Source of the DNA: Lentzea albida
GTDB lineage: Bacteria; Actinomycetota; Actinomycetes; Mycobacteriales; Pseudonocardiaceae
Direction: 5' to 3'
DNA: 64,000 nucleotides
Assembly (NCBI RefSeq): GCF_900111005.1
Contig: NZ_FOFV01000008.1
Span: 248,001 to 312,000, forward strand
Both the position numbers and the translations under genes were made by a program. The notes under the pieces are model-generated. The model was not told the origin of the DNA. It made no database searches and saw only the letters and a program-made list of their open reading frames with translations. Each line of letters starts with the position of its first letter. Within the stretch, counting starts at the first letter, position 1. Below are positions 1 to 64,000 of the stretch, in pieces.

Positions 1-2
1 GC

Positions 3-212
3 CGGTGGACCGTCGAGCCGAACCCCGTCGAGGTCGTGTGCGGGCTCGGCGCCGGGGACGCGTTCGGCGGCTCCCTGGTGCACGGCCTGCTGTCCGGCTG
101 GGACCCGGTGAAGATCGCGCGGTACGCCAACGCGGCCGGCGCGATCGTCGCGTCCCGGCTGGCCTGCGCGGACGCGATGCCGGATCAGGAAGAGATCGAG
201 GAACTGCTGTGA
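3..212 (+). CDS. iolC: 5-dehydro-2-deoxygluconokinase, C-terminal end (partial)
   Basis: Only the last 69 codons lie in the window; the start is beyond the left edge. The reading frame contains CGLGAGDAFGGSL, the PfkB-family signature 2 with the catalytic Asp of GAGD, followed by a helix-rich C-terminus ending in EEIEELL. PfkB sugar kinases share this end. The IolC assignment comes from the downstream genes iolB and iolD: IolC phosphorylates 5-dehydro-2-deoxy-D-gluconate in myo-inositol breakdown. The stop codon overlaps the GTG start of the next gene in a GTGA, so translation is probably coupled. Another PfkB sugar kinase cannot be excluded from this fragment alone. Confidence 0.8.
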   Translation, partial: RWTVEPNPVEVVCGLGAGDAFGGSLVHGLLSGWDPVKIARYANAAGAIVASRLACADAMPDQEEIEELL

Positions 213-1114
213 TCACCGACGGCCAGTGGCGGGAACTGTTGTGGCGGCGGGCGGAGGACCCCGGTTCGATCAGACGGGCCTACCAGTCCCGCAAGCGGCG
301 GAACTCGTTGCTGAACGGCAAGTCCACGCTGTTCCTGGTCGCGGCGGACCACCCGGCGCGCGGCGCGCTCGGCGTCGGCGGTGACCCGCTGGCGATGGCC
401 GACCGCCGATCGTTGCTGGCCCGCCTGCTCACGGCGCTGGCGAACCCCGAGGTCGACGGCGTGCTCGGCACGCCGGACGTGATCGAGGACCTGCTGCTCC
501 TCGACGGCCTGGACGAACGCGTGGTCATCGGCTCGATGAACCGCGGCGGCCTGGCCGGTGCGGACTGGGAGATCGACGACAGGTTCACCGCGTACGACGC
601 GTCGTCCATCGCGACCTTCGGCCTGGACGGCGGCAAGATGCTGCTGCGCCTGGTCGACTCGGACCCCGGCACGATCCCGACGCTGGAAGGCTGCGCGCGG
701 GCCGTCACCGAACTCGCCGAGCACGGCCTGATGGCGATGGTCGAACCGCTGCCGTACAAGCGCGACCACAACGACAAGCTGGTGCTGCAGAAGGACTCCG
801 CGGCACTCTCCCGCGCGTCGGCCGTCGCCGCCGGTCTCGGCTCCACCTCGGCCTACACCTGGCTGAAGCTGCCCGCGCCGGAGGAGCCGGAGGTCGTGCT
901 GGACACCACGGCGTTGCCCGCGCTGGTGCTCGGCGGTGTGCCCTCCGAACGGCCGGAGGACGACCTCAAGTCGTGGGGCCGCTCGCTGCAACATCCGACC
1001 GTGCGCGGACTCGTCGTCGGCCGGGCGCTGCTGTACCCGCCGGACGGTGACGTGGCGTCCGCCGTCGCCGCCGCTGCCGAGATCCTGCGCGCCGCGAAGG
1101 GAGTCACGGAATGA
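209..1114 (+). CDS. Cgl0158-type phosphate aldolase of the inositol operon
   Basis: This 301-residue protein resembles the actinobacterial Cgl0158 family, DeoC/LacD-like TIM-barrel aldolases found in iol operons. An aldolase role on the phosphorylated product of IolC (2-deoxy-5-keto-gluconate 6-phosphate, giving DHAP and malonate semialdehyde) is inferred from position. Visible features are a conserved N-terminal segment (FLVAADHPARGALGVGGDP) and an acidic/basic core (MVEPLPYKRDHND). GTG at 209 is chosen because it overlaps the iolC stop by 4 nt (GTGA) and matches the start of homology; the gene ends in an ATGA overlap with iolB. It would supply the step otherwise assigned to IolJ, which is not seen here. 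Confidence 0.75.
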   Translation: MITDGQWRELLWRRAEDPGSIRRAYQSRKRRNSLLNGKSTLFLVAADHPARGALGVGGDPLAMADRRSLLARLLTALANPEVDGVLGTPDVIEDLLLLDGLDERVVIGSMNRGGLAGADWEIDDRFTAYDASSIATFGLDGGKMLLRLVDSDPGTIPTLEGCARAVTELAEHGLMAMVEPLPYKRDHNDKLVLQKDSAALSRASAVAAGLGSTSAYTWLKLPAPEEPEVVLDTTALPALVLGGVPSERPEDDLKSWGRSLQHPTVRGLVVGRALLYPPDGDVASAVAAAAEILRAAKGVTE

Positions 1115-1998
1115 GCCTGCACCGTCCACACGGGACACTTTCGACCTCCGGCGACGTCATCGCGCTGACCCCGGAGGACGCGGGCTGGGCCTACACCGGC
1201 CTGCGCGTGCTGCGGATCGAGGCCGGCGGCACGCGCACGGTCGAGACAGGCGAGTTCGAGGCGTTCGTGCTGCCGCTGGCCGGATCGCTGGCGGTCGAGG
1301 CCGACGGCGAGCGCTTCGAACTGCAGGGCCGCGAGTCGGTCTTCACCCGCGTCACGGACTTCGCCTACGTCCCGCGCGACGCCTCGGTCCGCCTGTCCTC
1401 TGTGGACGGCTGTGAGATCGCGCTTCCCATGGCGCGCTGCGAGAACCGCCTCACGCCGAAGTACGGCCCGGCCGACGGCGTGCCCGTCGAGGTGCGCGGC
1501 TCCGGCAACGCGACCCGCCAGGTCACGAACTTCGGCGTGCCCGGCGTCTGGGACCACGCGGACAAGCTCAACGCGTGCGAGCTGATCACCCCGGACGGCA
1601 ACTGGTCCTCGTACCCGCCGCACAAGCACGACGAGTCCGAGCCGTGCGAGGTGAACAACGAGGAGATCTACTACTTCCGCATCGCCGACCGCGACGGCGT
1701 CACCCCGTCCCGCACCGGCTTCGGCTTCCACCGCACGTACACCGACGACGGCACGATCGACGAGGACGTGACCGTGCGGGACGGCGACGTCTTCCTGATC
1801 CCGCGCGGCTACCACGGCCCGTGCGTCGCGGCGCCGGGATACCCCATGTACTACCTGAACGTTCTCGCTGGTCCGGGCCCCGAGCGCTCGATGGCGTTCT
1901 GCGACGACCCGGCCCACACCTGGGTCCGCGACAGCTGGGCGACGCAGGAACTGGACCCGCGTTGCCCGGTCACGACAGCAGAGGGGCGCGTCAAGTGA
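1111..1998 (+). CDS. iolB: 5-deoxy-glucuronate isomerase
   Basis: The 295-residue product is IolB, a bicupin metalloenzyme of the myo-inositol pathway that isomerises 5-deoxy-D-glucuronate to 2-deoxy-5-keto-D-gluconate, the substrate of IolC. The C-terminal cupin holds the recognisable stretch SSYPPHKHDE followed by EEIYYFR. The paired histidines and glutamates fit the metal site of the family, and the length is typical (about 270-300 aa). The ATG overlaps the upstream stop by 4 nt, and the gene's own stop overlaps the GTG of iolD, so iolC-aldolase-iolB-iolD forms one translationally coupled unit. Confidence 0.93.
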   Translation: MSLHRPHGTLSTSGDVIALTPEDAGWAYTGLRVLRIEAGGTRTVETGEFEAFVLPLAGSLAVEADGERFELQGRESVFTRVTDFAYVPRDASVRLSSVDGCEIALPMARCENRLTPKYGPADGVPVEVRGSGNATRQVTNFGVPGVWDHADKLNACELITPDGNWSSYPPHKHDESEPCEVNNEEIYYFRIADRDGVTPSRTGFGFHRTYTDDGTIDEDVTVRDGDVFLIPRGYHGPCVAAPGYPMYYLNVLAGPGPERSMAFCDDPAHTWVRDSWATQELDPRCPVTTAEGRVK

Positions 1999-3848
1999 AG
2001 CTCACGACCGCGCAGGCGCTGGTCCGCTGGATGCTCGCCCAGCAGACCGAACTGCAGGACGGCACCACGGCACCGCTGTTCCCCGGCGTGTTCGCGATCT
2101 TCGGCCACGGCAACGTGCTCGGCCTCGGCAACGCGCTGGAGGAGGTCCGCGACCGCCTCCCGGTGTGGCGCGGCCACAACGAGCAGGGCATGGCGCTCGC
2201 GGCCGTCGGCATCGGCAAGGCCACCCACCGTCGCCAGGTCGGCGTCGCCACGTCGTCGATCGGTCCCGGCGCCCTGAACATGGTCACCGCGGCGGGCGTC
2301 GCCCACGCGAACCGCCTGCCCCTCCTGCTGCTGCCCGGCGACACCTTCACCGGCCGCGCCCCGGACCCGGTCCTGCAGCAGGTCGAGCACTTCCACGACC
2401 CGACCGCGACGGTCAACGACGCGTTCCGCGCGGTCAGCCGCTACTTCGACCGCATCACCAGGCCCGAGCAGCTGCTGTCGACGTTGCCGCAGGTCGCGCG
2501 CGTCCTCACCGACCCGGCCGACTGCGGCCCGGTGACACTCGCGCTGCCCCAGGACGTCCAGGCGGAGTCCTACGACTTCCCCGATGCCCTGTTCGCCCCG
2601 GTCCTGCACCGACCGCTGCGCCTGCGCCCCGACCTCAACGCGCTCTCCGCGGCCGCCGCCGCCATCCGGAGCGCCTCCCGGCCGTTGCTGGTGCTGGGCG
2701 GCGGTGTCCGCTACTCCGGCGCGGCCGGCCGCGCCCTGCGGTTCGCCGAGCAGCACGGCATCCCGGTCGTCGAGACCACGGCGGGCCGCACGCTGGTCCC
2801 GCACGAGCACCCGCTGCACGCCGGTCCGCTCGGCATCACCGGCTCGACCTCGGCCAACGTCCTCGCGGGCGAAGCCGACCTGGTCATCGCCGTCGGAACG
2901 CGCCTGCAGGACTTCACCACCGCGTCCTGGACCGTCTTCTCCCCGGACGCGCACCTGCTCTCCCTGAACGCGGCCCGCTTCGACGCCGTGAAGCACGGCT
3001 CGACCGCGTTGGTGGCCGACGCCGACGAGGGCCTGCGCGAGCTCACCGACCTGCTGGCGTCCTGGCAGGCACCCGCGGACTGGGCCGCGCGAGCCCGGAC
3101 CGAGCGCGAGAAGTGGGACGCCCACATCACGAAGCTCCGCACCCCGGGCGAAGGCCTCCCGACCTACGCGCAGGTCGTCGGCGTCGTGAACGACGTCAGC
3201 GAGCCCACCGACTACGTCATGACGGCGTCCGGCGGCCTCCCCGGCGAACTGATCGGCGGCTGGCGCGCGACCGGCGAGTCCACGATGGACGTCGAGTACG
3301 GCTTCTCCTGCATGGGCTACGAACTGGCCGGCGCGTGGGGAGCCGCGATCGCCCACACGCAGGGCGTCGTCACCACGCTCCTCGGCGACGGCAGCTACCT
3401 GATGCTGAACTCCGAACTGTTCTCCGCGGCCTTCGCGGGCCACGGCTTCGTGGCGGTGGTCTGCGACAACGACGGCTACGCCGTGATCCACCGCCTCCAG
3501 ACCGGCCAGGGCGGCGCGGGCTACAACAACCTCTACGCCGACTGCACCTCGGCGCACCCCGAACCCCCGCGCACCGACTTCGCGGGTCACGCCGCCGCCA
3601 TGGGCTGCGCGGTGTTCACCGTCGACTCCCTCGGTGACCTGGAAGGCGCTTACCGCAAGGCGCGCGAAGTGACCCTCGCCGAGAAGCGCCCGGCCGTGGT
3701 CGTGATCCGCACGCACCCGTCGTCGTGGACCGAGGCCGGGGCGTGGTGGGAGGTCGGCGTGCCGGAGGTGGCGCACCGGCCGGAGATCACGTCGGCCCGC
3801 GAAGAGGTGCTGGAGGGCAAGGCGAAACAGGTCCGCTATCTAAGCTGA
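1995..3848 (+). CDS. iolD: 3D-(3,5/4)-trihydroxycyclohexane-1,2-dione hydrolase, ThDP-dependent
   Basis: This 617-residue enzyme opens the ring of trihydroxycyclohexane-1,2-dione to give 5-deoxy-glucuronate for IolB. It has the three-domain layout of ThDP enzymes. The N-terminal PYR domain carries the cofactor-activating Glu in GHNEQGMALAAVG. The central Rossmann-like domain includes RPLLVLGGGVRYSGA. The C-terminal PP domain has the GDGSYLMLN motif that binds Mg-diphosphate. GTG at 1995 is used because it gives the family-like N-terminus VKLTTAQALVRWMLAQQTE and a GTGA overlap with iolB. The length is normal. It is the last gene of the operon seen here; a 52-bp gap separates it from an unrelated gene. 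Confidence 0.95.
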   Translation: MKLTTAQALVRWMLAQQTELQDGTTAPLFPGVFAIFGHGNVLGLGNALEEVRDRLPVWRGHNEQGMALAAVGIGKATHRRQVGVATSSIGPGALNMVTAAGVAHANRLPLLLLPGDTFTGRAPDPVLQQVEHFHDPTATVNDAFRAVSRYFDRITRPEQLLSTLPQVARVLTDPADCGPVTLALPQDVQAESYDFPDALFAPVLHRPLRLRPDLNALSAAAAAIRSASRPLLVLGGGVRYSGAAGRALRFAEQHGIPVVETTAGRTLVPHEHPLHAGPLGITGSTSANVLAGEADLVIAVGTRLQDFTTASWTVFSPDAHLLSLNAARFDAVKHGSTALVADADEGLRELTDLLASWQAPADWAARARTEREKWDAHITKLRTPGEGLPTYAQVVGVVNDVSEPTDYVMTASGGLPGELIGGWRATGESTMDVEYGFSCMGYELAGAWGAAIAHTQGVVTTLLGDGSYLMLNSELFSAAFAGHGFVAVVCDNDGYAVIHRLQTGQGGAGYNNLYADCTSAHPEPPRTDFAGHAAAMGCAVFTVDSLGDLEGAYRKAREVTLAEKRPAVVVIRTHPSSWTEAGAWWEVGVPEVAHRPEITSAREEVLEGKAKQVRYLS

Positions 3849-3900
3849 ACCCCAACAGCGGCTGGCGCGCGACCAGTGGCTGTCGCGAGGATGACCCTCC

Positions 3901-4677
3901 GTGAGCAAGCGGATGTTCCGGCTCGGGGCGGTCGCCCTGGTCGTGCTCGGTGTCGCCCTGCTGGCTTCTCCGCGATCGATGGTCTTCGGAGGGCTGCTGG
4001 TCGTCGCCGGAGGCGCGCTGGCCTGGTTGCAGGTCAGGGACGGCCAGCTGGTCACCCGCTACCGCCAGGCCGTCGAGAACCTCGGCAGCGACCAGGCCGA
4101 GGTGCGGATCGACGGCCTGCACGCGCTGGAACAGATCGCGAAGGAGGCGGCCAGGAGCCGCGCGCTCGTCGACGACACCATCGGGGACTTCCTGCGCGAG
4201 CGGTCCCCGTGGCCGACCGAGCACCCGCCGGGGCAGGCCGGCGCGAGTCCGGACGTGGAGAAGGCCCTGGCGATCCTGCTCGGCAGGCCCGGCGCGGCGG
4301 TCGACCTGTCCCACGTCGACCTGCGGGGCGCCGACCTGGGCAAGCGGGAACTGGCCGGAGCGGTGGCCCGCCGGTCGAACCTCGCCGGGGCGCGGTTGTT
4401 CGGCACGTGCCTCGACCGGTGCGTCCTCGACGCCACCGACCTGACGCAGGCGGACCTGCGCGGGGCCTCCCTGCGCGAGGCCTCGCTGCGGGTCGCCCAC
4501 CTCGAAGGCGCGGACCTGCGCGCCGCCGATCTCACGGACGCGGACCTGCGCGGCGCCGACATGCGCGCCGTCAACCTGGACAAGGCCGTCCTGACCGGGG
4601 CGCGCGTCAACCGCGGGACGCTCTGGCCGCCCGACTTCACGCCGGCCCGTGTCTCCGCGTCGTTGTTCAGTGACTGA
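3901..4677 (+). CDS. Membrane-anchored pentapeptide-repeat protein
   Basis: This 258-residue protein starts with two hydrophobic segments (about residues 5-40) and a soluble linker. From about residue 135 it runs into a series of A(D/N)LxX pentapeptides such as ADLRG, ADLTD, ADLRG and ADMRA, which fold as a right-handed quadrilateral beta-helix. A region around residues 60-80 (IDGLHALEQIAKEA) is a common companion segment of actinobacterial membrane pentapeptide proteins. The family has varied or unknown roles; nothing here indicates a gyrase-protecting Qnr type. It stands alone between the iol operon and an oxidoreductase gene. Confidence 0.8.
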   Translation: MSKRMFRLGAVALVVLGVALLASPRSMVFGGLLVVAGGALAWLQVRDGQLVTRYRQAVENLGSDQAEVRIDGLHALEQIAKEAARSRALVDDTIGDFLRERSPWPTEHPPGQAGASPDVEKALAILLGRPGAAVDLSHVDLRGADLGKRELAGAVARRSNLAGARLFGTCLDRCVLDATDLTQADLRGASLREASLRVAHLEGADLRAADLTDADLRGADMRAVNLDKAVLTGARVNRGTLWPPDFTPARVSASLFSD

Positions 4678-4759
4678 GACGACCCGTCGGTGGGGAACAA
4701 CCCGCCGAGCCGCTCCCTTGAACACTTAGTTAGGTCTACGAACGTTCGAGGGAGCTCTC

Positions 4760-5755
4760 GTGAGCCTGTTGTTCTCCCCGCTGACCCTGCGCTCGGTCAC
4801 GCTGCCCAACCGCATCGCGGTCAGCCCCATGTGCCAGTACTCGGTCGAGAAGGAAGACGGCGTCCCCACCGACTGGCACCTCGTCCACCTGGGTTCCCGC
4901 GCTGTTGGCGGCGCCGGACTCGTCATGGCCGAGGCCACGGCCGTCGAGGCGCGCGGCCGCATCTCGCCGCAGGACGTCGGCATCTGGAACGACGAGCAGG
5001 TCGAGGCCTGGAAGCCGATCACGAAGTTCATCAAGGAGCACGGCTCGGTGCCCGCGATCCAGCTCGCGCACGCCGGCCGCAAGGCGATCGGCGACTGGGT
5101 GCCGGTGGCGCCCACGACGGAGCCGTTCCCCGGCGGTAACCAGCCGGAAAAGCTCACCCACCACACTGCGATCGTGAAGGCGTTCGTGGACGGTGCCCTG
5201 CGCGCGCTCGAAGCCGGCTTCGAGGTCCTCGAGATCCACGCCGCGCACGGTTACCTGCTGCACGAGTACTACTCGCCGCTGACGAACGAGGGCAGCACTG
5301 AGGAACGCATCGCCGTCCCCGTCGAGGTCACCGCGGCCGTGAGGGCAGCGGTCGGCCCGGACGTGCCCGTGATCGTGAGGATCAGCGGCACCGACTGGGT
5401 GGAGGGCGGCTGGACCGCCGACGACAGCGTCGTGCTGGCACAGGCGCTCAAGGCAGCGGGTGCTGACCTGATCGACGTGTCCAGCGGTGGCAACACCGCG
5501 CAGGCGGACATCCCGATCGGGCCCGGCTACCAGGTGCCGCTCGCCGAGGCGGTGCGACGCAAGGCAGACGTGCCCACGGGTGCGGTCGGCCTGATCACCG
5601 AGGCGAAGCAGGCCGAACAGATCTTGACGGACGGTTCCGCCGACCTGGTCCTGCTCGCGCGCGAACTGCTCCGCGACCCGTACTGGCCGCTGCACGCGGC
5701 ACAGCAGTTGGGTGTGGAGGTCAGGGCGCCGAAGCAGTACGCCAGGGCGTTCTGA
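4760..5755 (+). CDS. Old Yellow Enzyme (YqjM-type NADH:flavin oxidoreductase)
   Basis: The 331-residue single-domain FMN TIM barrel matches the thermophilic-like/YqjM class of ene-reductases. Visible motifs are SPMCQYS near the N-terminus (Cys and Tyr at the active site), GGAGLVMAEATAVEARG, QLAHAGRKA (FMN contact) and EIHAAHGYLLHEYYSPLTN, with the substrate-binding His pair typical of this class. Such enzymes reduce the C=C bond of alpha,beta-unsaturated carbonyls; the natural substrate is unknown. GTG at 4760 gives the usual N-terminus. A perfect 10-bp palindrome at 4739-4748 sits just before the start and may be a regulator site. A strong hairpin follows the gene. Confidence 0.9.
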   Translation: MSLLFSPLTLRSVTLPNRIAVSPMCQYSVEKEDGVPTDWHLVHLGSRAVGGAGLVMAEATAVEARGRISPQDVGIWNDEQVEAWKPITKFIKEHGSVPAIQLAHAGRKAIGDWVPVAPTTEPFPGGNQPEKLTHHTAIVKAFVDGALRALEAGFEVLEIHAAHGYLLHEYYSPLTNEGSTEERIAVPVEVTAAVRAAVGPDVPVIVRISGTDWVEGGWTADDSVVLAQALKAAGADLIDVSSGGNTAQADIPIGPGYQVPLAEAVRRKADVPTGAVGLITEAKQAEQILTDGSADLVLLARELLRDPYWPLHAAQQLGVEVRAPKQYARAF

Positions 5756-5766
5756 AAGAGCCCTCA

Positions 5767-5816
5767 GAGTTCAAGGGCTGGGCGCCGGGGTTACCGGTTG
5801 CCCAACCCTTGAACTC
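5767..5816. terminator. Bidirectional terminator hairpin
   Basis: A 17-bp inverted repeat (5767-5783 with 5800-5816, one G-U pair) encloses a 16-nt loop. It lies between the stop of the + strand oxidoreductase (5755) and the stop of the - strand DUF3073 gene (5829), where a shared factor-independent terminator is expected. There is no long T tract, as is usual in high-GC actinobacteria. Confidence 0.75.
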
Positions 5817-5828
5817 CGAAGGCTGAAT

Positions 5829-6017
5829 TCAGCGACGGTAGTCGTCGTAGTCGTCGTACGGGTCGTCGTGTGGCTCGTCGCCACCACCACTCCCGTTCGT
5901 CGACCTTTCATCAGTCGACAGCTCGCGCTGCAACGCAGCGAAGTCGGTCTCATGAGAGCTGTATTTGAGCTCCCTGGCGACCTTCGTCTGCTTGGCCTTA
6001 GCTCGGCCGCGCCCCAT
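5829..6017 (-). CDS. DUF3073 small acidic-tailed protein
   Basis: A 62-residue protein starts MGRGRAKAKQTKVARELKYS, which is diagnostic of the actinobacterial DUF3073 family. A basic N-terminal half is followed by a very acidic tyrosine/aspartate tail (DDPYDDYDDYRR). The function is unknown; the family is widespread in Actinobacteria. The ATG at 6017 is fixed by the conserved N-terminus, and the longer upstream frame shows no family similarity. It is convergent with the oxidoreductase gene, from which a terminator hairpin separates it, and divergent from the next gene. Confidence 0.85.
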   Translation of the reverse strand: MGRGRAKAKQTKVARELKYSSHETDFAALQRELSTDERSTNGSGGGDEPHDDPYDDYDDYRR

Positions 6018-6190
6018 GGCTCGACCCCCTCGCACAGGGACGGGGGCGGCCGGGGGAACGGCGGCCCCACTCGTCTCGACAACTGATTCCTGGTAACTAC
6101 CGTACCGTGCCGATGGGGTTCCTCGCGACGCGGTAGGCGTGACACGTACCGCCAAATCTCGTTGCCGCCCCCGAGTGGAAGGATGCACAG

Positions 6191-7051
6191 GTGCCCAGAC
6201 CGTTCGTCGCCTACCTACGGGTGTACGAACCGTTATCGGTCTTGGACGCAAAGCTAGCTTCCAAGGTGGAAAAAGCCCTGGAAGCGGGCCCGATCCCCCG
6301 GTCGGAGGCAGGCGACAGGGAACGGGAGCTGTGGTTGCGATCACAGTTGGGACAAAAGCTCCTCCCGGGCGAGTCCTTCGACGTCATGACGATCAGTCCG
6401 GCCGAGGTCCCGACCTCCGAGGCCGCGAAGGTCGGCCCCGCCCCGCTCGTCTGCCCGCTCGACATCAGGGCCCGCTCCGCCGCCGCCCTCGTGGGCTTCC
6501 TGGCGACCGCCCCGCCGATCCTGCAGGACGCGGCCCTGAACCTCTCCCCGGAGACGGTCCGGGCCCGCGCGTCCGCCGTGATGGCCGAACTCGCCGCGGG
6601 CGCCGTCCACGTCATCTCCACGACCTGGACGATCCCGCTCCCGTGGTTCGCCCTCGTGGACCCGGCCCAGCGCCGGGTGGTGCTCGCAGGCTCCCAGGAC
6701 GACCCCGAACGGCAGGTGTCGTGGCGGGTCGCCATGGCCGACGCCCGGCGCCGCGTGGCACGGGCCCTTAAGGTCGTGAAGCGCTCGCTGGGCGACGAGG
6801 GCCCGGCCAAGGTCCTCGCCGACACGGGCCGCTGGCTCGAGCACTTCCACCCGCACGCGGCCGTGGAGCTCGACTACGGCGGCCTGGTGCAGCTGCTGGA
6901 GGACAAGGACCTGCTGGAGGACACCTCGGCGGCGGACGTGAACGCCATCGTCGACGCCCTCGAGGCGGACGACGCCGAGGAGGTCGCGCTGCGCTACGAG
7001 TCGCTGCGCGAGTTCTGGAGCGAACTGGCCCGCAGGGAACGCCACGGCTGA
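6191..7051 (+). CDS. Conserved actinobacterial protein of unknown function
   Basis: The 286-residue soluble protein begins MPRPFVAYLRVYEPLSVLD and has a regular alpha/beta composition with no signal peptide or membrane segment. A central stretch (TWTIPLPWFALVDPAQRRV) and a C-terminal acidic helical part are characteristic of a conserved actinobacterial family without assigned function. GTG at 6191 follows GGAAGG at a plausible ribosome-binding distance. Its 3' end overlaps the 3' end of the convergent MFS gene by 58 bp, so the two genes may interfere at the transcript level. I do not assign a role. Confidence 0.75.
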   Translation: MPRPFVAYLRVYEPLSVLDAKLASKVEKALEAGPIPRSEAGDRERELWLRSQLGQKLLPGESFDVMTISPAEVPTSEAAKVGPAPLVCPLDIRARSAAALVGFLATAPPILQDAALNLSPETVRARASAVMAELAAGAVHVISTTWTIPLPWFALVDPAQRRVVLAGSQDDPERQVSWRVAMADARRRVARALKVVKRSLGDEGPAKVLADTGRWLEHFHPHAAVELDYGGLVQLLEDKDLLEDTSAADVNAIVDALEADDAEEVALRYESLREFWSELARRERHG

Positions 7052-8175
7052 AGCAGCACCCGCGCGGCCAGCGCGCACACGGCCGCGAGCACCATCGCCG
7101 CCGGCCAGCCGACCGTCACGGCGACGAAGCTCGCGACGAACGGGGTCAGCGAGGCGCTGAGGTAGTTCGCCGAGTTCTGCATGGCGATCGCGGTGGCGCT
7201 GCGGCCGTCCGGCGCCAGCTCGCCCGCCTCGGTGACCGCGAGGCCGTTCCAGCACAGCGCGCACAGCGCCGTCGGCACCAGCACCGCGACCAGCAGCGGC
7301 AACGGTGCCTGGTCCAGCACCGCGACCAGCACGAACCCGCCCGCGGTGACCAGCGAGACGATCTTCAGCGGCCCGATCCGGCTGCGCGCCCTGTCCGACC
7401 ACACGCCGGCGGCGAGCCGTCCGGCGCCGCCCAGCACCTGGGCGACGGCGAACACGGCCGCAGCGGCCGTGACGCTCATGCCGCGGTGCTCGTGCAGGAG
7501 AGGCACCGTCAGGGCCGTGGCGGTGAACTGGGGCACCACGAGCAGGCCGCTGGCGAGCGACAGCCTCAGCAGCCGCGGGTCCCGGAGCACCAGGCCGTGC
7601 TCGGAGCTCGCCCGGATCGCGCCAGGGGGCTCGCGGACCAGCAACGCCACGGCGAGCGCCACGAACGCCGTCACGCCCGCCAGCACGACGAACGCGGTGG
7701 GCACGCCGGCCGAGAGGGCGATCCCGGGCAGGACGGCCGCGGTGAACGCCGCGCCGAGCGGGGTCGCCGTCTGCCGGACGCCCATGGCGAGGCCGCGGGA
7801 CTCCTTGCCGAACCACGACATGACCGCCCGGCCGCTGGCCGCGTTGACGCTCGCGCCGAACAGACCGGCACCGAGCAGCGCGAGACCGGCGAGCCAGGCG
7901 TTGCCGAGCGCCACCGCGAGAAGGCAGGCCGCGGCACCCACGCCGCCGATGGTCATCACGAGCCGTTCGCCGCGGCGGTCCGCGAGAACTCCCCACGGCA
8001 CGAGAGCAATCATCGTGCCGAGGTTCACCGCGCCGAGGAGCAGCCCTACCTGCGGCAACGTCAGGGAGAAGTGCTGTTGGAGCTGCGGGCTGATCGCGGG
8101 CAGACCGAGGAAGACGGCCGCGTTCGTGCCCTGCGCCAACGCCCCGACAGACAGCACGACCCAGCGGTACCCCAT
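6994..8175 (-). CDS. MFS transporter
   Basis: This 393-residue protein has twelve predicted hydrophobic helices and the major facilitator layout. The conserved loop between helices 2 and 3 reads WGVLADRRGERLVM, close to the family motif GxLaDrxGrkxxl, and a second-half counterpart (AAGVWSDRARSRIG) lies between helices 8 and 9. The second helix region is preceded by ISPQLQQHFSLTLPQVGLL, common in the CynX/OxlT-like and sugar-exporter-like groups. The substrate cannot be read from the sequence. The gene is monocistronic and overlaps its convergent neighbour at the 3' end. Confidence 0.88.
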   Translation of the reverse strand: MGYRWVVLSVGALAQGTNAAVFLGLPAISPQLQQHFSLTLPQVGLLLGAVNLGTMIALVPWGVLADRRGERLVMTIGGVGAAACLLAVALGNAWLAGLALLGAGLFGASVNAASGRAVMSWFGKESRGLAMGVRQTATPLGAAFTAAVLPGIALSAGVPTAFVVLAGVTAFVALAVALLVREPPGAIRASSEHGLVLRDPRLLRLSLASGLLVVPQFTATALTVPLLHEHRGMSVTAAAAVFAVAQVLGGAGRLAAGVWSDRARSRIGPLKIVSLVTAGGFVLVAVLDQAPLPLLVAVLVPTALCALCWNGLAVTEAGELAPDGRSATAIAMQNSANYLSASLTPFVASFVAVTVGWPAAMVLAAVCALAARVLLQPWRSLRASSLQNSRSDS

Positions 8176-8218
8176 GGGGGCACGCTAGGTCGGCTGCTCA
8201 GAAAGTGGAACGGTTGTC

Positions 8219-8827
8219 TTACTTCTTGGGACGGTGGTGACCGCGCTCGGCGGCCAGCAGCTCGTCCACCGACGCGCTCCCGCGCTGGTAGCGCGAGGCG
8301 ATCTCGGAGTTGAGCCTGTCCACCACGACCTGCACCTCACGCCGCCGCACCGACACGGACGCCTCTTCCGAGATGAACGTCTCCAGCACCTCGCCGAGGC
8401 GTTCGTCCGTAAGCGAGCTCACGTCGGAGAGGTCCACGTCGGAGATGAGCGCCTCAACGTGCCGTTGATGCGCATCAGCACGTGACGGCTCATGGGTCTG
8501 GTACCGGCCGAGGCCGGTCGCGGGACCCACGGCGTTCGTGGACAGGATCGTGGCCAGTTGGTCGACCACCGCAGAGCCACCGGAGCTGCGGCGCTCTTGT
8601 TCGGCACGCACGATGTCGATGCGTGCGTGCAACAGCCGCCGCAGGTAGGACAGATCTGTCTCTTCCTGCGCGGCCTCGTCGCGGAGTTCGCGCACCTCGA
8701 CGAGCGGGCGCTGCTCGACGCCCTCCGTGTAGTCGGGGGCGAGCACCCGGTCGATTCGGCGGCGCCCGCCAGGACGCACCTCGATCACGTGTCCATCCTG
8801 CGGTAGATCCTCCTCACCCGCCAACAC
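8219..8827 (-). CDS. rsiG: RsiG-like anti-sigma factor with two c-di-GMP motifs
   Basis: This 202-residue helical protein matches RsiG, the Streptomyces anti-sigma factor that holds the sporulation sigma factor WhiG when loaded with cyclic di-GMP (older annotations call it an aerial mycelium formation protein). RsiG binds c-di-GMP through two copies of E(X)3S(X)2R(X)3Q(X)3D. Here the second copy is perfect: E155, S159, R162, Q166, D170. The first has E56, S60, R63, D71 with H67 in the Gln position. A long helix follows each motif. The start is uncertain: GTG at 8827 gives the longest form, and a GTG 13 codons later lies nearer a GGAGG-like sequence. No sigma gene adjoins it. Confidence 0.8.
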   Translation of the reverse strand: MLAGEEDLPQDGHVIEVRPGGRRRIDRVLAPDYTEGVEQRPLVEVRELRDEAAQEETDLSYLRRLLHARIDIVRAEQERRSSGGSAVVDQLATILSTNAVGPATGLGRYQTHEPSRADAHQRHVEALISDVDLSDVSSLTDERLGEVLETFISEEASVSVRRREVQVVVDRLNSEIASRYQRGSASVDELLAAERGHHRPKK

Positions 8828-8848
8828 ATCCCATGCACCAAACTTGTC

Positions 8849-9673
8849 TCAAATGTGCACGCCCAGCAGCTTCCGCGCCTCATCAGGCGTCAGCGCGGGT
8901 CGCTGGGCGATCTTGGAAAGACCTGCGGCACGTGCCACGAGCTGTGCGTTGTCCCGCACCGGCACCCCCCGCGAGTAGCTGACGGTGTCTTCCATACCCA
9001 CTCGGAGGTGGCCACCCGCACCCAAAGCGGTGAACATCACCGGCAGGGTGGTCCGGCCGATCCCGGTGGCGGAGAACGTGGCGCCGTCCGGCAGCGCGTT
9101 GACGGCCGCGACCAGCGTCGCCGCGTCACCCGGCATGCCGCCGGGCACCCCCATCACGAAGTCGACGTGCACGTGCCCGCCCGCGGGCAGGCCGTGCTGG
9201 TCGAGCAGGCGCTTCAACGAGGCGAGCTGCCCGATGTCGAAGATCTCGTACTCCGGGACGATCCCGCGCTCCTGCATGCCCTTGTGCAGGGAGACGATGA
9301 ACTCCCAGCGGTTCAGGAACACGTCGTCGCCGAAGTTGACGGTGCCCATCGTGCAGGACGCCGAGTCCGGCATCGCCTCCAGCACGCGCAGCCGGTTCTC
9401 CTCGGGGTCGTGCACCGACCCGCCGGTCGACAGCTGCACGACGAGGTTCGTTTCGGAGCGCAACGCCTCGACGGTGGCCTTCAGCAGACCCAGGTCCAGC
9501 GACGGCTTGGTGTCCTCGCCGCGGATGTGGACGTGGATCATCGCCGCGCCGACCTGCTCGCAGCTCTGCGCCGTCTTGACCAGTTCTTCCAGGGTCACCG
9601 GAAGCTGCGGGACGTCGGCTTTCGCGTGCTCCGCTCCGGTGGGAGCGACAGTGATGAGCGTGCCCAGGGACAT
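8849..9673 (-). CDS. BKACE-family 3-keto acid cleavage enzyme
   Basis: The 274-residue protein belongs to the beta-keto acid cleavage enzyme family (formerly DUF849). These Zn-dependent TIM barrels condense a beta-keto acid with acetyl-CoA and release acetoacetate plus a new CoA ester; the founding member, Kce, acts in lysine fermentation. Visible family elements are VTLEELVKTAQSCEQVGAAMIHVHIRG with the Zn-binding His pair, LSTGGSVHDPEENR, and GGHVHVDFVMGVPGGMPGD. The keto-acid substrate varies across the family and is not predictable here. It is 21 bp upstream of rsiG on the same strand, so the two may share a transcript. Confidence 0.85.
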   Translation of the reverse strand: MSLGTLITVAPTGAEHAKADVPQLPVTLEELVKTAQSCEQVGAAMIHVHIRGEDTKPSLDLGLLKATVEALRSETNLVVQLSTGGSVHDPEENRLRVLEAMPDSASCTMGTVNFGDDVFLNRWEFIVSLHKGMQERGIVPEYEIFDIGQLASLKRLLDQHGLPAGGHVHVDFVMGVPGGMPGDAATLVAAVNALPDGATFSATGIGRTTLPVMFTALGAGGHLRVGMEDTVSYSRGVPVRDNAQLVARAAGLSKIAQRPALTPDEARKLLGVHI

Positions 9674-9691
9674 GCCCCGGACTTTAGGGCG

Positions 9692-10753
9692 TCAAGCCCT
9701 CAAGTTGCGAACAGCTTCCCGGCCCAATCCGGGCGTGTCCGCGGGCACCGAGTCGGGGTCGATCCGGGCCGCGACCTCACGTTCGGGGGCGCCCGCGGTC
9801 AGCTCCGCGTCGACCGGTACGGACCGCTTGACCAGCGCCAACGCGATCGCGCCGAGCTCGTGGTGCAGTGCCACACTGCCCACCCGGCCGACCGCGCGGC
9901 CGTCCAGCGCGACCGGATCACCGGGCTCGGGCTGGGCATCCGCAGAACCATCCAGGTGGAGTAGGAGCATCCGCCGGGGCGGGCGGCCCACGTTGTGGAC
10001 CTTCGCGACCGTCTCCTGGCCGCGGTAGCAGCCCTTGTTCAGGTGCACCGCCGGGTCGATCAGGCCGACCTCGTGCGGGATCGTGCGCTCGTCGGTGTCG
10101 ATGCCCTGGCGTGCGCGCAGCGACTCGACCCGCAGCGCCTCGAACGCGTAGCTGCCCGCGGGGCGCGCGCCGGCGTCCGTGATCTTCTGCCACCACGCTG
10201 CCTTGTCCTCACGCGGGACGAGCAGGTCGAACGAGTTCTGGCCGGGCCACGAGGCGCGCCGCACGAAGCCCTCGCCCAGTGCGTCGGCGCCCTTCGGGAG
10301 CGGGATGTCGAGCTTCTCCAGCAACGCCGGGGCGTCCGGGCCGGTGATCGTCAGCAGCGCGAACTCGGATGTGGCGTCGCGCGGCTCGACCTTCGACCAG
10401 AAGACCATCTTCTTCAGGTACGCCAGCAGGTCGTCGACCTTCTCCACGTCCAGGAACACGGTGCCGCCGACGTTCGCGACGACCATGTGGTGCTCCAGCC
10501 GGCCCTGGGCGTCGAGGATCAGCGCCTCGGTCGCCGCGCCCTCGCCGAGCTGCTCGAAGTGCTGGCTCGTGAGCTGGTGCAGCCACTTGAGCCTGTCCTC
10601 GCCGGGGATCGCGACGACACCGCGGTTCGAGCGGTCGACGACGACCACCGAACGCGCGGCGGACCGCTGTTCCGCGAACGGGTCCCCGTAATGCCAGGCC
10701 ACGCCGGCATCGATGGACTCGTCGGGCGGCGGGACGGCTCCTGGGAGGGTCAC
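9692..10753 (-). CDS. ygfZ: YgfZ-type folate-binding Fe-S cluster maintenance protein
   Basis: The 353-residue product has the aminomethyltransferase (GcvT) fold and the signature KGCYRGQE, the K-G-C-x-x-G-Q-E motif whose Cys is essential in E. coli YgfZ. YgfZ uses tetrahydrofolate to support certain Fe-S enzymes such as MiaB. GTG at 10753 is preferred over an upstream ATG because it overlaps the stop of the Fur-family gene as GTGA, a translational coupling also seen elsewhere in the window. The C-terminal beta-barrel (HLDGSADAQPEPGDPV) is present, so the protein is full length. Confidence 0.9.
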   Translation of the reverse strand: MTLPGAVPPPDESIDAGVAWHYGDPFAEQRSAARSVVVVDRSNRGVVAIPGEDRLKWLHQLTSQHFEQLGEGAATEALILDAQGRLEHHMVVANVGGTVFLDVEKVDDLLAYLKKMVFWSKVEPRDATSEFALLTITGPDAPALLEKLDIPLPKGADALGEGFVRRASWPGQNSFDLLVPREDKAAWWQKITDAGARPAGSYAFEALRVESLRARQGIDTDERTIPHEVGLIDPAVHLNKGCYRGQETVAKVHNVGRPPRRMLLLHLDGSADAQPEPGDPVALDGRAVGRVGSVALHHELGAIALALVKRSVPVDAELTAGAPEREVAARIDPDSVPADTPGLGREAVRNLRA

Positions 10754-11184
10754 TCGGTCTCCTGCTCCTGCTTCAAGCAGTCGCGGCACGTGCCGGACAG
10801 CGCGAGATGAGTTGCATCAAGTTCGAACCCGTCGCGTCTGCGCAATGTTCCGACCAACGGGTCGAGAAGCTCACACGGGATCTCCTGGACGGAGCCGCAC
10901 ACGTGGCACACGAGGTGCACGTGCTGGTGCTCGTCGACCGAGTAGCTCGGCGCGCCGTGGCCCAGGTGCGTGTGCCGCACCAGCCCGAGCCGGTCGAGGA
11001 GGTCGAGCGTGCGGTAGATCGTCGTGATGTTGACCGTCGGCGCCGTCTCCTGGACGCGCGCGCAGATCTGCTCCGGAGTGGCGTGCTCCAGCGCCCTGAC
11101 CGCGTCCAGCACGAGCTGGCGCTGCGGCGTCATCCTCATGCCGCGGTCGTGCAGCGTTTTCCGCAGGCCTCTTGCGGTCTCCAC
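10750..11184 (-). CDS. Fur-family metalloregulator, probably Nur-like
   Basis: The 144-residue protein has an N-terminal winged helix (TPQRQLVLDAVRALEHATPEQI...TTIYRTLDLLDRLGLV) and a C-terminal dimerisation/metal domain. The latter has the histidine cluster HQHVHLVCHVCG and the C-terminal CRDC, giving two CxxC zinc pairs. Fur proteins sense Fe, Zn, Ni, Mn or peroxide. The linkage to ygfZ and, a few genes away, nitrobindin resembles the nur (nickel) neighbourhood I recall from Streptomyces, hence the tentative Nur call. GTG at 11184 leaves only 27 bp to the divergent pabC-like gene, so control elements for both must be compact. Confidence 0.8.
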   Translation of the reverse strand: METARGLRKTLHDRGMRMTPQRQLVLDAVRALEHATPEQICARVQETAPTVNITTIYRTLDLLDRLGLVRHTHLGHGAPSYSVDEHQHVHLVCHVCGSVQEIPCELLDPLVGTLRRRDGFELDATHLALSGTCRDCLKQEQETE

Positions 11185-11211
11185 GCACCCGATGTTAGTA
11201 GGCTCGCTCAC

Positions 11212-12054
11212 ATGCGCGTGCTGGCACTGCTCGACGGAACCCTCGCTGACCCCGACTCGCCGCTGATCCGCGTCGACGACCTCGGGCTGATGCGCGGTGA
11301 CGGCGTCTTCGAAACGATCCTCGTGGTCGGCGGGAAGCCCCGCGAACTCACGCCCCACCTCGACCGGCTCGACCGGTCCGCGGCCATGCTCGACATGGCA
11401 CCGCCGCCCCGCGCCGAGTTCGAGCGCGCGGTCGAGCTCGTCATCGGCAACTGGACGGGCGGTGAGGAGTTCGCCCTCAAGCTCGTCTACACCCGCGGCG
11501 TCGAGGGCGGCGACGGCACGCCCACCGGTTTCGCGCTCGGCATGGAGATCGGCGCGAAGGTGCTCAAGCAGCGCGCCGAGGGCCTGTCCGCCGTGACGCT
11601 CGACCGCGGCATCGACGCCGACCTGGCCGACCGCGCGCCGTGGCTGCTGCTGGGCGCGAAGTCGTTGTCATACGCGATCAACATGGCCGCGCTGCGCGAG
11701 GCCGAGCGCCGCGGTGCCGCCGAGGTCGTCTTCACGACGTCCGACGGCTCGGTGCTCGAGGGCCCGACCTCGACGCTCGTCCTGGTGCGCGGCAAGACGT
11801 TGGTCACGCCGCCGTCGAAGCTCGGCATCCTGCCCGGCACCACGCAGTACGCGCTGTTCCGCGCCGCCGAGCGCGCCGGCTGGACCGTGCTCGTGGAGCC
11901 GATCCAGACCGGCGAGCTCTACGACGCCGACGGCGTCTTCCTCGCGTCCAGCGTCCGCAAGATCACGCGGGTGAACGTGCTGGACGGCAAGCAGCTGCCC
12001 GACTCGTCGGCCCTGCTGACCGAGCTGCAGGGCCTGTACGAGTCCGAGTACTGA
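11212..12054 (+). CDS. Aminotransferase class IV, 4-amino-4-deoxychorismate lyase type
   Basis: This 280-residue fold-type IV PLP enzyme has the PLP lysine in GAKSLSYAINMAALREAE and the downstream EVVFTTSDGSVLEGPTS that binds the cofactor. The best fit is PabC-type 4-amino-4-deoxychorismate lyase, which releases p-aminobenzoate and pyruvate for folate synthesis. Branched-chain or D-amino acid transaminase activity is the alternative, and sequence alone does not settle it. Order and orientation match M. tuberculosis Rv0812 next to nitrobindin (Rv0813c). The ATG at 11212 lies close to the divergent Fur-family start. Confidence 0.82.
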   Translation: MRVLALLDGTLADPDSPLIRVDDLGLMRGDGVFETILVVGGKPRELTPHLDRLDRSAAMLDMAPPPRAEFERAVELVIGNWTGGEEFALKLVYTRGVEGGDGTPTGFALGMEIGAKVLKQRAEGLSAVTLDRGIDADLADRAPWLLLGAKSLSYAINMAALREAERRGAAEVVFTTSDGSVLEGPTSTLVLVRGKTLVTPPSKLGILPGTTQYALFRAAERAGWTVLVEPIQTGELYDADGVFLASSVRKITRVNVLDGKQLPDSSALLTELQGLYESEY

Positions 12055-12066
12055 TCTTTCCGGGAG

Positions 12067-14601
12067 CTACTTGAGTCCGGCGTCGACCGCGGCCATCAAC
12101 GGGCCGCGGTCACCGGACATCTCCCAGAACATCGCGCCCAGCAGGTTCTTCGACTTCAGCCACGCGGTCTTCTTCTGGATCGACCACACGTCGTCGAAGG
12201 TCCACCACTGGTTGCCGGTGTAGCAGGACGTCGCCACGGCCACCTCGTCGTGGAAGACGGTGCAGTTCGGCACCGACGCCACGAGGTTGGCGTACCCGCG
12301 CGTGCCCGCCTCCTCCGGGAACTGGCCGGGAGCCGCGCCGCCCGCCTGCTGCCACTCGCCGTTCTTCCCGCCGTTGACCACGTTCTGCCAGCCGCGTCCG
12401 TAGAACGCGAGCCCGAGCGTGATCTTGCGGGACGGCACGCCCGCGTCGAGGTAGGCCTGCACGGTGCTCTCGACGCTGAACTTGGTCGTGTACGGGTCGT
12501 CCGGGTCGGTGTAGAGGTTGCCCTGGTGGCCGGTCCGGTTGGGCTCCCACGAGTTGTCGCTGCCGGAGCCGTGGAAGTCGTAGCCCTGGACGTTGAAGAT
12601 GTCCATCGACTGCGCGGCCCGCCCGAGCTCCCAGCCCGCCTCGATCTTGCCGGGGTCGGCCGGGGTGAACGCGGTGAGCTGGTAGCGCTTGCCCGTGGTG
12701 GTGCTCAGCGCGTCGAACTGCCGGCGGAACTCCTCGATCAGCAGGGTGTTGTTGACCTTGTCCTGCGGCCCGAAGTGGTTGCCCGCGTGGCCTTCCGCAC
12801 CCGGCCACTCCCAGTCGAGGTCGATGCCGTCGAAGATGCCCGCCGCACTGCCAGGGCCGCCGGCGCCGTTGTACACGGGCAGGTTGCCCTTGATGTAGAT
12901 GTCGATGCACGACGAGACGAACTTCTTGCGCGCCGCGTCCGTCGCCGCCACGTCGCTGAAGTACTTGGAGTAGGTCCAACCGCCGAGCGAGATCAGCACC
13001 TTGAGGTGTGGGTGCTTCGCCTTGAGCTTCTTGAGCTGGTTGTAGTTGCCGCGCAACGGTTCCCAGCCGGTGTCCGCGACGCCGTCGACGGACTGGGCCG
13101 CTGAGAACGGCCTGCTGTAGTCGGCCTCCGCGTCTCCGGCGCCGTCACCCTGGTTCGGGTCCTGCGGGTTCGGGCTCGTGCCCTTCGTGACGCCCTGCAG
13201 GCACGTCAGGTTGACGGGGTCGATGTTGCCGAACGCGTAGTTGACGTGCGTCATCTTCGCGGCGTCCATGTCCTTCACGAAGTACTGGCGCCCGTAGATG
13301 CCCCACTGCACGAAGTACCCGACACGGGCGTATCCACCGACGATGTCACCAGTGCGCTCGTTCAGCGCGTTGCTCGGGGACGAGAGGTTGTCGTAGAGGT
13401 CGCGTGCCCTGACGGTGAACGTGTAGTTCGTCGACGGCGACAGGCCGCTGACGACGGCTGTGGTGGCCGCGACCGTGGTCTTGACCGTGCTGCCGACGTA
13501 GACGTCGTAGTTCGCGACGCCCTTGTTGTCCGTGGACGCGTTCCACGCCAACGTGATGCTGCCCGCGTCCTTCGCCGTGGCGCGCAGGTTGCCCGGCGCG
13601 GTCGGCGGGGTGGTGTCGTCGGCGGGGTTGTTGGTGGTGACGGGGAGGACTGTGCTCGCCGGGCTCAGCGTGCCCTTGGAGTCCTTGGCCCGCACCGTGA
13701 ACGAGTACGCGGTGTTCGGGGTGAGGCCGGTGACGATCGTGGACGTGGTGGTGGACGTGCCGACGACGTTGGTGCCGTTGTAGACGTCGTAGCTCGCCAC
13801 CGGCAACGAGCCCGGCCTGGAGGCGTTCCACTGCAGGCTGACCGTGCGCGTGGTCTTGGTCGGCGACGTCAGGTTCGTCGGCGCCGTCGGCGGGGTGTCG
13901 GCGCTGCCGTCGCAGTTGGCGTTGCTGATCCGGCACGTCACCGGGTCGACGTTCTGGCTGATGGAGAACGTCGGGCTGTACGGCTCGGTGCTCGCTCCCG
14001 CGTTGATGGTCTTGTTGTAGTGGGCGGGGGTGACGGTGACCTGGGTGCCGTTCTGGGCGACCGTGCCGTTCTGGCCGTTGCTCACCGTCACGCCGGCGGG
14101 CAGCGTGAAGGAGATCGACCAGTCGGTGACCGCTGCGGTGCCGTGGTTGCGGACGACGAACTTCGCCGTGCCGCTCGCGACCGAGTACTCGGCCGTGAGC
14201 CCGGTGGGTGCCGGTGGCGGGGTGCCGCTGCCGTCGCACGCCATGTTGTTGATCGTGCAGGTGGTCGGGTCGGCCGCGGCGCTCAACGTGAACGTCGGGC
14301 TGTACGGCTCGGTGTTGCGCCCGGCGGGGAGGTTGTTGATGTAGAAGGCAGGAGTGAGCGTCACTCTCGTGCCGTTCTGCGTGATCGTCGCGTTCTGGGG
14401 ACTGGACGCGGTGACACCGGCCGGGAGGTCGAACTTGATCGACCACCCGTTGAGCGCGGCCGTGCTCGCGTTGGCGACCACGAACTTGCCACTCGTGCCG
14501 GTGCGGGAGAAGGTCGCGGTGATGCCGGTGGCGGCCTGTGCAGGGACCGCCAAGGCCAGCAGCGCGACCAGAACCGTTAACAGTGCAGGGATTCGGCGCA
14601 T
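12067..14601 (-). CDS. Secreted GH18 chitinase with two CBM2-like and two FnIII domains
   Basis: The 844-residue protein has a Sec signal peptide (MRRIPALLTVLVALLALAVP, cut near AQA-AT). Two CBM2-like carbohydrate-binding modules of about 100 residues follow, each ending in a Cys pair around CTINNMAC or CRISNANC. Next come two fibronectin type III domains (about 240-330 and 335-425) and a C-terminal GH18 catalytic domain with the DxxDxDxE motif as DGIDLDWEW, whose final Glu is the acid/base. It should hydrolyse chitin outside the cell. A GGAG lies 6 nt before the ATG, and a near-consensus DasR site lies about 50 bp upstream. The aminotransferase gene converges with a 12-bp gap. Confidence 0.95.
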   Translation of the reverse strand: MRRIPALLTVLVALLALAVPAQAATGITATFSRTGTSGKFVVANASTAALNGWSIKFDLPAGVTASSPQNATITQNGTRVTLTPAFYINNLPAGRNTEPYSPTFTLSAAADPTTCTINNMACDGSGTPPPAPTGLTAEYSVASGTAKFVVRNHGTAAVTDWSISFTLPAGVTVSNGQNGTVAQNGTQVTVTPAHYNKTINAGASTEPYSPTFSISQNVDPVTCRISNANCDGSADTPPTAPTNLTSPTKTTRTVSLQWNASRPGSLPVASYDVYNGTNVVGTSTTTSTIVTGLTPNTAYSFTVRAKDSKGTLSPASTVLPVTTNNPADDTTPPTAPGNLRATAKDAGSITLAWNASTDNKGVANYDVYVGSTVKTTVAATTAVVSGLSPSTNYTFTVRARDLYDNLSSPSNALNERTGDIVGGYARVGYFVQWGIYGRQYFVKDMDAAKMTHVNYAFGNIDPVNLTCLQGVTKGTSPNPQDPNQGDGAGDAEADYSRPFSAAQSVDGVADTGWEPLRGNYNQLKKLKAKHPHLKVLISLGGWTYSKYFSDVAATDAARKKFVSSCIDIYIKGNLPVYNGAGGPGSAAGIFDGIDLDWEWPGAEGHAGNHFGPQDKVNNTLLIEEFRRQFDALSTTTGKRYQLTAFTPADPGKIEAGWELGRAAQSMDIFNVQGYDFHGSGSDNSWEPNRTGHQGNLYTDPDDPYTTKFSVESTVQAYLDAGVPSRKITLGLAFYGRGWQNVVNGGKNGEWQQAGGAAPGQFPEEAGTRGYANLVASVPNCTVFHDEVAVATSCYTGNQWWTFDDVWSIQKKTAWLKSKNLLGAMFWEMSGDRGPLMAAVDAGLK

Positions 14602-14651
14602 GCGGAACTCCAGTTTGGTAGAGATTCCGCGGCGGCCTGGTGGTTACGGTA

Positions 14652-14667
14652 TTTGGTCTGGACCACT
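14652..14667. promoter_or_regulatory. DasR-responsive element (dre) upstream of chitinase
   Basis: The 16 bp at 14652-14667 match the Streptomyces dre consensus ACTGGTCTAGACCACT at 13 of 16 positions. The core TGGTCTGGACCA is almost a perfect palindrome and is also the 12-bp element known from Streptomyces chitinase promoters. It is 51-66 bp upstream of the chitinase start. DasR is a GntR-family repressor released by amino sugar phosphates, so N-acetylglucosamine induction is inferred. Confidence 0.75.
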
Positions 14668-14686
14668 AACGTCAATGCTCCGGTGC

Positions 14687-15538
14687 TCAGTCGACCGGCC
14701 GGAAGGTGACGGTCGTCCCCGGCCGAGCCTGGCCGAGAAACCGCAGGTGGTCGCCGTCGACGACGCCGATGACGGGGTACCCGCCGGTCGTCGGGTGGTC
14801 GTTGAGGAACACCACGGGCTGCCCGTCCGGCGGCACCTGGACCGCGCCGGTGATCATCCCCTCGCTGGGAATCTCCCCGTCACGACGATTCAGCTTCGTC
14901 CCGTTGAGCCGCGCGCCGACCCGGTTGCTGCGGTCCGACACGGTCCACTGGCCTTGCCGCAGCTGGGTTTCCGCGTCCTCGAACCAGTCGTCGCGCGGCC
15001 CGAGTCGAATGGGGATGACCAACGTTTGCAGCGCCCGGTGGGGTGGCACGACATCAGCGCCTCGAGCCGGGTTCGGTGTGCCCAGCTTCAGGACGTCGTT
15101 GTCCCGCAACGGCTCTGGACCGATTCCGGACAGCAGGTCGGTGGACCGGCTGCCGAGCTCCTGCGGCACGTCGACGCCACCGGAGAGGGCGAGGTAGGTG
15201 CGCAGACCGGTCTGCGGGGTGCCGATCTCGAGCGTCTGCCGCGGCTTCAGGTGCACCGGCTGGTGGGAGTCGGCGAGCCTGCCGTCGACCCGGAGCTCGG
15301 TGGGCGGCCCGGTGACCGCGATGGTGCAACTGGCGTTCGCTTCGATCACGAGCCCGCCCAGCAGCAACTCCAGCCCGGCGGCGCTCTCGGCGTTGCCGAC
15401 GAGCCGGTTGGCGAGCTTGAGCGACTCCTGGTCGAGCGCACCGGACGGCGGCACGCCCAGGTGCGCGTTGCCGGGCCGGCCGAGGTCCTGGACCAACGCC
15501 TGCGGTCCGGTCTTGATGATCGTGACCGTGCGCTTCAT
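14687..15538 (-). CDS. pxpC: 5-oxoprolinase subunit PxpC (biotin-dependent carboxyltransferase-like fold)
   Basis: This 283-residue protein is the PxpC/KipA subunit. With PxpB and PxpA it makes the prokaryotic ATP-dependent 5-oxoprolinase that reopens pyroglutamate to glutamate. Family marks are an N-terminal VQDLGRPGNAHLGVPPSGALD, the central SDRSNRVGARLNG and the C-terminal conserved VVFLNDHPTTGGYPVI. The ATG overlaps the pxpB stop by 4 nt. pxpA, usually adjacent, is not in this window, so it must lie elsewhere for the complex to work. Confidence 0.9.
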   Translation of the reverse strand: MKRTVTIIKTGPQALVQDLGRPGNAHLGVPPSGALDQESLKLANRLVGNAESAAGLELLLGGLVIEANASCTIAVTGPPTELRVDGRLADSHQPVHLKPRQTLEIGTPQTGLRTYLALSGGVDVPQELGSRSTDLLSGIGPEPLRDNDVLKLGTPNPARGADVVPPHRALQTLVIPIRLGPRDDWFEDAETQLRQGQWTVSDRSNRVGARLNGTKLNRRDGEIPSEGMITGAVQVPPDGQPVVFLNDHPTTGGYPVIGVVDGDHLRFLGQARPGTTVTFRPVD

Positions 15539-16122
15539 GCGACCACGAACCTGACCAGGTCGCCGGGCTGCAGCAGCGCGGGGGTCTCGGCCTTGGCGTC
15601 GAACAGCGTGATCTCGGTGCGCCCGATCAACCGCCAGCCGCCCGGTGTCGCCCGCGGGTAGGCGGCGGTGAACTCGCCCGCGATGCCGACCGAGCCCTGC
15701 GGCACCTTCGTGCGCGGGGAGTCGAGCCGGGGCTGCTGGAGCGGGTGCGGCAAGCCGGTGAGGTAGCCGAAGCCGGGGGCGAAGCCGCAGAACGCGACCT
15801 CGTAGGTGGCGTCGGTGTGGAGCTTCACGACCTCGTCCGGGGTGGTGCCCGCCGTTTCGGCGACGAGGTCGAGGTCCGGGCCGTCGTAGACGACCGGGAT
15901 GGTGATCTCGCGTGGGTGCGTGGTGGGGGCCTTGGTCAGGTCCACGGCCTTGAGGGCCTCCCTGACTTGGGGCAGCGCGCCTTTGACCAGCACCGTTCTC
16001 GCGGCCGGGACCAGTTCCTCGATGCCGTCGAGTTTCTTGAGGGCGGCGCGGACGGCCGCGACCTCGGCCAGTGAGTCGACCTCGACCAGGAGCGCGTCGG
16101 TTCCGCAGCGCCGCAGAAGCAT
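15535..16122 (-). CDS. pxpB: 5-oxoprolinase subunit PxpB (KipI-like)
   Basis: The 195-residue protein is the PxpB/KipI subunit, with the conserved centre VAFCGFAPGFGYLTGLP and the following PRTKVPQGSVGIAGEFTAAYP that mark this family. In Bacillus the KipI homologue inhibits the sporulation kinase KinA, but the enzyme role with PxpC and PxpA is the ancestral one. Start ATG 16122 opens MLLRRCGTDALLVEV, normal for the family. Two operator-like palindromes lie 26-64 bp upstream. Confidence 0.9.
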   Translation of the reverse strand: MLLRRCGTDALLVEVDSLAEVAAVRAALKKLDGIEELVPAARTVLVKGALPQVREALKAVDLTKAPTTHPREITIPVVYDGPDLDLVAETAGTTPDEVVKLHTDATYEVAFCGFAPGFGYLTGLPHPLQQPRLDSPRTKVPQGSVGIAGEFTAAYPRATPGGWRLIGRTEITLFDAKAETPALLQPGDLVRFVVA

Positions 16123-16147
16123 GCCCCCATGTTACGGGGAATCGTGG

Positions 16148-16186
16148 GATTGTTGAACAATCCGACACGCGAATCGTTGAACAATC
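16148..16186. promoter_or_regulatory. Two operator-like palindromes upstream of pxpBC
   Basis: GATTGTTGAACAATC at 16148-16162 is a perfect 7-1-7 palindrome. A second copy with the same right arm and two mismatches in the left arm lies at 16172-16186, centre-to-centre 24 bp. The pair sits in the only upstream region of pxpBC. Such sites fit a dimeric regulator of the GntR or similar class; no candidate gene adjoins it. Confidence 0.6.
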
Positions 16187-16278
16187 CGCGGTGGCGGCTG
16201 GGTGATGGGTGGGTGGGCCGCCCAAAGGTCACGCCGACGCTCGTGGCTGGCCAGCCGCCGTGTCCGCCTGCGGCTGTT

Positions 16279-16497
16279 CTAGCCAGCCGCAGGGTCCAGC
16301 TAGCCGCAGGGTCCAGCTAGCCGCCGGGTCCAGCCAGCCGCCGGGTCCAGCCAGCCGACCGGTCCGCCGGCTGCTGGGTTCGCCAGTCTCTGGGTTCAGC
16401 CAGCTGTGGGGTCTGGCCAGCTGTGGATCTGGCCTGCCGCTGGGGCCAGCCAGTCGCTGGGACCGCCAGTCGCCGGGTTCAGCCTGCGGCCGTCCCA
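16279..16497. repeat. Degenerate 16-17-bp tandem repeat array
   Basis: At least twelve units of 16-17 bp occur head to tail, of the form CAGCYAGCCGCNGGGTC. The GGGTCC-like anchor recurs at 16292, 16309, 16326, 16343, 16360, 16376, 16392, 16409, 16425, 16442, 16459 and 16475. The first four units are nearly identical and the rest drift. The period is not a multiple of three, so the frames open across it are unlikely to be selected genes. It fills the intergenic space between pxpB and nitrobindin. Confidence 0.8.
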
Positions 16498-16654
16498 GGC
16501 TGCACCGTTCCGTCAGTCGTCGGCTCACCAGCCGCCACTTCAGCCCGCCGTCGCCCCAGTTGGCCGTCGTCCCTCGAGCGGCCAATCCAGCCGGGCGCCG
16601 TCCCAGCTCGCGTCTTCACCACCTGGCGGCCAGCCCAGCCGGCCGCCGTCACAA

Positions 16655-17266
16655 CTACCCGACGATGCGCTTGAGGTGCGCCGACGCGTGCGGCTGCATG
16701 TCCTGGCCCATCATGGCGCGCTCCTCGACGTACGCGAGGTCGCCGTTCACGACGCCGTACAGGCGCTGCGCCGCCTTGACCTCCTTGGCCGAAGCGGAGC
16801 GGATGACCGCGTCCGTCTCGAACTCCCAGGAAGTCTGCGTGCGCACCTTGCCGTAGTACAGCTCGACGATGCCCGTGTTGTGGGTCAGCAGGAGCTCGAT
16901 CGTGTCGTCCTCCTGCGGACGCCAGAACCCCTGCTCGCGCGCCGCGGGACGGATGACCTCGCCCGCCTCGTTGAGCAGCCACGACCGCGCCTCGTAGACG
17001 AGGAACGGCCGGCCGTCGTGGGCGAACGTGATCTGCTGGCCGAAGCGGAACGGGCCGTCGATCGTCGGGTAGACGATCTCGCCCTCGCCGCGCCAGACAC
17101 CCACGAGCGGCAGCACGCCCAGCAGGGCGTCGTTCAGGTTCGCGCCTTCGCGCAGGTTCGCCGTGTCGCCGGGGATCGGCATGTCGGTGAACTGCGGGAG
17201 GTTGCGCTCCCTGGTGGCCGCCGCGCGTTCCTCCGCCAGGCGGATGGCCTCGTCGCCGCTGCTCAT
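16655..17266 (-). CDS. Nitrobindin-type heme-binding beta-barrel protein
   Basis: The 203-residue protein ends in the nitrobindin/FABP-like domain. Nitrobindins are ten-stranded barrels that bind ferric heme and nitric oxide or isomerise peroxynitrite; M. tuberculosis Rv0813c is the structural reference. The N-terminal signature GVWRGEGE (GxWxGxG type) and a C-terminal His in SAHLKRI, the expected heme ligand, are visible. ATG 17266 is used because it overlaps the stop of a small upstream ORF as ATGA and precedes a helical leader (MSSGDEAIRLAEERAAATRE). A longer upstream frame lacks conservation. Confidence 0.87.
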   Translation of the reverse strand: MSSGDEAIRLAEERAAATRERNLPQFTDMPIPGDTANLREGANLNDALLGVLPLVGVWRGEGEIVYPTIDGPFRFGQQITFAHDGRPFLVYEARSWLLNEAGEVIRPAAREQGFWRPQEDDTIELLLTHNTGIVELYYGKVRTQTSWEFETDAVIRSASAKEVKAAQRLYGVVNGDLAYVEERAMMGQDMQPHASAHLKRIVG

Positions 17267-17361
17267 CGCTGGTCGGAGTAGAGGCGGTAGACGACGTAGC
17301 CGGCGAACCACATAACGGCGATCGTCACTAGCACCAGGAGTCCGGTGAAGATGTGTTCCAC
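17263..17361 (-). CDS. Small single-pass membrane protein upstream of nitrobindin
   Basis: A 32-residue ORF starts at GTG 17361 and encodes one hydrophobic helix (about residues 5-24, including LLVLVTIAVMWFAGYVV) flanked by an acidic start and a basic end (YRLYSDQR). The stop overlaps the nitrobindin ATG by 4 nt, which suggests it is translated and coupled. No clear Shine-Dalgarno sequence is seen, so a leaderless or alternative upstream start is possible. Function unknown. Confidence 0.55.
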   Translation of the reverse strand: MEHIFTGLLVLVTIAVMWFAGYVVYRLYSDQR

Positions 17362-17660
17362 GGGGTAAGGATATCTCGACTGGTTTGACGTGCAGGGTTG
17401 TGGTGGTGGACGACACCGCTGCCGCTGCTTGCCGGCGTGTGGATTCGGGCGCCTGTCGCGGCCTGTCACGGCCTGTCACGGCTTCTGCGGGTGGCTGCTT
17501 TGTGCGGGTGGTTGTTTTGCGTGCGGCCTGGTCGCCTTGCGTGCTTCCCCTGGGGCTCTGCCCCAGACCCCGGCAATCTGAGATGGGGGCCAGCGCCGTG
17601 GGCAGGCTGATGGCACGCCTGTTGCGTAGAGCGGCTGCCTGTTGCGTTGAGGGTTGCGGT
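17362..17660. other. Intergenic region with short repeats and a REP-like hairpin
   Basis: No gene is supported here. It holds three head-to-tail 10-bp copies of GCCTGTCNCG at 17451-17480. At 17550-17566 there is a 7-bp hairpin (CTGGGGC, TCT, GCCCCAG) followed by ACCCC, a type of interspersed palindrome common in high-GC genomes. Frames open here are in low-complexity, cysteine-rich sequence without conserved features. Confidence 0.5.
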
Positions 17661-17804
17661 GGCGGTGGGGTCCCATCACAAGCCGCACCAAGAGCGGGCC
17701 ACACCTGAGGGGTGGGGTCAAGTCGACGAAAAGCGTGTCGACTTGACCCCACCCCTCAGGTGCAGCAAGAGCTGTGGCGCGACTCGTGATGGGACCCCAC
17801 CGCC
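17661..17804. repeat. Nested 144-bp palindromic element
   Basis: Two inverted repeats are nested. The outer arms are 19 bp and perfect (17661-17679 with 17786-17804). The inner arms are 25 bp and perfect (17703-17727 with 17737-17761) around a 9-nt loop. The 23-24 nt between outer and inner arms do not pair well. The flanks are GGT on both sides. The shape suggests a miniature inverted-repeat element or a structured RNA rather than a simple terminator. Confidence 0.8.
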
Positions 17805-17822
17805 GGTACCTCTTTGCTAAGG

Positions 17823-17870
17823 ACGGCTCGCCTTCGGCATCGCACCGAGTACGGCTCGCCTTCGGCATCG
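17823..17870. repeat. Pair of 20-bp direct repeats
   Basis: ACGGCTCGCCTTCGGCATCG occurs at 17823-17842 and again at 17851-17870, 28 bp apart, directly after the nested palindrome. No coding or regulatory role is apparent. Confidence 0.7.
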
Positions 17871-17897
17871 TGGCCATCAGGTGCCCCAGACGCCGAA

Positions 17898-17926
17898 GGC
17901 CCCGGCGGTGACACACCGCCGGGGCC
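17898..17926. terminator. Terminator hairpin of the cysA-sseC operon
   Basis: A perfect 13-bp stem (17898-17910 with 17914-17926) has a 3-nt loop. It lies 18 bp after the stop of the - strand sseC gene, as expected for its transcription terminator. Confidence 0.8.
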
Positions 17927-17944
17927 TCCCACGTACCGATCAGG

Positions 17945-18244
17945 TCAGGCGACCGCGATCTCCACCGCGTGCACGCCGGGACCGAAGGCCGACACGTCGG
18001 CCTGCCCGTTGCCGGAGCGGTGCAGCGCGCGGACGGTCCAGCTGCCCGGCGCGGCGAAGAAGCGGAAGTCGCCCTCGGGCGAGGTGACCACCTCCGCGGT
18101 GAACTCGCCGGTCGAGTCCAGGAGGCGGACGAACGCGCCGCCTACCGGGGTGCCCTCGGAGAGGACCTTGCCCTCGAGGACCGTTTCCGTGGTCGAGACG
18201 TCGATCGAGCCGCCCTGGGCGGGGGCTCCGCAGCCGTTGGTCAT
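17945..18244 (-). CDS. sseC: DUF1416 protein, SseC-like sulfur metabolism partner
   Basis: The 99-residue protein is a DUF1416 member, an all-beta carboxypeptidase-regulatory-like domain. It starts MTNGCGAPAQGG and holds the conserved TVLEGKVLSEGTPVGGAFVRL and the end AVEIAVA. In mycobacteria SseC lies directly downstream of cysA2/cysA3, exactly as here, and is taken to work with the sulfurtransferase. Its molecular role is not established. The ATG shares one base with the cysA stop (TGATG). A strong hairpin ends the operon. Confidence 0.88.
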   Translation of the reverse strand: MTNGCGAPAQGGSIDVSTTETVLEGKVLSEGTPVGGAFVRLLDSTGEFTAEVVTSPEGDFRFFAAPGSWTVRALHRSGNGQADVSAFGPGVHAVEIAVA

Positions 18245-19089
18245 CAGGACTCCTTGCCGGAACCGAGCTCGATCGGCACGCCGATGAGCGAGCCGTATTC
18301 CGTCCACGAACCGTCGTAGTTCTTGACGTCCTCGTGGCCCAGCAGCTCGCGCAGGGCGAACCAGGTGTGCGACGAGCGCTCGCCGATGCGGCAGTACGCG
18401 ATGGTCTTGCGGCTGCCGTCGAAGCCCGCCTCGGCGTAGAGCTCGCGGAGCTCCTCGTCGGACTTGAAGGTGCCGTCCTCGTTGGCCGCCTTGGACCACG
18501 GGACGTTCACGGCCGACGGGATGTGGCCGCCGCGCTGCGCCTGCTCCTGCGGGAGGTGGGCCGGGGCGAGCAACTTGCCGGAGAACTCGTCGGGGGAACG
18601 GACGTCGACGAGGTTCTTGTTGCCGATGGCGTCGACGACCTCGTCGCGGAACGCGCGGATCGAGAGGTCCTGCTCCTGCGCGGTGTAGGAGGTGGCGTCA
18701 CGAACCACCTCTTCCTTGTCCAGCGGACGGCCGTCGAGCTCCCACTTCTTGCGGCCGCCGTCGAGGAGCTTGACGTTCTGGTGGCCGTAGAGCTTGAAGT
18801 ACCAGTACGCGTAGGCCGCGAACCAGTTGTTGTTGCCGCCGTAGAGGATGACGGTGTCGTCGTTCGAGATCCCCTTGGCGGACAGGAGCTTCTCGAAGCC
18901 CTCGCGGTCGACGAAGTCGCGGCGGACCGGGTCCTGGAGGTCGTTCTTCCAGTCGATCTTGACGGCGCCGGGGATGTGCCCGCCGTCGTACGCGGTGGTG
19001 TCCTCGTCGACCTCCGCGAACACGACGCCCGGCGTCTGGAGGTTCTCCTCGGACCAGGCGGCCGAGACCAGCACGTTCTCACGGCTCAT
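18244..19089 (-). CDS. cysA: Thiosulfate sulfurtransferase (rhodanese)
   Basis: This 281-residue tandem rhodanese corresponds to mycobacterial CysA2/CysA3. The catalytic loop is CRIGERS in the C-terminal domain, with the active Cys that takes the sulfane sulfur from thiosulfate and passes it to an acceptor. The N-terminal domain has YDGGHIPGAVKIDW and the C-terminal one RGGHIPSAVNVPWSKA, the usual structural motifs. It is cytoplasmic, with no signal peptide. It sits between a DUF4395 membrane protein and sseC, behind a cysteine-rich leader ORF, so it is probably controlled by sulfur or cysteine supply. Confidence 0.95.
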   Translation of the reverse strand: MSRENVLVSAAWSEENLQTPGVVFAEVDEDTTAYDGGHIPGAVKIDWKNDLQDPVRRDFVDREGFEKLLSAKGISNDDTVILYGGNNNWFAAYAYWYFKLYGHQNVKLLDGGRKKWELDGRPLDKEEVVRDATSYTAQEQDLSIRAFRDEVVDAIGNKNLVDVRSPDEFSGKLLAPAHLPQEQAQRGGHIPSAVNVPWSKAANEDGTFKSDEELRELYAEAGFDGSRKTIAYCRIGERSSHTWFALRELLGHEDVKNYDGSWTEYGSLIGVPIELGSGKES

Positions 19090-19120
19090 GGGAAGTTGCT
19101 CCTGTAGTAGTGCGGTGTCG

Positions 19121-19588
19121 TTATTGCGGTCGAGCGAGTGCAGGCACGTACCTGCGCAGCACGAGGTACATCTCGCACCCGAGGCACAGGCCCAGCGCCG
19201 CGTTCAGCAGGGCCGCCACCAGTGCGAAACCGGTGGCCACCATGCCGAGCGTGGTGAGGCCGGTGGCGTAACCGAGGGTGCCGATCAGTGCGAAGACGAA
19301 GCCGACGCCCTGCGCGAACCGCAGCGGGGCCGCCTCTTCGCGCTCGGTGGTCGGGGTCAGGCGGGGCTGGATCGCGTAGCGGTAGACGTGACCCCACGGG
19401 TTCAGCTTCAGCGAGATGAACGCGCACATCGCGAAGAGCACCGTCTGCGCGGCGAGGAGACGCCACCAGCCGGTGAGCAACACGATCGCGAGGATGACGG
19501 TCGTCATCCAGGCGGAGAAGCGCGGTCCGCGCGGGTCTACAGGGGAGTCTTTGAGCACGACGACCTCCGGGCAAACGGACGAGGGCAT
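19121..19588 (-). CDS. DUF4395 four-helix membrane protein
   Basis: The 155-residue protein is a DUF4395 member. It has a short N-terminus with the conserved DPRGPRFSAW, four hydrophobic segments, the conserved FISLKLNPWGHVYR, and the motif GLCLGCEMY in the last helix, whose two cysteines could be redox-active or carry sulfur. DUF4395 proteins commonly neighbour thioredoxins and rhodaneses, as here, so a membrane step in sulfur or thiol transfer is a reasonable inference. It is the first full-size gene after the leader ORF. Confidence 0.85.
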   Translation of the reverse strand: MPSSVCPEVVVLKDSPVDPRGPRFSAWMTTVILAIVLLTGWWRLLAAQTVLFAMCAFISLKLNPWGHVYRYAIQPRLTPTTEREEAAPLRFAQGVGFVFALIGTLGYATGLTTLGMVATGFALVAALLNAALGLCLGCEMYLVLRRYVPALARPQ

Positions 19589-19630
19589 TCAGTCCGGCAG
19601 AGGTAGCTGATGGGCGTCAAGCAGCCCAGT

Positions 19631-19708
19631 TCAGCCCGTCGTGCGACACAGGCTGCTGCGCACGCGGCACAGGTCAACCGCGCGTCGCTTCGTGAGCAGC
19701 AAGGTCAT
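19631..19708 (-). CDS. 25-aa cysteine-containing leader peptide of the sulfur operon
   Basis: An ATG at 19708 opens a 25-codon ORF: MTLLLTKRRAVDLCRVRSS followed by LCRTTG and a stop at 19631. The core RRxVDLCRV and the repeated Cys-Arg pairs match the short leader peptides I know upstream of actinobacterial sulfur genes. In mycobacteria such ORFs are leaderless and act as cysteine-responsive attenuators. A TACCCT that could be a -10 box lies 8-13 nt before the ATG, which fits a leaderless start. The ORF ends 42 bp before the DUF4395-cysA-sseC genes. Confidence 0.75.
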   Translation of the reverse strand: MTLLLTKRRAVDLCRVRSSLCRTTG

Positions 19709-19787
19709 GGCAGCGAGGGTAGTCCTCAATCCCTCGGTGCGGGAGGTATGTCCACTTGATGGAACAGCGCAGGTTCACCCGACCGGA

Positions 19788-20195
19788 TTAGGGCAAATGC
19801 GGGCGCAGCGCCTCGAGCAAAGAGTCGCGTTTCGGCACGCCGCCGACTCGCAACACCTCGGTGCCGTCGGCCGTCAGGGCGAGCGTCGTGGGGGTGCGCA
19901 TGACGCCCAGCGAGGCGGCGACGTCGGGGAGGTTCGTGATGTCCAGTTCGGCGTGCGTCAGACCGTCCGTGCGGTCGGCGAGGTCGCGCAGGATCACCTT
20001 CGCGTGCCGGCACGGCGCGCAGAACGTGGTGGAGAGCTGCACCAGCGTCACCCCCGGCGCGAGCAGGTCGCGCACGGGAGCGGGCAGGTCGACGGCCGCA
20101 GGACGACGGGAGATGCGGCCCTCGCGGACCTTGAGCAGCACGGCGAGCGCGCCGGCCACGGCCAGCGCGCCCACGAGCGCCCACACACCTGTCAT
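19788..20195 (-). CDS. Membrane-anchored thioredoxin-like protein (ThiX type)
   Basis: The 135-residue protein has one N-terminal transmembrane helix (residues 4-22) and a thioredoxin fold with active site CAPC in STTFCAPCRHAKV, plus the cis-Pro loop RTPTTLAL. It corresponds in position to M. tuberculosis ThiX (Rv0816c), between lmeA and cysA. The ATG overlaps the lmeA stop by 4 nt, so it is coupled to that gene. The leader ORF and sulfur operon begin 80 bp downstream, probably from their own promoter. Confidence 0.87.
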   Translation of the reverse strand: MTGVWALVGALAVAGALAVLLKVREGRISRRPAAVDLPAPVRDLLAPGVTLVQLSTTFCAPCRHAKVILRDLADRTDGLTHAELDITNLPDVAASLGVMRTPTTLALTADGTEVLRVGGVPKRDSLLEALRPHLP

Positions 20196-21013
20196 CGCTG
20201 GCTCAAGGGTACGTTCGCGATCTCGCCGGACAGCTTGAACGAGCCGCTTTCCACCTCGACGGCCGTGGGCGTCGCCCCGAACGGCAGCGTGCCGGGGTCG
20301 ATCTTGATCGCCAGCGCCTGACGCAGCTGCGGGATGATCTGCTTCAGCGACGCGTCGTTGAGCTCGATGTCGTCGATGTTGATCTGGATGGCACCGCTGA
20401 CCAGCGCGATCTGCCCGTACGCGGTGAGCGTGACGACCTTGCCGGCGACGTTGGTCTCGCCGGAGAGCTTGATCGCGGCGGTCGTCTTCGGGGCCGCCGG
20501 GTCGGCCGGGGCCTGCGTGGCGGCGGCGCGGTTGTCCGGCTCGATCGAGAGCTTGTCGAACGGCGTGACCTGGTTCGCGAGCCGGTTCAGGTCCATCGCC
20601 TTGATCCGGACGCTGCCCTTGACCGTGTCGATGGTCGCCTTCGAGACGTTGCCCGCGAGCAGGTCCGAGAGCTCGACGCGGGTGTGCAGCAGGTCCGCCT
20701 CCACGTCGAGGTCGCGCAGGTCGACGCCCTGCTGCTCGTTGCGGATCGGCACGCCGTACGCGCGGATCTCCACGTGCTTGTAGTCGCCGCGCAACGCCTG
20801 CAACGTGAACGGGAACCCGTTGATGCGCACCGACGGGTCCTCGTTGAGCTGCAGCTTCTCCCGCATCCGCTGAGCGATCTGGTACTCGCCCGCGGCCGCC
20901 AGCGCGAAGTCGGCCGCCACCAGCAGCACACCCAGCACGATCACTGTGATGATGAGGAACTTGCCACGGCGTGACTTCTTCTTCCGCGGCCGTGCGGGCG
21001 TCTGCGCAGTCAT
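20192..21013 (-). CDS. lmeA: LmeA-family (DUF2993) phospholipid-binding protein
   Basis: The 273-residue protein has a basic N-terminal tail (ARPRKKKSRRGK), one signal-anchor helix (about residues 19-40) and a DUF2993 domain. The domain opens GEYQIAQRMREKLQL with the conserved VRINGFPFTLQALRGDYKHVE. M. tuberculosis LmeA (Rv0817c, same neighbourhood) binds phosphoinositides in the periplasm and supports mannan elongation of lipomannan. Here the domain is predicted to lie outside the membrane. Both ends are coupled by ATGA overlaps, to the hydrolase upstream and the thioredoxin downstream. Confidence 0.88.
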   Translation of the reverse strand: MTAQTPARPRKKKSRRGKFLIITVIVLGVLLVAADFALAAAGEYQIAQRMREKLQLNEDPSVRINGFPFTLQALRGDYKHVEIRAYGVPIRNEQQGVDLRDLDVEADLLHTRVELSDLLAGNVSKATIDTVKGSVRIKAMDLNRLANQVTPFDKLSIEPDNRAAATQAPADPAAPKTTAAIKLSGETNVAGKVVTLTAYGQIALVSGAIQINIDDIELNDASLKQIIPQLRQALAIKIDPGTLPFGATPTAVEVESGSFKLSGEIANVPLSQR

Positions 21014-21747
21014 CCCTCGTCCTCGACGTTAACGGCGATCCATGCCGCCATCCGGTCTACCAGGTCTGGAGTCGCGGCCGATTCGGCGTGCCGCATGCCG
21101 GGTTCGATCCACAACTCGGCATGTCCGGAGGACGCGCGGTGCAGCGACCTGGCGTGCTCCACCGAGAAATAGTGGTCCAGGTCACCGTGCACGATCAGCA
21201 GTGGGGTCGGCGTGATGCGGCCGACCACCTCCAGCGGACTCTCCGGCGCTTGTACCCAGCTGCCGCCCAGCCGAACCCCGAGCGCCCGCGCCGCGAGCTT
21301 GCCGTGCGGCTGCTCCAGCAACCAGTGCACCCGGCGCATGGGAGCGGTCTCGCGCGACCACCACCGGGCGGGCCCGCTCACGGAGACGACGGCGTCCGGC
21401 CTGGTCTCGCCCAGCGCCGCGTGCCGGAGCACGATCGACGCGCCCATCGAGAACCCGATCGTGGCGACCTTCGAGTAGCCCAGCGAACGAGCCGTCCGCA
21501 CGGCCGCCTCGATGTCGTGGACCTCGTCCGCGCCGACCGTGGAGCGCCCCTCGGAGCGTCCGTGCCCGCGGAAGTCGAACGCGACGACACCGGCCCTGCG
21601 GGCCAGGCGGGCGAGCACGCGGGCGACGTACGGCCGCCTCACGTTGTTCGTGAACCCGTGTCCCACAACGAAAGCGACATCGCTTTCACACTTGTGGTGG
21701 ACGCCGTGCAGGCGCACTCCGTCATGTGACATGGATGTAACAGGCAT
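21010..21747 (-). CDS. Alpha/beta hydrolase
   Basis: This serine hydrolase has the nucleophile elbow GFSMGAS and an oxyanion HGF segment (VVGHGFTNN). The strand FDFRGHGRSEG, the acid near HGDLDHYFS and the catalytic His near GMRHAES complete the set. The fold resembles small carboxylesterases; the substrate is unknown. The start is ambiguous: ATG 21747 (245 aa) gives a compact family-like N-terminus, ATG 21732 is shorter, and ATG 21825 would add 26 residues. None has a strong ribosome-binding site. It heads the hydrolase-lmeA-thioredoxin unit and is divergent from glnR. Confidence 0.82.
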   Translation of the reverse strand: MPVTSMSHDGVRLHGVHHKCESDVAFVVGHGFTNNVRRPYVARVLARLARRAGVVAFDFRGHGRSEGRSTVGADEVHDIEAAVRTARSLGYSKVATIGFSMGASIVLRHAALGETRPDAVVSVSGPARWWSRETAPMRRVHWLLEQPHGKLAARALGVRLGGSWVQAPESPLEVVGRITPTPLLIVHGDLDHYFSVEHARSLHRASSGHAELWIEPGMRHAESAATPDLVDRMAAWIAVNVEDEG

Positions 21748-21906
21748 GACGTCTGTGGAAACAAGTGTGAGCACGGCTTCTTGACCTGGGACTTTCTCGG
21801 GGTGCACCGGTATTGTCTCCGTCATCCGCAGGCAACGGGGCCCGGTCACCGTACGCCGCTGGTCTGGTCGAGGTGACCGACCACGGCCGATTTGGAGGGC
21901 GCCGCG

Positions 21907-22665
21907 ATGAGCATCGACGTGCTTCTGCTGACGACAGACCCGGACCCGGAGGCTGTGCTCCCCGCGCTGGCTCTGCTGCCTCACGCCGTGCGCCCCTTGC
22001 GCCCGGAGGTCTCCGCGCTCCTCGAGGCGGGTCCCCACGACATCGTGCTGGTGGACGCGCGCACCGACCTGGTCGGCGCCCGCTCGCTGTGCCGCCTGCT
22101 CGACTCGTCCGGTGTGGACGTGCCCGTGGTGGCGGTCGTCACCGAGGGCGGTCTGGTCGCGGTCAACTCCGACTGGTCCGTCGACGAGATCCTGCTGCCG
22201 AACTCCGGCCCGGCCGAGGTCGACGCCCGCCTGCGCCTCGTGCGCTCGCGCCGCGGCACGACCCAGCCCGGTGGCGACGGCGCGCTGCAGCTCGGCGACC
22301 TCGTGATCGACGAGGCCACCTACACCGCGCGCCTCAAGGGCCGCCCGCTCGACCTCACCTACAAGGAGTTCGAGCTGCTCAAGTACCTCGCGCAGCACGC
22401 GGGCAGGGTCTTCACCCGCGCTCAGCTGCTGCAGGAGGTCTGGGGCTACGACTTCTTCGGCGGCACCCGGACGGTCGACGTCCACGTGCGACGGCTGCGC
22501 GCGAAGCTCGGCCCCGAGCACGAGGCGCTCATCGGCACGGTCCGCAACGTGGGCTACAAGTTCGTCCGCCCGCCGCGTCCCGGCTCGACCCGCCGGCCCG
22601 ACGTGGCCGAGGTGGAGATGGACGACTCCGCCCGTGTCCTGGATGAGCGTTTGATCGCGCGGTAG
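21907..22665 (+). CDS. glnR: GlnR, orphan OmpR-type nitrogen regulator
   Basis: The 252-residue protein has an atypical receiver domain (1-115) and an OmpR-type winged helix (about 135-225: [22 protein letters not shown] and [14 protein letters not shown]). Asp50 in [10 protein letters not shown] is kept but the rest of the phosphorylation pocket is poor, as in actinobacterial GlnR, which works as a phosphorylation-independent dimer and controls nitrogen assimilation. Gene order lmeA<-/->glnR-mshD is the same as Rv0817c-Rv0818-Rv0819. ATG 21907 has GGAGG 10 nt upstream. No histidine kinase gene adjoins it. Confidence 0.92.
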
Positions 22666-22675
22666 GTTCGCCTGT

Positions 22676-23551
22676 GTGGCGCAACTGAGCTGGTTCGAGG
22701 AGCTGACGGCCGACCAGGCCGCCGAGGTGACGCGGCTTTTGCAGGCCGCCGAGAGCACTGACGGCGTGGCCCCGGTCGGCGAGGCCGTCCGGCTGCGCAT
22801 GCGGCCGGGCGCGACGGGCAGCAGGCACCTCCTCGCGCACCTGGACGGGCAACTCGCCGGGTACGCGCACGTCGACCTGATCGGTGACTCCGGCGGCAAC
22901 AAGGTCGCCGAACTCGCCGTGCACCCGCAGCACCGCCATCAGGGCGTGGGCGAGGCACTGGTGCAAGCGCTGCCCCAGGACTCGCTGCGCATCTGGGCAC
23001 ACGGCGGCCACCCGGACGCCGAGCGGCTCGCCGAGAAGCTCGGCTTCCGCAAGGTGCGCGAGCTGCTGCGGATGAGGCTGCGCGTCGAGAACGACCTCCC
23101 CGAGCCGAAGCTGCCCGAGGGCCTCACGATCCGGGCGTTCGTGCCCGGCAAGGACGAGGCCGCGGTCGTCTACGTGAACCACCGCGCGTTCGACTGGCAC
23201 CCCGAGCAGGGCGCGATGTCCATCGAGGACGTCCGTGCCAAAGAAGAAGAGGAGTGGTTCGACCCGGAGGGGTTCCTCCTAGCGTTCGACGCCGACGACA
23301 GGCTCGCGGGCTTCCACTGGACGAAGGTCCACACGCCCGAACTGGGCGAGGTCTACGTCGTGGGCGTCGACCCGGACCGCCAGGGCGGTGGCCTGGGCAG
23401 GGCGCTCACCCTCGCCGGCCTGCGCCACCTGCGCGAACAGGGCGTCAAGGAAGTGATGCTCTACGTCGAGTCCGACAACTCGGCGGCGGTGCGCGTCTAC
23501 ACGAAGCTCGGCTTCACCCTTTGGGACGCCGACGTCCAGTACGCGCGGTAG
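22676..23551 (+). CDS. mshD: Mycothiol synthase (double GNAT acetyltransferase)
   Basis: The 291-residue protein consists of two GNAT domains. The first has VHPQHRHQGVGEALVQ, the second GVDPDRQGGGLGRALT; both are acetyl-CoA pyrophosphate loops. MshD acetylates the cysteine amino group in the final step of mycothiol synthesis, and mycothiol is the main low-molecular-weight thiol of Actinobacteria. The GTG start lies 10 bp after the glnR stop, and the order is the same as in mycobacteria. The 200 bp after it hold the pst promoter. Confidence 0.94.
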   Translation: MAQLSWFEELTADQAAEVTRLLQAAESTDGVAPVGEAVRLRMRPGATGSRHLLAHLDGQLAGYAHVDLIGDSGGNKVAELAVHPQHRHQGVGEALVQALPQDSLRIWAHGGHPDAERLAEKLGFRKVRELLRMRLRVENDLPEPKLPEGLTIRAFVPGKDEAAVVYVNHRAFDWHPEQGAMSIEDVRAKEEEEWFDPEGFLLAFDADDRLAGFHWTKVHTPELGEVYVVGVDPDRQGGGLGRALTLAGLRHLREQGVKEVMLYVESDNSAAVRVYTKLGFTLWDADVQYAR

Positions 23552-23632
23552 TCAACGGACCGTCACAAAACGCATACGCGCTGGTCACGCAATCACTCGT
23601 TCGGCCGTGTGACCCGTCACTTCCCGTCCTGT

Positions 23633-23654
23633 GTTCACCTCCCGTTCACCTTGT
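23633..23654 (+). promoter_or_regulatory. PHO box (PhoP-binding direct repeats) before pstS
   Basis: Two abutting 11-bp units, GTTCACCTCCC (23633-23643) and GTTCACCTTGT (23644-23654), match the actinobacterial PHO box, whose units begin GTTCACC. They lie 97 bp upstream of the pstS start codon. A weaker similar stretch (CGTCACTTCCC, 23615-23625) lies out of register. Phosphate-starvation induction by PhoP is inferred. Confidence 0.85.
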
Positions 23655-23750
23655 CTAGGTGGGTTGTCCACCCTGGCTACCTACCTTCCACAACGAGCGG
23701 CGGCGTCCGTCGCGAAACCGCTACTGCTTTCCGCAAGGTGGAGGACCAAG

Positions 23751-24866
23751 GTGAAGATCCAGCGGCACGGTGCCGTGCTCGGCCTCGTCGCGGCCAGCGC
23801 GCTGCTGCTCAGTGCATGTGGCAGCGACAACAACGCGCCGGCGGGTGGCACGAACAGCACCTCGTCGAACGCTGCCTCTGTGCCTGTCGAGTGCGGTGGC
23901 AAGACCAAGCTCAACGCTGAGGGCTCCTCCGCGCAGAAGAACGCGGTCGACGCGTTCGTGCAGGCCTACCAGGCCGCCTGCCCCGGTGTGGACCTCGCCT
24001 ACAACCCCTCCGGCTCCGGCGCGGGCGTGAAGAACTTCAACGCCGGCCAGGTCGACTTCGGTGGTTCGGACTCCGCCCTCAAGGAAGGCGCCGAGACCGA
24101 GGCCGCCGCCAAGCGCTGCCAGACCAACCCGGCGTGGAACCTCCCGCTGGTCTTCGGCCCCGTCGCCATCGGCTACAAGGTCTCCGGCGTGGACAGCCTC
24201 GTGCTCGACGCCAAGACCACCGCCGCGATCTTCTCCGGCGCGGTCAAGAAGTGGAACGACCCGGCCATCAAGGCGCTGAACGGCTCCGCGACCCTGCCGG
24301 ACAAGGACATCGCGGTCATCTACCGCTCGGACGAGTCGGGCACCACCGACAACTTCCAGAAGTACCTGAAGGTCGCCGGCGGCTGGACCAAGGGTGACGG
24401 CAAGCAGTTCAAGGGCGGTGTCGGCGAGGGCAAGGAGAAGTCCGCCGGTGTCGCGCAGGCCGTCGGCTCCATCGACGGTGCGATCACCTACGTCGAGTGG
24501 TCCTTCGCGCAGGACAACAAGCTCTCGATCGCCAAGATCGACTCCGGCGCCGGTGCCGTCGAGCTGAACGCCGAGTCGGCCGGCAAGGCCATCGACGAGG
24601 CCAAGATCAAGGGCCAGGGCAACGACCTGGTCCTCGACCTCGACTCCATCTACGGCTCCAAGGCCGCCGGTGCGTACCCGCTGCTGCTCGCGACCTACGA
24701 GATCGTGTGCTCGAAGGGCTACGACGCCGACACCGCGAAGGCCGTCAAGGCGTTCCTCACGGTGGCCGCCACCACCGGTCAGCAGCAGCTCGCCGACGCG
24801 GGTTACGTGCCGCTGCCCAAGGCGTTCCAGGACAAGATCCTGACCGCTGTGAAGGCGATCGCCTGA
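23751..24866 (+). CDS. pstS: Phosphate ABC transporter substrate-binding lipoprotein
   Basis: This 371-residue lipoprotein has a signal peptide ending in the lipobox LLSACG, cleaved before Cys, then a Ser/Thr/Asn linker. The periplasmic-binding domain contains the phosphate-binding AEGSSAQKNAV, the NPSGSGAGVKNF loop and YRSDESGTTDNF. It captures inorganic phosphate for PstCAB. GTG 23751 is chosen over upstream starts because GGAGG lies 8 nt before it and the lipoprotein signal then has normal length. It opens the pstSCAB operon under a PHO box. Confidence 0.96.
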   Translation: MKIQRHGAVLGLVAASALLLSACGSDNNAPAGGTNSTSSNAASVPVECGGKTKLNAEGSSAQKNAVDAFVQAYQAACPGVDLAYNPSGSGAGVKNFNAGQVDFGGSDSALKEGAETEAAAKRCQTNPAWNLPLVFGPVAIGYKVSGVDSLVLDAKTTAAIFSGAVKKWNDPAIKALNGSATLPDKDIAVIYRSDESGTTDNFQKYLKVAGGWTKGDGKQFKGGVGEGKEKSAGVAQAVGSIDGAITYVEWSFAQDNKLSIAKIDSGAGAVELNAESAGKAIDEAKIKGQGNDLVLDLDSIYGSKAAGAYPLLLATYEIVCSKGYDADTAKAVKAFLTVAATTGQQQLADAGYVPLPKAFQDKILTAVKAIA

Positions 24867-24899
24867 GGTTGATGCGAAACTTCGGCTGACGCAGACGCG

Positions 24900-25964
24900 A
24901 TGAAAGATCCCGTCGTGGCCAAGCGCCCCGCCCGCCCCGGTGACACCGGTGCGGAGCGGGGCGTCGCGGCTGCTCCCCACGCCTCGGAGGCTCCGATTCC
25001 CCCGACACCGGAAGCTCCAGAAACGACCAAGGCACCTCACGTCCGGCCTGGTGACCGCATCTTCCGCGGCCTGGCGACGGGGTCCGGTGTCTTCATCGTC
25101 GTCCTCATCGGCGCGATCGGCCTGTTCCTGATCCTGCAGGCGATCCCGTCGCTCGGGCTGGACAACGTCAACTTCCTGACCAGCCGCGAGTGGAACACCA
25201 CGGACCCGTCCAACCTGCGGTTCGGCATCCTCGACCTGACGCTCGTCACGGTCGTCGTCGCACTGCTCGCCCTGCTGATCGCCATGCCGATCGCACTGGG
25301 CATCGCGCTGTTCCTCACGCAGTACGCGCCGCGCAACCTCGCCCGGCCGTTCGCGTACGTGGTGGACCTGCTGGCCGCGGTCCCCTCGATCGTCTTCGGC
25401 CTGTGGGGCCTGTTCGTGCTCGGCCCCGTGCTCTTCCCGTTCTCGGAGTGGCTGATCGAGAACCTCGGCTGGATCCCGCTGTTCGCCAAGGGCAACGTGA
25501 ACGTGCAGCTCGGCGGCACCATCTTCACCGCGGGCATCGTGGTCGCGGTGATGATCCTGCCGATCATCACGGCCGTCAGCCGCGAGGTCTTCGAGCGCAC
25601 GCCCACGATGCACGTCGAGGGCGCCATCGCGCTCGGCGCGACCAAGTGGGAGGTCGTCCGCACGACCGTCCTGCCGTTCGGCAAGGCGGGTTACGTCTCC
25701 GCCTCGATGCTCGGCCTCGGCCGCGCACTCGGTGAGACCATCGCCGTCGCGATCATCCTGAGCACCGCCACCAGCTCGTTCGGCTGGTCGCTGTTCGACG
25801 GTGGTTCGACGTTCGCCTCGAAGATCGCGCTGGCCGCGCCCGAGTTCAACGACCCGCGTTCCGCCGGCGCCTACATCGCCGCCGGTCTGGTGCTGTTCGT
25901 GCTGACCTTCGTCGTGAACGCCATCGCGCGCTCGATCGTCGCCGGCCACAAGGAGTACGAGTGA
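24900..25964 (+). CDS. pstC: Phosphate ABC transporter permease PstC
   Basis: This 354-residue permease has a proline/alanine-rich cytoplasmic N-terminal extension of about 50 residues and six transmembrane helices. The cytoplasmic EAA loop reads EGAIALGATKWEVVRTTVLPFGKAG, with GLGRALGETIAVAI following. It forms the channel with PstA. The 33-bp gap from pstS and the GTGA overlap with pstA place it inside the operon. The disordered N-terminus is longer than in enterobacterial PstC but is usual in actinomycetes. Confidence 0.95.
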   Translation: MKDPVVAKRPARPGDTGAERGVAAAPHASEAPIPPTPEAPETTKAPHVRPGDRIFRGLATGSGVFIVVLIGAIGLFLILQAIPSLGLDNVNFLTSREWNTTDPSNLRFGILDLTLVTVVVALLALLIAMPIALGIALFLTQYAPRNLARPFAYVVDLLAAVPSIVFGLWGLFVLGPVLFPFSEWLIENLGWIPLFAKGNVNVQLGGTIFTAGIVVAVMILPIITAVSREVFERTPTMHVEGAIALGATKWEVVRTTVLPFGKAGYVSASMLGLGRALGETIAVAIILSTATSSFGWSLFDGGSTFASKIALAAPEFNDPRSAGAYIAAGLVLFVLTFVVNAIARSIVAGHKEYE

Positions 25965-26875
25965 GCACGAACCTCGCCGACCCCACGCGCCTCGCGACGC
26001 CGCCGACGTTCCAGTCGGTCAGCGTCTCGCGCCGGATCAAGAACGGCATCGCCACCGGACTCGTCTGGGGCGCGTTCCTGATCGCGATCATCCCGCTGGT
26101 GTGGGTGCTCTACACCGTCATCCAGCGCGGCTTCCCGGTCATCCTCGACGGTGACTGGTGGCAGAAGTCGATGTCCGGTCTGCTGGCCCGCCAGCAGGGC
26201 GGCGGCGCGTACCACGCGATCTACGGCACCCTGGTCCAGGGCCTGGTCTGCGCCGTGATCTCGGTGCCGATCGGCATCATGGTCGCCATCTACCTCGTCG
26301 AGTACGGCGGCCGCTCGCGCCTGGCGAAGTCCACGACGTTCATGGTCGACATCCTCACCGGTGTCCCGTCGATCGTCGCCGCGCTGTTCGTCTACACGGT
26401 CTGGATCACGACGTTCGGCCTCGGCCGCAGCGCCCTCGCCGTGTCGATCGCGCTGGTGCTGCTGATGGTCCCGGTCATCGTGCGCACGACCGAGGAAATG
26501 CTCAAGATCGTCCCGGACGAGCTGCGCGAGGCCTCCTACGCGCTCGGCATCCCGAAGTGGAAGACGATCGTCAAGATCGTCATCCCGACGGCGCTCTCCG
26601 GCATCCTGACCGGCATCATGCTCGCCCTCGCCCGCGTCATGGGCGAGACCGCGCCGGTGCTGGTGCTCGCGGCGTACGCGCCGTTCATCAACTACAACCT
26701 GTTCGACGGCCCGATGGCCTCGCTGCCGTTGATGATGGTGAACGAGCGCAACAACCCGACGCAGGCCGGTTTTGAGCGCATCTGGGGCGCGGCGATCACC
26801 CTCGTCGTCCTCATCACCCTGTTCAACCTCCTGGCGACCGTGATCTCGCGGGCGCTGGCGCCGAAGACGAAGTGA
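25961..26875 (+). CDS. pstA: Phosphate ABC transporter permease PstA
   Basis: The 304-residue partner permease has six hydrophobic helices. Its cytoplasmic EAA loop is [26 protein letters not shown], followed by [15 protein letters not shown], a stretch shared by all PstA proteins. It begins at a GTG overlapping the pstC stop by 4 nt and ends 10 bp before pstB. The length is typical. Confidence 0.95.
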
Positions 26876-26885
26876 GCGGGCGGAC

Positions 26886-27662
26886 ATGGCCAAGCGACTC
26901 GACATCAAGGACCTGAACCTCTTCTACGGCAAGTTCCACGCCGTGGAGAACGTCTCGCTCGCGGTGCCGCCGAAGAACGTCACGGCGTTCATCGGCCCCT
27001 CGGGTTGCGGCAAGTCGACCGTGCTGCGTTCGCTGAACCGCATGCACGAGGTCGCGCCGGGCGCCCGCGTCGAGGGCAAGGTGCTGCTCGACGGCGAGGA
27101 CATCTACGCGTCCACTGTGGACCCGGTCGAGGTGCGCCGCACCATCGGCATGGTGTTCCAGCGCCCCAACCCGTTCCCCACGATGTCCATCCGCGACAAC
27201 GTGGTGGCGGGCCTGCGCCTCTCGGGCGTGAAGGACAAGAAGAAGCTCGACGAGGTGGCGGAGCGCTCGCTGCGCGGCGCCAACCTCTGGAACGAGGTCA
27301 AGGACCGGCTCGACAAGCCGGGCGGCGGCCTCTCCGGTGGTCAGCAGCAGCGTCTGTGCATCGCGCGTGCCATCGCGGTGCAGCCCGACGTGCTGCTCAT
27401 GGACGAGCCCTGCTCGGCCCTGGACCCGATCTCCACGCTGGCGATCGAGGACCTGATCACCGAGCTGAAGAAGGAGTACACGATCGTCATCGTGACCCAC
27501 AACATGCAGCAGGCGGCGCGCGTGTCCGACCAGACCGCGTTCTTCAACCTGCTGGGCGTCGGTCAGCCCGGACAGCTGATCGAGGTGGACGACACGGAGA
27601 AGATCTTCTCCAACCCCGGCCAGAAGGCGACCGAGGACTACATCTCCGGCCGGTTCGGCTAA
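26886..27662 (+). CDS. pstB: Phosphate ABC transporter ATPase PstB (PhoT)
   Basis: This 258-residue ABC ATPase energises phosphate import. The Walker A is GPSGCGKST, the signature [14 protein letters not shown], and the Walker [13 protein letters not shown], followed by the switch His in VTHNMQQA. The insertion [21 protein letters not shown] is specific to PstB. It equals mycobacterial PhoT (Rv0820) in position. It ends the pst operon; the next gene starts 28 bp on and may be read through. Confidence 0.97.
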
Positions 27663-27690
27663 AGACCCGGCTTGCACTAAGTTGCTGCGG

Positions 27691-28851
27691 GTGAGCCCGC
27701 AGAGCAAGAGCCGCAAGAAGAAGCAAGGCAAGGCACCCGGCCGCAGGCCCGAGAACAACTCCCCGTACGGGGCGTTGCTCGAGTCGGCGGCCGCGGTGCG
27801 TTCCGAGTCCTGGTTGCTCGCGGACGCCTGGGCGAGCGAGCTCTACGCCACCCTCTGGCTGGCCGGATCCGGCACCGCGCCGTTGATCGAGGCGCTGGAG
27901 GCGATGGACGACCCCGCGGCGCTCACCGCGTTGCGCGCGCTGTCCGGTGTGGGTTCCGAGGAGAGCCGGGCCGCCGCCTTCGCGGCCGCCGAAGTCGTTG
28001 CGGCACGCGGCGTCGCCGAACCGCCGTGGTACGTCGCCGGCACCGTCGCGGACTTCCGTGACGCCTTCCTCGTCACGAACCTGCTGGGCGACGTCGAGGT
28101 CATCGCGATCACGCAGGAGCGCGCGGGCGTCGGCGAGACCGTGCTGTTCATGCGCCAGCCGGTGCTCGGCGCCACCGCGATCGAGCTGTTCTCCACGCCG
28201 GACGAGGGCACGGTCGCGTTGCTGGAGGACATGATCGCCTCCACGCCCGAGGCGTTCCGCGACGAGATCACCGCCCTGAGCGCGAGCGACGTCTACGACC
28301 GCGTGTGGCCGGACGTCGAGCAGTTCTGGGCGGACGGGCCGGACGAGGAGGCCGAGGAGGGCCTCATGGGCGAGGAGGACGTGCGGCACCCAGTGCAGCT
28401 GATCGCACTCGCCGACGCCCGCGTGAGCGCGTTGGTGCCCAGCGAGTACGAGATCCCCTCCGTCCGTCCGGAGAGGACGGACGAGGTCGTCGACGCGTTC
28501 CTGGCTTCGGAGCACGGGATCGCGGACGTCGAGGCCGCGCGGGCGTTCGCGCGGATCGTCGCTTCCGCCGCGGTGGAACAGAACCGCGACCCCGTCGTCT
28601 ACGGACCGGCGTCGCTGACCGCCGTGCTGATCCTCGACGTGGCCGCGAAGCTGCACGTGTCCGACGCGGATCTGGCGCTGCTGCCCGACATCGTGCGCGC
28701 GTGGGCGTACTTCACCGTCGACGCGCGGGACCTGCCGCGGGACGAGGCGCGCGCGGTGTGGGACGAAGAACTGCCCACCGTGCTCGCCGAGTTCTCGGAG
28801 GCCTACGCCGATCCGGAGCTGGTGGCAGAGCGCGATGGGCAGTTCCGCTGA
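27691..28851 (+). CDS. Conserved hypothetical protein downstream of pstB
   Basis: The 386-residue soluble protein has a very basic N-terminus (SPQSKSRKKKQGKAPGRRP) followed by an all-helical, acidic body with many short Ala/Glu helices. I recognise no catalytic motif. Similar proteins follow the pst genes or occur alone in related actinomycetes as far as I can judge, but I assign no function. GTG 27691 is used; a TTG at 27682 is possible, and neither has a good ribosome-binding site. The gene ends at a perfect bidirectional terminator shared with phoU. Confidence 0.7.
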   Translation: MSPQSKSRKKKQGKAPGRRPENNSPYGALLESAAAVRSESWLLADAWASELYATLWLAGSGTAPLIEALEAMDDPAALTALRALSGVGSEESRAAAFAAAEVVAARGVAEPPWYVAGTVADFRDAFLVTNLLGDVEVIAITQERAGVGETVLFMRQPVLGATAIELFSTPDEGTVALLEDMIASTPEAFRDEITALSASDVYDRVWPDVEQFWADGPDEEAEEGLMGEEDVRHPVQLIALADARVSALVPSEYEIPSVRPERTDEVVDAFLASEHGIADVEAARAFARIVASAAVEQNRDPVVYGPASLTAVLILDVAAKLHVSDADLALLPDIVRAWAYFTVDARDLPRDEARAVWDEELPTVLAEFSEAYADPELVAERDGQFR

Positions 28852-28858
28852 ACGAAAT

Positions 28859-28890
28859 CGGCCCCGCGTCCTGAGCAGGACGCGGGGCCG
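28859..28890. terminator. Bidirectional terminator between the pst region and phoU
   Basis: A perfect 14-bp stem (28859-28872 with 28877-28890) has a GAGC loop. It lies between two convergent stop codons at 28851 and 28921. Confidence 0.85.
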
Positions 28891-28920
28891 GGTGCAGTGA
28901 GACCTGGAAAGCCTTGAGGA

Positions 28921-29586
28921 TCAGAGGTTGTCGTCGCCACCGTAGCCGGGCATCCGGCCGGTGACGACGAAGACCGTGCGCTTGGCGACCGACACGGCGT
29001 GGTCGCCGTAGCGCTCGTAGAAGCGGCCCAGCAGCGTCACGTCCACCGCGGCGGGAACGCCGTGCTGCCACTCCTTGTCCATGATCACGGAGAACAGGTG
29101 GCGGTGGATGTCGTCCATCGCGTCGTCCTCCTCTTCGAGGTTGCGCGCGCGGTCGACGTCCTTCGCGCGGATGATCTCCGCGGCCTCGTTCGCGAGCTTG
29201 ACCGCGATGCGGCCCATCTCCTCGAAGTACGGCTTGACGTCGTCCGGCAGCGCCGACGCCGGGTGCCGGCGGCGTGCGGCCTTCGCGACGTGCAGGGCGA
29301 GGTCGCCCATCCGCTCGACGCTCTCGGCGGCGTGGATCACCGCGAGCACCGTGCGCAGGTCGGTCGCGACCGGTGCCTGCAGGGCGAGCAGTGCGTACGA
29401 CTGCTCCTCGATGCTGGAGCGGACGTCGTCGACCTTCTGGTCACCGCTGATGACCTGCTCGGCCAGACCGAGGTCGGCACCCAGCAGGGCCGCGGTCGCG
29501 TTCTGCATCGCCTCGGCGACCATGCCGGTCATGTCGGCCAGTCGTTCGGCGAGCTCTTCTAGAGAGTCGTGGTAGGCCTCGCGCAT
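28921..29586 (-). CDS. phoU: PhoU phosphate signalling protein
   Basis: This 221-residue helical protein has two PhoU repeats, each with the conserved metal-binding acidic pattern. The first is around EQVISGDQKVDDVRSSIEEQ and the second around IRAKDVDRARNLEEEDDAMD. The start MREAYHDSLEELAERLADM is classic. PhoU couples the Pst transporter to the PhoR/PhoP two-component system and restrains phosphate uptake. It corresponds to mycobacterial PhoY2 (Rv0821c) and, as there, is transcribed against the pst genes. Confidence 0.95.
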   Translation of the reverse strand: MREAYHDSLEELAERLADMTGMVAEAMQNATAALLGADLGLAEQVISGDQKVDDVRSSIEEQSYALLALQAPVATDLRTVLAVIHAAESVERMGDLALHVAKAARRRHPASALPDDVKPYFEEMGRIAVKLANEAAEIIRAKDVDRARNLEEEDDAMDDIHRHLFSVIMDKEWQHGVPAAVDVTLLGRFYERYGDHAVSVAKRTVFVVTGRMPGYGGDDNL

Positions 29587-29657
29587 GCGCTCAGCCTACG
29601 TCCCGACCATCGCGGCAGCGACATGCCAGGATGAACCGGAGGTGAACCCCAGGCGAA

Positions 29658-32600
29658 TCACTTCGCCGCGCAGGGGTCCTGTGCCGCGTTCACAATGGAC
29701 AGATCGTTGCCCGGCTGACCTTGGGGTTGTCCCTGCGGGGTGCCCTGCTGGTCGCCGCCCTGAGGCGCCTGCACCTTGTCGTCGAAGTTCTTGCCGATCA
29801 CCAACTCGATGGCGCCGCCCATCTCGGGCGACTCGACGAGCTCCGCGCTGGGCACCGCGGCCTTGAGCGTGGCCGCCTTGTTCTCGTTGCCCTTCGCGAA
29901 CTTGATGATCGTCTTCTCGGCACTGGGCGCGTTGCCGCGGGTGGCGATCTGGAAGCCCTTCTGCGCCAACGCGTTCGCCGTCCGGTCGGCCGCGCCGCCG
30001 TTCGACGCGTCCCCGTTCAGCACCTGGATGCTGACCTGCTTGGGGTCGATCACGGTGCCGGGCTGCTGGGCGGGAGGGTTGGCGTCGCCGGGCTTCGGCT
30101 CGGCCGCCTTCTCCTGCGGCAGCGGGGTTCCGTCGATGATCGTCTGGAACAACGCCTTGATGTCGTCGTTCTTGAGGCGCTCGATGTTGTCGTTGTTCGA
30201 CAACGTCGGGCCCTCGTCGGTCCAGTGCGGCATCGTCACGAACGAGACGCGGCCTGCCTCGAGGCTCTGCAACGAGTTCGCGAGCTCCAGCAGCGAGGCG
30301 ACGTCGATGTTGTCACCTGCCGTGGACTTCGTGAGCGCGTTGATGAAGTTGTTGAGCTTGGTCGGGCTCAGCAGCACCTCGTTCGACAGCGCCTGGCGCA
30401 GCATCGCCGACAGGAAACCCTGCTGCCGCTTGATGCGGTCGAAGTCCGTGCCGCTGTCACCCTGCGCCTGCACCTTGCGGGCGCGCACGTACGACAGCGC
30501 CTGGTCGCCCTTGAGGACGTGCTTGCCCGGCTTGTCGATCACGACGCCGAGCTCGTCGTCCACGATCTTCGTGGGCGTGCAGATCTCCACGCCGCCGATC
30601 GCCGTCGACATCTCGCGGAAGCCGACGAAGTCGATGCTGACGAAGTGGTTGATCTTGAGACCGGTCAGCTGGGTCATCATGTTGGCCACGCACTCGGGCC
30701 CCCCGTCGTTGTAGACGGAGTTCGCCATGACCTCTTTCTCCGGCGCCAGCGGACCCGCGTACTGCCCGTTGTCCGGGTTCCACGTCCGGCAGTCCGGGCG
30801 GTCCACGCGCACGTCACGCGGCAGCGACACGATGACCATGCGCTTCCGGTCCTTCGGGATGTGCGCGAGCATGATCACGTCCGACCGCGCGCCACCCTCC
30901 TGCTCCTGGGTGCCGACGTTGTCACCCGCCTTCGCGCCTGCCCTGGTGTCCGAGCCGACCAGCAGGAAGTTCTCGTCACCGAGCTGCTTGTCCGCCTGCA
31001 GCACGGCCTGCGAGTTGCCGCCGAGCGCGTCGATCTTCTGGAACTTGGAGTCGGCCCACTTCGTAGCGGTCCAGCCGATGCCCGTCGACGCGAACACGAC
31101 GGCCGCGGCGGCGATCGCGCCGATCCGCGCGGTGCGCATCAGCTTGCGCTGCTGGGGCGTGCGGCCGGTGACCCGCGGCTCGCCGTCCTCCTCGTCCAGG
31201 GCAACGGGTTCGGCGTACTCGGTCGCTTCGTCGACCAGGTCGCCGTCGTCGCCCTCCTTGACCCACGGCATGAGCTTGGCGCGCCGCTCCTTGCGCTGGC
31301 GCTCCTGCTCGAGCAGTTCGTCGTGCACCGCGGAGAACCGCGCGAGCGTGTGGTCTACCTCGCGGCGCTTCTTCACGTCGTCGCCGATGGCCTCCATCTC
31401 GGTGGTGAGGCTCAACGGGTCCATGTCCTCGCGCTTCTCGACCTTGGCCACACCCGCCGCCGGAGCGATCTGGGTGGCCTCGGGGCCGGGCGCGTCGGCC
31501 TTCGGCTCGTCCGCCGGCTCGGATCCGAGCCGGTTCGCGATGCCGCCGGGGACCGGACGGGGACCGCTCGACTCCGCCCTCGGGGGCATCGGCCGGGGGC
31601 CGCTCGACTCGGCGCGCGACGGCATCGGCTGCCTGCCCGTCACGTCCCCGTTCGGGGGCATGGGGCGGCGTCCGGCGGGATCAGGACCCTCGCCGGGGGC
31701 CGGAGGACGGGGAATGCTGTTCGAGGACGGTGCCTCGCCCGGCAGGAGGCGACGGGGCGCGGGGCCCTCCGGCGCTGCTCCCGGGGCGGGCGGACGCTGG
31801 AGGCCGTTCGGCTCACCGGGGCGCTTCGGGCCACCGGGCTGCGCGGCCTCGCCGGGCACCGGCGGGCGCGGGATGCCGTTGGACGACGGCGCGTCGCCCG
31901 GCAGGAGCCTGCGCGGCGGTGCCCCACCGGCGTCGGGCCTGCGGACCGTGCCGTTCGGCAGACCTGCCTCAGGCGCGACACCGGGGACGGGACGCCGGAT
32001 GCCGTTCGCGGAGGGCACGTCACCGGGAGGCATCCGCCGCGGGTCGCCGGGAGCCGGCGGCCTGGGCATGCCGTTCGCGGTGCCGTCGGGTGCGGGCGGC
32101 CGCGGGATGCCGTTGGACGACGGGACGTCGCCCGGAACAGGCCTGCGCGGCGGTGGCCCCGCCTGCGGGGCGCCGTTCGGAGCCGGCCGCCGGACCGTGC
32201 CGGTCGGCTGGCCCGGCTCGCCGGGTGCCGGGCGGCGAGGCGCGTCGGGCCTCGGCCGCTGGCCGGTCTGCTCACCGGGAACGCGGTAGGAGCCGCTCTG
32301 CTCCGGGTTCTGGACAGGCCTCGGCCGGGGACCGGTCTGCGGCGGGCCGGCCGGTTCAGGACTCTCGGCCCTGCGCCGCCTGCCGGTCTGCTCGCCGGTG
32401 AAGTTCTGCGGTGCCTGCTCTGGCCGCGGGCGCGCACCCGTCTGCTCACCTGGCCGGTGAGCCGCGGGCGGCTGCTGCCGCGGTGCCTGCGGAGGCTGCT
32501 GCTGGTGGCGGACCGGCGGGTCGGGCAGAGCGCGCCTGCCGCTGGTCGCGGGGGGATCGGGCAGGGCACGCCTGCCTGTCGTGGATGCGTCGGGCGAGCC

Positions 32601-32771
32601 AGGCGGAACGGGCCGGGGGATGTCCGTCCTGCTGTGCTGCTCGATGAGGTCCGAGACGCTCAGGCCCCCAGAGCCTTCCATCGAGCGACGTCTACGGCCG
32701 GTCGGCTGGTCGTGCTGGGGATCCTGATCACCACGGGAAGAGGGGCCGCCACGTCGGGGGTCGTCGGGCAC
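29658..32771 (-). CDS. LCP (LytR-CpsA-Psr) cell-wall ligase with long disordered N-terminus
   Basis: GTG 32771 (GGGAG 5 nt upstream) gives 1037 residues. About residues 1-450 are proline/glycine-rich cytoplasmic sequence with repeats such as PSSNGIPRPPAPG and RRLLPGDAPSS. A charged helical stretch and one transmembrane helix (about 545-570) follow. The extracellular LCP domain includes GGARSDVIMLAHIP and IVSLPRDVRVD with the pyrophosphate-binding Arg and Asp. A LytR_C domain sits at the end (VSIQVLNGDASNGGAADRTA). LCP proteins attach glycopolymers to peptidoglycan. The position matches Rv0822c. An upstream start at 32837 is possible. Confidence 0.88.
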   Translation of the reverse strand: MPDDPRRGGPSSRGDQDPQHDQPTGRRRRSMEGSGGLSVSDLIEQHSRTDIPRPVPPGSPDASTTGRRALPDPPATSGRRALPDPPVRHQQQPPQAPRQQPPAAHRPGEQTGARPRPEQAPQNFTGEQTGRRRRAESPEPAGPPQTGPRPRPVQNPEQSGSYRVPGEQTGQRPRPDAPRRPAPGEPGQPTGTVRRPAPNGAPQAGPPPRRPVPGDVPSSNGIPRPPAPDGTANGMPRPPAPGDPRRMPPGDVPSANGIRRPVPGVAPEAGLPNGTVRRPDAGGAPPRRLLPGDAPSSNGIPRPPVPGEAAQPGGPKRPGEPNGLQRPPAPGAAPEGPAPRRLLPGEAPSSNSIPRPPAPGEGPDPAGRRPMPPNGDVTGRQPMPSRAESSGPRPMPPRAESSGPRPVPGGIANRLGSEPADEPKADAPGPEATQIAPAAGVAKVEKREDMDPLSLTTEMEAIGDDVKKRREVDHTLARFSAVHDELLEQERQRKERRAKLMPWVKEGDDGDLVDEATEYAEPVALDEEDGEPRVTGRTPQQRKLMRTARIGAIAAAAVVFASTGIGWTATKWADSKFQKIDALGGNSQAVLQADKQLGDENFLLVGSDTRAGAKAGDNVGTQEQEGGARSDVIMLAHIPKDRKRMVIVSLPRDVRVDRPDCRTWNPDNGQYAGPLAPEKEVMANSVYNDGGPECVANMMTQLTGLKINHFVSIDFVGFREMSTAIGGVEICTPTKIVDDELGVVIDKPGKHVLKGDQALSYVRARKVQAQGDSGTDFDRIKRQQGFLSAMLRQALSNEVLLSPTKLNNFINALTKSTAGDNIDVASLLELANSLQSLEAGRVSFVTMPHWTDEGPTLSNNDNIERLKNDDIKALFQTIIDGTPLPQEKAAEPKPGDANPPAQQPGTVIDPKQVSIQVLNGDASNGGAADRTANALAQKGFQIATRGNAPSAEKTIIKFAKGNENKAATLKAAVPSAELVESPEMGGAIELVIGKNFDDKVQAPQGGDQQGTPQGQPQGQPGNDLSIVNAAQDPCAAK

Positions 32772-32979
32772 CCAATCTCCCTTCTGGGTCAGAAGCAAAA
32801 GCGGTTCGTCATTACGAAGTGACGACGACCGGGACACAAGGGTTGCATCACCGGCGTGTCAGTTGCGCCCGCGATACTACGGATGTAGCCGAGTTCTGAC
32901 GACCACTCCGGGTGATACGGCTGCGATCTGTACGCGATTACGCGCAGTCCGCTTGCCCTGAACGGGTGAGCCAGGTCAC

Positions 32980-33828
32980 TCAGTAGTAACCGAGAACACG
33001 TGTTTCGGCGATCGCACGCCTGCCCGAGGCAGCACCTGCGAGGCGAACCCGTCCGTCGGCACGGTACGCCACGGCGTTGCGTCCCGACTGCTTGGCCGTG
33101 TAGAGGAGGCTGTCGGCGCGCAGCAGCTGCTGCTCGGCCCCGACCGCCGGACGCTCCGGCGCCTCGTCCGCGGGCGGCTCGTACGCGAGGCCCGCGCTGA
33201 CCGTGACGCGCAACCCCGGCGCGATCTCCTGCCAGGGGTGACGCTCGACACGTTCGCGGGCCGCCTCGGCGATCTCCACCGCGCTCGCGGCGTCCACGCG
33301 GGGCAGCACGAGCACGAACTCCTCGCCGCCGTAGCGGGCGCAGAAGGCGCCCTCCGGCAGGCCCTGCTGCAGCAACTCGACCACGCGCTGCAGCACCCGG
33401 TCGCCCAGGAGGTGGCCGAAGGTGTCGTTGACCTGCTTGAACCAGTCGAGGTCGATCAGTGCGATGGCGAGCCCGTGCCGGCACGCTCCGTGCTCGGTCA
33501 GCAGGTCCATCAGCCGTTGGTCGAGGTAACGGCGGTTGTAGGAGTCGGTGAGGCTGTCGCGCAGGCTCTGCTCGCGTGCCTCGGCGTGCTCCCGGCGCAG
33601 CCTGTCGACCTCGCGGCGCAGCTGCTCCGGGACGTGCGGCTCCTCGACCTGGTCCGCGTGGACGAGGTCGAGCGCGGAACGCAGGTGCTGGTACGCCTGG
33701 CGCCACTGGCCGCGGGAGGCGAGCAACGTCGCGATGGACTCGTGCAGCCCCACCAGGCCGGGACCCTGCTTGTCGACGCTGGCGTCGGCCTGCTGGATCT
33801 CTGCGGTCTCGGGTCGCAGTGCGGTCAT
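32980..33828 (-). CDS. GGDEF-domain protein, probable diguanylate cyclase
   Basis: The 282-residue cytoplasmic protein has an N-terminal TPR-like helical region (about 27-90, GQWRQAYQHLRSALDLV) and a GGDEF domain from about 90. The metal-binding Asp is in ALIDLDWFKQVND and the active loop is YGGEEF (167-171), which is catalytically competent. The inhibitory RxxD site, expected at 158-161, reads PEGA, so product inhibition at a canonical I-site is unlikely. ATG 33828 is fixed by a perfect AAGGAGGTGA ribosome-binding site. It lacks a membrane sensor, so the helical part may bind a partner. It could feed c-di-GMP to the RsiG homologue. Confidence 0.9.
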   Translation of the reverse strand: MTALRPETAEIQQADASVDKQGPGLVGLHESIATLLASRGQWRQAYQHLRSALDLVHADQVEEPHVPEQLRREVDRLRREHAEAREQSLRDSLTDSYNRRYLDQRLMDLLTEHGACRHGLAIALIDLDWFKQVNDTFGHLLGDRVLQRVVELLQQGLPEGAFCARYGGEEFVLVLPRVDAASAVEIAEAARERVERHPWQEIAPGLRVTVSAGLAYEPPADEAPERPAVGAEQQLLRADSLLYTAKQSGRNAVAYRADGRVRLAGAASGRRAIAETRVLGYY

Positions 33829-33969
33829 CGCGGTCACCTCCTTACCTGCCAGGTGTCGTCCCCGGAGAGGCGGCGCTTGAGCTACGAGGACACCTGTGGA
33901 CGGGATTTCCCCCGTCCGGTTGACCGTCAACTGCTCCGATCCAGTGAGCTTGGAAGATCAACAACTCGC

Positions 33970-34422
33970 TCAGCCACCGAGGCAGGGCGCGAACCCGTAC
34001 ACCTCGTCGTCCAGGAGCACGACGTGCATCGATCCGATCTGGCTGCCGATGACCTGGTCCTTCTGGCGGATCGTGATCGTGACGGCCACGACGTAGACGT
34101 CACCGCGCGGGTGGGCCTTCTCGCCGGCGGGCGCCCAGTCGGCGTCCGCGCGCAGCGTCGCCCAGGTCGGCTCGACCTTGATGGTGGCGCCGCGCAGGTC
34201 GCAGGTCTTCTGCCGGAAGTCGGGGTGCTGCGTGTCCTTCAGCAGCTCGGCCTGCTGGGCCGCGCCCTCGTCACCTGCGGAGTTGACCCGCGCGTAGTAG
34301 TCCTTGAACTTCGTCCGCTCGTCGTCACCCAGCTGGGCCGGGCGCGCCTTGCCCGCGATCGGTCCGCCGCAGCCCGCGAGCAGTGCGAGCGCGGCCATGA
34401 GCACCACGAGTCGCTTAGCCAC
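33970..34422 (-). CDS. Small lipoprotein of unknown function
   Basis: A 150-residue secreted lipoprotein has a signal sequence ending in LALLAGCGG, with lipidation at the Cys. The mature part is about 130 residues of alpha/beta composition with two further cysteines (KTCDLRG and FAPCLGG) that could form a disulfide. No family recognised. The GTG start overlaps the end of the dus gene by 8 nt on the same strand, so it is probably co-translated with dus. Confidence 0.8.
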   Translation of the reverse strand: MAKRLVVLMAALALLAGCGGPIAGKARPAQLGDDERTKFKDYYARVNSAGDEGAAQQAELLKDTQHPDFRQKTCDLRGATIKVEPTWATLRADADWAPAGEKAHPRGDVYVVAVTITIRQKDQVIGSQIGSMHVVLLDDEVYGFAPCLGG

Positions 34423-35539
34423 CGGAGTGCATCACGTCCGCGCCGGACGGCACCGTGGCGTCCTCGGGGTCGTCCAGCCAGCCCTCGGGTAGCACCACCT
34501 TCGCCGACGAGCCCTGCCGGCCGCGCGGCCCCTCGGCGTTCGCGGGGAACGGCACGGACTTGTCGAGCGTGCCGATCAGGTCGTCCAGCTCCTGCAGGCT
34601 CGAGACCATCGCGAACGCCCGCCGCGTGTCCCCGCCGACCGGGAAGCCGTGCCAGTACCAGGCCATGTGCTTGCGCAGGTCGCGCAGACCCTTGTTCTCG
34701 CCGTCGTGGGCCGCGAGCAGCCGCGCGTGCGTCCTGAGCACCTCGGCGACCTCACCGAGGGTCGGCCCCTCGGGGACGGGCTCGCCGCGGAACGCCGCCT
34801 GCAGGTCCCGGAAGAGCCACGGCCTGCCGAGGCAGCCGCGCCCGACGACCACGCCGTCGCACCCGGTCTCGGCGACCATGTCGAGCGCGTCCTGGGCGCT
34901 GAAGATGTCGCCGTTGCCGAGCACGGGAATGCTCGTCACGGCCTCCTTGAGCCGCGCGATGGCCGACCAGTCCGCCTTGCCGGAGTACCGCTGCGACGCC
35001 GTGCGCGCGTGCAGTGCCACGGCCTGTGCGCCCTCGTCGGCCGCGATGCGCCCGGCGTCGAGGTACGTCAGGTGGTCGTCGTCGATGCCGATGCGGAACT
35101 TGACGGTGACCGGCATGTCCCCGGCGTTGCGGACCGCGGCCCGCACGATCTGCCGGAACAGCTCCCGCTTGTACGGCAGCGCGGCGCCACCGCCCTTGCG
35201 CGTCACCTTGGGCACGGGACAGCCGAAGTTCATGTCCATGTGGTCGGCGAGGTCCTCGTCCACGATCATCTTCGTGGCCTCGCCGACGTTCTTCGGGTCC
35301 ACGCCGTAGAGCTGCATGGACCGCGGGCTCTCGCCCTCGTCGAACGTGATCATGTGCATGGTCATCGGGTCGCGCTCGACCAGGGCGCGCGCGGTGATCA
35401 TCTCGCAGACGTAGAGCCCGGCCCCGTACTGACGGCACAGCTGCCGGAACGCCACGTTGGTGATGCCGGCCATGGGGGCCAGCACGACGGGCGGGTCGAC
35501 GGCGAACGGGCCGATCTTCAGCGTGGAGGGAACGGACAC
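34415..35539 (-). CDS. dus: tRNA-dihydrouridine synthase
   Basis: The 374-residue FMN enzyme reduces uridines in tRNA D-loops. The N-terminal VVLAPMAGITNVAFR, the active-site loop NFGCPVPKVTRKGGGAAL with the catalytic Cys, and the FMN phosphate-binding VLGNGDIFS and GVVVGRGCLGRPWLF are all present, as is the C-terminal helical domain. GTG 35539 gives the usual short leader before KIGPFAVDPP. It equals Rv0823c in position and ends the block conserved with mycobacteria. Confidence 0.95.
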   Translation of the reverse strand: MSVPSTLKIGPFAVDPPVVLAPMAGITNVAFRQLCRQYGAGLYVCEMITARALVERDPMTMHMITFDEGESPRSMQLYGVDPKNVGEATKMIVDEDLADHMDMNFGCPVPKVTRKGGGAALPYKRELFRQIVRAAVRNAGDMPVTVKFRIGIDDDHLTYLDAGRIAADEGAQAVALHARTASQRYSGKADWSAIARLKEAVTSIPVLGNGDIFSAQDALDMVAETGCDGVVVGRGCLGRPWLFRDLQAAFRGEPVPEGPTLGEVAEVLRTHARLLAAHDGENKGLRDLRKHMAWYWHGFPVGGDTRRAFAMVSSLQELDDLIGTLDKSVPFPANAEGPRGRQGSSAKVVLPEGWLDDPEDATVPSGADVMHSGG

Positions 35540-35616
35540 GGTGACCAGGTTACGGCACTGACCTGCCGTGATCTTCACCGTGAGTGACCAGCGGGGCGTC
35601 CGCGCCGCGATCTCGG

Positions 35617-36108
35617 TCACAGGCTCCGGGTCAGGGCGTCGAAGGTCTCCTGGTCGAAGGCGACGAGCCGGATCTGCTCGATCACCGGCTGCGAGCGGAC
35701 CGCAGCGACCGCGATGCGCGCGGCCCGGTCCGCCGGGAACCCGTAGATCCCCGTCGAGATCGCCGGGAACGCGATGCTCCGCGCCCCGAGCTCCCGCGCC
35801 AGCCGCAACGACCGGACGTAGCAGCTCGTCAGCACCTCGTCCTCGCCCTGCCCGCCGCCCTCCCACACGGGCCCGACGGTGTGGATCACGTGCTTCACCG
35901 GCGCGAGGTCGAACGCGGGAGTGGCGACGGCCTGCCCCGGGAGGCAGGGCGCGAGCTCCGCGCCGGCCTCCGCGAGCCTCGGCCCGGCCGCGCGGTGGAT
36001 CGCCCCGTCGACACCCCCGCCGCCGAGCAACGACTCGTTCGCCGCCGTGACGATGATGTCGACTTCCTGTCGAGTGATGTCGCCGCGCACCACGTCGATC
36101 GTTCCCAT
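35617..36108 (-). CDS. Macro-domain protein (O-acetyl-ADP-ribose deacetylase type)
   Basis: The 163-residue stand-alone macro domain has the ADP-ribose-binding sequences VTAANESLLGGGGVDGAIHRAAG and SIAFPAISTGIYGFP. The Asn and the GGGVDGAIH loop match MacroD-type hydrolases that remove ADP-ribose from proteins or deacetylate O-acetyl-ADP-ribose. ATG 36108 gives the normal start. It is divergent from a DUF4241 gene. No ADP-ribosyltransferase or sirtuin gene adjoins it, so a housekeeping role is as likely as a specific partner. Confidence 0.92.
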   Translation of the reverse strand: MGTIDVVRGDITRQEVDIIVTAANESLLGGGGVDGAIHRAAGPRLAEAGAELAPCLPGQAVATPAFDLAPVKHVIHTVGPVWEGGGQGEDEVLTSCYVRSLRLARELGARSIAFPAISTGIYGFPADRAARIAVAAVRSQPVIEQIRLVAFDQETFDALTRSL

Positions 36109-36231
36109 GCTGACCAGCGTGGCAGCGGATTCGTTGCGCCACCTGGGGTCTTCACTCACGGCGAACACCCAAGGTGCCCCGATCGGGTGTCGGACCCTTC
36201 TGCCAACATGCCCTTGGAGGTGGCCTAGCTC

Positions 36232-36912
36232 ATGGGGGCGGTTGCACTGATCAGGTCCGGGTTCGAGCGGTTCTTCGTCGACGGACCCGTCGGCAGGTCG
36301 ACCGGCGGTGGCGAACAGCAGGTCATCACCGTCGAACAGGTGGGTGAGCTGGCCCTGCCGACGGGCAGGCTCGTGGCGGCGGACCCGTTCGTCGTCTGGC
36401 CGGAGGACGCGGAGGCGTTCACCGACGAGGTCGAGCCGGGCAGCTACCCGGTGTCGGTCTCGCTGGTGTCGTACATCGACGGCGACGGCGTTCCCGACGA
36501 GCGGCAGGGGTATCGCGTCGCGGCCGCGAAGGTGACGATCAAGGACGAGCCCGCGTACTCGTGGCGTCCGGCGGTCGTGCCGGGTGAGCACGTGCCGATG
36601 CTGCCGGTGATGCCGGAGTTCGGGTACGAGGTGAAGTCGAGCACCGGCGCGTTCTTCGACCTCGCCGCGGCCACGGCGGTCGACCGCCTCGTCAGCGACG
36701 ACGAGCTGGGCAACTGCGACCTGATCGACGCGCTGGGCGCGGTGGGCGGCGGGCGTGGTCCCACCAACGTGACCGACGCCCGCTCCGGCCTGAACGTCGT
36801 GGCGTTCTCGACCGGGTGGGGCGACGGCGTCTACCCGACGTGGGTCGGCCGCAACACCGCGGGCGACCCGGTCGCGTTCGTGACGGACTTCTTCGTGATC
36901 AACAAGGTCTAG
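36232..36912 (+). CDS. DUF4241 domain protein
   Basis: This 226-residue protein is a DUF4241 member: LPTGRLVAADPFVVWPEDAEAF, GSYPVSVSLV and the C-terminal TGWGDGVYPTWVGRNTAGDPVAFVTDFFV are typical. The function of the family is unknown; it has been noted among immunity-type proteins but also occurs alone. A strong GGAGGTGG lies about 10 nt before the ATG. Its end overlaps the convergent SOD-like gene by 4 bp. Confidence 0.82.
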   Translation: MGAVALIRSGFERFFVDGPVGRSTGGGEQQVITVEQVGELALPTGRLVAADPFVVWPEDAEAFTDEVEPGSYPVSVSLVSYIDGDGVPDERQGYRVAAAKVTIKDEPAYSWRPAVVPGEHVPMLPVMPEFGYEVKSSTGAFFDLAAATAVDRLVSDDELGNCDLIDALGAVGGGRGPTNVTDARSGLNVVAFSTGWGDGVYPTWVGRNTAGDPVAFVTDFFVINKV

Positions 36913-37454
36913 AAGGCGACGTTCACGCACGCCAGTCGTGGCCCGGCGGTGCCCGCCTCGCCGGGTCCGGTGTGCGTGTGTTCGTTGTGCAGCACCACGG
37001 ACTGCGCGTGCCGTTCGGTGAACTGCCAGTCCACAGTGGAGTCCGAGTAGGCGAACCCGTTGGCATCCGTGTGCACGTCGAGCCAGATCTCGTTGCGGGA
37101 GTTGGCGTATGCCGGGTCGACGGACGGCTGCACGGGGTCGTTGACGTTCTGGAAGTGCGGGCCCGAGTCGGCGGGAGCCGCGCCGCACTTCTTCACGTGG
37201 ACGTGCGCGCCGTAGGCCCGGTTCGGCAGCAATCCCTTGAGTACCAACAGGACCGTCGTCCGTCCGCCGACCGACGGCACCCCGACGACGGTGACCTTCG
37301 CACCGGCCGGGACCTTCGCGTCGTAGGTGACGGCCTTCGCCTTGTCGCGGTAACTCTCGAACGTCGCGGACGTGTGGGCCACGGTCGCGGGGTCGGCGTG
37401 CGCGGTTCCGGTGAACAGGAGCGCGGCGGAGACCGCGACTGCAAGCGTCTTCAT
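36909..37454 (-). CDS. Secreted Cu/Zn superoxide dismutase-like protein
   Basis: The 181-residue protein has a signal peptide (cut near AHA-DP) and a SodC-like beta barrel. Probable copper ligands are H84 and H86 (GAHVHVKKC), H100 (SGPHFQN) and H156 (VVLHNEH). The disulfide Cys pair is C90/C176, and the active-site Arg is R173 in GPRLACV. The zinc-loop histidines are missing: no His occurs between 100 and 128. A Cu-only enzyme, as reported for M. tuberculosis SodC, or a CHRD-like relative is possible. ATG 37454 follows AAGGGG. Confidence 0.75.
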   Translation of the reverse strand: MKTLAVAVSAALLFTGTAHADPATVAHTSATFESYRDKAKAVTYDAKVPAGAKVTVVGVPSVGGRTTVLLVLKGLLPNRAYGAHVHVKKCGAAPADSGPHFQNVNDPVQPSVDPAYANSRNEIWLDVHTDANGFAYSDSTVDWQFTERHAQSVVLHNEHTHTGPGEAGTAGPRLACVNVAF

Positions 37455-37531
37455 GGACCCCTTGCTTAGCGCCAACGGTCCAGCTCTGCATCTTGGGGTT
37501 TCAACCGCCTCGAGGTGGGTACGCGGGATTC

Positions 37532-38008
37532 GTGAGTGAAGCGGAGGAGTCCGACCAGCGCAGGCTCGCGCGCAACGTCAACGAGTTGATGCAGGAACTG
37601 CGCGTGGCCCAGGCCGGCGTGCAGATCCTGTTCGGCTTCCTGCTCTCCATCGCGTTCACCGACAAGTACGCCTCCGTCAGCGACTACATCCGGGTGACCC
37701 ACCTGGTCACGGTGCTCTGCGCCGCTGTCGCCGTCGCCTTCCTCACCGCGCCCGCCGCGTGGCACCGCGTCCTGTTCCGCCAGGGCCGCCGCGAGGACGT
37801 GGTCGACCACGGCAACACGTTCGCCGTGGTCGGACTGGCCTTCCTGGCTCTGGCGATGACCGGCACCGTCCTGCTGCTCGCCGAGGTGGTCCTGGGCGGC
37901 TGGCCCGCGATCGTGGTCGGCGCGTTCGCGTTCGTCGTCTTCTCGGGCCTCTGGTTCGCGCTGCCGTTCGCGTCATCCGAGCGTGCTCAGGACGGCGAGA
38001 GCCCCTAA
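37532..38008 (+). CDS. DUF6328-like four-helix membrane protein
   Basis: The 158-residue protein starts with an acidic/basic cytoplasmic part (SEAEESDQRRLARNVNELMQELRVAQAG) followed by four hydrophobic segments. The segment QAGVQILFGFLLSIAF and the pattern around AWHRVLFR match the DUF6328 family of small actinobacterial membrane proteins. The role is unknown. GTG 37532 is chosen to match the family start. The 3' end overlaps the convergent membrane-protein gene by 36 bp. Confidence 0.75.
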   Translation: MSEAEESDQRRLARNVNELMQELRVAQAGVQILFGFLLSIAFTDKYASVSDYIRVTHLVTVLCAAVAVAFLTAPAAWHRVLFRQGRREDVVDHGNTFAVVGLAFLALAMTGTVLLLAEVVLGGWPAIVVGAFAFVVFSGLWFALPFASSERAQDGESP

Positions 38009-38656
38009 CCCGAGCGCGACGGGCACGGCCGTCAGCACGTTCTTCCTCGTCGGCCGCGGCAGCTCCCGCAACACCCGAACGCCCAAAGGCACCAGCGCGA
38101 CGCACAACCCGGCCGTGCCGACGACCGACAGCGGTTCGGTGCCCTTCAACACCCCGAGCGGCAACAACCCCGCGGTCGCCAGCGCCACCGACCTGACCAG
38201 CCCGAACGCCTTCGCGCGGTACGCCGCGAACGCCAGCACGAACCAGCCGAGAACGATCGTGAACGACAGGGCGCTGAACAGGTGCAGCTCGCCGTACCCG
38301 CCGGCGACCAGTGCCGTGGCGCGCTCGACGCCCAGTTGCCCGGTGGCGTTGAAGGCGGCCTGGTCGACGCCGGCGTGGAAGGTCCGCGCGAACAACCCGA
38401 CCGTCACCAGGACCCCGCCCCAGGCAGCCCACCGGGTGCCGATCCGCTGCACCAGGTGCGCGACCGCCGCCCACAGCACGACGTTGCCCGCCAGGAAAGC
38501 GGTGTAGGCCGCCCGCACCAGTTCCGGGTGCTCGTGCAGAGCCTTGAGCTGGTCAGGGAAGAAGAAGTGGAACGGCGACCGCAACAGCGTTCCCGCCAAC
38601 AACACAGGCCCGGCGATCAGCGCCGCGCCACCGACCCATCCGTTCGGAAACCTCAT
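37973..38656 (-). CDS. Multi-pass membrane protein of unknown function
   Basis: This 227-residue protein has about six or seven hydrophobic helices and a conserved-looking pair of His residues (FARTFHAGVDQAAF and GYGELHLFSAL) in the membrane that could bind a metal or cofactor. I do not recognise a named family. The ATG 38656 start is the first after an upstream stop. It converges with the DUF6328 gene and diverges from the DHA2 exporter. Confidence 0.65.
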   Translation of the reverse strand: MRFPNGWVGGAALIAGPVLLAGTLLRSPFHFFFPDQLKALHEHPELVRAAYTAFLAGNVVLWAAVAHLVQRIGTRWAAWGGVLVTVGLFARTFHAGVDQAAFNATGQLGVERATALVAGGYGELHLFSALSFTIVLGWFVLAFAAYRAKAFGLVRSVALATAGLLPLGVLKGTEPLSVVGTAGLCVALVPLGVRVLRELPRPTRKNVLTAVPVALGLGALAVLSTLG

Positions 38657-38797
38657 GACCGTGGACGCTGTCAGTGTTCAAGGGGCTTGTGATCGGCCCG
38701 TGGTCCTAGACGCCGACCGGTTCTCCGAAAACTCTCGAACGTCCGTGTCGATTCGCGGCTCGTCGGTTCGACGAACAGGTGTAGGGCGAAAACCCGG

Positions 38798-38912
38798 ATG
38801 AGACCGGAGCCGCGATGAGGAAGACTCGGACGCACCGATGAGTTCCTTCAGCGCTGCGGGTCTTCTCGGGTGTCGCGAAGAACCTGATGCCAGCAACCGA
38901 GTGAGGGCCTGA
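38798..38912 (+). other. Chain of three overlapping mini-ORFs in the exporter leader
   Basis: Three ATG-initiated mini-ORFs overlap successively by ATGA. They are 38798-38818 (MRPEPR), 38815-38841 (MRKTRTHR) and 38838-38912 (24 codons, MSSFSAAGLLGCREEPDASN then RVRA). The last stops one base before the exporter ATG at 38914. They use three different frames. This resembles a translational-attenuation leader, but expression is unproven. Confidence 0.5.
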
Positions 38913-38913
38913 C

Positions 38914-40359
38914 ATGCCTGCTGCAGTGAAAGACCGCCCGACAACAGGGGCGGGCAAGACACCGCTGGTGGTGCGCCTCCTGGTGCTGGCCACGTTCGTC
39001 GTGATCCTCAACGAGACGCTGATGATCAACGCGATCCCGCGCCTCATGGAGTCGATGCACGTCACCGAACAGGCCGCCCAATGGGTGTCCACCGCGTTCA
39101 TGCTCACCATGGCCGCCGTGATCCCGGTCACCGGCTGGTTCCTGCAGCGCGTCACCACCCGCCAGGGCTACGCGATGGCGATGGGCGTCTTCCTGGCCGG
39201 CACCGCCCTCTCCGCGGCCGCGCCGACGTTCACCGTCCTGCTCCTGGGCCGCATCGTGCAGGCAGCAGGCACGGCCGTGATGATGCCGCTGCTCATGACC
39301 ACGTTGATGACCGTCGTCCCCGAACAGGACCGCGGCCGCGTGATGGGCAACGTGACCCTCGCGATCTCGGTGGCCCCGGCCCTCGGCCCGGCCATCTCGG
39401 GCCTGATCCTGCAACTCGGCTCGTGGCGCCTCCTGTTCATCGCCGTCCTCCCGGTGGCCGGCGCCGTGACGTACTTCGGCCTCCGCCAGCTCGACAACAT
39501 CGGCGAGCCCCAGGTCAGCACCCTGGACTGGGCCTCGGCGGCCATGGCCACCCTCGGCTTCGGCGGCCTGGTCTACGGCCTGAGCCTCTTCGGCGAGGGC
39601 GCGGAACACCTCGGCCCGAGCATCGGCATCGTCGTGGCGGGCGCCGCCACCATCGCGTTCTTCGTGCTCCGCCAGCTCAAGCTGCAGCGAACAGGCGCCC
39701 CGCTCATGGACCTGCGCACCCTGACCCACCGCACCTTCGCCCTGTCGCTGACCCTCATGTGCGTCGCGTTCCTGGCGATGATGGGCTCGATGATCCTGCT
39801 GCCCCTCTACCTGCAGAACCTCCGAGGCCTCACCCCGCTCCAGACGGGCCTGCTCCTGATGCCGGGCGGCCTCGCGATGGGACTCCTCGGCCCCACGGTC
39901 GGCAGGATCTACGACCGCCTCGGCAGCCGCCCGCTGGTCATCCCGGGCTCCATCGGCATCGTGCTGTCCCTGGCGGGCTTCACCCAGATCTCGACGACCA
40001 TGCCGTACTGGCAGATCCTCGCCCTCCACGCACTCCTCATGGTCGGCCTGGCAGCGACCTTCACCCCGATCTTCACCCTCGGCATGGGCGCCCTCCCGCC
40101 GAACATGTACCCGCACGGCAGCTCGATCCTCGGCACCCTCCAGCAGGTGGCGGCAGCCCTGGGCACCGCCCTCGTCGTCACCGTGATGTCGGCCCGCACC
40201 ACCTCCCTCGTGGGTGAGGGGGTCGCGGAGGCGGCGGCGCAGCTGAGCGGCATGAAGCTGGCGTTCGTGATCGCCACGGTGCTGGCCGCGGTCACGATCG
40301 TGGTGGCGGCCCTCCTGCCGAACCGCACCACCACGTCCGGCGACGTGATGGCGCACTGA
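38914..40359 (+). CDS. DHA2-family MFS drug exporter (EmrB/QacA type)
   Basis: The 481-residue protein has about fourteen transmembrane helices and the DHA2 layout. Visible elements are NETLMINAIPRLMESMHVTE in helix 1 and following loop (motif D1-like), LLGRIVQAAGTAVMMPL, and motif C-like VAPALGPAISGLILQLGSWR. Members export drugs or lipophilic compounds by proton antiport. The gene follows a leader with three overlapping mini-ORFs and an 11-bp palindrome (38766-38776), so substrate-responsive control is possible. No TetR or MarR gene adjoins it. Confidence 0.9.
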   Translation: MPAAVKDRPTTGAGKTPLVVRLLVLATFVVILNETLMINAIPRLMESMHVTEQAAQWVSTAFMLTMAAVIPVTGWFLQRVTTRQGYAMAMGVFLAGTALSAAAPTFTVLLLGRIVQAAGTAVMMPLLMTTLMTVVPEQDRGRVMGNVTLAISVAPALGPAISGLILQLGSWRLLFIAVLPVAGAVTYFGLRQLDNIGEPQVSTLDWASAAMATLGFGGLVYGLSLFGEGAEHLGPSIGIVVAGAATIAFFVLRQLKLQRTGAPLMDLRTLTHRTFALSLTLMCVAFLAMMGSMILLPLYLQNLRGLTPLQTGLLLMPGGLAMGLLGPTVGRIYDRLGSRPLVIPGSIGIVLSLAGFTQISTTMPYWQILALHALLMVGLAATFTPIFTLGMGALPPNMYPHGSSILGTLQQVAAALGTALVVTVMSARTTSLVGEGVAEAAAQLSGMKLAFVIATVLAAVTIVVAALLPNRTTTSGDVMAH

Positions 40360-40415
40360 GAATCGCGCCTGCCAGCGTTATAGGACCACCACATTGCCAG
40401 TCATGGAACACCGGC

Positions 40416-40448
40416 AGCGCAGCGCTGGCCATTGGCGAACGCTGCGCT
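40416..40448. terminator. Possible terminator hairpin after the DHA2 exporter
   Basis: A 9-bp perfect stem (40416-40424 with 40440-40448) with a 15-nt loop lies 57 bp after the exporter stop. It is weaker than the other terminators in the window, and the 213-bp gap otherwise shows only the methyltransferase promoter region. Confidence 0.4.
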
Positions 40449-40572
40449 CCTGTGCGACCAAAATGCGGCATGGGCGGGCACGTTTCCCTTCACGAAAAAG
40501 AATGGTGACCGACTTGCTCCGCTGATGTACTGATGGCCACCGTGTGTCTCCCGCGTAACGGAGGTAGCAGTC

Positions 40573-41328
40573 GTGAGTGGCTATAACGCGCTTGCCGAGG
40601 TGTACGAGTGGCTGATCTCCGATGTGAAGATGGCTCCGGCCGAGTTCGCCGCGTCGTTCGATGACGTCCTCAATCTCCTGCCGCCGAACGCTCACGTCCT
40701 CGATTGTTCGTGCGGAACCGGACAACTGGCGGTTGGCCTAGCCGGTCGCGGCATGCACGTCGTCGCAACTGACGCCAGCGAAGCGATGGTTCGTCGGACC
40801 GCGGAGCTGTCTGAGCAGTTCAGGGCCCCGGTCCGGACGGCGCGGGCGGACTGGCAAGAGTTGCCCGAGCACTTCGATGATGACACCTTCGACATGGTGT
40901 TCTGCGTAGGCAACTCGCTGCACCATGCCGAGGGCGCGCGAGGCAGAGTCGCTGCTCTGGAGTCGATGTCACGACTTCTGCACCGCGGCGGGCGATTGGT
41001 CCTCACCTCCCGCACTTGGGAACTCGTCAGGGCCAGAGGTTCCCGGCTGGAAATCAGCGACCGACTCGTCCGCCGGAACGGTCGCGATGCCGTCGTGGTC
41101 TACCGCTGGGACATTGCGCCGAACTGGGAGGACGAACACCACATCGAGATTGCGATTGCGCAACTGGATGCGGCTGGGTCGGTTCTTGCCCGCTCGGAAT
41201 TGCTGTCGAGCTGGCCCTACCGACACGAAGAACTCGAAGCCGAGTTGCGCCGGGTCGGACTCCAGACAGAACTGAGCACGTTCAACCTCGAGGCCGAGAA
41301 CTACATGGTGGTGGCGAGCAAGGCGTAG
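40573..41328 (+). CDS. Class I SAM-dependent methyltransferase
   Basis: The 251-residue protein has the Rossmann SAM-binding motif I VLDCSCGTGQL, the acidic end of strand 2 (VVATDASEAMV), motif II-like FDMVFCVGNSLHHA and a post-motif GGRLVLTSRTWEL. The substrate is unknown; the overall shape resembles small-molecule methyltransferases such as the glycine/sarcosine type. GTG 40573 follows GGAGG. The codon use is less GC-extreme than in the genes to the left, and the flanking DNA contains AICE-like sequence, so it may be cargo of an older element. Confidence 0.88.
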   Translation: MSGYNALAEVYEWLISDVKMAPAEFAASFDDVLNLLPPNAHVLDCSCGTGQLAVGLAGRGMHVVATDASEAMVRRTAELSEQFRAPVRTARADWQELPEHFDDDTFDMVFCVGNSLHHAEGARGRVAALESMSRLLHRGGRLVLTSRTWELVRARGSRLEISDRLVRRNGRDAVVVYRWDIAPNWEDEHHIEIAIAQLDAAGSVLARSELLSSWPYRHEELEAELRRVGLQTELSTFNLEAENYMVVASKA

Positions 41329-41611
41329 ACAACGGGCTCTCAGCCCGCGGCCGGCCCTGATGCGTGGCAAGGCGGCGCAACCGTCGAGCGCCGTGCCCCA
41401 TGCTGGACGGCTCAGCCTTGAGCAAGCTGTGTCGACGCCCTTGAGGGCGCGCGCTCGACAAGCCGAACCAAGACCCTGACAGGACGAAGAAGACCAGTTC
41501 GAGAACGGTCCGCCTCATGCCGCAGCTTGGGACTCAGCGGGGTAAAGCGCATCAAAGGTGTGCCAGCGCTCCGGGCATGAGAAACGCCCAGGCCGTCGAC
41601 CTGGGCGTTCA
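41329..41611. other. Non-coding flank resembling AICE ends
   Basis: No gene is supported in this 283-bp stretch. The part 41525-41611 aligns by eye with the element's int-proximal end (51225-51306). Both share TAAAGCGCATCAAAGG (from 41543 and 51238), a tRNA-proximal hairpin (41583-41609 here) and then the att core. The sequence GGCAAGGCGGCGCA near 41367 also recurs inside the element near 42242. It looks like the scar of an earlier, related integration. Confidence 0.55.
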
Positions 41612-41647
41612 GTGGGCCGCCAGGGACTCGAACCCTGAACCCGAAGA
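41612..41647. repeat. att core, distal copy (3' tRNA-Lys fragment)
   Basis: These 36 bp are identical to 51307-51342, the 3' third of the tRNA-Lys gene including the T arm. After the core, the sequence diverges from the tRNA, so this is a fragment and not a gene. It marks the far end of the integrated element. Confidence 0.92.
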
Positions 41648-41685
41648 GTAAGAGCCTTCGCTTGGCGTTGTTCGTCGATCTTCCC

Positions 41686-41735
41686 CCACAGTGCTCGCTA
41701 CCTGCGCGGATGCGGTCTTGATCTGAGCACTGTGG
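41686..41735. repeat. 11-bp inverted repeat near the left att core
   Basis: CCACAGTGCTC (41686-41696) pairs perfectly with GAGCACTGTGG (41725-41735), spaced by 28 bp. A direct repeat TCGACGTTT follows at 41747-41755 and 41757-41765. These could be arm-type or excisionase sites of the element. Confidence 0.5.
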
Positions 41736-41772
41736 ACAGTCGCTTCTCGACGTTTATCGACGTTTTACGAGA

Positions 41773-42203
41773 CTAAAGCGCATCATGATCTTGATCCTTC
41801 GGGTCTGCTCCAGTCCTCTCCGGAATCCCGGCCCGACCGGCTGTTTCAGCCTGCTCGCTGGCGTGAGCATCCGCTCGGTACTTGTTCACAAGGCGGAAGA
41901 ACAGGACGAGTGGGTCTTCCGTGCCGGCGTTCTCGTGATGGCCTGAGCCCACCCGCATGACGTCCCCCAGGCGAAACGAGCATGGAGCCACTCGCTGAAC
42001 GGACCGCCGGGGTTCAGGTGGAACGACTCGTTGATGCCATGAACTTCGAGCGCGACGCCGTAGCCCAGGAGGATGGTTTCCAGTTCGCGGAGCTGGCGTC
42101 CACGGATCCACATGCTCGGCCGCAGTTGAACCTGGTTGAGGATGCTCCAGACGTCCGCGCACTCGGCTAGCGACACGAGCCCAGAGCGGTCGCTTGCGGT
42201 CAT
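41773..42203 (-). pseudogene. Frameshifted AICE hypothetical protein
   Basis: ATG 42203 opens MTASDRSGLVSLAECADVW and runs to SEWLHARF near 41985. There the family-like continuation (RLGDVMRVGSGHHENAG then DPLVLFFRLVNKYRAD) lies in another frame and ends at 41773. The two parts together resemble a small protein often found at this end of actinobacterial integrative elements. A single-base shift near the run CGTTTCG explains the break. Function unknown. The final stop codon lies inside the repeat TAAAGCGCATCA. Confidence 0.6.
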
Positions 42204-42548
42204 GGATCGGATTCTACGGAGCGCTGGCATCGTTGAACGGTGGCAAGGCGGCGCAGCCGTCGCGGCAGTCGAGCGCCAGGGCCGGCAGTCCGCGGTGACC
42301 CTGACGGCGCTCGTAGGGAGCTGCTGGCCGGCGTGGCTCTGCGGGTGAACTCGTCGGTTGGGGCAAGGCCGGAGGACGGCGCGCAGCGTCGCCCGGCCGA
42401 CCGGCGCAGCGAAGCGGATGCCGGGAGTGCCGGGATGGAAGGTGTTCGCCGTACGCGCGGAGCGTGCCGCCAGCGGCGGCCTTGATCCTGTAGAGGAGAA
42501 TTCGGCAAACTAGCTCATACTGAGTTGACCTAGTCTAGCTATCGGTGT
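42204..42548. other. Non-coding GC-rich stretch inside the AICE
   Basis: No supported gene lies in these 345 bp. The first part carries GGCAAGGCGGCGCA, shared with the flank at 41367. Composition changes sharply at about 42510, where the lower-GC Fic gene begins, which suggests a junction between two DNA sources. Confidence 0.5.
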
Positions 42549-43952
42549 CTATTCGGCGCTCAATCCGCCTTGGCGCAGGACGCTTCTCAGGGAACGCTGC
42601 AGGTCACCGATTAGGTCCCGCAAGATTTTATCTATCAGAAGTTCGATTCGATCAATCGCGCTAGTTGCTAGCTGAGGGAAGGCGTCCTCATAAGTCATGC
42701 GCATATCGGATACTGTTGAGAACATAGATGCTGCGGCCGGTGTTCTGCGTCGGGCGTGGATATTGAATAGGTACATCGAAGTCAGGTCGCCGGAAGTGTG
42801 AAGCGCGAGCTCAATCCTGGACGTCACAGACGCAGGTGTTTTAAGAGATCCGGTTACTGCTACAACCAGAGTGTCAATCTGGTATTCAGGTTTATCAATC
42901 TTTAGGGAGAAGCTACCCTCGCCCGCTGAGTTTAGTCTGACGGCCATTGCATGTAGCTCACTGCTGATGTGGTTGGCGATCTTGTAGGCAACTTCTTGGG
43001 CGCTTGCAAGGGTGATCCGCGCATCCGTTGGCTTGATTTCCAGTAGGGATGCCAAGTGGTCTTCGATTGAGCTATTTGATGCGCTATCGAGTTCTTGCTG
43101 CGCACGGGAAAGCGTGTCGATCGTGCGGTACTGAAAGTGACGGATTAGATCCCCGTAGCCTCCCTCGTTTGCGGCTTCTAGTGATTGAAGATAAGTTCCC
43201 CTGCGATCAGAGTACACAATGAGCGGGATTCCGTAGGCTTTATAAGTGTATAGGGAAGCCCAGGCGCGGGCGGTTCTCCCATTCCCATCGGAGAAGGGGT
43301 GGATATGTGTCAGGCAGTAATGTACGTAAGCCGCTTGCGTGACGGGATGGGCATTCTGAAAATCCGGTGATTCAACCTGTTCGGCGAGCCTGTGCATTTC
43401 TGGCAGAAGGTCGGTGATTGGGCAGAAGGGAATCTTTTCGCCATCTCGTCTGATCGTGTGACTTGCGTCCTCGCGGTATCTACCGGGCACTAGTGGGCGA
43501 TCGACCAGGCCTATGCTGCCATCGCCAAGCAGTATCGCCGCTTTGTACGTTTTTTGGTTTCGACAGACATGCGCGTGCAGTTGCTTGATCCAGTACTCTC
43601 CTGACTCGACTTGCCCTTGCGCTTCCTGGCGAACAAAATCGTATGCATCTACCTGCGAGTCAAAGATGCTTAGCGCCTCCGCGCTTTGTCTGGTAAGGAC
43701 GTCTTCCCATCCTGGTTCTTCGGATGCGATCGTCCTGGTGTGACCAGGCCCTAGTTTATAAAGGTCTTCAATTGCCCCGGATTCTGCGGCTGCCTCTCGG
43801 CCAAGCTTTCGCGTCACGGCCGCGATTGCTTCAGGAGCGGCTGTGGAAAGTGAGTTCGAAAGCTCGTAGGAAACTCTCTCGATTTGTATTGTGTCGTCCG
43901 GTTCGTTCCACTCGGTAAAGTTTGGAATCGGCCTGTATAGGCGCTGTGTCAT
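42549..43952 (-). CDS. Fic-domain protein (probable AMP transferase), AICE cargo
   Basis: The 467-residue protein has the full Fic motif HPFSDGNGRTAR at 218-229, with catalytic His218. The preceding flap reads SIGLVDRPLVPGRYRED. An N-terminal helix with ESGAIED (57-63) resembles the autoinhibitory motif S-x3-E-(G/N), here with Asp last, so an intramolecularly inhibited (class II) enzyme is likely. A C-terminal part of about 190 residues has no recognised family. Fic enzymes usually transfer AMP to proteins. ATG 43952 has GGAGC upstream. GC content is clearly below the chromosome, which points to recent transfer. It follows the NUDIX gene by 43 bp. Confidence 0.9.
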   Translation of the reverse strand: MTQRLYRPIPNFTEWNEPDDTIQIERVSYELSNSLSTAAPEAIAAVTRKLGREAAAESGAIEDLYKLGPGHTRTIASEEPGWEDVLTRQSAEALSIFDSQVDAYDFVRQEAQGQVESGEYWIKQLHAHVCRNQKTYKAAILLGDGSIGLVDRPLVPGRYREDASHTIRRDGEKIPFCPITDLLPEMHRLAEQVESPDFQNAHPVTQAAYVHYCLTHIHPFSDGNGRTARAWASLYTYKAYGIPLIVYSDRRGTYLQSLEAANEGGYGDLIRHFQYRTIDTLSRAQQELDSASNSSIEDHLASLLEIKPTDARITLASAQEVAYKIANHISSELHAMAVRLNSAGEGSFSLKIDKPEYQIDTLVVAVTGSLKTPASVTSRIELALHTSGDLTSMYLFNIHARRRTPAAASMFSTVSDMRMTYEDAFPQLATSAIDRIELLIDKILRDLIGDLQRSLRSVLRQGGLSAE

Positions 43953-43995
43953 GAGTGCTCCGATTGCCGCTGCTTTGAAAGGGATTCTGTTGGCT

Positions 43996-44466
43996 CTACG
44001 TGTAGTACACTTTGCCTTTTCTGTCGATCCCATGGCTAAGTCGAAGGCGAATGGATGGGTGTATGTTCAGGTTCTCAATTTGGTTCTCGGGAACCCATAC
44101 GACCTCTTTTGACTCGCTGCTTGTTTTCGCTGAACCGCCGATTAGGTGTGCGCGGAAGCAAATAGAAAACTCCTGTCGCACCTCACCGTCGTCATAGGCG
44201 ATTACGTGGTTGGGATTTGAGTAGAGACCGATCAGGTCGATCACACTAACATCAAACCCTGTTTCCTCTTTTGTTTCCCTTATTGCAGTCTGGGTAAGTG
44301 TTTCCCCTGCCTCTTGCTGGCCGCCGGGTATGGCGTACTTGTCGTTGTCGGCGCGGCGGATCATTAGGATTTGTCCGGTATCGTCTTGAATGAAGGCGCT
44401 AACAGCCGGACGGAGACTGTTCGCCTTGGGGGCGTCGGGATCATGGAAGTAGTCCACGCGGGCCAT
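43996..44466 (-). CDS. NUDIX hydrolase, Pif-like
   Basis: The 156-residue protein has a complete Nudix box (G-x5-E-x7-RE-x2-EE-x-G: from GQQEAGE through RETKEETGF). It opens with VDYFHDPDAPKANSLRPAVS. In pSAM2 the Pif protein, a NUDIX family member, prevents redundant transfer between donor cells; NUDIX genes recur in AICEs in this position. A Pif-like immunity role is inferred from context; a nucleotide-pool or Fic-linked hydrolase is the alternative. ATG 44466 follows AGGGGAA. It is 10 bp after the HTH/PLD gene and 43 bp before fic. Confidence 0.85.
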   Translation of the reverse strand: MARVDYFHDPDAPKANSLRPAVSAFIQDDTGQILMIRRADNDKYAIPGGQQEAGETLTQTAIRETKEETGFDVSVIDLIGLYSNPNHVIAYDDGEVRQEFSICFRAHLIGGSAKTSSESKEVVWVPENQIENLNIHPSIRLRLSHGIDRKGKVYYT

Positions 44467-44476
44467 ATAGATTCCC

Positions 44477-45220
44477 CTAGAACATTGCTGGCTTGGACAG
44501 GTTCCAGACGTGCTCGAAGCTCTCAGAGTAGGTCTCGAAGAGATCGCCCGCAGCGAGTCGCCGCAGGTGCAGCGCCGGAGCGTGTGCGGCCTGAAAGCCA
44601 TAGACGTGCGTGTTGACGACCATCTCGTCATCGAAGCGGAAGATCGAGTTGTAGAGCGTCGTCTTGTGGAAGCGCATCTCCACGCCGTCCACGCCCACCA
44701 GCGGCCGGTAGAACGCGAGCGCGTTGCGGATGCGGGAGCCGAGCGTGCCCTTGCCGAGCTGCTCCTCATCGCTGCGCTTGGCGACCTCGCGGCTGGCCGG
44801 ATCGCCGAAGATCAGCCGGATACGCGCGCCGTTCGCAGCCTTGTTGGCCAGGTCGCGCATGAAGGTCGGACGCTCCACGAGGAAGATGCCGGCGTGGACA
44901 AGCACCTCGACGTGCCGGGTGGCGTTGGTAATGAGGTGGTCCCACAGGTCCGGTGGGATTGAGTTCCGGTGTGGGTAGAGCTTGACCACCTCGGACTCGG
45001 TGATCTCTGCCTTCCGCTCCGGCGCGACTGCGTCCGGCCAGAGGTAAGTCTCGGTCTCCTTGACCATCGAAGCGATGGTGTTGCGGTGGCGCGGGTACGG
45101 CGTACGGCCCTTCGTGATCCAGCGTTCGACGGTCTTCTGGTCGACGCCCGTGGCCTTGGCTACCTGCTCGTATGTGAGTCCGTTGCGCAGCAACGCATCT
45201 CGTAGTCGCTCGTTCGCCAT
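44477..45220 (-). CDS. HTH regulator with C-terminal PLD-like domain
   Basis: The 247-residue protein starts with a Cro/C1-type helix-turn-helix (NGLTYEQVAKATGVDQKTVERWI, residues 13-35). It continues into a domain with a phospholipase-D-like pattern: a degenerate HxK-like FHKTTLYNSIFRFDDEMVV and a central ARIRLIFGDP. Similar fusions are common in actinomycete integrative elements and are taken as element regulators. It is divergent from the Pra-like gene across 170 bp that hold repeated GGACGT boxes, probably its operator. Whether the PLD-like part has enzyme activity is unclear. Confidence 0.75.
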   Translation of the reverse strand: MANERLRDALLRNGLTYEQVAKATGVDQKTVERWITKGRTPYPRHRNTIASMVKETETYLWPDAVAPERKAEITESEVVKLYPHRNSIPPDLWDHLITNATRHVEVLVHAGIFLVERPTFMRDLANKAANGARIRLIFGDPASREVAKRSDEEQLGKGTLGSRIRNALAFYRPLVGVDGVEMRFHKTTLYNSIFRFDDEMVVNTHVYGFQAAHAPALHLRRLAAGDLFETYSESFEHVWNLSKPAMF

Positions 45221-45233
45221 GATCGCTCCTCTT

Positions 45234-45279
45234 GGACGTCCTCGGGGACGTTAGGGACGTCTTACGTTAGTAGGGACGT
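45234..45279. promoter_or_regulatory. Iterated GGACGT operator boxes
   Basis: GGACGT occurs at 45234, 45246, 45255 and 45274, with a degenerate TTACGT near 45262. All copies are in the same orientation in the divergent promoter region between the HTH/PLD gene and the Pra-like gene. Cooperative binding by the element's regulator is inferred. Confidence 0.55.
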
Positions 45280-45328
45280 CTCTAGAAGTCCCGCCATGCG
45301 GTGCTCACGTCCCGGTTTTCAGCCGAAA

Positions 45329-45378
45329 GTCGTAGGTGTCGAGAACTCCAGACAACCGGTCTGGACGACACCTACGAC
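45329..45378. promoter_or_regulatory. Long hairpin in the 5' region of the Pra-like operon
   Basis: Perfect 13-bp arms (45329-45341 with 45366-45378) enclose a second 6-bp stem (CCAGAC 45348-45353 with GTCTGG 45359-45364). It ends 12 bp before the Pra-like ATG and just before its GGAGAG ribosome-binding site. It could be an operator, an attenuator or part of a replication origin. Confidence 0.6.
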
Positions 45379-45390
45379 AGGAGAGCCACG

Positions 45391-45843
45391 ATGGCGATCA
45401 CAGGTGGGAGCAGGCTCCCTGCGGGTCACGACTTCGTGTTTCCCAGGGGCGCGCTCGTGATGGGCGTTGAGCCCGTGCTCAAGTTCCAGTCCGCCGAAGA
45501 GCGGGCGAAAGGGCTGCCGCCCGAGCAGGAGAAGGACAAGGAGACCGGTCTCCTCGTGTGGTCTGTGCTGGTCATCGACCAGGCCGCGGAGCGCAAGACG
45601 GACGCGGTGGTCACGGTCAAGATCTCCGCGCCTCACCAGCCGGTGCCGCCGGAGGCCATCCCCGGCACGGACGTCCGGCCGGTGGTGTTCGAGGGGCTGA
45701 CGGTCACGCCGTGGATCGATGACAAGGGCTGCCGTGGGGTCCACGCGGGTGAGCGTCACCGCTGCCGCGCGAAGCTCGGCTACAGCCTGCGGGCCTCCGG
45801 CATGAAGCCGGTCGTCGGCAAGCCAGCCGCTAAGGCGGCGTGA
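45391..45843 (+). CDS. Pra-like replication/integration/excision activator of the AICE
   Basis: The 150-residue protein resembles the actinobacterial family annotated as plasmid replication, integration and excision activator. It has LPAGHDFVFPRGALVMGVEPVL at the start, a central ETGLLVWSVLVIDQA and a C-terminal half with VRPVVFEGLTVTPWID. In pSAM2, Pra turns on the repSA-xis-int operon. ATG 45391 has GGAGAG 8 nt before it. It opens the rightward block and precedes a 4-nt overlap (GTGA) with the next ORF. Confidence 0.7.
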   Translation: MAITGGSRLPAGHDFVFPRGALVMGVEPVLKFQSAEERAKGLPPEQEKDKETGLLVWSVLVIDQAAERKTDAVVTVKISAPHQPVPPEAIPGTDVRPVVFEGLTVTPWIDDKGCRGVHAGERHRCRAKLGYSLRASGMKPVVGKPAAKAA

Positions 45844-46088
45844 TGCCTGACCTGGTGCGCGTTCACCTGACCGACGGCGTGCCGATGCGGCCACTCGCGA
45901 TGCCGTTCGCCGACCGGATCGAGATCCGCTTCGGCAACGCCTTCCCCGCCGTGCTCGTCGTTGATCGGGATGTGGTGCCGCAGCTGCGGGACGTGCTCGA
46001 CCAGGGGTGGCGCGCTCTCCAGGCCTCGGCCGCTCGACAGGAGGGGCGTCACGCCCTCGCGGAGGAGGCTTCCGATGCCCGCGACTGA
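45843..46088 (+). CDS. Small AICE protein of unknown function
   Basis: The 81-residue protein starts MPDLVRVHLTDGVPMRPLA; a GTG one codon earlier overlaps the Pra-like stop. A short beta-rich N-terminal part is followed by a helix (DVVPQLRDVLDQGWRALQ). It is conserved-looking in this operon position but I know no function. The next ORF starts inside it at 46075. Confidence 0.6.
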   Translation: MPDLVRVHLTDGVPMRPLAMPFADRIEIRFGNAFPAVLVVDRDVVPQLRDVLDQGWRALQASAARQEGRHALAEEASDARD

Positions 46089-46335
46089 GGCCATGCACTG
46101 GGGCCTTGCTGAGCAGGCCCGGACGCTGAGCGAAGCACACGACGTGCTGAGCAAGCTTCTGCCCAACCCCAAGGCCGCTCCCGCTGTTCTGCGGGACTAC
46201 TACCTCCGCTCCGCCGCGATCTACGCGCGCGTTGCTGAGAGCGACCGCAGCCACCACCACGAGGCCATGTACTGGGCGAACCGTGAGCGCGAGAAGGGAG
46301 AGGCGATCAAGGTTACGAAGACCGCGAAGAGCTAG
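46075..46335 (+). CDS. Small AICE protein (AMED_5909-like)
   Basis: The 86-residue protein with the core LSEAHDVLSKLLPN and a histidine-rich helix (SDRSHHHEAMYWANREREKGE) resembles a short family found in Amycolatopsis and Streptomyces integrative elements. I recall it as AMED_5909 but cannot verify the name. A strong GGAGGAGG precedes ATG 46075, which overlaps the previous gene by 14 bp. Function unknown. Confidence 0.65.
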   Translation: MPATEAMHWGLAEQARTLSEAHDVLSKLLPNPKAAPAVLRDYYLRSAAIYARVAESDRSHHHEAMYWANREREKGEAIKVTKTAKS

Positions 46336-46358
46336 CAAAGTCCTCATTGGACATAGCG

Positions 46359-46464
46359 CGTGACTCTGCTGGGTCACGTGGCGATGCCGCACGTCTTGTT
46401 GCGGTGCAAAGAGAACGTGAGACGCAGGAGCGGAACCCGGCTACCAACCTCGCCGCTCCTGCGT
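46359..46464. other. Two hairpins between small AICE genes
   Basis: The 156-bp gap 46336-46491 contains a 6-bp stem (CGTGAC 46359-46364 with GTCACG 46373-46378). It also holds a perfect 12-bp stem (46422-46433 with 46453-46464) with a 19-nt loop, just before the zinc-ribbon/translocase operon. A terminator, attenuator or a DNA-processing site are all possible. Confidence 0.5.
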
Positions 46465-46491
46465 TGTCCACCCAACTCGGGAGTGAACAAG

Positions 46492-46776
46492 ATGAGCGTA
46501 GAGCCTGGGCGCATTCCTGCGCCATACAGGGCTACAAAGCAACTGCTGTGGGATCGGATGATCTCCAACAAGCAGACAGTCTCCAGCTACGTCGTGATGC
46601 TCGACGGCGGCAGCCTGGAGACGTTGGAACTCACGGCCGCGCAGGCTGAGGGCTTCGAGTGCCTGACCTGCAAGACGCAGCACACCACAGAATCGGGAGC
46701 GTTCCAGCCCGTCGGACGCATCCCGAGCATTGGCACTGTTTTCCAGTGCCTCAAGTGCGCTGGCGGTGCGCGATGA
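46492..46776 (+). CDS. Small zinc-ribbon protein of the AICE
   Basis: The 94-residue protein starts MSVEPGRIPAPYRATKQL and has two CxxC pairs in its C-terminal half (ECLTCKTQH and FQCLKCAGG), the layout of a zinc ribbon. GGAGTG precedes ATG 46492. The stop overlaps the start of the translocase gene as ATGA. A DNA- or protein-binding helper for transfer is possible; no family name is assigned. Confidence 0.7.
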   Translation: MSVEPGRIPAPYRATKQLLWDRMISNKQTVSSYVVMLDGGSLETLELTAAQAEGFECLTCKTQHTTESGAFQPVGRIPSIGTVFQCLKCAGGAR

Positions 46777-48236
46777 AGAGCAACCGTTGGGTCGATCCCG
46801 CGCCGTTCGAGGGCGCACGACCGCAGGTCCCGTGGTGGGTATGGCTGCCCGGCTGGATCAAGGTCGTGCTCGCGCCGTTCGCGTTGATCTGGCTTGCCGG
46901 CCGACTGGCCGTGAAGCTCGTCGTGGTGGCGGTGCGGTACCCGGTTGCTGTCACGGTCTGCCTCGGCGGCTACATCGGCTATCGCGAGTTCGGGCTGTCG
47001 CCGCTGGTCCTGGCCCTGCTGTCGCTCGTGTGCGCTCTGACGGTCTGGTATGGCCTCGATCGTGGCTCGTTCCTGCGGTACGGCTGGTACCGCGTCTTGA
47101 CCGAGTGGCGGCGGCTCACGGTGTACGTGCCGCACTGGCGCACAGTGATGCGGCTGGCAGAGTTGGCCAAGGACAACCGAGGCAAGGAGTATCGCCCGAA
47201 GCTGCGGCGCGTCCGGTCGGAGGGCTGGCGGGACAAGGTCCGGGTTCGCATGATCCCGGCGCAGTCTCCGGAGCAGTGGGAAGCGCGGCGGGACAACCTG
47301 GCGCACTCGTTCAACGCGCGGTCCTGTCGGGTGCGGGTGCTGCGTCCGAGCGTGCTTGAGCTCGACTTCATCCACTCCGATCCGCTGTCGCGTCCGGTCG
47401 TGGTGCCGCCGCTCGCCGCTGTTGGGGACGTTGACCTCAAGCGCGTTGTCGTCGGCCGCACGGAGACCGGCAAGCCCTGGCGGCTGAAGCTGCTCGGGTC
47501 TCAGGTGCTCGTGGTCGGTGTGCCTGGCGCTGGCAAGGGTTCGGTGCTCTGGTCGATCGTCTGGCAGCTCGCCCCGGCCATCAAGGCTGGCACGGTCCGC
47601 CTCGTCGGGATCGACCCCAAAGGCGGGATGGAGCTGGGGCAGTGTCCGGACGCATTCGAGAAGGTCGTCTACGACAACGGGCCGGAAGCTGTTGCGCTGC
47701 TTGAAGAAATCGCGGCAGAGGTCAAGGAACGCGCGGCGCGGTACCGGGGCATCCGGCGTCTGTGGGCACGCGGTACGGGTGAGCCGTTCACGGTCCTGAT
47801 CGTGGATGAGTTGGCGGACCTGATCGCGTACCAGCCGGACCGGAATCTCCGCGAGCGTGCGACACGTGCGGTTCAGACGATCACCTCGCAGGGACGCGCT
47901 CCCGGCTACGCCGTGGTCGGCCTGGTCCAGGACCCGCGCAAGGAGGTCGTCTCCTTCCGGCACCTGTTCACCACCCGCGTTGCGCTGCGGCTCGATGAGC
48001 CGGTCCAGGTCGACATGGTGCTGGGGGATGGTGTTCGGCAACGCGGCGCGGCTGCTCACGAGATCAGCGAGAACACGCCTGGTGTCGCCTGGCTCAAGGA
48101 GGACGGGCAGCGCGAACCGGAACGCGCGAGGGCCTTCCACGTCACCGACGCGGACCTCGTTGAGCTGGGCGTCTATCTCGCCCCGGCCACCGTGCACGAG
48201 TTCCCGACCAGCGGTGATGGGAGGGCGGCGGCGTGA
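46773..48236 (+). CDS. FtsK/SpoIIIE-type conjugal DNA translocase (TraSA-like)
   Basis: The 487-residue protein has two or three N-terminal transmembrane helices (about 20-95) and a cytosolic FtsK-type motor. The Walker A is GVPGAGKGS (V250-S257 region) and the Walker B VLIVDELADL, with GIDPKGGMELGQ between them. AICEs move double-stranded DNA between mycelia with one such hexameric pump. The start overlaps the zinc-ribbon stop and the end overlaps the repSA-like GTG, each by 4 nt. No gamma-like clt-recognition domain can be named by eye. Confidence 0.92.
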   Translation: MKSNRWVDPAPFEGARPQVPWWVWLPGWIKVVLAPFALIWLAGRLAVKLVVVAVRYPVAVTVCLGGYIGYREFGLSPLVLALLSLVCALTVWYGLDRGSFLRYGWYRVLTEWRRLTVYVPHWRTVMRLAELAKDNRGKEYRPKLRRVRSEGWRDKVRVRMIPAQSPEQWEARRDNLAHSFNARSCRVRVLRPSVLELDFIHSDPLSRPVVVPPLAAVGDVDLKRVVVGRTETGKPWRLKLLGSQVLVVGVPGAGKGSVLWSIVWQLAPAIKAGTVRLVGIDPKGGMELGQCPDAFEKVVYDNGPEAVALLEEIAAEVKERAARYRGIRRLWARGTGEPFTVLIVDELADLIAYQPDRNLRERATRAVQTITSQGRAPGYAVVGLVQDPRKEVVSFRHLFTTRVALRLDEPVQVDMVLGDGVRQRGAAAHEISENTPGVAWLKEDGQREPERARAFHVTDADLVELGVYLAPATVHEFPTSGDGRAAA

Positions 48237-49837
48237 CCGAGTACCTGACTCGCTCGGAGCGGATGAAGCAGCCGGCCGCGCTCGACATCGCTCGTGCCGT
48301 TGCTGAGGAGCACGGCGTCTGCGTCCGGCCGTTGGCCAAGGAGCGGATCGACCTCGACACCGGACGCGTGGACATCGTCCCGGTGCCGTGCGGCTCGACC
48401 GTCGCGAGTGTCTGCCCCACCTGCGCTGAGAAGAACCGGCGTCTGCGGATGGCGCAGTGTCGCGAGGGATGGCACCTGACGGAGGAGCCCGACTTCACGC
48501 CGGACGCTCCGAACGACGATCAGCGGGAGCTGACCGCCTATCGGGCTGATCTCGTGAAGGCCTTCCGCTTGGCCCTCGATGAGGGTGACGAGGTCGGAGC
48601 CGAAGAGGTCCGGGAGGAGGTCGCGGAGGTCGACGCCGAACTTCGGCAACTCGGAGTCCGCGGTTCGCTCCCCTCTCTGGAAGTGCCGCTCAAGGCAGCT
48701 CGGAAGCGGTCGACCAGGCGGCGGCAGGACGCGCCCAACCTGCCTCGGCGGCCGGTCAGCAAGCGCACGGTCGGGAAGGTCTTCGGGGGCAAGTACCAGC
48801 CCTCGACGTTCCTCACGCTGACGCTCGATACCTACGGCAAGGTGCGCAGCGACGGCACGCCCGTTGATCCGGGGACCTACAACTACCGGCGTGCGGCTCG
48901 GGACGCGGTGCACTTCGCGGCCCTGCTCGATCGGTTCGTCCAGAACCTTCGGCGCTGTGTCGGCTGGGAGGTCCAGTACTTCTCGACGGTCGAGCCGCAG
49001 AGGCGGTTGGCTCCGCACTGGCACGCGGCGGTTCGGGGCTCGATCTCGCGGGCGGAGCTGCGGGCGGTCGCTGAAGCTACGTACCACCAGGTCTGGTGGC
49101 CTGAGCATGACGAGATCAAGTACGGCGGTGACAACCTGCCGGTGTGGGACGTCCGGGCCAAGGGCTTCGTTGATCCGCAGACGCGGAAGGCCCTGCCTAA
49201 CTGGGAAGACGCGCTCGACCAGGTGGAGCGGCCCGCACACGTCGCGCGGTTCGGGGCGCAGGTGCACTCCAAGGGCATCCTCGGCGGGACCGAAGAGGCC
49301 GGCCGTCACATCGGATACCTGACGAAGTACCTCACGAAGAGCATCAACGAGTGCTTTGAGGCGCAGACGGCCCGCCAGGAGGACCACGCCGAACGCCTGT
49401 GCGCTGAGCTCGCGGTCACGCCCTGCTCGCCGAACTGCCCGATCTGGCTGCTCTACGGCGTCCAGCCTCGGGGAGCGCGGCTGTCCACGGTGCCTGGCAA
49501 GTGCAAGGGGAAGGCGCACAAGCGGACCACGCTCGGGGTGGCTGGGCGACGGGTGCTCGTGTCGCGGAAGTGGTCGGGGAAGTCGCTCGCCGACCACAAG
49601 CACGACCGGAAGACGTTCGTTCGGCAACTGCTTGCGGAAGTCGGGATCAAGCCCGAGGACCAGCCTCAACGGGTCGTCTGGAACAACGTCGAGCCCGGCG
49701 ATCCGAACGTGCCGCCTCGAGCACATCTGCTCTTGAGTGCTGTCGCTGAGCGGCGGAGGTGGAAGGCCGAATACACGGCCGCGTTGCTCGCATCTGCCGG
49801 ACCTCCGGGAAGTTCGGCAACTTCGCAGGCTGCTTGA
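48233..49837 (+). CDS. RepSA-type rolling-circle replication initiator
   Basis: The 534-residue protein has the HUH metal motif PHWHAAVRG (H262, H264) and tyrosines in YLTKYLTKS (Y362, Y366), one of which should nick the origin. Zinc-finger cysteines occur early (VCPTCAEKN) and late (CSPNC). pSAM2 RepSA has this organisation and replicates the excised circle by the rolling-circle route. GTG 48233 overlaps the translocase stop. The double-strand origin is often inside or near this gene but I could not place it. Confidence 0.9.
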   Translation: MTEYLTRSERMKQPAALDIARAVAEEHGVCVRPLAKERIDLDTGRVDIVPVPCGSTVASVCPTCAEKNRRLRMAQCREGWHLTEEPDFTPDAPNDDQRELTAYRADLVKAFRLALDEGDEVGAEEVREEVAEVDAELRQLGVRGSLPSLEVPLKAARKRSTRRRQDAPNLPRRPVSKRTVGKVFGGKYQPSTFLTLTLDTYGKVRSDGTPVDPGTYNYRRAARDAVHFAALLDRFVQNLRRCVGWEVQYFSTVEPQRRLAPHWHAAVRGSISRAELRAVAEATYHQVWWPEHDEIKYGGDNLPVWDVRAKGFVDPQTRKALPNWEDALDQVERPAHVARFGAQVHSKGILGGTEEAGRHIGYLTKYLTKSINECFEAQTARQEDHAERLCAELAVTPCSPNCPIWLLYGVQPRGARLSTVPGKCKGKAHKRTTLGVAGRRVLVSRKWSGKSLADHKHDRKTFVRQLLAEVGIKPEDQPQRVVWNNVEPGDPNVPPRAHLLLSAVAERRRWKAEYTAALLASAGPPGSSATSQAA

Positions 49838-49853
49838 TCAAAGGGGGAACATC

Positions 49854-50048
49854 ATGGAGACACACCAGTTCGAGCCACTGTGGACAGTCAGCGACGTTGC
49901 GGCCTACCTGAACGTCCCGGTCCACACGCTCTACGGCTGGAGGACCAAGAACTACGGCCCGCCCGCACGGCGCTTGGGGAAGCACCTGCGGTACCTGCCG
50001 TCCGAGGTGCGGAGCTGGTTCGAGCACCTGCTTGAGGGGGCGGCCTGA
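49854..50048 (+). CDS. xis: Excisionase (MerR-like winged helix)
   Basis: The 64-residue protein consists of a single winged-helix of the excisionase/MerR type: LWTVSDVAAYLNVPVHTLYGWR then GPPARRLGKHLRYLPSEVRSWF. ATG 49854 follows AAAGGGGG. Its stop shares one base with the integrase ATG (TGATG), the usual coupled xis-int pair of AICEs. It is expected to bend the att DNA for excision. Confidence 0.9.
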   Translation: METHQFEPLWTVSDVAAYLNVPVHTLYGWRTKNYGPPARRLGKHLRYLPSEVRSWFEHLLEGAA

Positions 50049-51226
50049 TGGCTCGTCCGCCGCTCGACATCGGCACGTACGGCAAGATTCGTTGCAGTCA
50101 AACGGAGTCCGGCTGGGTAGCCGTCGCGAACTACCGCGATTTCGACGGTAAGACGCGGCCGGTGCTTCGGAGGGGGAAGACCAAGCCTGAGGCTGAGCGG
50201 AGGCTCAAGAAGGCGCTCGCTGAGCGCAAAGGCCCGTCGGGAGACTCGTTGACGCCGGACAGTCGGTTCAAGGACGCGCTCGAAGCGTGGCAGGTGAAGT
50301 TTCAGAAGCTCGTGGACATGGGCAAGCGGTCGCCTAGCAGCCTCGATACCTACCGGAGCATCCTCGGCCGGCATGTCCTTCCGGGTCTCGGTGAGCTGCG
50401 GATTCGTGAGATGACGGTCGCCCGGATCGATGCGTTCCTGGGCGCGCTGTGGAGGTCGGTCGGCGTCGACAGCGCCAAGACGGCGCGCTCGGTGATCTCG
50501 GGTGCTCTGCGGATCGCTGTGCGGGATCGGGCGCTCGACACGAACCCTGTCCGGGACACGGACCCGCTGGAGAGCGGTCGGAAGAAGAGCCCGAGGGCGC
50601 TCACGCGGGAGGAGCGCCTGTTGTGGCTGGAGATGCTGGAGTCCGACCCGGCGGCGGTTCGGAAGGACCTGCCTGACCTGTCGCGATTCATGATGGCCAC
50701 GGGCGTGCGGATCGGTGAGGCGCTGGCCGTCTACTGGGACGACGTCGACTTCGAGGCTGGAACGGTCGACGTGAACTACACGGTCATCCGGGCGGCTGGG
50801 CTCGGGCTGATCAGGAAGTCGACCAAGACGGAGGCGGGCGAGCGGACCCTCCCGCTGCCCAGGTGGGCGCTCGACATGTTGTGGCGGCGTCGTGCGGCCA
50901 CGCTGTTCCCGAACGGGCCGGTCTTCCCGAACAGCCTGGGTGGCCTGCGGGACCCGTCCAACACCCGCAGGGACATCCGGAAGGCTCGCGGAGGGGAAGA
51001 GTTCGCCTGGGTGACCTCGCACGTGTTCCGCAAGACGGCGGCCACCATCCTCGATGAGGCGGGGCTCTCCGCGAGGGTCGTCGCGGACCAGCTCGGACAC
51101 GCTCGGCCGTCCATGACCCAGGACACCTACCTCGCCCGGAAGGCGGTCGATCGGAAGGCGGCTGACGCACTGGAAGGGGCACTCGACCGGCCTGAGCAGG
51201 GCGAACCCAAGAAGCGCGCAGATTGA
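50048..51226 (+). CDS. int: Tyrosine integrase of the AICE
   Basis: The 392-residue recombinase has an N-terminal arm-binding part, a SAM-like core-binding domain (about 70-165) and a catalytic domain with the full set R221 (TGVRIGEAL), H325 and R328 (HVFRKTAAT), H351 (LGHARPSM) and the nucleophile Y361 (DTYL). A lysine (STKTEAGERTL) is in the beta-hairpin. It integrates the element at the 36-bp core in tRNA-Lys, which begins 80 bp downstream. Nothing indicates inactivation. Confidence 0.95.
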   Translation: MARPPLDIGTYGKIRCSQTESGWVAVANYRDFDGKTRPVLRRGKTKPEAERRLKKALAERKGPSGDSLTPDSRFKDALEAWQVKFQKLVDMGKRSPSSLDTYRSILGRHVLPGLGELRIREMTVARIDAFLGALWRSVGVDSAKTARSVISGALRIAVRDRALDTNPVRDTDPLESGRKKSPRALTREERLLWLEMLESDPAAVRKDLPDLSRFMMATGVRIGEALAVYWDDVDFEAGTVDVNYTVIRAAGLGLIRKSTKTEAGERTLPLPRWALDMLWRRRAATLFPNGPVFPNSLGGLRDPSNTRRDIRKARGGEEFAWVTSHVFRKTAATILDEAGLSARVVADQLGHARPSMTQDTYLARKAVDRKAADALEGALDRPEQGEPKKRAD

Positions 51227-51276
51227 GAGTCAGGGAGTAAAGCGCATCAAAGGCGTATCAGTGATCTTCCAAAGCG

Positions 51277-51305
51277 AAACCCCCAGGCCTGTGACCTGGG
51301 GGTTT
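51277..51305. terminator. Hairpin between int and tRNA-Lys
   Basis: A perfect 11-bp stem (51277-51287 with 51295-51305) has a 7-nt loop. It lies just after the 3' end of tRNA-Lys on the - strand and after int on the + strand, so it can end both transcripts. The displaced copy of this region at 41583-41609 carries an equivalent hairpin with a different stem sequence. Confidence 0.7.
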
Positions 51306-51306
51306 G

Positions 51307-51342
51307 GTGGGCCGCCAGGGACTCGAACCCTGAACCCGAAGA
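51307..51342. repeat. att core, tRNA-side copy
   Basis: 36 bp identical to 41612-41647. It covers the 3' part of the tRNA-Lys gene (T arm, acceptor strand and discriminator base), so integration rebuilds a functional tRNA. Confidence 0.92.
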
Positions 51343-51380
51343 TTAAAAGTCTCCTGCTCTGCCAATTGAGCTAGCAGCCC
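51308..51380 (-). tRNA. tRNA-Lys (anticodon TTT)
   Basis: A 73-nt cloverleaf on the - strand: acceptor GGGCTGC with GCGGCCC (one T-G pair), D arm GCTC/GAGC, and anticodon stem GGAGA/TCTTC with loop CTTTTAA (anticodon TTT). The T arm is CAGGG-TTCGAGT-CCCTG with discriminator A. CCA is encoded at 51305-51307. It is the attachment gene of the AICE. The sequence TAGGCT about 10 bp upstream of the 5' end can serve as the -10 box. Confidence 0.96.
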
Positions 51381-51565
51381 TCGCCGGGACAGCCTACCGA
51401 TCTCCACCCCCGCATGTCCTCCGGGTTGCCAACCTCACGGTCACGGCCCCCAATCCACCCACCCAGAGAGGATCAGGCAAGAACCCAGCTGGATCGTCGT
51501 ACCGCCCCGACCCCCAGAACGCTGGAATTGGAGGCACAACAAGACGACCAGAAGGAGCCAAGACG

Positions 51566-52639
51566 ATGCCGCTCGACCACTACGTCACCCTGGGCCGCTC
51601 CGGCCTCCGCGTCAGCCCGTTCGCCCTCGGCGCGATGACCTTCGGTGAGGACCCCGGGGCCGCCGGCGCGAGTGTCGAGGAGTCCGAGAAGATCCTGCGC
51701 ACCTACCTCGACCGCGGCGGGAACTTCGTCGACACGGCCAACTTCTACACCAACGGGCACTCGGAGAAGATCCTCGGCGACTTCTTCAGGAGCAACGGTG
51801 GCCGGGATCGGGTGGTGCTGGCCTCCAAGTTCTTCTTCAACATGCACCCCGGTGACCCGAACGGTGGTGGGGCCGGGCGGCGCTCCATTCGCAGGCAGCT
51901 CGAGCAGACGCTCCGGCGTTTGCAGACCGACCACCTCGACCTCTACTGGATGCACAACTGGGATCGGAACACCCCCGTCGAGGAGACGATGCGGGTCCTC
52001 GACGACCTGGTGGGATCGGGCAAGGTGGGGTACATCGGGTTCTCGAACGTGCCCGCTTGGGTGACTGCGCAGGCCCAGACGATGGCCGTCCTCAACGGCT
52101 GGACGCCGCTGATCGCGCTGCAGGTCGAGTACTCGTTGCTGGCGCGGACGGTGGAGGGGGAGGTCGCGCCGCTGGCCAGGGACGCGGGCATGGCGCTGGT
52201 GCCTTGGAGTCCGCTCAAGAACGGGTTCCTGAGCGGCAAGTACCGGCGGGACGTGCAGGTCGCGGACTCGGAGCGGGCGAAGTTCGTCGACCCGCCGACG
52301 GAGGACGAGTTCAAGGTCATCGACGTCGTTACGGCCATCGCGGACGAGACCGGAACGACTGCTGCCGCGGTGTCGCTGGCCTGGTTGCGGCAGCGTGAGG
52401 GGACCGTGGTGCCGATCATCGGGGCGCGGAAGCTGGAGCACCTCGAGAGCAACCTCGAGGAGGTGACGCTCACCGCAGAACAGCTCGCGACCCTCGACGC
52501 CGTGTCGCGGCCTGACCTCAACTACCCCGCGAACCTCCACGGCGAGTTGCGGGCCATGTTGCAGTTCGCCGGCACGACGGTGGACGGCGAACACTCCGCG
52601 ATCTACCCGCCGCTGCTGCAGAGCAGCGTCCGGTACTGA
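51566..52639 (+). CDS. Aldo/keto reductase
   Basis: This 357-residue NADP-dependent oxidoreductase has the AKR tetrad: Asp and Tyr in FVDTANFYTNG, Lys in VLASKFFF, and His in DLYWMHNWD. The phosphate-binding VVPIIGARKLEHLESNL lies near the C-terminus. It resembles the YajO/Tas-like group; the substrate is unknown. GGAG lies 7-10 nt before ATG 51566. The region 51381-51565 upstream shows only the tRNA promoter on the other strand and the gene's own leader. Confidence 0.92.
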   Translation: MPLDHYVTLGRSGLRVSPFALGAMTFGEDPGAAGASVEESEKILRTYLDRGGNFVDTANFYTNGHSEKILGDFFRSNGGRDRVVLASKFFFNMHPGDPNGGGAGRRSIRRQLEQTLRRLQTDHLDLYWMHNWDRNTPVEETMRVLDDLVGSGKVGYIGFSNVPAWVTAQAQTMAVLNGWTPLIALQVEYSLLARTVEGEVAPLARDAGMALVPWSPLKNGFLSGKYRRDVQVADSERAKFVDPPTEDEFKVIDVVTAIADETGTTAAAVSLAWLRQREGTVVPIIGARKLEHLESNLEEVTLTAEQLATLDAVSRPDLNYPANLHGELRAMLQFAGTTVDGEHSAIYPPLLQSSVRY

Positions 52640-52738
52640 GGTAGAGCCTGCTCCACCTCGAGAACGGAAGTGTGCGCGACTGCGCAGAGGCCCCCGGAAG
52701 CGGAAATCTGTCCTCACCACGGCAAGGGGAGGCACAGG

Positions 52739-53863
52739 ATGAAGAAGACGCTGGTAGGCGTGCTGGCGGCGGCCATGCTGTTCACCGGAGCGGGAACGGT
52801 CATGGCCGCGCCGGCGGGCAACGTGCAGAAGCAGCTCGACGGGCTCACGAAGGAGCACGGGTTCCCGGCGGCGCTCGGCACGACGACCGAGACCAACGGC
52901 AGGGCCACGGCCTACACGTCGGGCACGGCCGAGCTCGGGAAGCGGACGCCGGTGCCGAAGAACGGGCAGGTGCGTGCCGGCTCCAACACCAAGGCGTTCG
53001 TCGCGGTGGCGGTCATGCAGCTGGTGGCGGAGAAGAAGGTCGAGCTCGACAAGCCGATCAACCACTACCTGCCCGGCGCGGTGAAGGACGACCGGATCAC
53101 GGTCCGCCAGCTGCTGAACCACACCAGCGGCCTCGCCAACTACACGGGCTACCTGGGGCTCGAGAAGTTCGAGGAGGTGCGGCACCGCTACTTCGAGCCG
53201 CGCGAGCTGCTCGACGTCGGCAACGCGAACCCCGTCACGAACGAGCCGGGTGAGAAGTTCAAGTACAGCAACACGAACTACGTGCTGCTCGGTCTGCTGG
53301 TCCAGAAGGTCACCGGACGGCCGGTCGCGGAGGTGGTCGAGAACCGGGTGATCAAGAAGGCCGGGCTCAAGGACACCTACTGGCCCGGTGTCGGTGACGA
53401 GACGATCCGCGGCAAGCACCCGAAGGGGTACTCGAAGACCGGCAACGGGATCGAGGACGTCACCGAGATGGACCCGAGCTGGGGCTGGGCCGCCGGCCAG
53501 ATCATCTCGACGACCAAGGACCTCAACTCCTTCTACCGCGCGCTGCTGAAGGGCGAGCTGGTGCCGCAGGCGCAGGTCCAGGAGATGCAGAAGACCGTCG
53601 ACACCGCCGGTGAGATGTGGCCGGGTGCTCGGTACGGGCTCGGGATCGCCAGCTCGCCGCTGTCCTGCGGTGGGGTCTCCTGGGGCCACGGCGGGGACAT
53701 CCACGGCTTCGAGACGCGGGGTGGCGTCACGGAATCCGGCAGGGCCTTCACGATCGCCGTCACGGCGCTGCCCGGTACTTTCCAGGACACGCCTGAGGAA
53801 GCCGGCAAGGCGCACGACGCTGTTCTGGCCACTGTGGACGCTGCCCTGTGCGGTGCCAAGTGA
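52739..53863 (+). CDS. Secreted serine hydrolase of the beta-lactamase/D-Ala-D-Ala carboxypeptidase family
   Basis: The 374-residue protein has a signal peptide (cut near VMA-AP) and a class C-like fold. The nucleophile is in S82-N-T-K85, the second motif is the Tyr of YSNTNY, and the third is HGGD in SWGHGGDIHG. Such proteins act as DD-peptidases, esterases or D-aminopeptidases outside the cell. AAGGGGAGG precedes ATG 52739. The next gene is a paralogue starting in a 4-nt overlap, clearly a tandem duplication. Confidence 0.9.
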   Translation: MKKTLVGVLAAAMLFTGAGTVMAAPAGNVQKQLDGLTKEHGFPAALGTTTETNGRATAYTSGTAELGKRTPVPKNGQVRAGSNTKAFVAVAVMQLVAEKKVELDKPINHYLPGAVKDDRITVRQLLNHTSGLANYTGYLGLEKFEEVRHRYFEPRELLDVGNANPVTNEPGEKFKYSNTNYVLLGLLVQKVTGRPVAEVVENRVIKKAGLKDTYWPGVGDETIRGKHPKGYSKTGNGIEDVTEMDPSWGWAAGQIISTTKDLNSFYRALLKGELVPQAQVQEMQKTVDTAGEMWPGARYGLGIASSPLSCGGVSWGHGGDIHGFETRGGVTESGRAFTIAVTALPGTFQDTPEEAGKAHDAVLATVDAALCGAK

Positions 53864-54882
53864 TCGCCGTGGCGGCGCTGACCGCGCTCACCCTGCTCGT
53901 GCCCCAGCAACTCGACCAGATCGTCCAGGAGAAGTCGCCCGGGGTCGAGGCCCACGTCAACGGCCAGAACCTCGCGCGGGGCAACGCACCGGTCAACGGG
54001 CAGGTGCGGATCGGCAGCATCACCAAGTCGTTCGTGGCCGTCGCGACGCTGAAGCTGGTGGCGGAGAACAAGGTCGAGCTGGACGGGCCCGCGAACAGGT
54101 ACGTGCCGCACATCAAGGACGGCCGCATCACCGTGCGCCAGGTCCTGCAGCACACCAGCGGCCTGCCGGACTACGTGGTCGACGTCGGGGTGCCGAAGAT
54201 CGCGGACATCCGGAACAGGTACTTCGCGCCGCACGACCTGCTGGACGTCGCGCTGGCCAAGGCGCCGAGCTTCCAGCCGGGCGAGAAGTACGAGTACAGC
54301 AACACGAACTACGTCGTCGCCGGCCTGCTGATCCAGAAGGTGACGGGACGCCCGGTCGGCGAGGCGATCGACGAGGTCGTCAAGCAGGCCGGTCTGAAGG
54401 ACACCTACTGGCCGAACCAGGGCGAGCAGCGCATCCGCGGCCGCCACGCGCAGGCCTTCGCGCTGAGCGACCTGCTCGACCCGAAGTCGCAGGTCGTCGA
54501 CGCGACCGACATCGAGACGTCGGCGGCGTGGGCGTCCGGCGCGATGGTGTCCACGCCCAGCGACGTGGCCAAGTTCTTCAGGACGCTCCTCAACGGCGGC
54601 CTGCTCGCGAAGCCGCAGCTCGACGAGATGCGCAGGACCGTCGCGATCGACGAGAAGAGCGCCTACGGGCTCGGCCTGGAGAGCACCAAGCTGAGCTGCG
54701 GCGGGGTCTGGTGGGGGCACGGCGGGTCGATCCACGGCTGGGCGTCGTTCGGCGGTGCGACCGACGGCGGCAGGTACGCGGCGATGACGATCACCGCGCT
54801 GCCGGGGACGTTCGGTGACGACCCGATGCGGAAGTTCCAGCGGATGTACGACGTGATGGACACCGCGCTCTGCAAGAGGTAG
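53860..54882 (+). CDS. Second serine hydrolase, tandem paralogue
   Basis: This 340-residue paralogue shares the S-x-x-K (S53-I-T-K56), YSNTNY and HGGS motifs and long blocks such as RITVRQ(L/V)L and GLLIQKVTGRPVGEA with the previous gene. The region before S-x-x-K is about 30 residues shorter, so the N-terminal substrate wall differs. GTG 53860 overlaps the upstream stop as GTGA and gives a hydrophobic export signal; GTG 53848 is an alternative. The pair may have diverged in substrate. Confidence 0.88.
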   Translation: MIAVAALTALTLLVPQQLDQIVQEKSPGVEAHVNGQNLARGNAPVNGQVRIGSITKSFVAVATLKLVAENKVELDGPANRYVPHIKDGRITVRQVLQHTSGLPDYVVDVGVPKIADIRNRYFAPHDLLDVALAKAPSFQPGEKYEYSNTNYVVAGLLIQKVTGRPVGEAIDEVVKQAGLKDTYWPNQGEQRIRGRHAQAFALSDLLDPKSQVVDATDIETSAAWASGAMVSTPSDVAKFFRTLLNGGLLAKPQLDEMRRTVAIDEKSAYGLGLESTKLSCGGVWWGHGGSIHGWASFGGATDGGRYAAMTITALPGTFGDDPMRKFQRMYDVMDTALCKR

Positions 54883-54888
54883 CGAAGA

Positions 54889-55797
54889 TCAGCGGGCGTA
54901 CCGGAGCACCCAGAGCATGTCCTGCTCGGTGACCGGTCCGTCCGCTTCGCACGCCATCAGCCAGTCCGTCAGCGCCTCCGGATCGATGCCCGCCCCGATC
55001 AGCACCAGCTGCGTCGGGGCGTCGTCGACGGGTTCGAAGGACACGTAGGCGCCGACGGTGTGCAGCATGAACGTGCCGAGCGGGAACCGCACGAAACCCT
55101 TGGCGCGGAACAACCCCTCGGGCCGCGCCGCGAGGAAGTCCATGAACAGCTTGGGGTGCAACGGCTCCGCGGACTCGAACGACACGCTGTCGTACGAGGC
55201 GTGCGCGTGCGTCGAGTGGTCGTCCAGGTCGTCGAACGACAGCTGCCGCGGCCCCAGGTCCGGCGGGCGCACCTCGAACAGCAACGCCGGGTCGATCTGC
55301 CCGTACGTCACCGGCACGACCGGCGCGGAGCAGGGCAACGACGGCGGCGACGGAACGCGGTCGACCTTGTTCAGCACCACCAGGTCGGCCAGCGCGAGAT
55401 CGCGTTCCAGGTGCGGCACGGCGTCGAGCTCCACCGCGTCGACCACGTAGATCAGCCCGCCGTACGAGACCCCGGGCGCCTGCAGCACCATCCGCACCAT
55501 CGCCGCAGGCTCGGCCAGACCGGACGCCTCGATCACGATGACGTCCAGGTCGGCCGAGGCCAGCTTCGAGAGCATCCCGTCCAGTTCGGTGCCGTCGACC
55601 GCGCAGCACAGGCAGCCGTTCGACAGCGACACCATCGAATCGACCTGGGCGGACACGGCGAACGCGTCGATGTTGATCCGCCCGAAGTCGTTCACCACGA
55701 CGCCGATCCGCGTGCCGCCGGACGTGCGCAGCAGGTGGTTGAGCAGGGTGGTCTTGCCGGAACCGAGGAAGCCGGCGAGCACGACTACGGGGATCAC
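54889..55797 (-). CDS. CobW/COG0523-family GTPase (metal chaperone type)
   Basis: The 302-residue protein has the P-loop GFLGSGKTT (9-17), the switch VVVNDFGRINID, and the CxCC metal motif in SNGCLCCAV. The G4 motif LNKVDR and a C-terminal CobW_C domain (KGFVRFPLGTFMLHTVGAYVSF) follow, with a His-containing linker (DDHSTHAHAS). COG0523 GTPases deliver Zn, Co or Ni to enzymes. The metal and client are unknown and no Zur-type box was seen. GTG 55797 starts at the P-loop strand as usual; the LLM gene stops 11 bp upstream. Confidence 0.9.
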   Translation of the reverse strand: MIPVVVLAGFLGSGKTTLLNHLLRTSGGTRIGVVVNDFGRINIDAFAVSAQVDSMVSLSNGCLCCAVDGTELDGMLSKLASADLDVIVIEASGLAEPAAMVRMVLQAPGVSYGGLIYVVDAVELDAVPHLERDLALADLVVLNKVDRVPSPPSLPCSAPVVPVTYGQIDPALLFEVRPPDLGPRQLSFDDLDDHSTHAHASYDSVSFESAEPLHPKLFMDFLAARPEGLFRAKGFVRFPLGTFMLHTVGAYVSFEPVDDAPTQLVLIGAGIDPEALTDWLMACEADGPVTEQDMLWVLRYAR

Positions 55798-55808
55798 GAC
55801 GTCCGAGG

Positions 55809-56606
55809 CTAGCCGGTGAACTCGGCGTACCTCTCCAGCACCTCGTCCACCGTGCCGTCGAACAGCGGCGGGTAGATCACCAGCTCGTCGACGCCGAGGT
55901 CCTCGTACTCCCGCACGACCGGCGCCGTCAGCGGGACCTGCGCGGACACGCTGATCCGGAACCCGTCGGGGCGGGAGGGGAAACGCGCGAGGTGGCCGCG
56001 GATCTCGTCGGGGGTGCCGATGCCGAACCACCCCTGCGCACGCGTCACGGCCCGACGGAACGCCGCGGGGCTGTGCCCGCCGACGACCACCCGCACGTTC
56101 GACGGCCGGGGATGGGCGTCGACCCCGGAGAACGACACGAACCTGCCCGCGAACGACGGCGCGTCCGCGTGCCAGAGCTGGTCCATCGCGTCCAGGTACT
56201 CGTCGGTGCGGGCGCCCCGGTCGGCGAACGACGCCCCGACCGCGGTCATCTCCGGTTCGAGGTAGCCCGCGCCGACGCCGAGCGTGAACCGTCCGCCGCT
56301 GAGCAGGTCGAGCGACGCGACCTGCTTCGCGAGCACCACCGGGTTGCGCTGCGGCAGGACCACGATCCCGGTCGCCAGCTCGAGGGTGGACGTGACCGCC
56401 GCCACGAAACCCAGGTGGGTCAGCGGATCGAGGAACACCGTGTCCGGTTCGGACGGTGACGGGTCCACGCGCGGCGACGGCAGCACCACGTGATCGGACG
56501 CCCACCACGAGCTGTAGCCGAGCGATTCGGCCAGTCGGGCGAGCCGTCGCGTCTCGTCCGGCCTCGCCGCGTCACCGACGTTGAGTCCCTGCACCCCGAT
56601 GTCCAT
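55809..56606 (-). CDS. LLM-class flavin/F420-dependent oxidoreductase
   Basis: The 265-residue luciferase-like TIM barrel has an early SLGYSSWWASDHVVLP, the bulge region ELATGIVVLPQRNPVVLAKQVASLDLLSGGRFTLGVGAGY, and a C-terminal VVVGGHSPAAFRRA. In actinomycetes most such proteins use coenzyme F420, but FMN cannot be excluded. ATG 56606 matches the family start; ATG 56621 (GGAA upstream) would add five residues. It is probably co-transcribed with the CobW-type gene. Confidence 0.88.
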   Translation of the reverse strand: MDIGVQGLNVGDAARPDETRRLARLAESLGYSSWWASDHVVLPSPRVDPSPSEPDTVFLDPLTHLGFVAAVTSTLELATGIVVLPQRNPVVLAKQVASLDLLSGGRFTLGVGAGYLEPEMTAVGASFADRGARTDEYLDAMDQLWHADAPSFAGRFVSFSGVDAHPRPSNVRVVVGGHSPAAFRRAVTRAQGWFGIGTPDEIRGHLARFPSRPDGFRISVSAQVPLTAPVVREYEDLGVDELVIYPPLFDGTVDEVLERYAEFTG

Positions 56607-56698
56607 GACCGCGCCAACCATCGATTTCCATCGATCATTCCCGAAAGTGCAACGAAACGGCCGGTCGGCGCATCAGAATGACGAGAAGGGGGGCGATG

Positions 56699-57226
56699 AT
56701 GACCGAGTTCCTGGCTGCCGCGCTGGCGTTTCCGACAGTGGTGTTCAGCTTCCTGTTGCTCTTGGTGCTGGCGTACTGGCTGACCGTGGCGCTGGTGGGC
56801 CTGGACTTCGACGCCCCGGTGATGCCGGTCTCGATCTCGATCTTCGTCGTGATCACGTGGTTCGCGGCACTGGTCGGCACGGTGCTCACTCCCGAGGGCA
56901 AGCTCCGGTACGCGATCCTCGCCGGGGCCCTGCTCGTGGGCGCGCTCGTCACCAGGATCCTTCTCATCCCGGTCAAGAGGTGGACGAAACCGGAGAAACC
57001 GGCGTCCCGCAACGACTTCGTGGGCCGCACCGCGATCGTGCGGACGGCCAGGGTCACCGAGCAGTACGGGCAGGCCGAGGTGACCGCCGACGACGGCGGT
57101 ACGGCGGTCGTTCAGGTGCGAGCGGCGCAGAGCACCGAACTCAGAGCGGGACAGACCGCGTTGATCTTCGACTACGACGCAGACGGCGAGTTCTTCTGGG
57201 TCGTGGACATCACCACAGGGGGCTGA
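56699..57226 (+). CDS. NfeD/YqiJ-like membrane protein with OB-fold tail
   Basis: The 175-residue protein has three or four N-terminal transmembrane helices (to about residue 90) and a soluble C-terminal beta-domain. The latter opens NDFVGRTAIVRTARVTEQYG and ends LIFDYDADGEFFWVVDI. This is the layout of YqiJ/NfeD-type proteins that accompany flotillins. AAGGGGGG lies 6-12 nt before the start; ATG 56696 is the alternative. The flotillin gene follows after 2 bp, and partnership in a membrane microdomain complex is expected. Confidence 0.82.
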   Translation: MTEFLAAALAFPTVVFSFLLLLVLAYWLTVALVGLDFDAPVMPVSISIFVVITWFAALVGTVLTPEGKLRYAILAGALLVGALVTRILLIPVKRWTKPEKPASRNDFVGRTAIVRTARVTEQYGQAEVTADDGGTAVVQVRAAQSTELRAGQTALIFDYDADGEFFWVVDITTGG

Positions 57227-57228
57227 AC

Positions 57229-59154
57229 ATGGGTGCGATCTCCACAGGGTTGATCGTGCTGATCGCCGTGATCGCGGTAGTGCTGATCCTGGCACTGATC
57301 ACGCTGAGCAGACTTTTCAAGAAGTGCGAGCAGGGCAAGGCGCTCATCGTCTCGAAGATGCGCAAGGTCGACGTGACCTTCACTGGCACCGTCGTGCTCC
57401 CGGTGCTACACCGCTGCGAGACGATGGACATCTCGGTGAAGACCATCGAGATCCGCAGGGCCGGCAACGAGGGCCTGATCTGCAAGGACAACATCCGCGC
57501 CGACATCCGCATCACGTTCTTCGTGCGGGTCAACAAGACCGTCGAGGACGTCATCAAGGTCGCGCAGGCGATCGGCACCGAGCGCGCGAGCCACGAGCAG
57601 ACGCTGCAGGAGCTGTTCAACGCCAAGTTCTCCGAGGCGCTCAAGACCGTCGGCAAGCAGCTCGACTTCGTGGACCTCTACACCCACCGCGACGAGTTCC
57701 GCGACCGGATCGTGCAGGTCATCGGCACCGACCTCAACGGCTACAGCCTCGAGGACGCGGCCATCGACTACCTGGAGCAGACGCCGCTCAAGCAGCTCGA
57801 CCCCGCGAACATCCTGGACGCGCAGGGCATCCGCAAGATCACCGAGCTGACCGCGATCGAGCACGTCAAAACCAACGAGTTCACCCGCAACGAGGAGAAG
57901 GAGATCACGCGCCAGAACGTCAGCGCGCGTGAGGCGATCCTCGAGCTCGAACGCCGCCAGGCCGACGCGGAGATCAAGCAGAAGCGCGAGATCGAGACCG
58001 CCCGCGCGCAGCAGGAGGCGGAGACGCAGAAGGTGCAGGCCGAGGAACGCCTCAAGGCCAACACCGCGTTCATCCGCACCGAGGAGCAGCTCGGCATCCA
58101 GACCGAGAACAAGGCCCGCGAGATCGCCGTCGCCGAGAAGAACCGCGAGCGCGTGATCGCCGTCGAGACCGAGCGCATCGAGAAGGACCGCCTGCTGGAG
58201 GTCATCGCCCGCGAGCGCGAGACCTCGCTCCGCATGATCGAGAAGGACAAGGAGCTCGAGCACGAGCGCCGCGCGATCGCCGACCTGGTGCGCGAGCGCG
58301 TCGCCGTCGAGAAGACGGTGGCCGAGCAGGAGGAGAACATCAAGCGCCTGCGCGCGGTCGAGGAGGCCGAGCGCGAGCGCCAGCAGATCGTGATCATGGC
58401 CGAGGCCGAGGCGCAGCAGTCGCTCGTCAAGGACATCAAGGCCGCCGAGGCCGCGGAACAGGCCGCGCAGCACAAGGCCCGCGAGGCCGTCGTGCTCGCC
58501 GAGTCGCGCCAGCAGGCCGCCGACCTCGACGCGCGCGCCAAGATCCGCCTCGCCGAGGGCACGCAGGCCGAGGCCGCGGCGAAGGGCCTGGCCGAGGCGC
58601 TCGTCAAGGAACGGGACGCCGTCGCGTCCGAGGCGCTGGGCCGCGCCGAGGCCGTCGTGGACCGCGAGAAGGCGCTCGCCGACGCCGAGGGCATCAAGGA
58701 ACGCCTCAAGGGCGAGGCGGAAGGCCTGTCGCACAAGGCCGAGGCCATGGCCGCGCTCGACACCGCGACCCGCGAGCACGAGGAGTACCGCCTGCGGCTC
58801 GAAGCCGAGAAGGAGATCCGCCTCAAGGGCATCGACGTGCAGCGCCAGGTCGCCGAGGCCCAGGCCATGGTCCTCGCGGCCGGCCTGGAGAAGGCCGACA
58901 TCGACATCGTCGGCGGCGACACGATGTTCTTCGACAAGATCGCCGCGTCCATCACGGCGGGCAAGCAGGTCGACAGCTTCGTCGGCAACTCCGACGTCGT
59001 GCAGGCGCTGGGCAGCAGGTGGATGGACGGCACGAACAACTTCCCGGAGGACCTGACCAAGATCCTCAGCTCGTTCACGACCGGTGACGCGCAGAACATC
59101 GCCGCGGCGATCGCGCTGACCCAGATGGCCAAGAACAACGGCCAGAACGCATGA
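57229..59154 (+). CDS. Flotillin-like (YqiK-type) band 7 protein
   Basis: The 641-residue protein has one N-terminal membrane helix (about 6-27). An SPFH/band 7 domain follows (to about 220, including VKTIEIRRAGNEGLICKDNI and VIKVAQAIGTERA), then a very long charged coiled coil of Glu/Ala/Arg repeats (about 225-560). A C-terminal segment (DIVGGDTMFFDKIAASITAG) matches the conserved flotillin tail. Flotillins scaffold membrane microdomains. It lies between the NfeD-like gene and the ATPase gene, with a 4-nt overlap to the latter, so the three products probably form one machine. Confidence 0.93.
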   Translation: MGAISTGLIVLIAVIAVVLILALITLSRLFKKCEQGKALIVSKMRKVDVTFTGTVVLPVLHRCETMDISVKTIEIRRAGNEGLICKDNIRADIRITFFVRVNKTVEDVIKVAQAIGTERASHEQTLQELFNAKFSEALKTVGKQLDFVDLYTHRDEFRDRIVQVIGTDLNGYSLEDAAIDYLEQTPLKQLDPANILDAQGIRKITELTAIEHVKTNEFTRNEEKEITRQNVSAREAILELERRQADAEIKQKREIETARAQQEAETQKVQAEERLKANTAFIRTEEQLGIQTENKAREIAVAEKNRERVIAVETERIEKDRLLEVIARERETSLRMIEKDKELEHERRAIADLVRERVAVEKTVAEQEENIKRLRAVEEAERERQQIVIMAEAEAQQSLVKDIKAAEAAEQAAQHKAREAVVLAESRQQAADLDARAKIRLAEGTQAEAAAKGLAEALVKERDAVASEALGRAEAVVDREKALADAEGIKERLKGEAEGLSHKAEAMAALDTATREHEEYRLRLEAEKEIRLKGIDVQRQVAEAQAMVLAAGLEKADIDIVGGDTMFFDKIAASITAGKQVDSFVGNSDVVQALGSRWMDGTNNFPEDLTKILSSFTTGDAQNIAAAIALTQMAKNNGQNA

Positions 59155-62100
59155 CGGCTCTCGACGCCGGCACTTACGAGGTGCTGCGGGCGAGGCTGGC
59201 CGAGCAGGCCGCCGAGCTCGCCCGCAGCACCGAGGCGCTGAACGACCAGCGCGTCGAGACCTTCGGCAGCACGGCCCTCGAACTCGTCGCCACCGAACGC
59301 ATCCGCACCGAGAACAACTGCGTGCCCCGCGACATCGTCGCGCTCGGCGACGTGATGCTGTTCGGCTACAACGTCTTCATGGGCCTCAAGCCCGAGACCA
59401 AGGTCGGCGACGTCTTCGCGGCGCACGGCAGGGACTTCGCCGCGGTCGAGGCGGAGTTCCTGCGGGACCACAGGTTCCTCAACGACTTCGCCGAGCTGTA
59501 CCGCTACTACCGCGAGACGCGGCTGCTCCAGCTGCGCATCGTCGAGCAGCGGCTGCTCGCGGTGTTCCAGACCGGCGTGCGGATCGAGGACATCCACGTC
59601 CTGCGCTGGGACGTGAAGGTCGACGGCACCGTCACCTACGTCGACAACCGGGGCGACCGCGACCACGTCTTCCCGCCCTCGCACGACTTCAGGTGGGTCG
59701 AGACGACCCGCGAGCAGCACGTGCTCGGCCGGCACCCGCACATCGCGATCGACGGCGAGGTCTTCGTCGAGACGGTCGGCGGCACGCTGACCGTCAAGGT
59801 CGAGAACAACACCGAGTCCGGCGAGGGCGTCTACGAAGAGCCCGTCGACGAGCCGTTGCAGAGCCTCGCGGACGCCGAGATCCACTACGCCCGCGTCGGC
59901 CCGCTGATCCTGCTCAAGATCCTGCCGTACAAGGAGACGGTCTGGCGGCACCTGGTCTTCAACACCCGCACCAAGGTCGTCACCAGGCTCGACGGCATCG
60001 GCCAGGCGTGTCAGCGGCTGCCGGAGGACCAGGGGATCATCTTCCCCGGCGGCTACTACCTCGTCACGGGCGCGGACAAGACGTTCGACGTCGACACCGA
60101 CGAGCTGGAGTTCGAACGGGTCGTCAAGTCCGCGAACGGCGAGGACGTGCTGTTCGTCTACCACGCCCGCCGCGAGGGTCGCAGCCTCCTGCTGCCCTAC
60201 AACGTGATCCGCAAGGAGGTCGCCACCCCGATCACGTGCCACGGCTACTCGCTCTTCGCCGACGGCACGCTGGTGGTCTTCCGCGCGACCGGCTCCGACC
60301 CGGTGCGCGTGCACCCGATGCAGGTCTGGCGCACGCCGTTCATGGCCGACGAGACCCTGCCGGACCAGGCGGGCCCGCTCGCCCGCATCGGCAACGCCGA
60401 GCTCGTCCGCGGCATCTCGGACTGCCTGTCCATCACCAGGATGAGCGCCGAGACGACCCCGAGCGCGCCGGTGTTCGAGGGCTTGATCGCCCTGTGCACC
60501 AGGGTGGTCGACAGCGTCTTCTGGCTCGACGAGCTGGGGCTCAAGCAGGACGTCCTCGCCGTCCGGGCCACCGCCGAGCAGGTGCTGGACGAGTTCGAGG
60601 CCGTCCGCACGCTCACCGAGCACGCCGCGCAGCAACTGCACGAGGCCGCGGAGAAGCTGGCCAGCCTCATCCGACTGGCCAGGTCGGCGGCTCCCCGAAG
60701 CGCAGACGAGTGGGTCCGCCTGCTCGCCGACCTCAGGTCCGCCCAGGGCCGCCTGATCACCCTCAAAGACCTCAAGTACGTCGATCTGGAGGAGATCGAC
60801 CGGCGAGAGGCCGAACTGGTCGAGGAGCTCGGCGCGTCCGCACGCCGGGCCGTCGCGTTCCTCAGCGGTGAGAACGCGTTCGCCCGGTACCACGAGGAGA
60901 TCGAGCAGATCGCGGCCGCGGAGCTGAAGACCGCGGCCGAGGCCGGGCCGTTGCGCGAACGGCTGGCGCAGCAGCAGACCGGCCTGGAGGTGCTGACCGA
61001 GGTAGTCAGCACGCTCGACGCCGCCGACACCACGACCCGCACGCAGATCCTCGCGAGCATCGGCGAGGTGCTGGCCGCGGTCAACCGCGCGCGGGCCACT
61101 GTGGACGGTCGCAGGGCGCAGCTCGCGAACGCCGAGGGCCGCGCCGAGTTCGCCGCGGAGTTCGCGTTGCTCGGCCAGGCCATCACGGGAGCGCTCTCGG
61201 TCGCCGACACCCCGCAGCGCTGCGACGACCAGCTCGGACGACTCCTGCTGCAGCTGGAGAACCTGGAGTCGCGCTTCGGCGAGTTCGACGACTTCCTGGC
61301 CCAGGTCGGTGCCAAGCGCACGGACGTCTACGAGGCGTTCTCCGCCCGCAAGCAGACCCTGCTCGACGAACGGGCGCGCAAGTCCGACCGGCTCGTGCAG
61401 TCGGCGGAACGGGTGCTCGGCACGATCCGCCGCCGCCTCGCCAAGCTGACCTCGACCGACGAGATCAACACCTACTTCGCCGGCGACCCGATGGTCGCGA
61501 AGGTCCGCGCGGTCGCCGAGCAGCTCAGGGAGCTCGGCGACGTCAGGGCCGACGAGCTCGACGCGAGTCTGCGCGACGCCAGGCAAGAGGGAGGCCGGGC
61601 GCTGCGCGACCGGGCCGATCTGTACGACGGCGCGTCGATCGTGCTCGGTCGCCACCGCTTCCCGGTGACGACCGAGCCGATGAACCTCACGCTGGTTCCA
61701 CGCGACGGCAGGCTGTTCTACGCGGTCACCGGCACCGACTACCGCAGTGAGGTCACCGATCCCGGGTTCGCCGACACCAGGGGTTTCTGGGACCAGCTGC
61801 TCGTCTCGGAGACGCAGGACGTCTACCGGTCCGAGCACCTTGCCGGGTGCCTGCTGGCGGAGGGCCGCACGGACGTCGTGAACGCCGCCGCGGAACGCTA
61901 CGACGAAGGCTACGAGAAGGGCGTCCACGACCACGACGCCGAGAAGATCCTCGCTGTCCTGCAACGACTCCACGCCGGCGCCGGACTGCTCCGGTACCTG
62001 CCCGCGGCGAGGGCGGAGGCCCAGCTCTTCTGGGCAGGGCAAGGAGAAGACCAACGCGCGGTGTGGGCGCGCAAGGCCGAGTCGCTGGCCCGTGCCCGCA

Positions 62101-63575
62101 CGATCTTCGGTGGCACGCACGGGATCCCGGAACTGACGAGCCAGTTCGGCATCGGCGACCTGGCCGCCGAGTACCTGTTCGAGGAACTGGCCTGCGAGCC
62201 CCGGGGGTTCGTCACGAGCAAGGCCGCCCGCGCGGTGATCGACAGGTTCCGCGCGGTCGTCAGCGAGGAGCTCTACGACCGCGACCGCGACCTGATCGAG
62301 GCGTGGCTGAAGGCGTTCTTGAAGGACGAGGACTGCCCGGAGTTCCCCGAGGTCGTCGCGGTCCTGGTCACCGACCTGCCGCGCTACGACTCCAGCGCGT
62401 CGCTGACCGAGACCGTCACCGGCCTGCTCGGCGTGCACCCGCGCGTGCACAACCAGTCGATGGACCTGCGCCTGGACGAGACCCTCACCAGGTTGCGCAG
62501 GTTCAACACCGACCAGGTGCCCGCTTTCCGCGCCTACCAACGCCGTCGCGACGAGCTGCTGGCGGAGGAACGGCGCAGGCTCCGGCTCGACGAGTACCAG
62601 CCCGCGGTGCTGAACACCTTCGTGCGCAACAGGTTGCTGAACGAGGTCTACCTGCCGTTGATCGGCGACAACCTCAGCAAGCAGCTGAACGACGGCACCG
62701 GCCTGCTGATGCTGATCTCCCCGCCCGGCTACGGCAAGACGACGCTGATCGAGTACGTCGCGAACCGACTGGGCATGGTGTTCGTCAAGGTCAACGGCCC
62801 TGCGCTGGGTACGGGCGTCACCTCGCTCGACCCGGAGGAGGCGCCGAACGCCACCGCGCGCCAGGAGGTCGAGCGCATCAACTTCGCGTTCGCCCTGGGC
62901 AGCAACGTCCTGCTGCACCTCGACGACATCCAGCACACCTCACCGGAGCTGCTGCAGAAGTTCATCTCGCTGTGCGACGCCCAACGCCGGATCGACGGCG
63001 TCTGGGACGGTGAGCCGCGCACGTTCGACCTGCGCGGCAAGCGCTTCGCGGTGTCGATGGCCGGAAACCCGTACACCGAGACCGGTCGTGCGTTCCGCGT
63101 GCCGGACATGCTCGCGAACCGCGCGGACGTGTGGAACCTCGGTGACGTGCTGTCCGGTCGCGACGCGCTGTTCGCGTTGAGCTACCTGGAGAACGCGTCC
63201 GGCTCGAACCCGACGCTGGGCGGTGTCGACGTGGAACCGTTGGTGCGCCTGGCGAACGGCGAGAGCGTCCGGCACGAGTACGAGACCGTCGAGCTGGAGA
63301 GGATGCTGTCGGTGGTCCGCAAGCTGCAACGGGTCCAGGAGGTCGTGCTGAAGGTCAACCAGGCCTACATCGCGTCCGCGGCGGATCCGTCCGGGCAGCC
63401 GTTCCTGTTGCAGGGCAGCTACCGCAACATGAACAGGATGGCGGCGCGGATCGTGCCGGCGATGAACGACGCCGAGGTCGAGGCGTTGATCGACGACCAC
63501 TACCTCGGTGAGGCGCAGCTGCTCGGCTCGCTGGCGGAGACGAACCTGGCGAGGTTGCGCGAGCTCAAGGCCTGA
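59151..63575 (+). CDS. Giant AAA+ ATPase with DUF3686 region (annotated elsewhere as DNA repair ATPase)
   Basis: This 1474-residue protein has a large N-terminal region resembling DUF3686 (about 1-480: AHGRDFAAVEAEFLRDHRFLND, YYLVTGADKTFDVDTDE), a helical middle (about 480-780) and a C-terminal AAA+ module. The Walker A is SPPGYGKTT (about 1190), followed by a Walker B-like LLHLDDIQH and the sensor region SMAGNPYTETGRAF. Homologues are often named DNA repair ATPase, but I know of no direct proof. The coupled genes for a flotillin and an NfeD-like protein argue for a membrane-linked remodelling role instead. ATG 59151 overlaps the flotillin stop. Confidence 0.85.
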   Translation: MTALDAGTYEVLRARLAEQAAELARSTEALNDQRVETFGSTALELVATERIRTENNCVPRDIVALGDVMLFGYNVFMGLKPETKVGDVFAAHGRDFAAVEAEFLRDHRFLNDFAELYRYYRETRLLQLRIVEQRLLAVFQTGVRIEDIHVLRWDVKVDGTVTYVDNRGDRDHVFPPSHDFRWVETTREQHVLGRHPHIAIDGEVFVETVGGTLTVKVENNTESGEGVYEEPVDEPLQSLADAEIHYARVGPLILLKILPYKETVWRHLVFNTRTKVVTRLDGIGQACQRLPEDQGIIFPGGYYLVTGADKTFDVDTDELEFERVVKSANGEDVLFVYHARREGRSLLLPYNVIRKEVATPITCHGYSLFADGTLVVFRATGSDPVRVHPMQVWRTPFMADETLPDQAGPLARIGNAELVRGISDCLSITRMSAETTPSAPVFEGLIALCTRVVDSVFWLDELGLKQDVLAVRATAEQVLDEFEAVRTLTEHAAQQLHEAAEKLASLIRLARSAAPRSADEWVRLLADLRSAQGRLITLKDLKYVDLEEIDRREAELVEELGASARRAVAFLSGENAFARYHEEIEQIAAAELKTAAEAGPLRERLAQQQTGLEVLTEVVSTLDAADTTTRTQILASIGEVLAAVNRARATVDGRRAQLANAEGRAEFAAEFALLGQAITGALSVADTPQRCDDQLGRLLLQLENLESRFGEFDDFLAQVGAKRTDVYEAFSARKQTLLDERARKSDRLVQSAERVLGTIRRRLAKLTSTDEINTYFAGDPMVAKVRAVAEQLRELGDVRADELDASLRDARQEGGRALRDRADLYDGASIVLGRHRFPVTTEPMNLTLVPRDGRLFYAVTGTDYRSEVTDPGFADTRGFWDQLLVSETQDVYRSEHLAGCLLAEGRTDVVNAAAERYDEGYEKGVHDHDAEKILAVLQRLHAGAGLLRYLPAARAEAQLFWAGQGEDQRAVWARKAESLARARTIFGGTHGIPELTSQFGIGDLAAEYLFEELACEPRGFVTSKAARAVIDRFRAVVSEELYDRDRDLIEAWLKAFLKDEDCPEFPEVVAVLVTDLPRYDSSASLTETVTGLLGVHPRVHNQSMDLRLDETLTRLRRFNTDQVPAFRAYQRRRDELLAEERRRLRLDEYQPAVLNTFVRNRLLNEVYLPLIGDNLSKQLNDGTGLLMLISPPGYGKTTLIEYVANRLGMVFVKVNGPALGTGVTSLDPEEAPNATARQEVERINFAFALGSNVLLHLDDIQHTSPELLQKFISLCDAQRRIDGVWDGEPRTFDLRGKRFAVSMAGNPYTETGRAFRVPDMLANRADVWNLGDVLSGRDALFALSYLENASGSNPTLGGVDVEPLVRLANGESVRHEYETVELERMLSVVRKLQRVQEVVLKVNQAYIASAADPSGQPFLLQGSYRNMNRMAARIVPAMNDAEVEALIDDHYLGEAQLLGSLAETNLARLRELKA

Positions 63576-64000
63576 TCCCCTTGTCGCACTTCAGCTGAAG
63601 AGGCCTGCCGTCCGGCCCGCGCAGGTCGGCGGGCTTCAGGTCGTACTCCTTTAGGAGGTCGCACAACGCCTCGTCGAGCGGCAACCGCAGGCAGCGCTCG
63701 AGCTCCTCGCCGAGGAGGCTCGAGTCACAGCGCAACATGTCCAGCAGATCGGGCTTGGACTGCCCGGGAGGTAAGTGTCCCGGTGGCGGCGGCCGGTGGT
63801 CGGGCCGGTGCCGGGGCGGCGGGTCCTGCCCCGGCGGCGGGGGCGGAGGAGGCGGTGGCGGCCGGTGGGCGCCGATCGCGGAGACCGTGGTCGTGGCCGT
63901 CGCGGTGATGACCTCGGGTGACGGGGGCGGCGGTGCCACCAGGCGGATGTCGACCGGCTTGTCCGGGGGTGCCGCCAGCAACGCCGCGATGAGGGCAGCG
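63565..64000 (-). CDS. Proline-rich secreted protein, N-terminus cut by window edge (partial)
   Basis: The frame is open to the right edge, beginning within a hydrophobic Ala/Leu stretch (ALIAALLAAPPDKP) that looks like the end of a signal peptide. A long polyproline/histidine region (about ten consecutive prolines) follows, then a C-terminal helical domain of about 65 residues with three cysteines (DMLRCDSS, LERCLRLP, ALCDLL) and a fourth near the end (LKCDKG). Four Cys suggest two disulfides in an exported domain. Its end overlaps the ATPase gene by 11 bp, tail to tail. Function unknown. Confidence 0.65.
   Translation of the reverse strand, partial: AALIAALLAAPPDKPVDIRLVAPPPPSPEVITATATTTVSAIGAHRPPPPPPPPPPGQDPPPRHRPDHRPPPPGHLPPGQSKPDLLDMLRCDSSLLGEELERCLRLPLDEALCDLLKEYDLKPADLRGPDGRPLQLKCDKGIRP

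Follow-up and report, generated by a model that had tools for sequence, protein, structure and literature searches.

Upstream of a putative sulfur-transfer operon in the 64,000-nucleotide stretch of Lentzea albida DNA analysed here (hereafter the window) lies a 25-codon open reading frame with two isolated cysteine codons. This arrangement raises the question of whether so short a frame encodes a leader peptide and, if so, how it might sense cysteine and act upon the genes that follow. The elements of the locus, all on the minus strand, are as follows.

19631..19708, minus strand: leader peptide ORF, reading MTLLLTKRRAVDLCRVRSSLCRTTG over 25 codons and then TGA; start codon ATG; NF042934 match of 31.6 bits; core present at 137/143 family loci
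19667..19669, minus strand: first Cys codon, UGC, encoding Cys14 of the peptide at core position 10, where residues vary (Cys in 168/177 distinct leaders)
19646..19648, minus strand: putative sensor codon UGU, encoding Cys21 of the peptide at core position 17 (TGT in 176/177 distinct leaders)
19716..19721, minus strand: TACCCT, candidate -10 element with a 7-nt spacer to the ATG, from which a leaderless start is presumed (TAnnnT in 133/137 loci)
19564..19568, minus strand: Shine-Dalgarno (SD) sequence GGAGG of DUF4395, 5-nt spacer to GTG 19558
19121..19558, minus strand: DUF4395 gene, preferred start GTG 19558, alternative ATG 19588 (PF14340, 149.9 bits from the longer frame; SD)
18244..19089, minus strand: rhodanese/sulfurtransferase, CysA-like (PF00581, two matched stretches)
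17945..18253, minus strand: DUF1416/SseC-like gene (PF07210, 132.6 bits)

Pfam comparison of the three genes that follow places the leader first in a sulfur gene operon; upstream it is flanked by genes for a thioredoxin-fold protein and an LmeA-like protein. Among 95 loci from relatives, CysA is found at 94, SseC at 92 and ThiX at 92. Of the two candidate starts of DUF4395, GTG 19558 is judged likelier than ATG 19588, because GGAGG ends 5 nt ahead of the former; an SD sequence and an in-frame start also lie between leader and DUF4395 in 133/137 relatives. A preliminary description of this DNA had recognized the 25-codon ORF with two Cys codons (19708..19631, minus strand), the TACCCT 8-13 nt upstream of its ATG, and the order of a thioredoxin gene, leader and DUF4395-cysA-sseC operon, and each of these is borne out by the sequence and by Pfam. 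The 42 bp that it gave between the end of the ORF and the sulfur genes hold for ATG 19588 and become 72 nt with the preferred GTG, 30 nt further on. No terminator-like site is found in 19400-19800, which leaves intrinsic-terminator control with no candidate in that interval.

Conservation of the leader was examined across genomes. PF14340 occurs in 139 of 150 same-family genomes, the window's own included; two weak matches (G065:C20, G026:C49) were left out of the family loci. The core LT-[KRQ]-RRAVD-x-C-R-V-x-SSLC precedes DUF4395 at 137 of the 143 loci in these 139 genomes and is carried by 136 of them, and three of the six core-less loci are second copies whose other copy has the core. The preliminary description had staked its reading on conservation in close relatives, and on this point it holds up well. 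The pattern recurs at 74 of 79 named loci, including those of Actinomadura, Planotetraspora, Nocardioides and Aeromicrobium, the closest named DUF4395 records being those of Lentzea (identity up to 99%). Named loci overlap the same-family genomes, and counts are hence given on distinct leaders; leaders without an SD call (4/137 and 7/74) were left out of the pairing tests, giving 200 loci with 177 distinct leaders. In a phylum-wide draw, DUF4395 is present in 48 of 149 genomes, and only three of the 29 loci examined there carry the core pattern (L160-L162), with a variant in L163, so the leader does not accompany DUF4395 in general.

Family models give a similar picture. The window peptide scores 31.6 bits against NF042934, 'putative leader peptide' (curated cut-off 27), its residues 3-21 aligning to positions 1-19 of the 19-position profile; the same model has four matches at E <= 0.1 in the window's own genome, two of them above the cut-off. 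Against NF042933, the Ms5788A family Cys-rich leader peptide, it scores 39 bits (E 4.5e-10), below the curated cut-off of 45. Since NCBIfam already has models for such peptides, annotation need not miss the leader, contrary to the earlier expectation that it would. Pfam gives no match for the leader peptide, and Rfam gives none up to E 1 in 18000-21100, which rules out a known structured RNA in that interval.

The start of the leader is likewise conserved. TAnnnT stands 4-9 nt ahead of the in-frame start codon at 133/137 loci, with a spacer of 7 nt in 124 of them, start codons in relatives having been chosen partly by this motif itself; the background counted for comparison, TAnnnT 6-8 nt before other ATG or GTG triplets of the same loci, is 22/7490. 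No -35 consensus was found in 19400-19800 by a generic sigma-70 scan requiring a -35 as well. The position of TACCCT (19721-19716) suits a leaderless start, and transcription probably begins at the leader ATG, 19708. Farther upstream of the -10, in window 19763-19730 (minus strand), two conserved inverted repeats stand about 20 bp apart: CCA-N5-TGGA at 48/127 distinct loci (1/1268 background windows) and T[CT]CC-N7-GGG at 61/127 (7/1268). A DNA-binding regulator may use these repeats as operators; inspection by eye of 10 paralogous leaders showed none upstream.

Synonymous and replacement changes were counted by parsimony on the DUF4395 tree for the 177 distinct leaders. Four core positions combine many synonymous changes with no replacement (Thr2 28/0, Arg4 35/0, Asp8 31/0, Arg11 12/0), positions 3, 9, 13, 18 and 19 are the most variable, and the DUF4395 gene itself shows 3058 synonymous and 1830 replacement changes at gap-free codons. 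These counts look like selection acting on the translated peptide, beyond what a plain attenuator needs. A chance ORF is ruled out by the core at 137/143 loci, the TAnnnT enrichment over background and the peptide-level selection. The comparisons thus indicate that the window ORF is a real, strongly conserved leader peptide, and the model match, the family-wide core and the selection counts bear out the leader-peptide reading of the preliminary description. Several codons of the family are also nearly fixed in spelling (Arg5 CGC 124/128, Arg11 CGC 125/137, Ser14 AGC 117/131, Ser15 AGC 118/125); these fixed codons at core positions 5, 11 and 14-15, within window 19684-19652, point to a constraint at the RNA or codon level.

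The two cysteine codons differ sharply in their behavior. The second Cys is present in 176/177 distinct leaders, is spelled TGT in all 176 and undergoes zero synonymous changes on the tree, whereas the likewise two-fold Asp8 codon changed synonymously 31 times. TGT also occupies core position 17 in 73 of the 74 core-bearing named loci, the exception, L249, stopping before that position. The first Cys is absent from 9/177 distinct leaders and is spelled TGC in 161 and TGT in 7 of the remaining 168. Across the 200 loci, DUF4395 genes spell Cys as TGC 441 times and as TGT 27 times. The longest Cys run is 1 in 172 distinct leaders and 2 in five. On this comparative evidence the second Cys codon, UGU, behaves like a sensor and the first does not. 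The preliminary description had pointed to a VDLCRV signature and two Cys codons and had likened the peptide to the cysteine-rich leaders of mycobacteria; both codons are indeed present, but only the UGU shows sensor-like behavior, and with a longest Cys run of 1 the window peptide is not cysteine-rich in the way of those leaders.

Three further segments bear on how a ribosome at this UGU might affect the downstream gene.

19637..19644, minus strand: anti-start segment GCACGACG, one base 3' of the UGU; 8 bp, perfect complement of 19562-19555, with covariation
19555..19562, minus strand: its partner CGTCGTGC, which includes the DUF4395 GTG start codon (complementarity, covariation)
19598..19603, minus strand: CCTCTG, which can pair with CGGAGG 19569-19564 in a local hairpin over the SD (inner stem 19596-19592/19580-19576; consensus fold of 22 distinct Lentzea-like leaders)

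Covariation was evaluated by permutation: duplex energies were compared between each post-UGU segment paired to the ribosome-binding site (RBS) at its own locus and the same segment paired to RBSs from other loci. With one locus per 80% DUF4395 cluster (n=51), the energy is -19.63 for own and -17.95 for other pairs (z -3.8, 0/5000). Near loci in 90% clusters (n=16) give z -2.8 (17/5000), and far loci, with <72% identity to the window (n=47), give z -3.2 (3/5000), a set separate from the examples that prompted the pairing idea yet not a blind one, part of the leader sequences having been inspected beforehand. A reversed segment of the same composition is null to weak (z -1.3, 486/5000, at n=51; z -1.7, 254/5000, at n=47). 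Control segments give z +1.0 for the core, +0.7 for SSLC and -0.7 for the spacer; a helix between the S-S-L-C codons and the spacer was rejected on that z of +0.7, which reveals no covariation. The local SD hairpin covaries weakly across clusters (z -1.6, 114/2000). A two-dimensional map in 12-nt windows contains a coherent block at UGU-3..+21 by start-27..+3, the noise outside it reaching z +3.3 among positive cells and -3.0 in a single negative one. Within the near clade (29 distinct pairs, 66 loci) one fixed 8-bp register pairs in 184/232 cells (79%), against 26-60% for other registers, and at one of its pairs A-U (11) is exchanged for G-C (10). In the sister family the post-UGU segment shows no significant covariation (z -0.4; wider segment z -1.9).

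Naive folding of whole leaders was set aside as a test for its weak result: stalling raises the predicted accessibility of the SD by +0.089, compared with +0.053 in shuffles, and at the window's own locus this accessibility stays near zero (0.02 to 0.05). A hairpin inside the core (CGCGCGG/CCGCGUG) was also rejected, its Ala6 changes seeming uncompensated when judged by eye. The covariation nonetheless suggests that the RNA after the sensor can hide the DUF4395 RBS and start codon and, therefore, that the start of DUF4395 would be exposed while a ribosome pauses on the UGU. Base-pairing was rejected as the cause of the frozen UGU: its three bases are paired in only 26, 27 and 18 of the 51 best duplexes, so the codon is not a constant pair. 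Decoding is our preferred, unproven reason for its fixation. One tRNA, with anticodon GCA, reads both Cys codons, and UGU by wobble; a codon read more slowly would, we infer, sharpen a one-codon sensor.

Ten of the 177 distinct leaders (L027, L031, L033, L051, L064, L073, L079, L092, L099 and L113) have another geometry, because their stop reaches or passes the SD; the leader ends 1 nt short of the DUF4395 start codon in eight, 8 nt short of it in L079 and 55 nt past it in L113. In these, the long-range helix may give way to termination-reinitiation coupling or to occlusion.

Taken together, the sequence evidence makes it probable, in our judgment, that the leader is a cysteine-responsive translational attenuator, the counterpart of Ms5788A with a single-codon sensor; what we infer in this model is where transcription starts, that the ribosome stalls, that cysteine elicits the response, which way control runs and that the SD hairpin is released. 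RNA polymerase would start at the ATG, and the leader would be translated by ribosomes loading at the leaderless end. With ample Cys-tRNA, the ribosome would pass the single UGU, terminate four codons later and depart, after which 19644-19637 could pair with the DUF4395 start codon region, 19562-19555; the local hairpin may hold the SD at the same time, such that DUF4395-CysA-SseC would be poorly translated. With scarce Cys-tRNA, the ribosome would halt with UGU in its A site and mask the anti-start segment, and the start codon would be freed. A stalled ribosome covers about 13 nt downstream.

Other mechanisms deserve weighing against this attenuator. Coupled transcription and translation is common, and the leader might control transcription, with ribosome position exposing or hiding a Rho site or terminator between leader and DUF4395. 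A role for Rho has indeed been suggested in mycobacteria, where cys leaders had no terminator (PMC1262725, in the passages available), but here the post-UGU segment covaries with the RBS and start codon themselves, a spacer taken as control stays near background, and the searches for a terminator-like site in 19400-19800 and for Rfam matches came back empty; we regard this reading as unlikely. It is a slimmer prospect still that the leader is an arrest peptide, in which nascent T-x-R-R-x-V-D-x-x-R stalls the ribosome on another signal (redox, sulfide or a metabolite) and Cys is a mere stall site. The four residues that lie 6-15 positions before the UGU, with synonymous and zero replacement changes, speak for it, in that plain attenuators need none, as does the R-x-H/A-V-D-like stretch retained by paralogous leaders, most with a single Cys; yet the downstream genes are sulfur genes, and sister-family leaders at this locus have several Cys codons, which fits codon sensing. 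A small protein acting in trans, such as a thiol or metal binder, would account for amino-acid conservation with two Cys, but the first Cys is missing from nine leaders, CysA follows at 94/95 loci, the second Cys is constant in its codon as well as in its residue, and the RBS covaries, all of which make it highly improbable.

Features of the attenuator and of nascent-chain arrest may be combined, and we put this forward tentatively, as something possible though short of an even chance: T-x-RR-x-VD-x-x-R in the exit tunnel would make one slow, wobble-read UGU decisive, no Cys run would be needed, and the freed element would be the start codon paired to the post-UGU codons.

The proposed translational attenuator has a close relative in the Ms5788A and polycysteine leaderless small ORFs of mycobacteria, with which it shares the site before a DUF4395-cysA2 operon, the LTKRRAVDLCR core, the sulfur genes and, presumably, a leaderless start. 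For Ms5788A, work of Canestrari et al. in 2020 reportedly describes a stalled ribosome that blocks RNA hiding the downstream RBS. Window-type leaders differ in that they lack the polycysteine run, carry a single frozen UGU sensor and score below the NF042933 cut-off. The NF042934 entry (cis_reg_atten), which the window peptide passes, is a generic 19-residue domain and leaves the mechanism unstated. In the available passages of PMC4633059, the mycobacterial leader precedes cysA2/Msmeg_5788, and its position and core match the window leader; translational attenuation is reported for mycobacterial polycysteine leaders in those of PMC9094748, PMC13236596 and PMC9031893. A 2005 study (PMC1262725) predicted Cys leader peptides ahead of cys operons in Mycobacterium and P. 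acnes; as far as the accessible portion goes, they share a short ORF, Cys codons near the stop and no obvious terminator, and differ in having Cys codon runs and a mechanism left open, with Rho suggested. The uORFC-8-2 before cysS in Rhodobacterales likewise has Cys codons in a leader ORF, but these are two in tandem, mostly UGC, with an intrinsic terminator (PMC8632094, in part). Further literature, also available in part, comprises PMC8079986 and PMC7790235. A single fixed UGU in these leaders was not found in the literature searched, in which the main mycobacterial paper is represented by citing passages. The locus and its logic are thus already known from the mycobacterial system; what the comparisons indicate to be new is the single-UGU variant and the comparative RNA evidence on how the start codon is concealed.

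The contrast suggests one actinobacterial sulfur-control device with two designs at one locus, several mixed-spelling Cys codons or one Cys codon of fixed spelling, and codon choice at the sensing codon becomes directly testable as UGU versus UGC with the amino acid unchanged. A sister family of the same order carries the core pattern at 47/73 loci, with longest Cys runs of 3 in 40 leaders, 6 in three, 2 in three and 1 in one; a polycysteine peptide from one such locus scores 55.5 against NF042933, above the cut-off of 45. Cys codons after core position 12 in these leaders are TGT 119 times and TGC 88 times, so that fixed UGU spelling goes with the single sensor, since the multi-Cys leaders mix both codons. 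A universal UGU rule is ruled out by L294 of the sister family, whose one Cys after the core is spelled TGC, and by nine SSAMC-type paralogous Lentzea leaders with TGC at the aligned Cys; the other 22 have TGT, by our own grouping of the DNA of 31 Lentzea-genus leaders among the 48 matches listed.

Lentzea genomes hold further leaders of the same family (L002, L004, L005, L266-L292); in the portion read, most contain one Cys. Nine ORFs after paralogous leaders, picked mechanically, were compared with Pfam; five matched, and the four tried after L004, L005, L269 and L291 gave no match. The link of the paralogous leaders to sulfur is partial: matches after L266 (NMT1), L282 (ABC permease, BPD_transp_1) and L289 (Trans_reg_C and APH) accompany that of L002, an SSAMC-type leader whose next gene belongs to the sulfite/nitrite reductase family (NIR_SIR).
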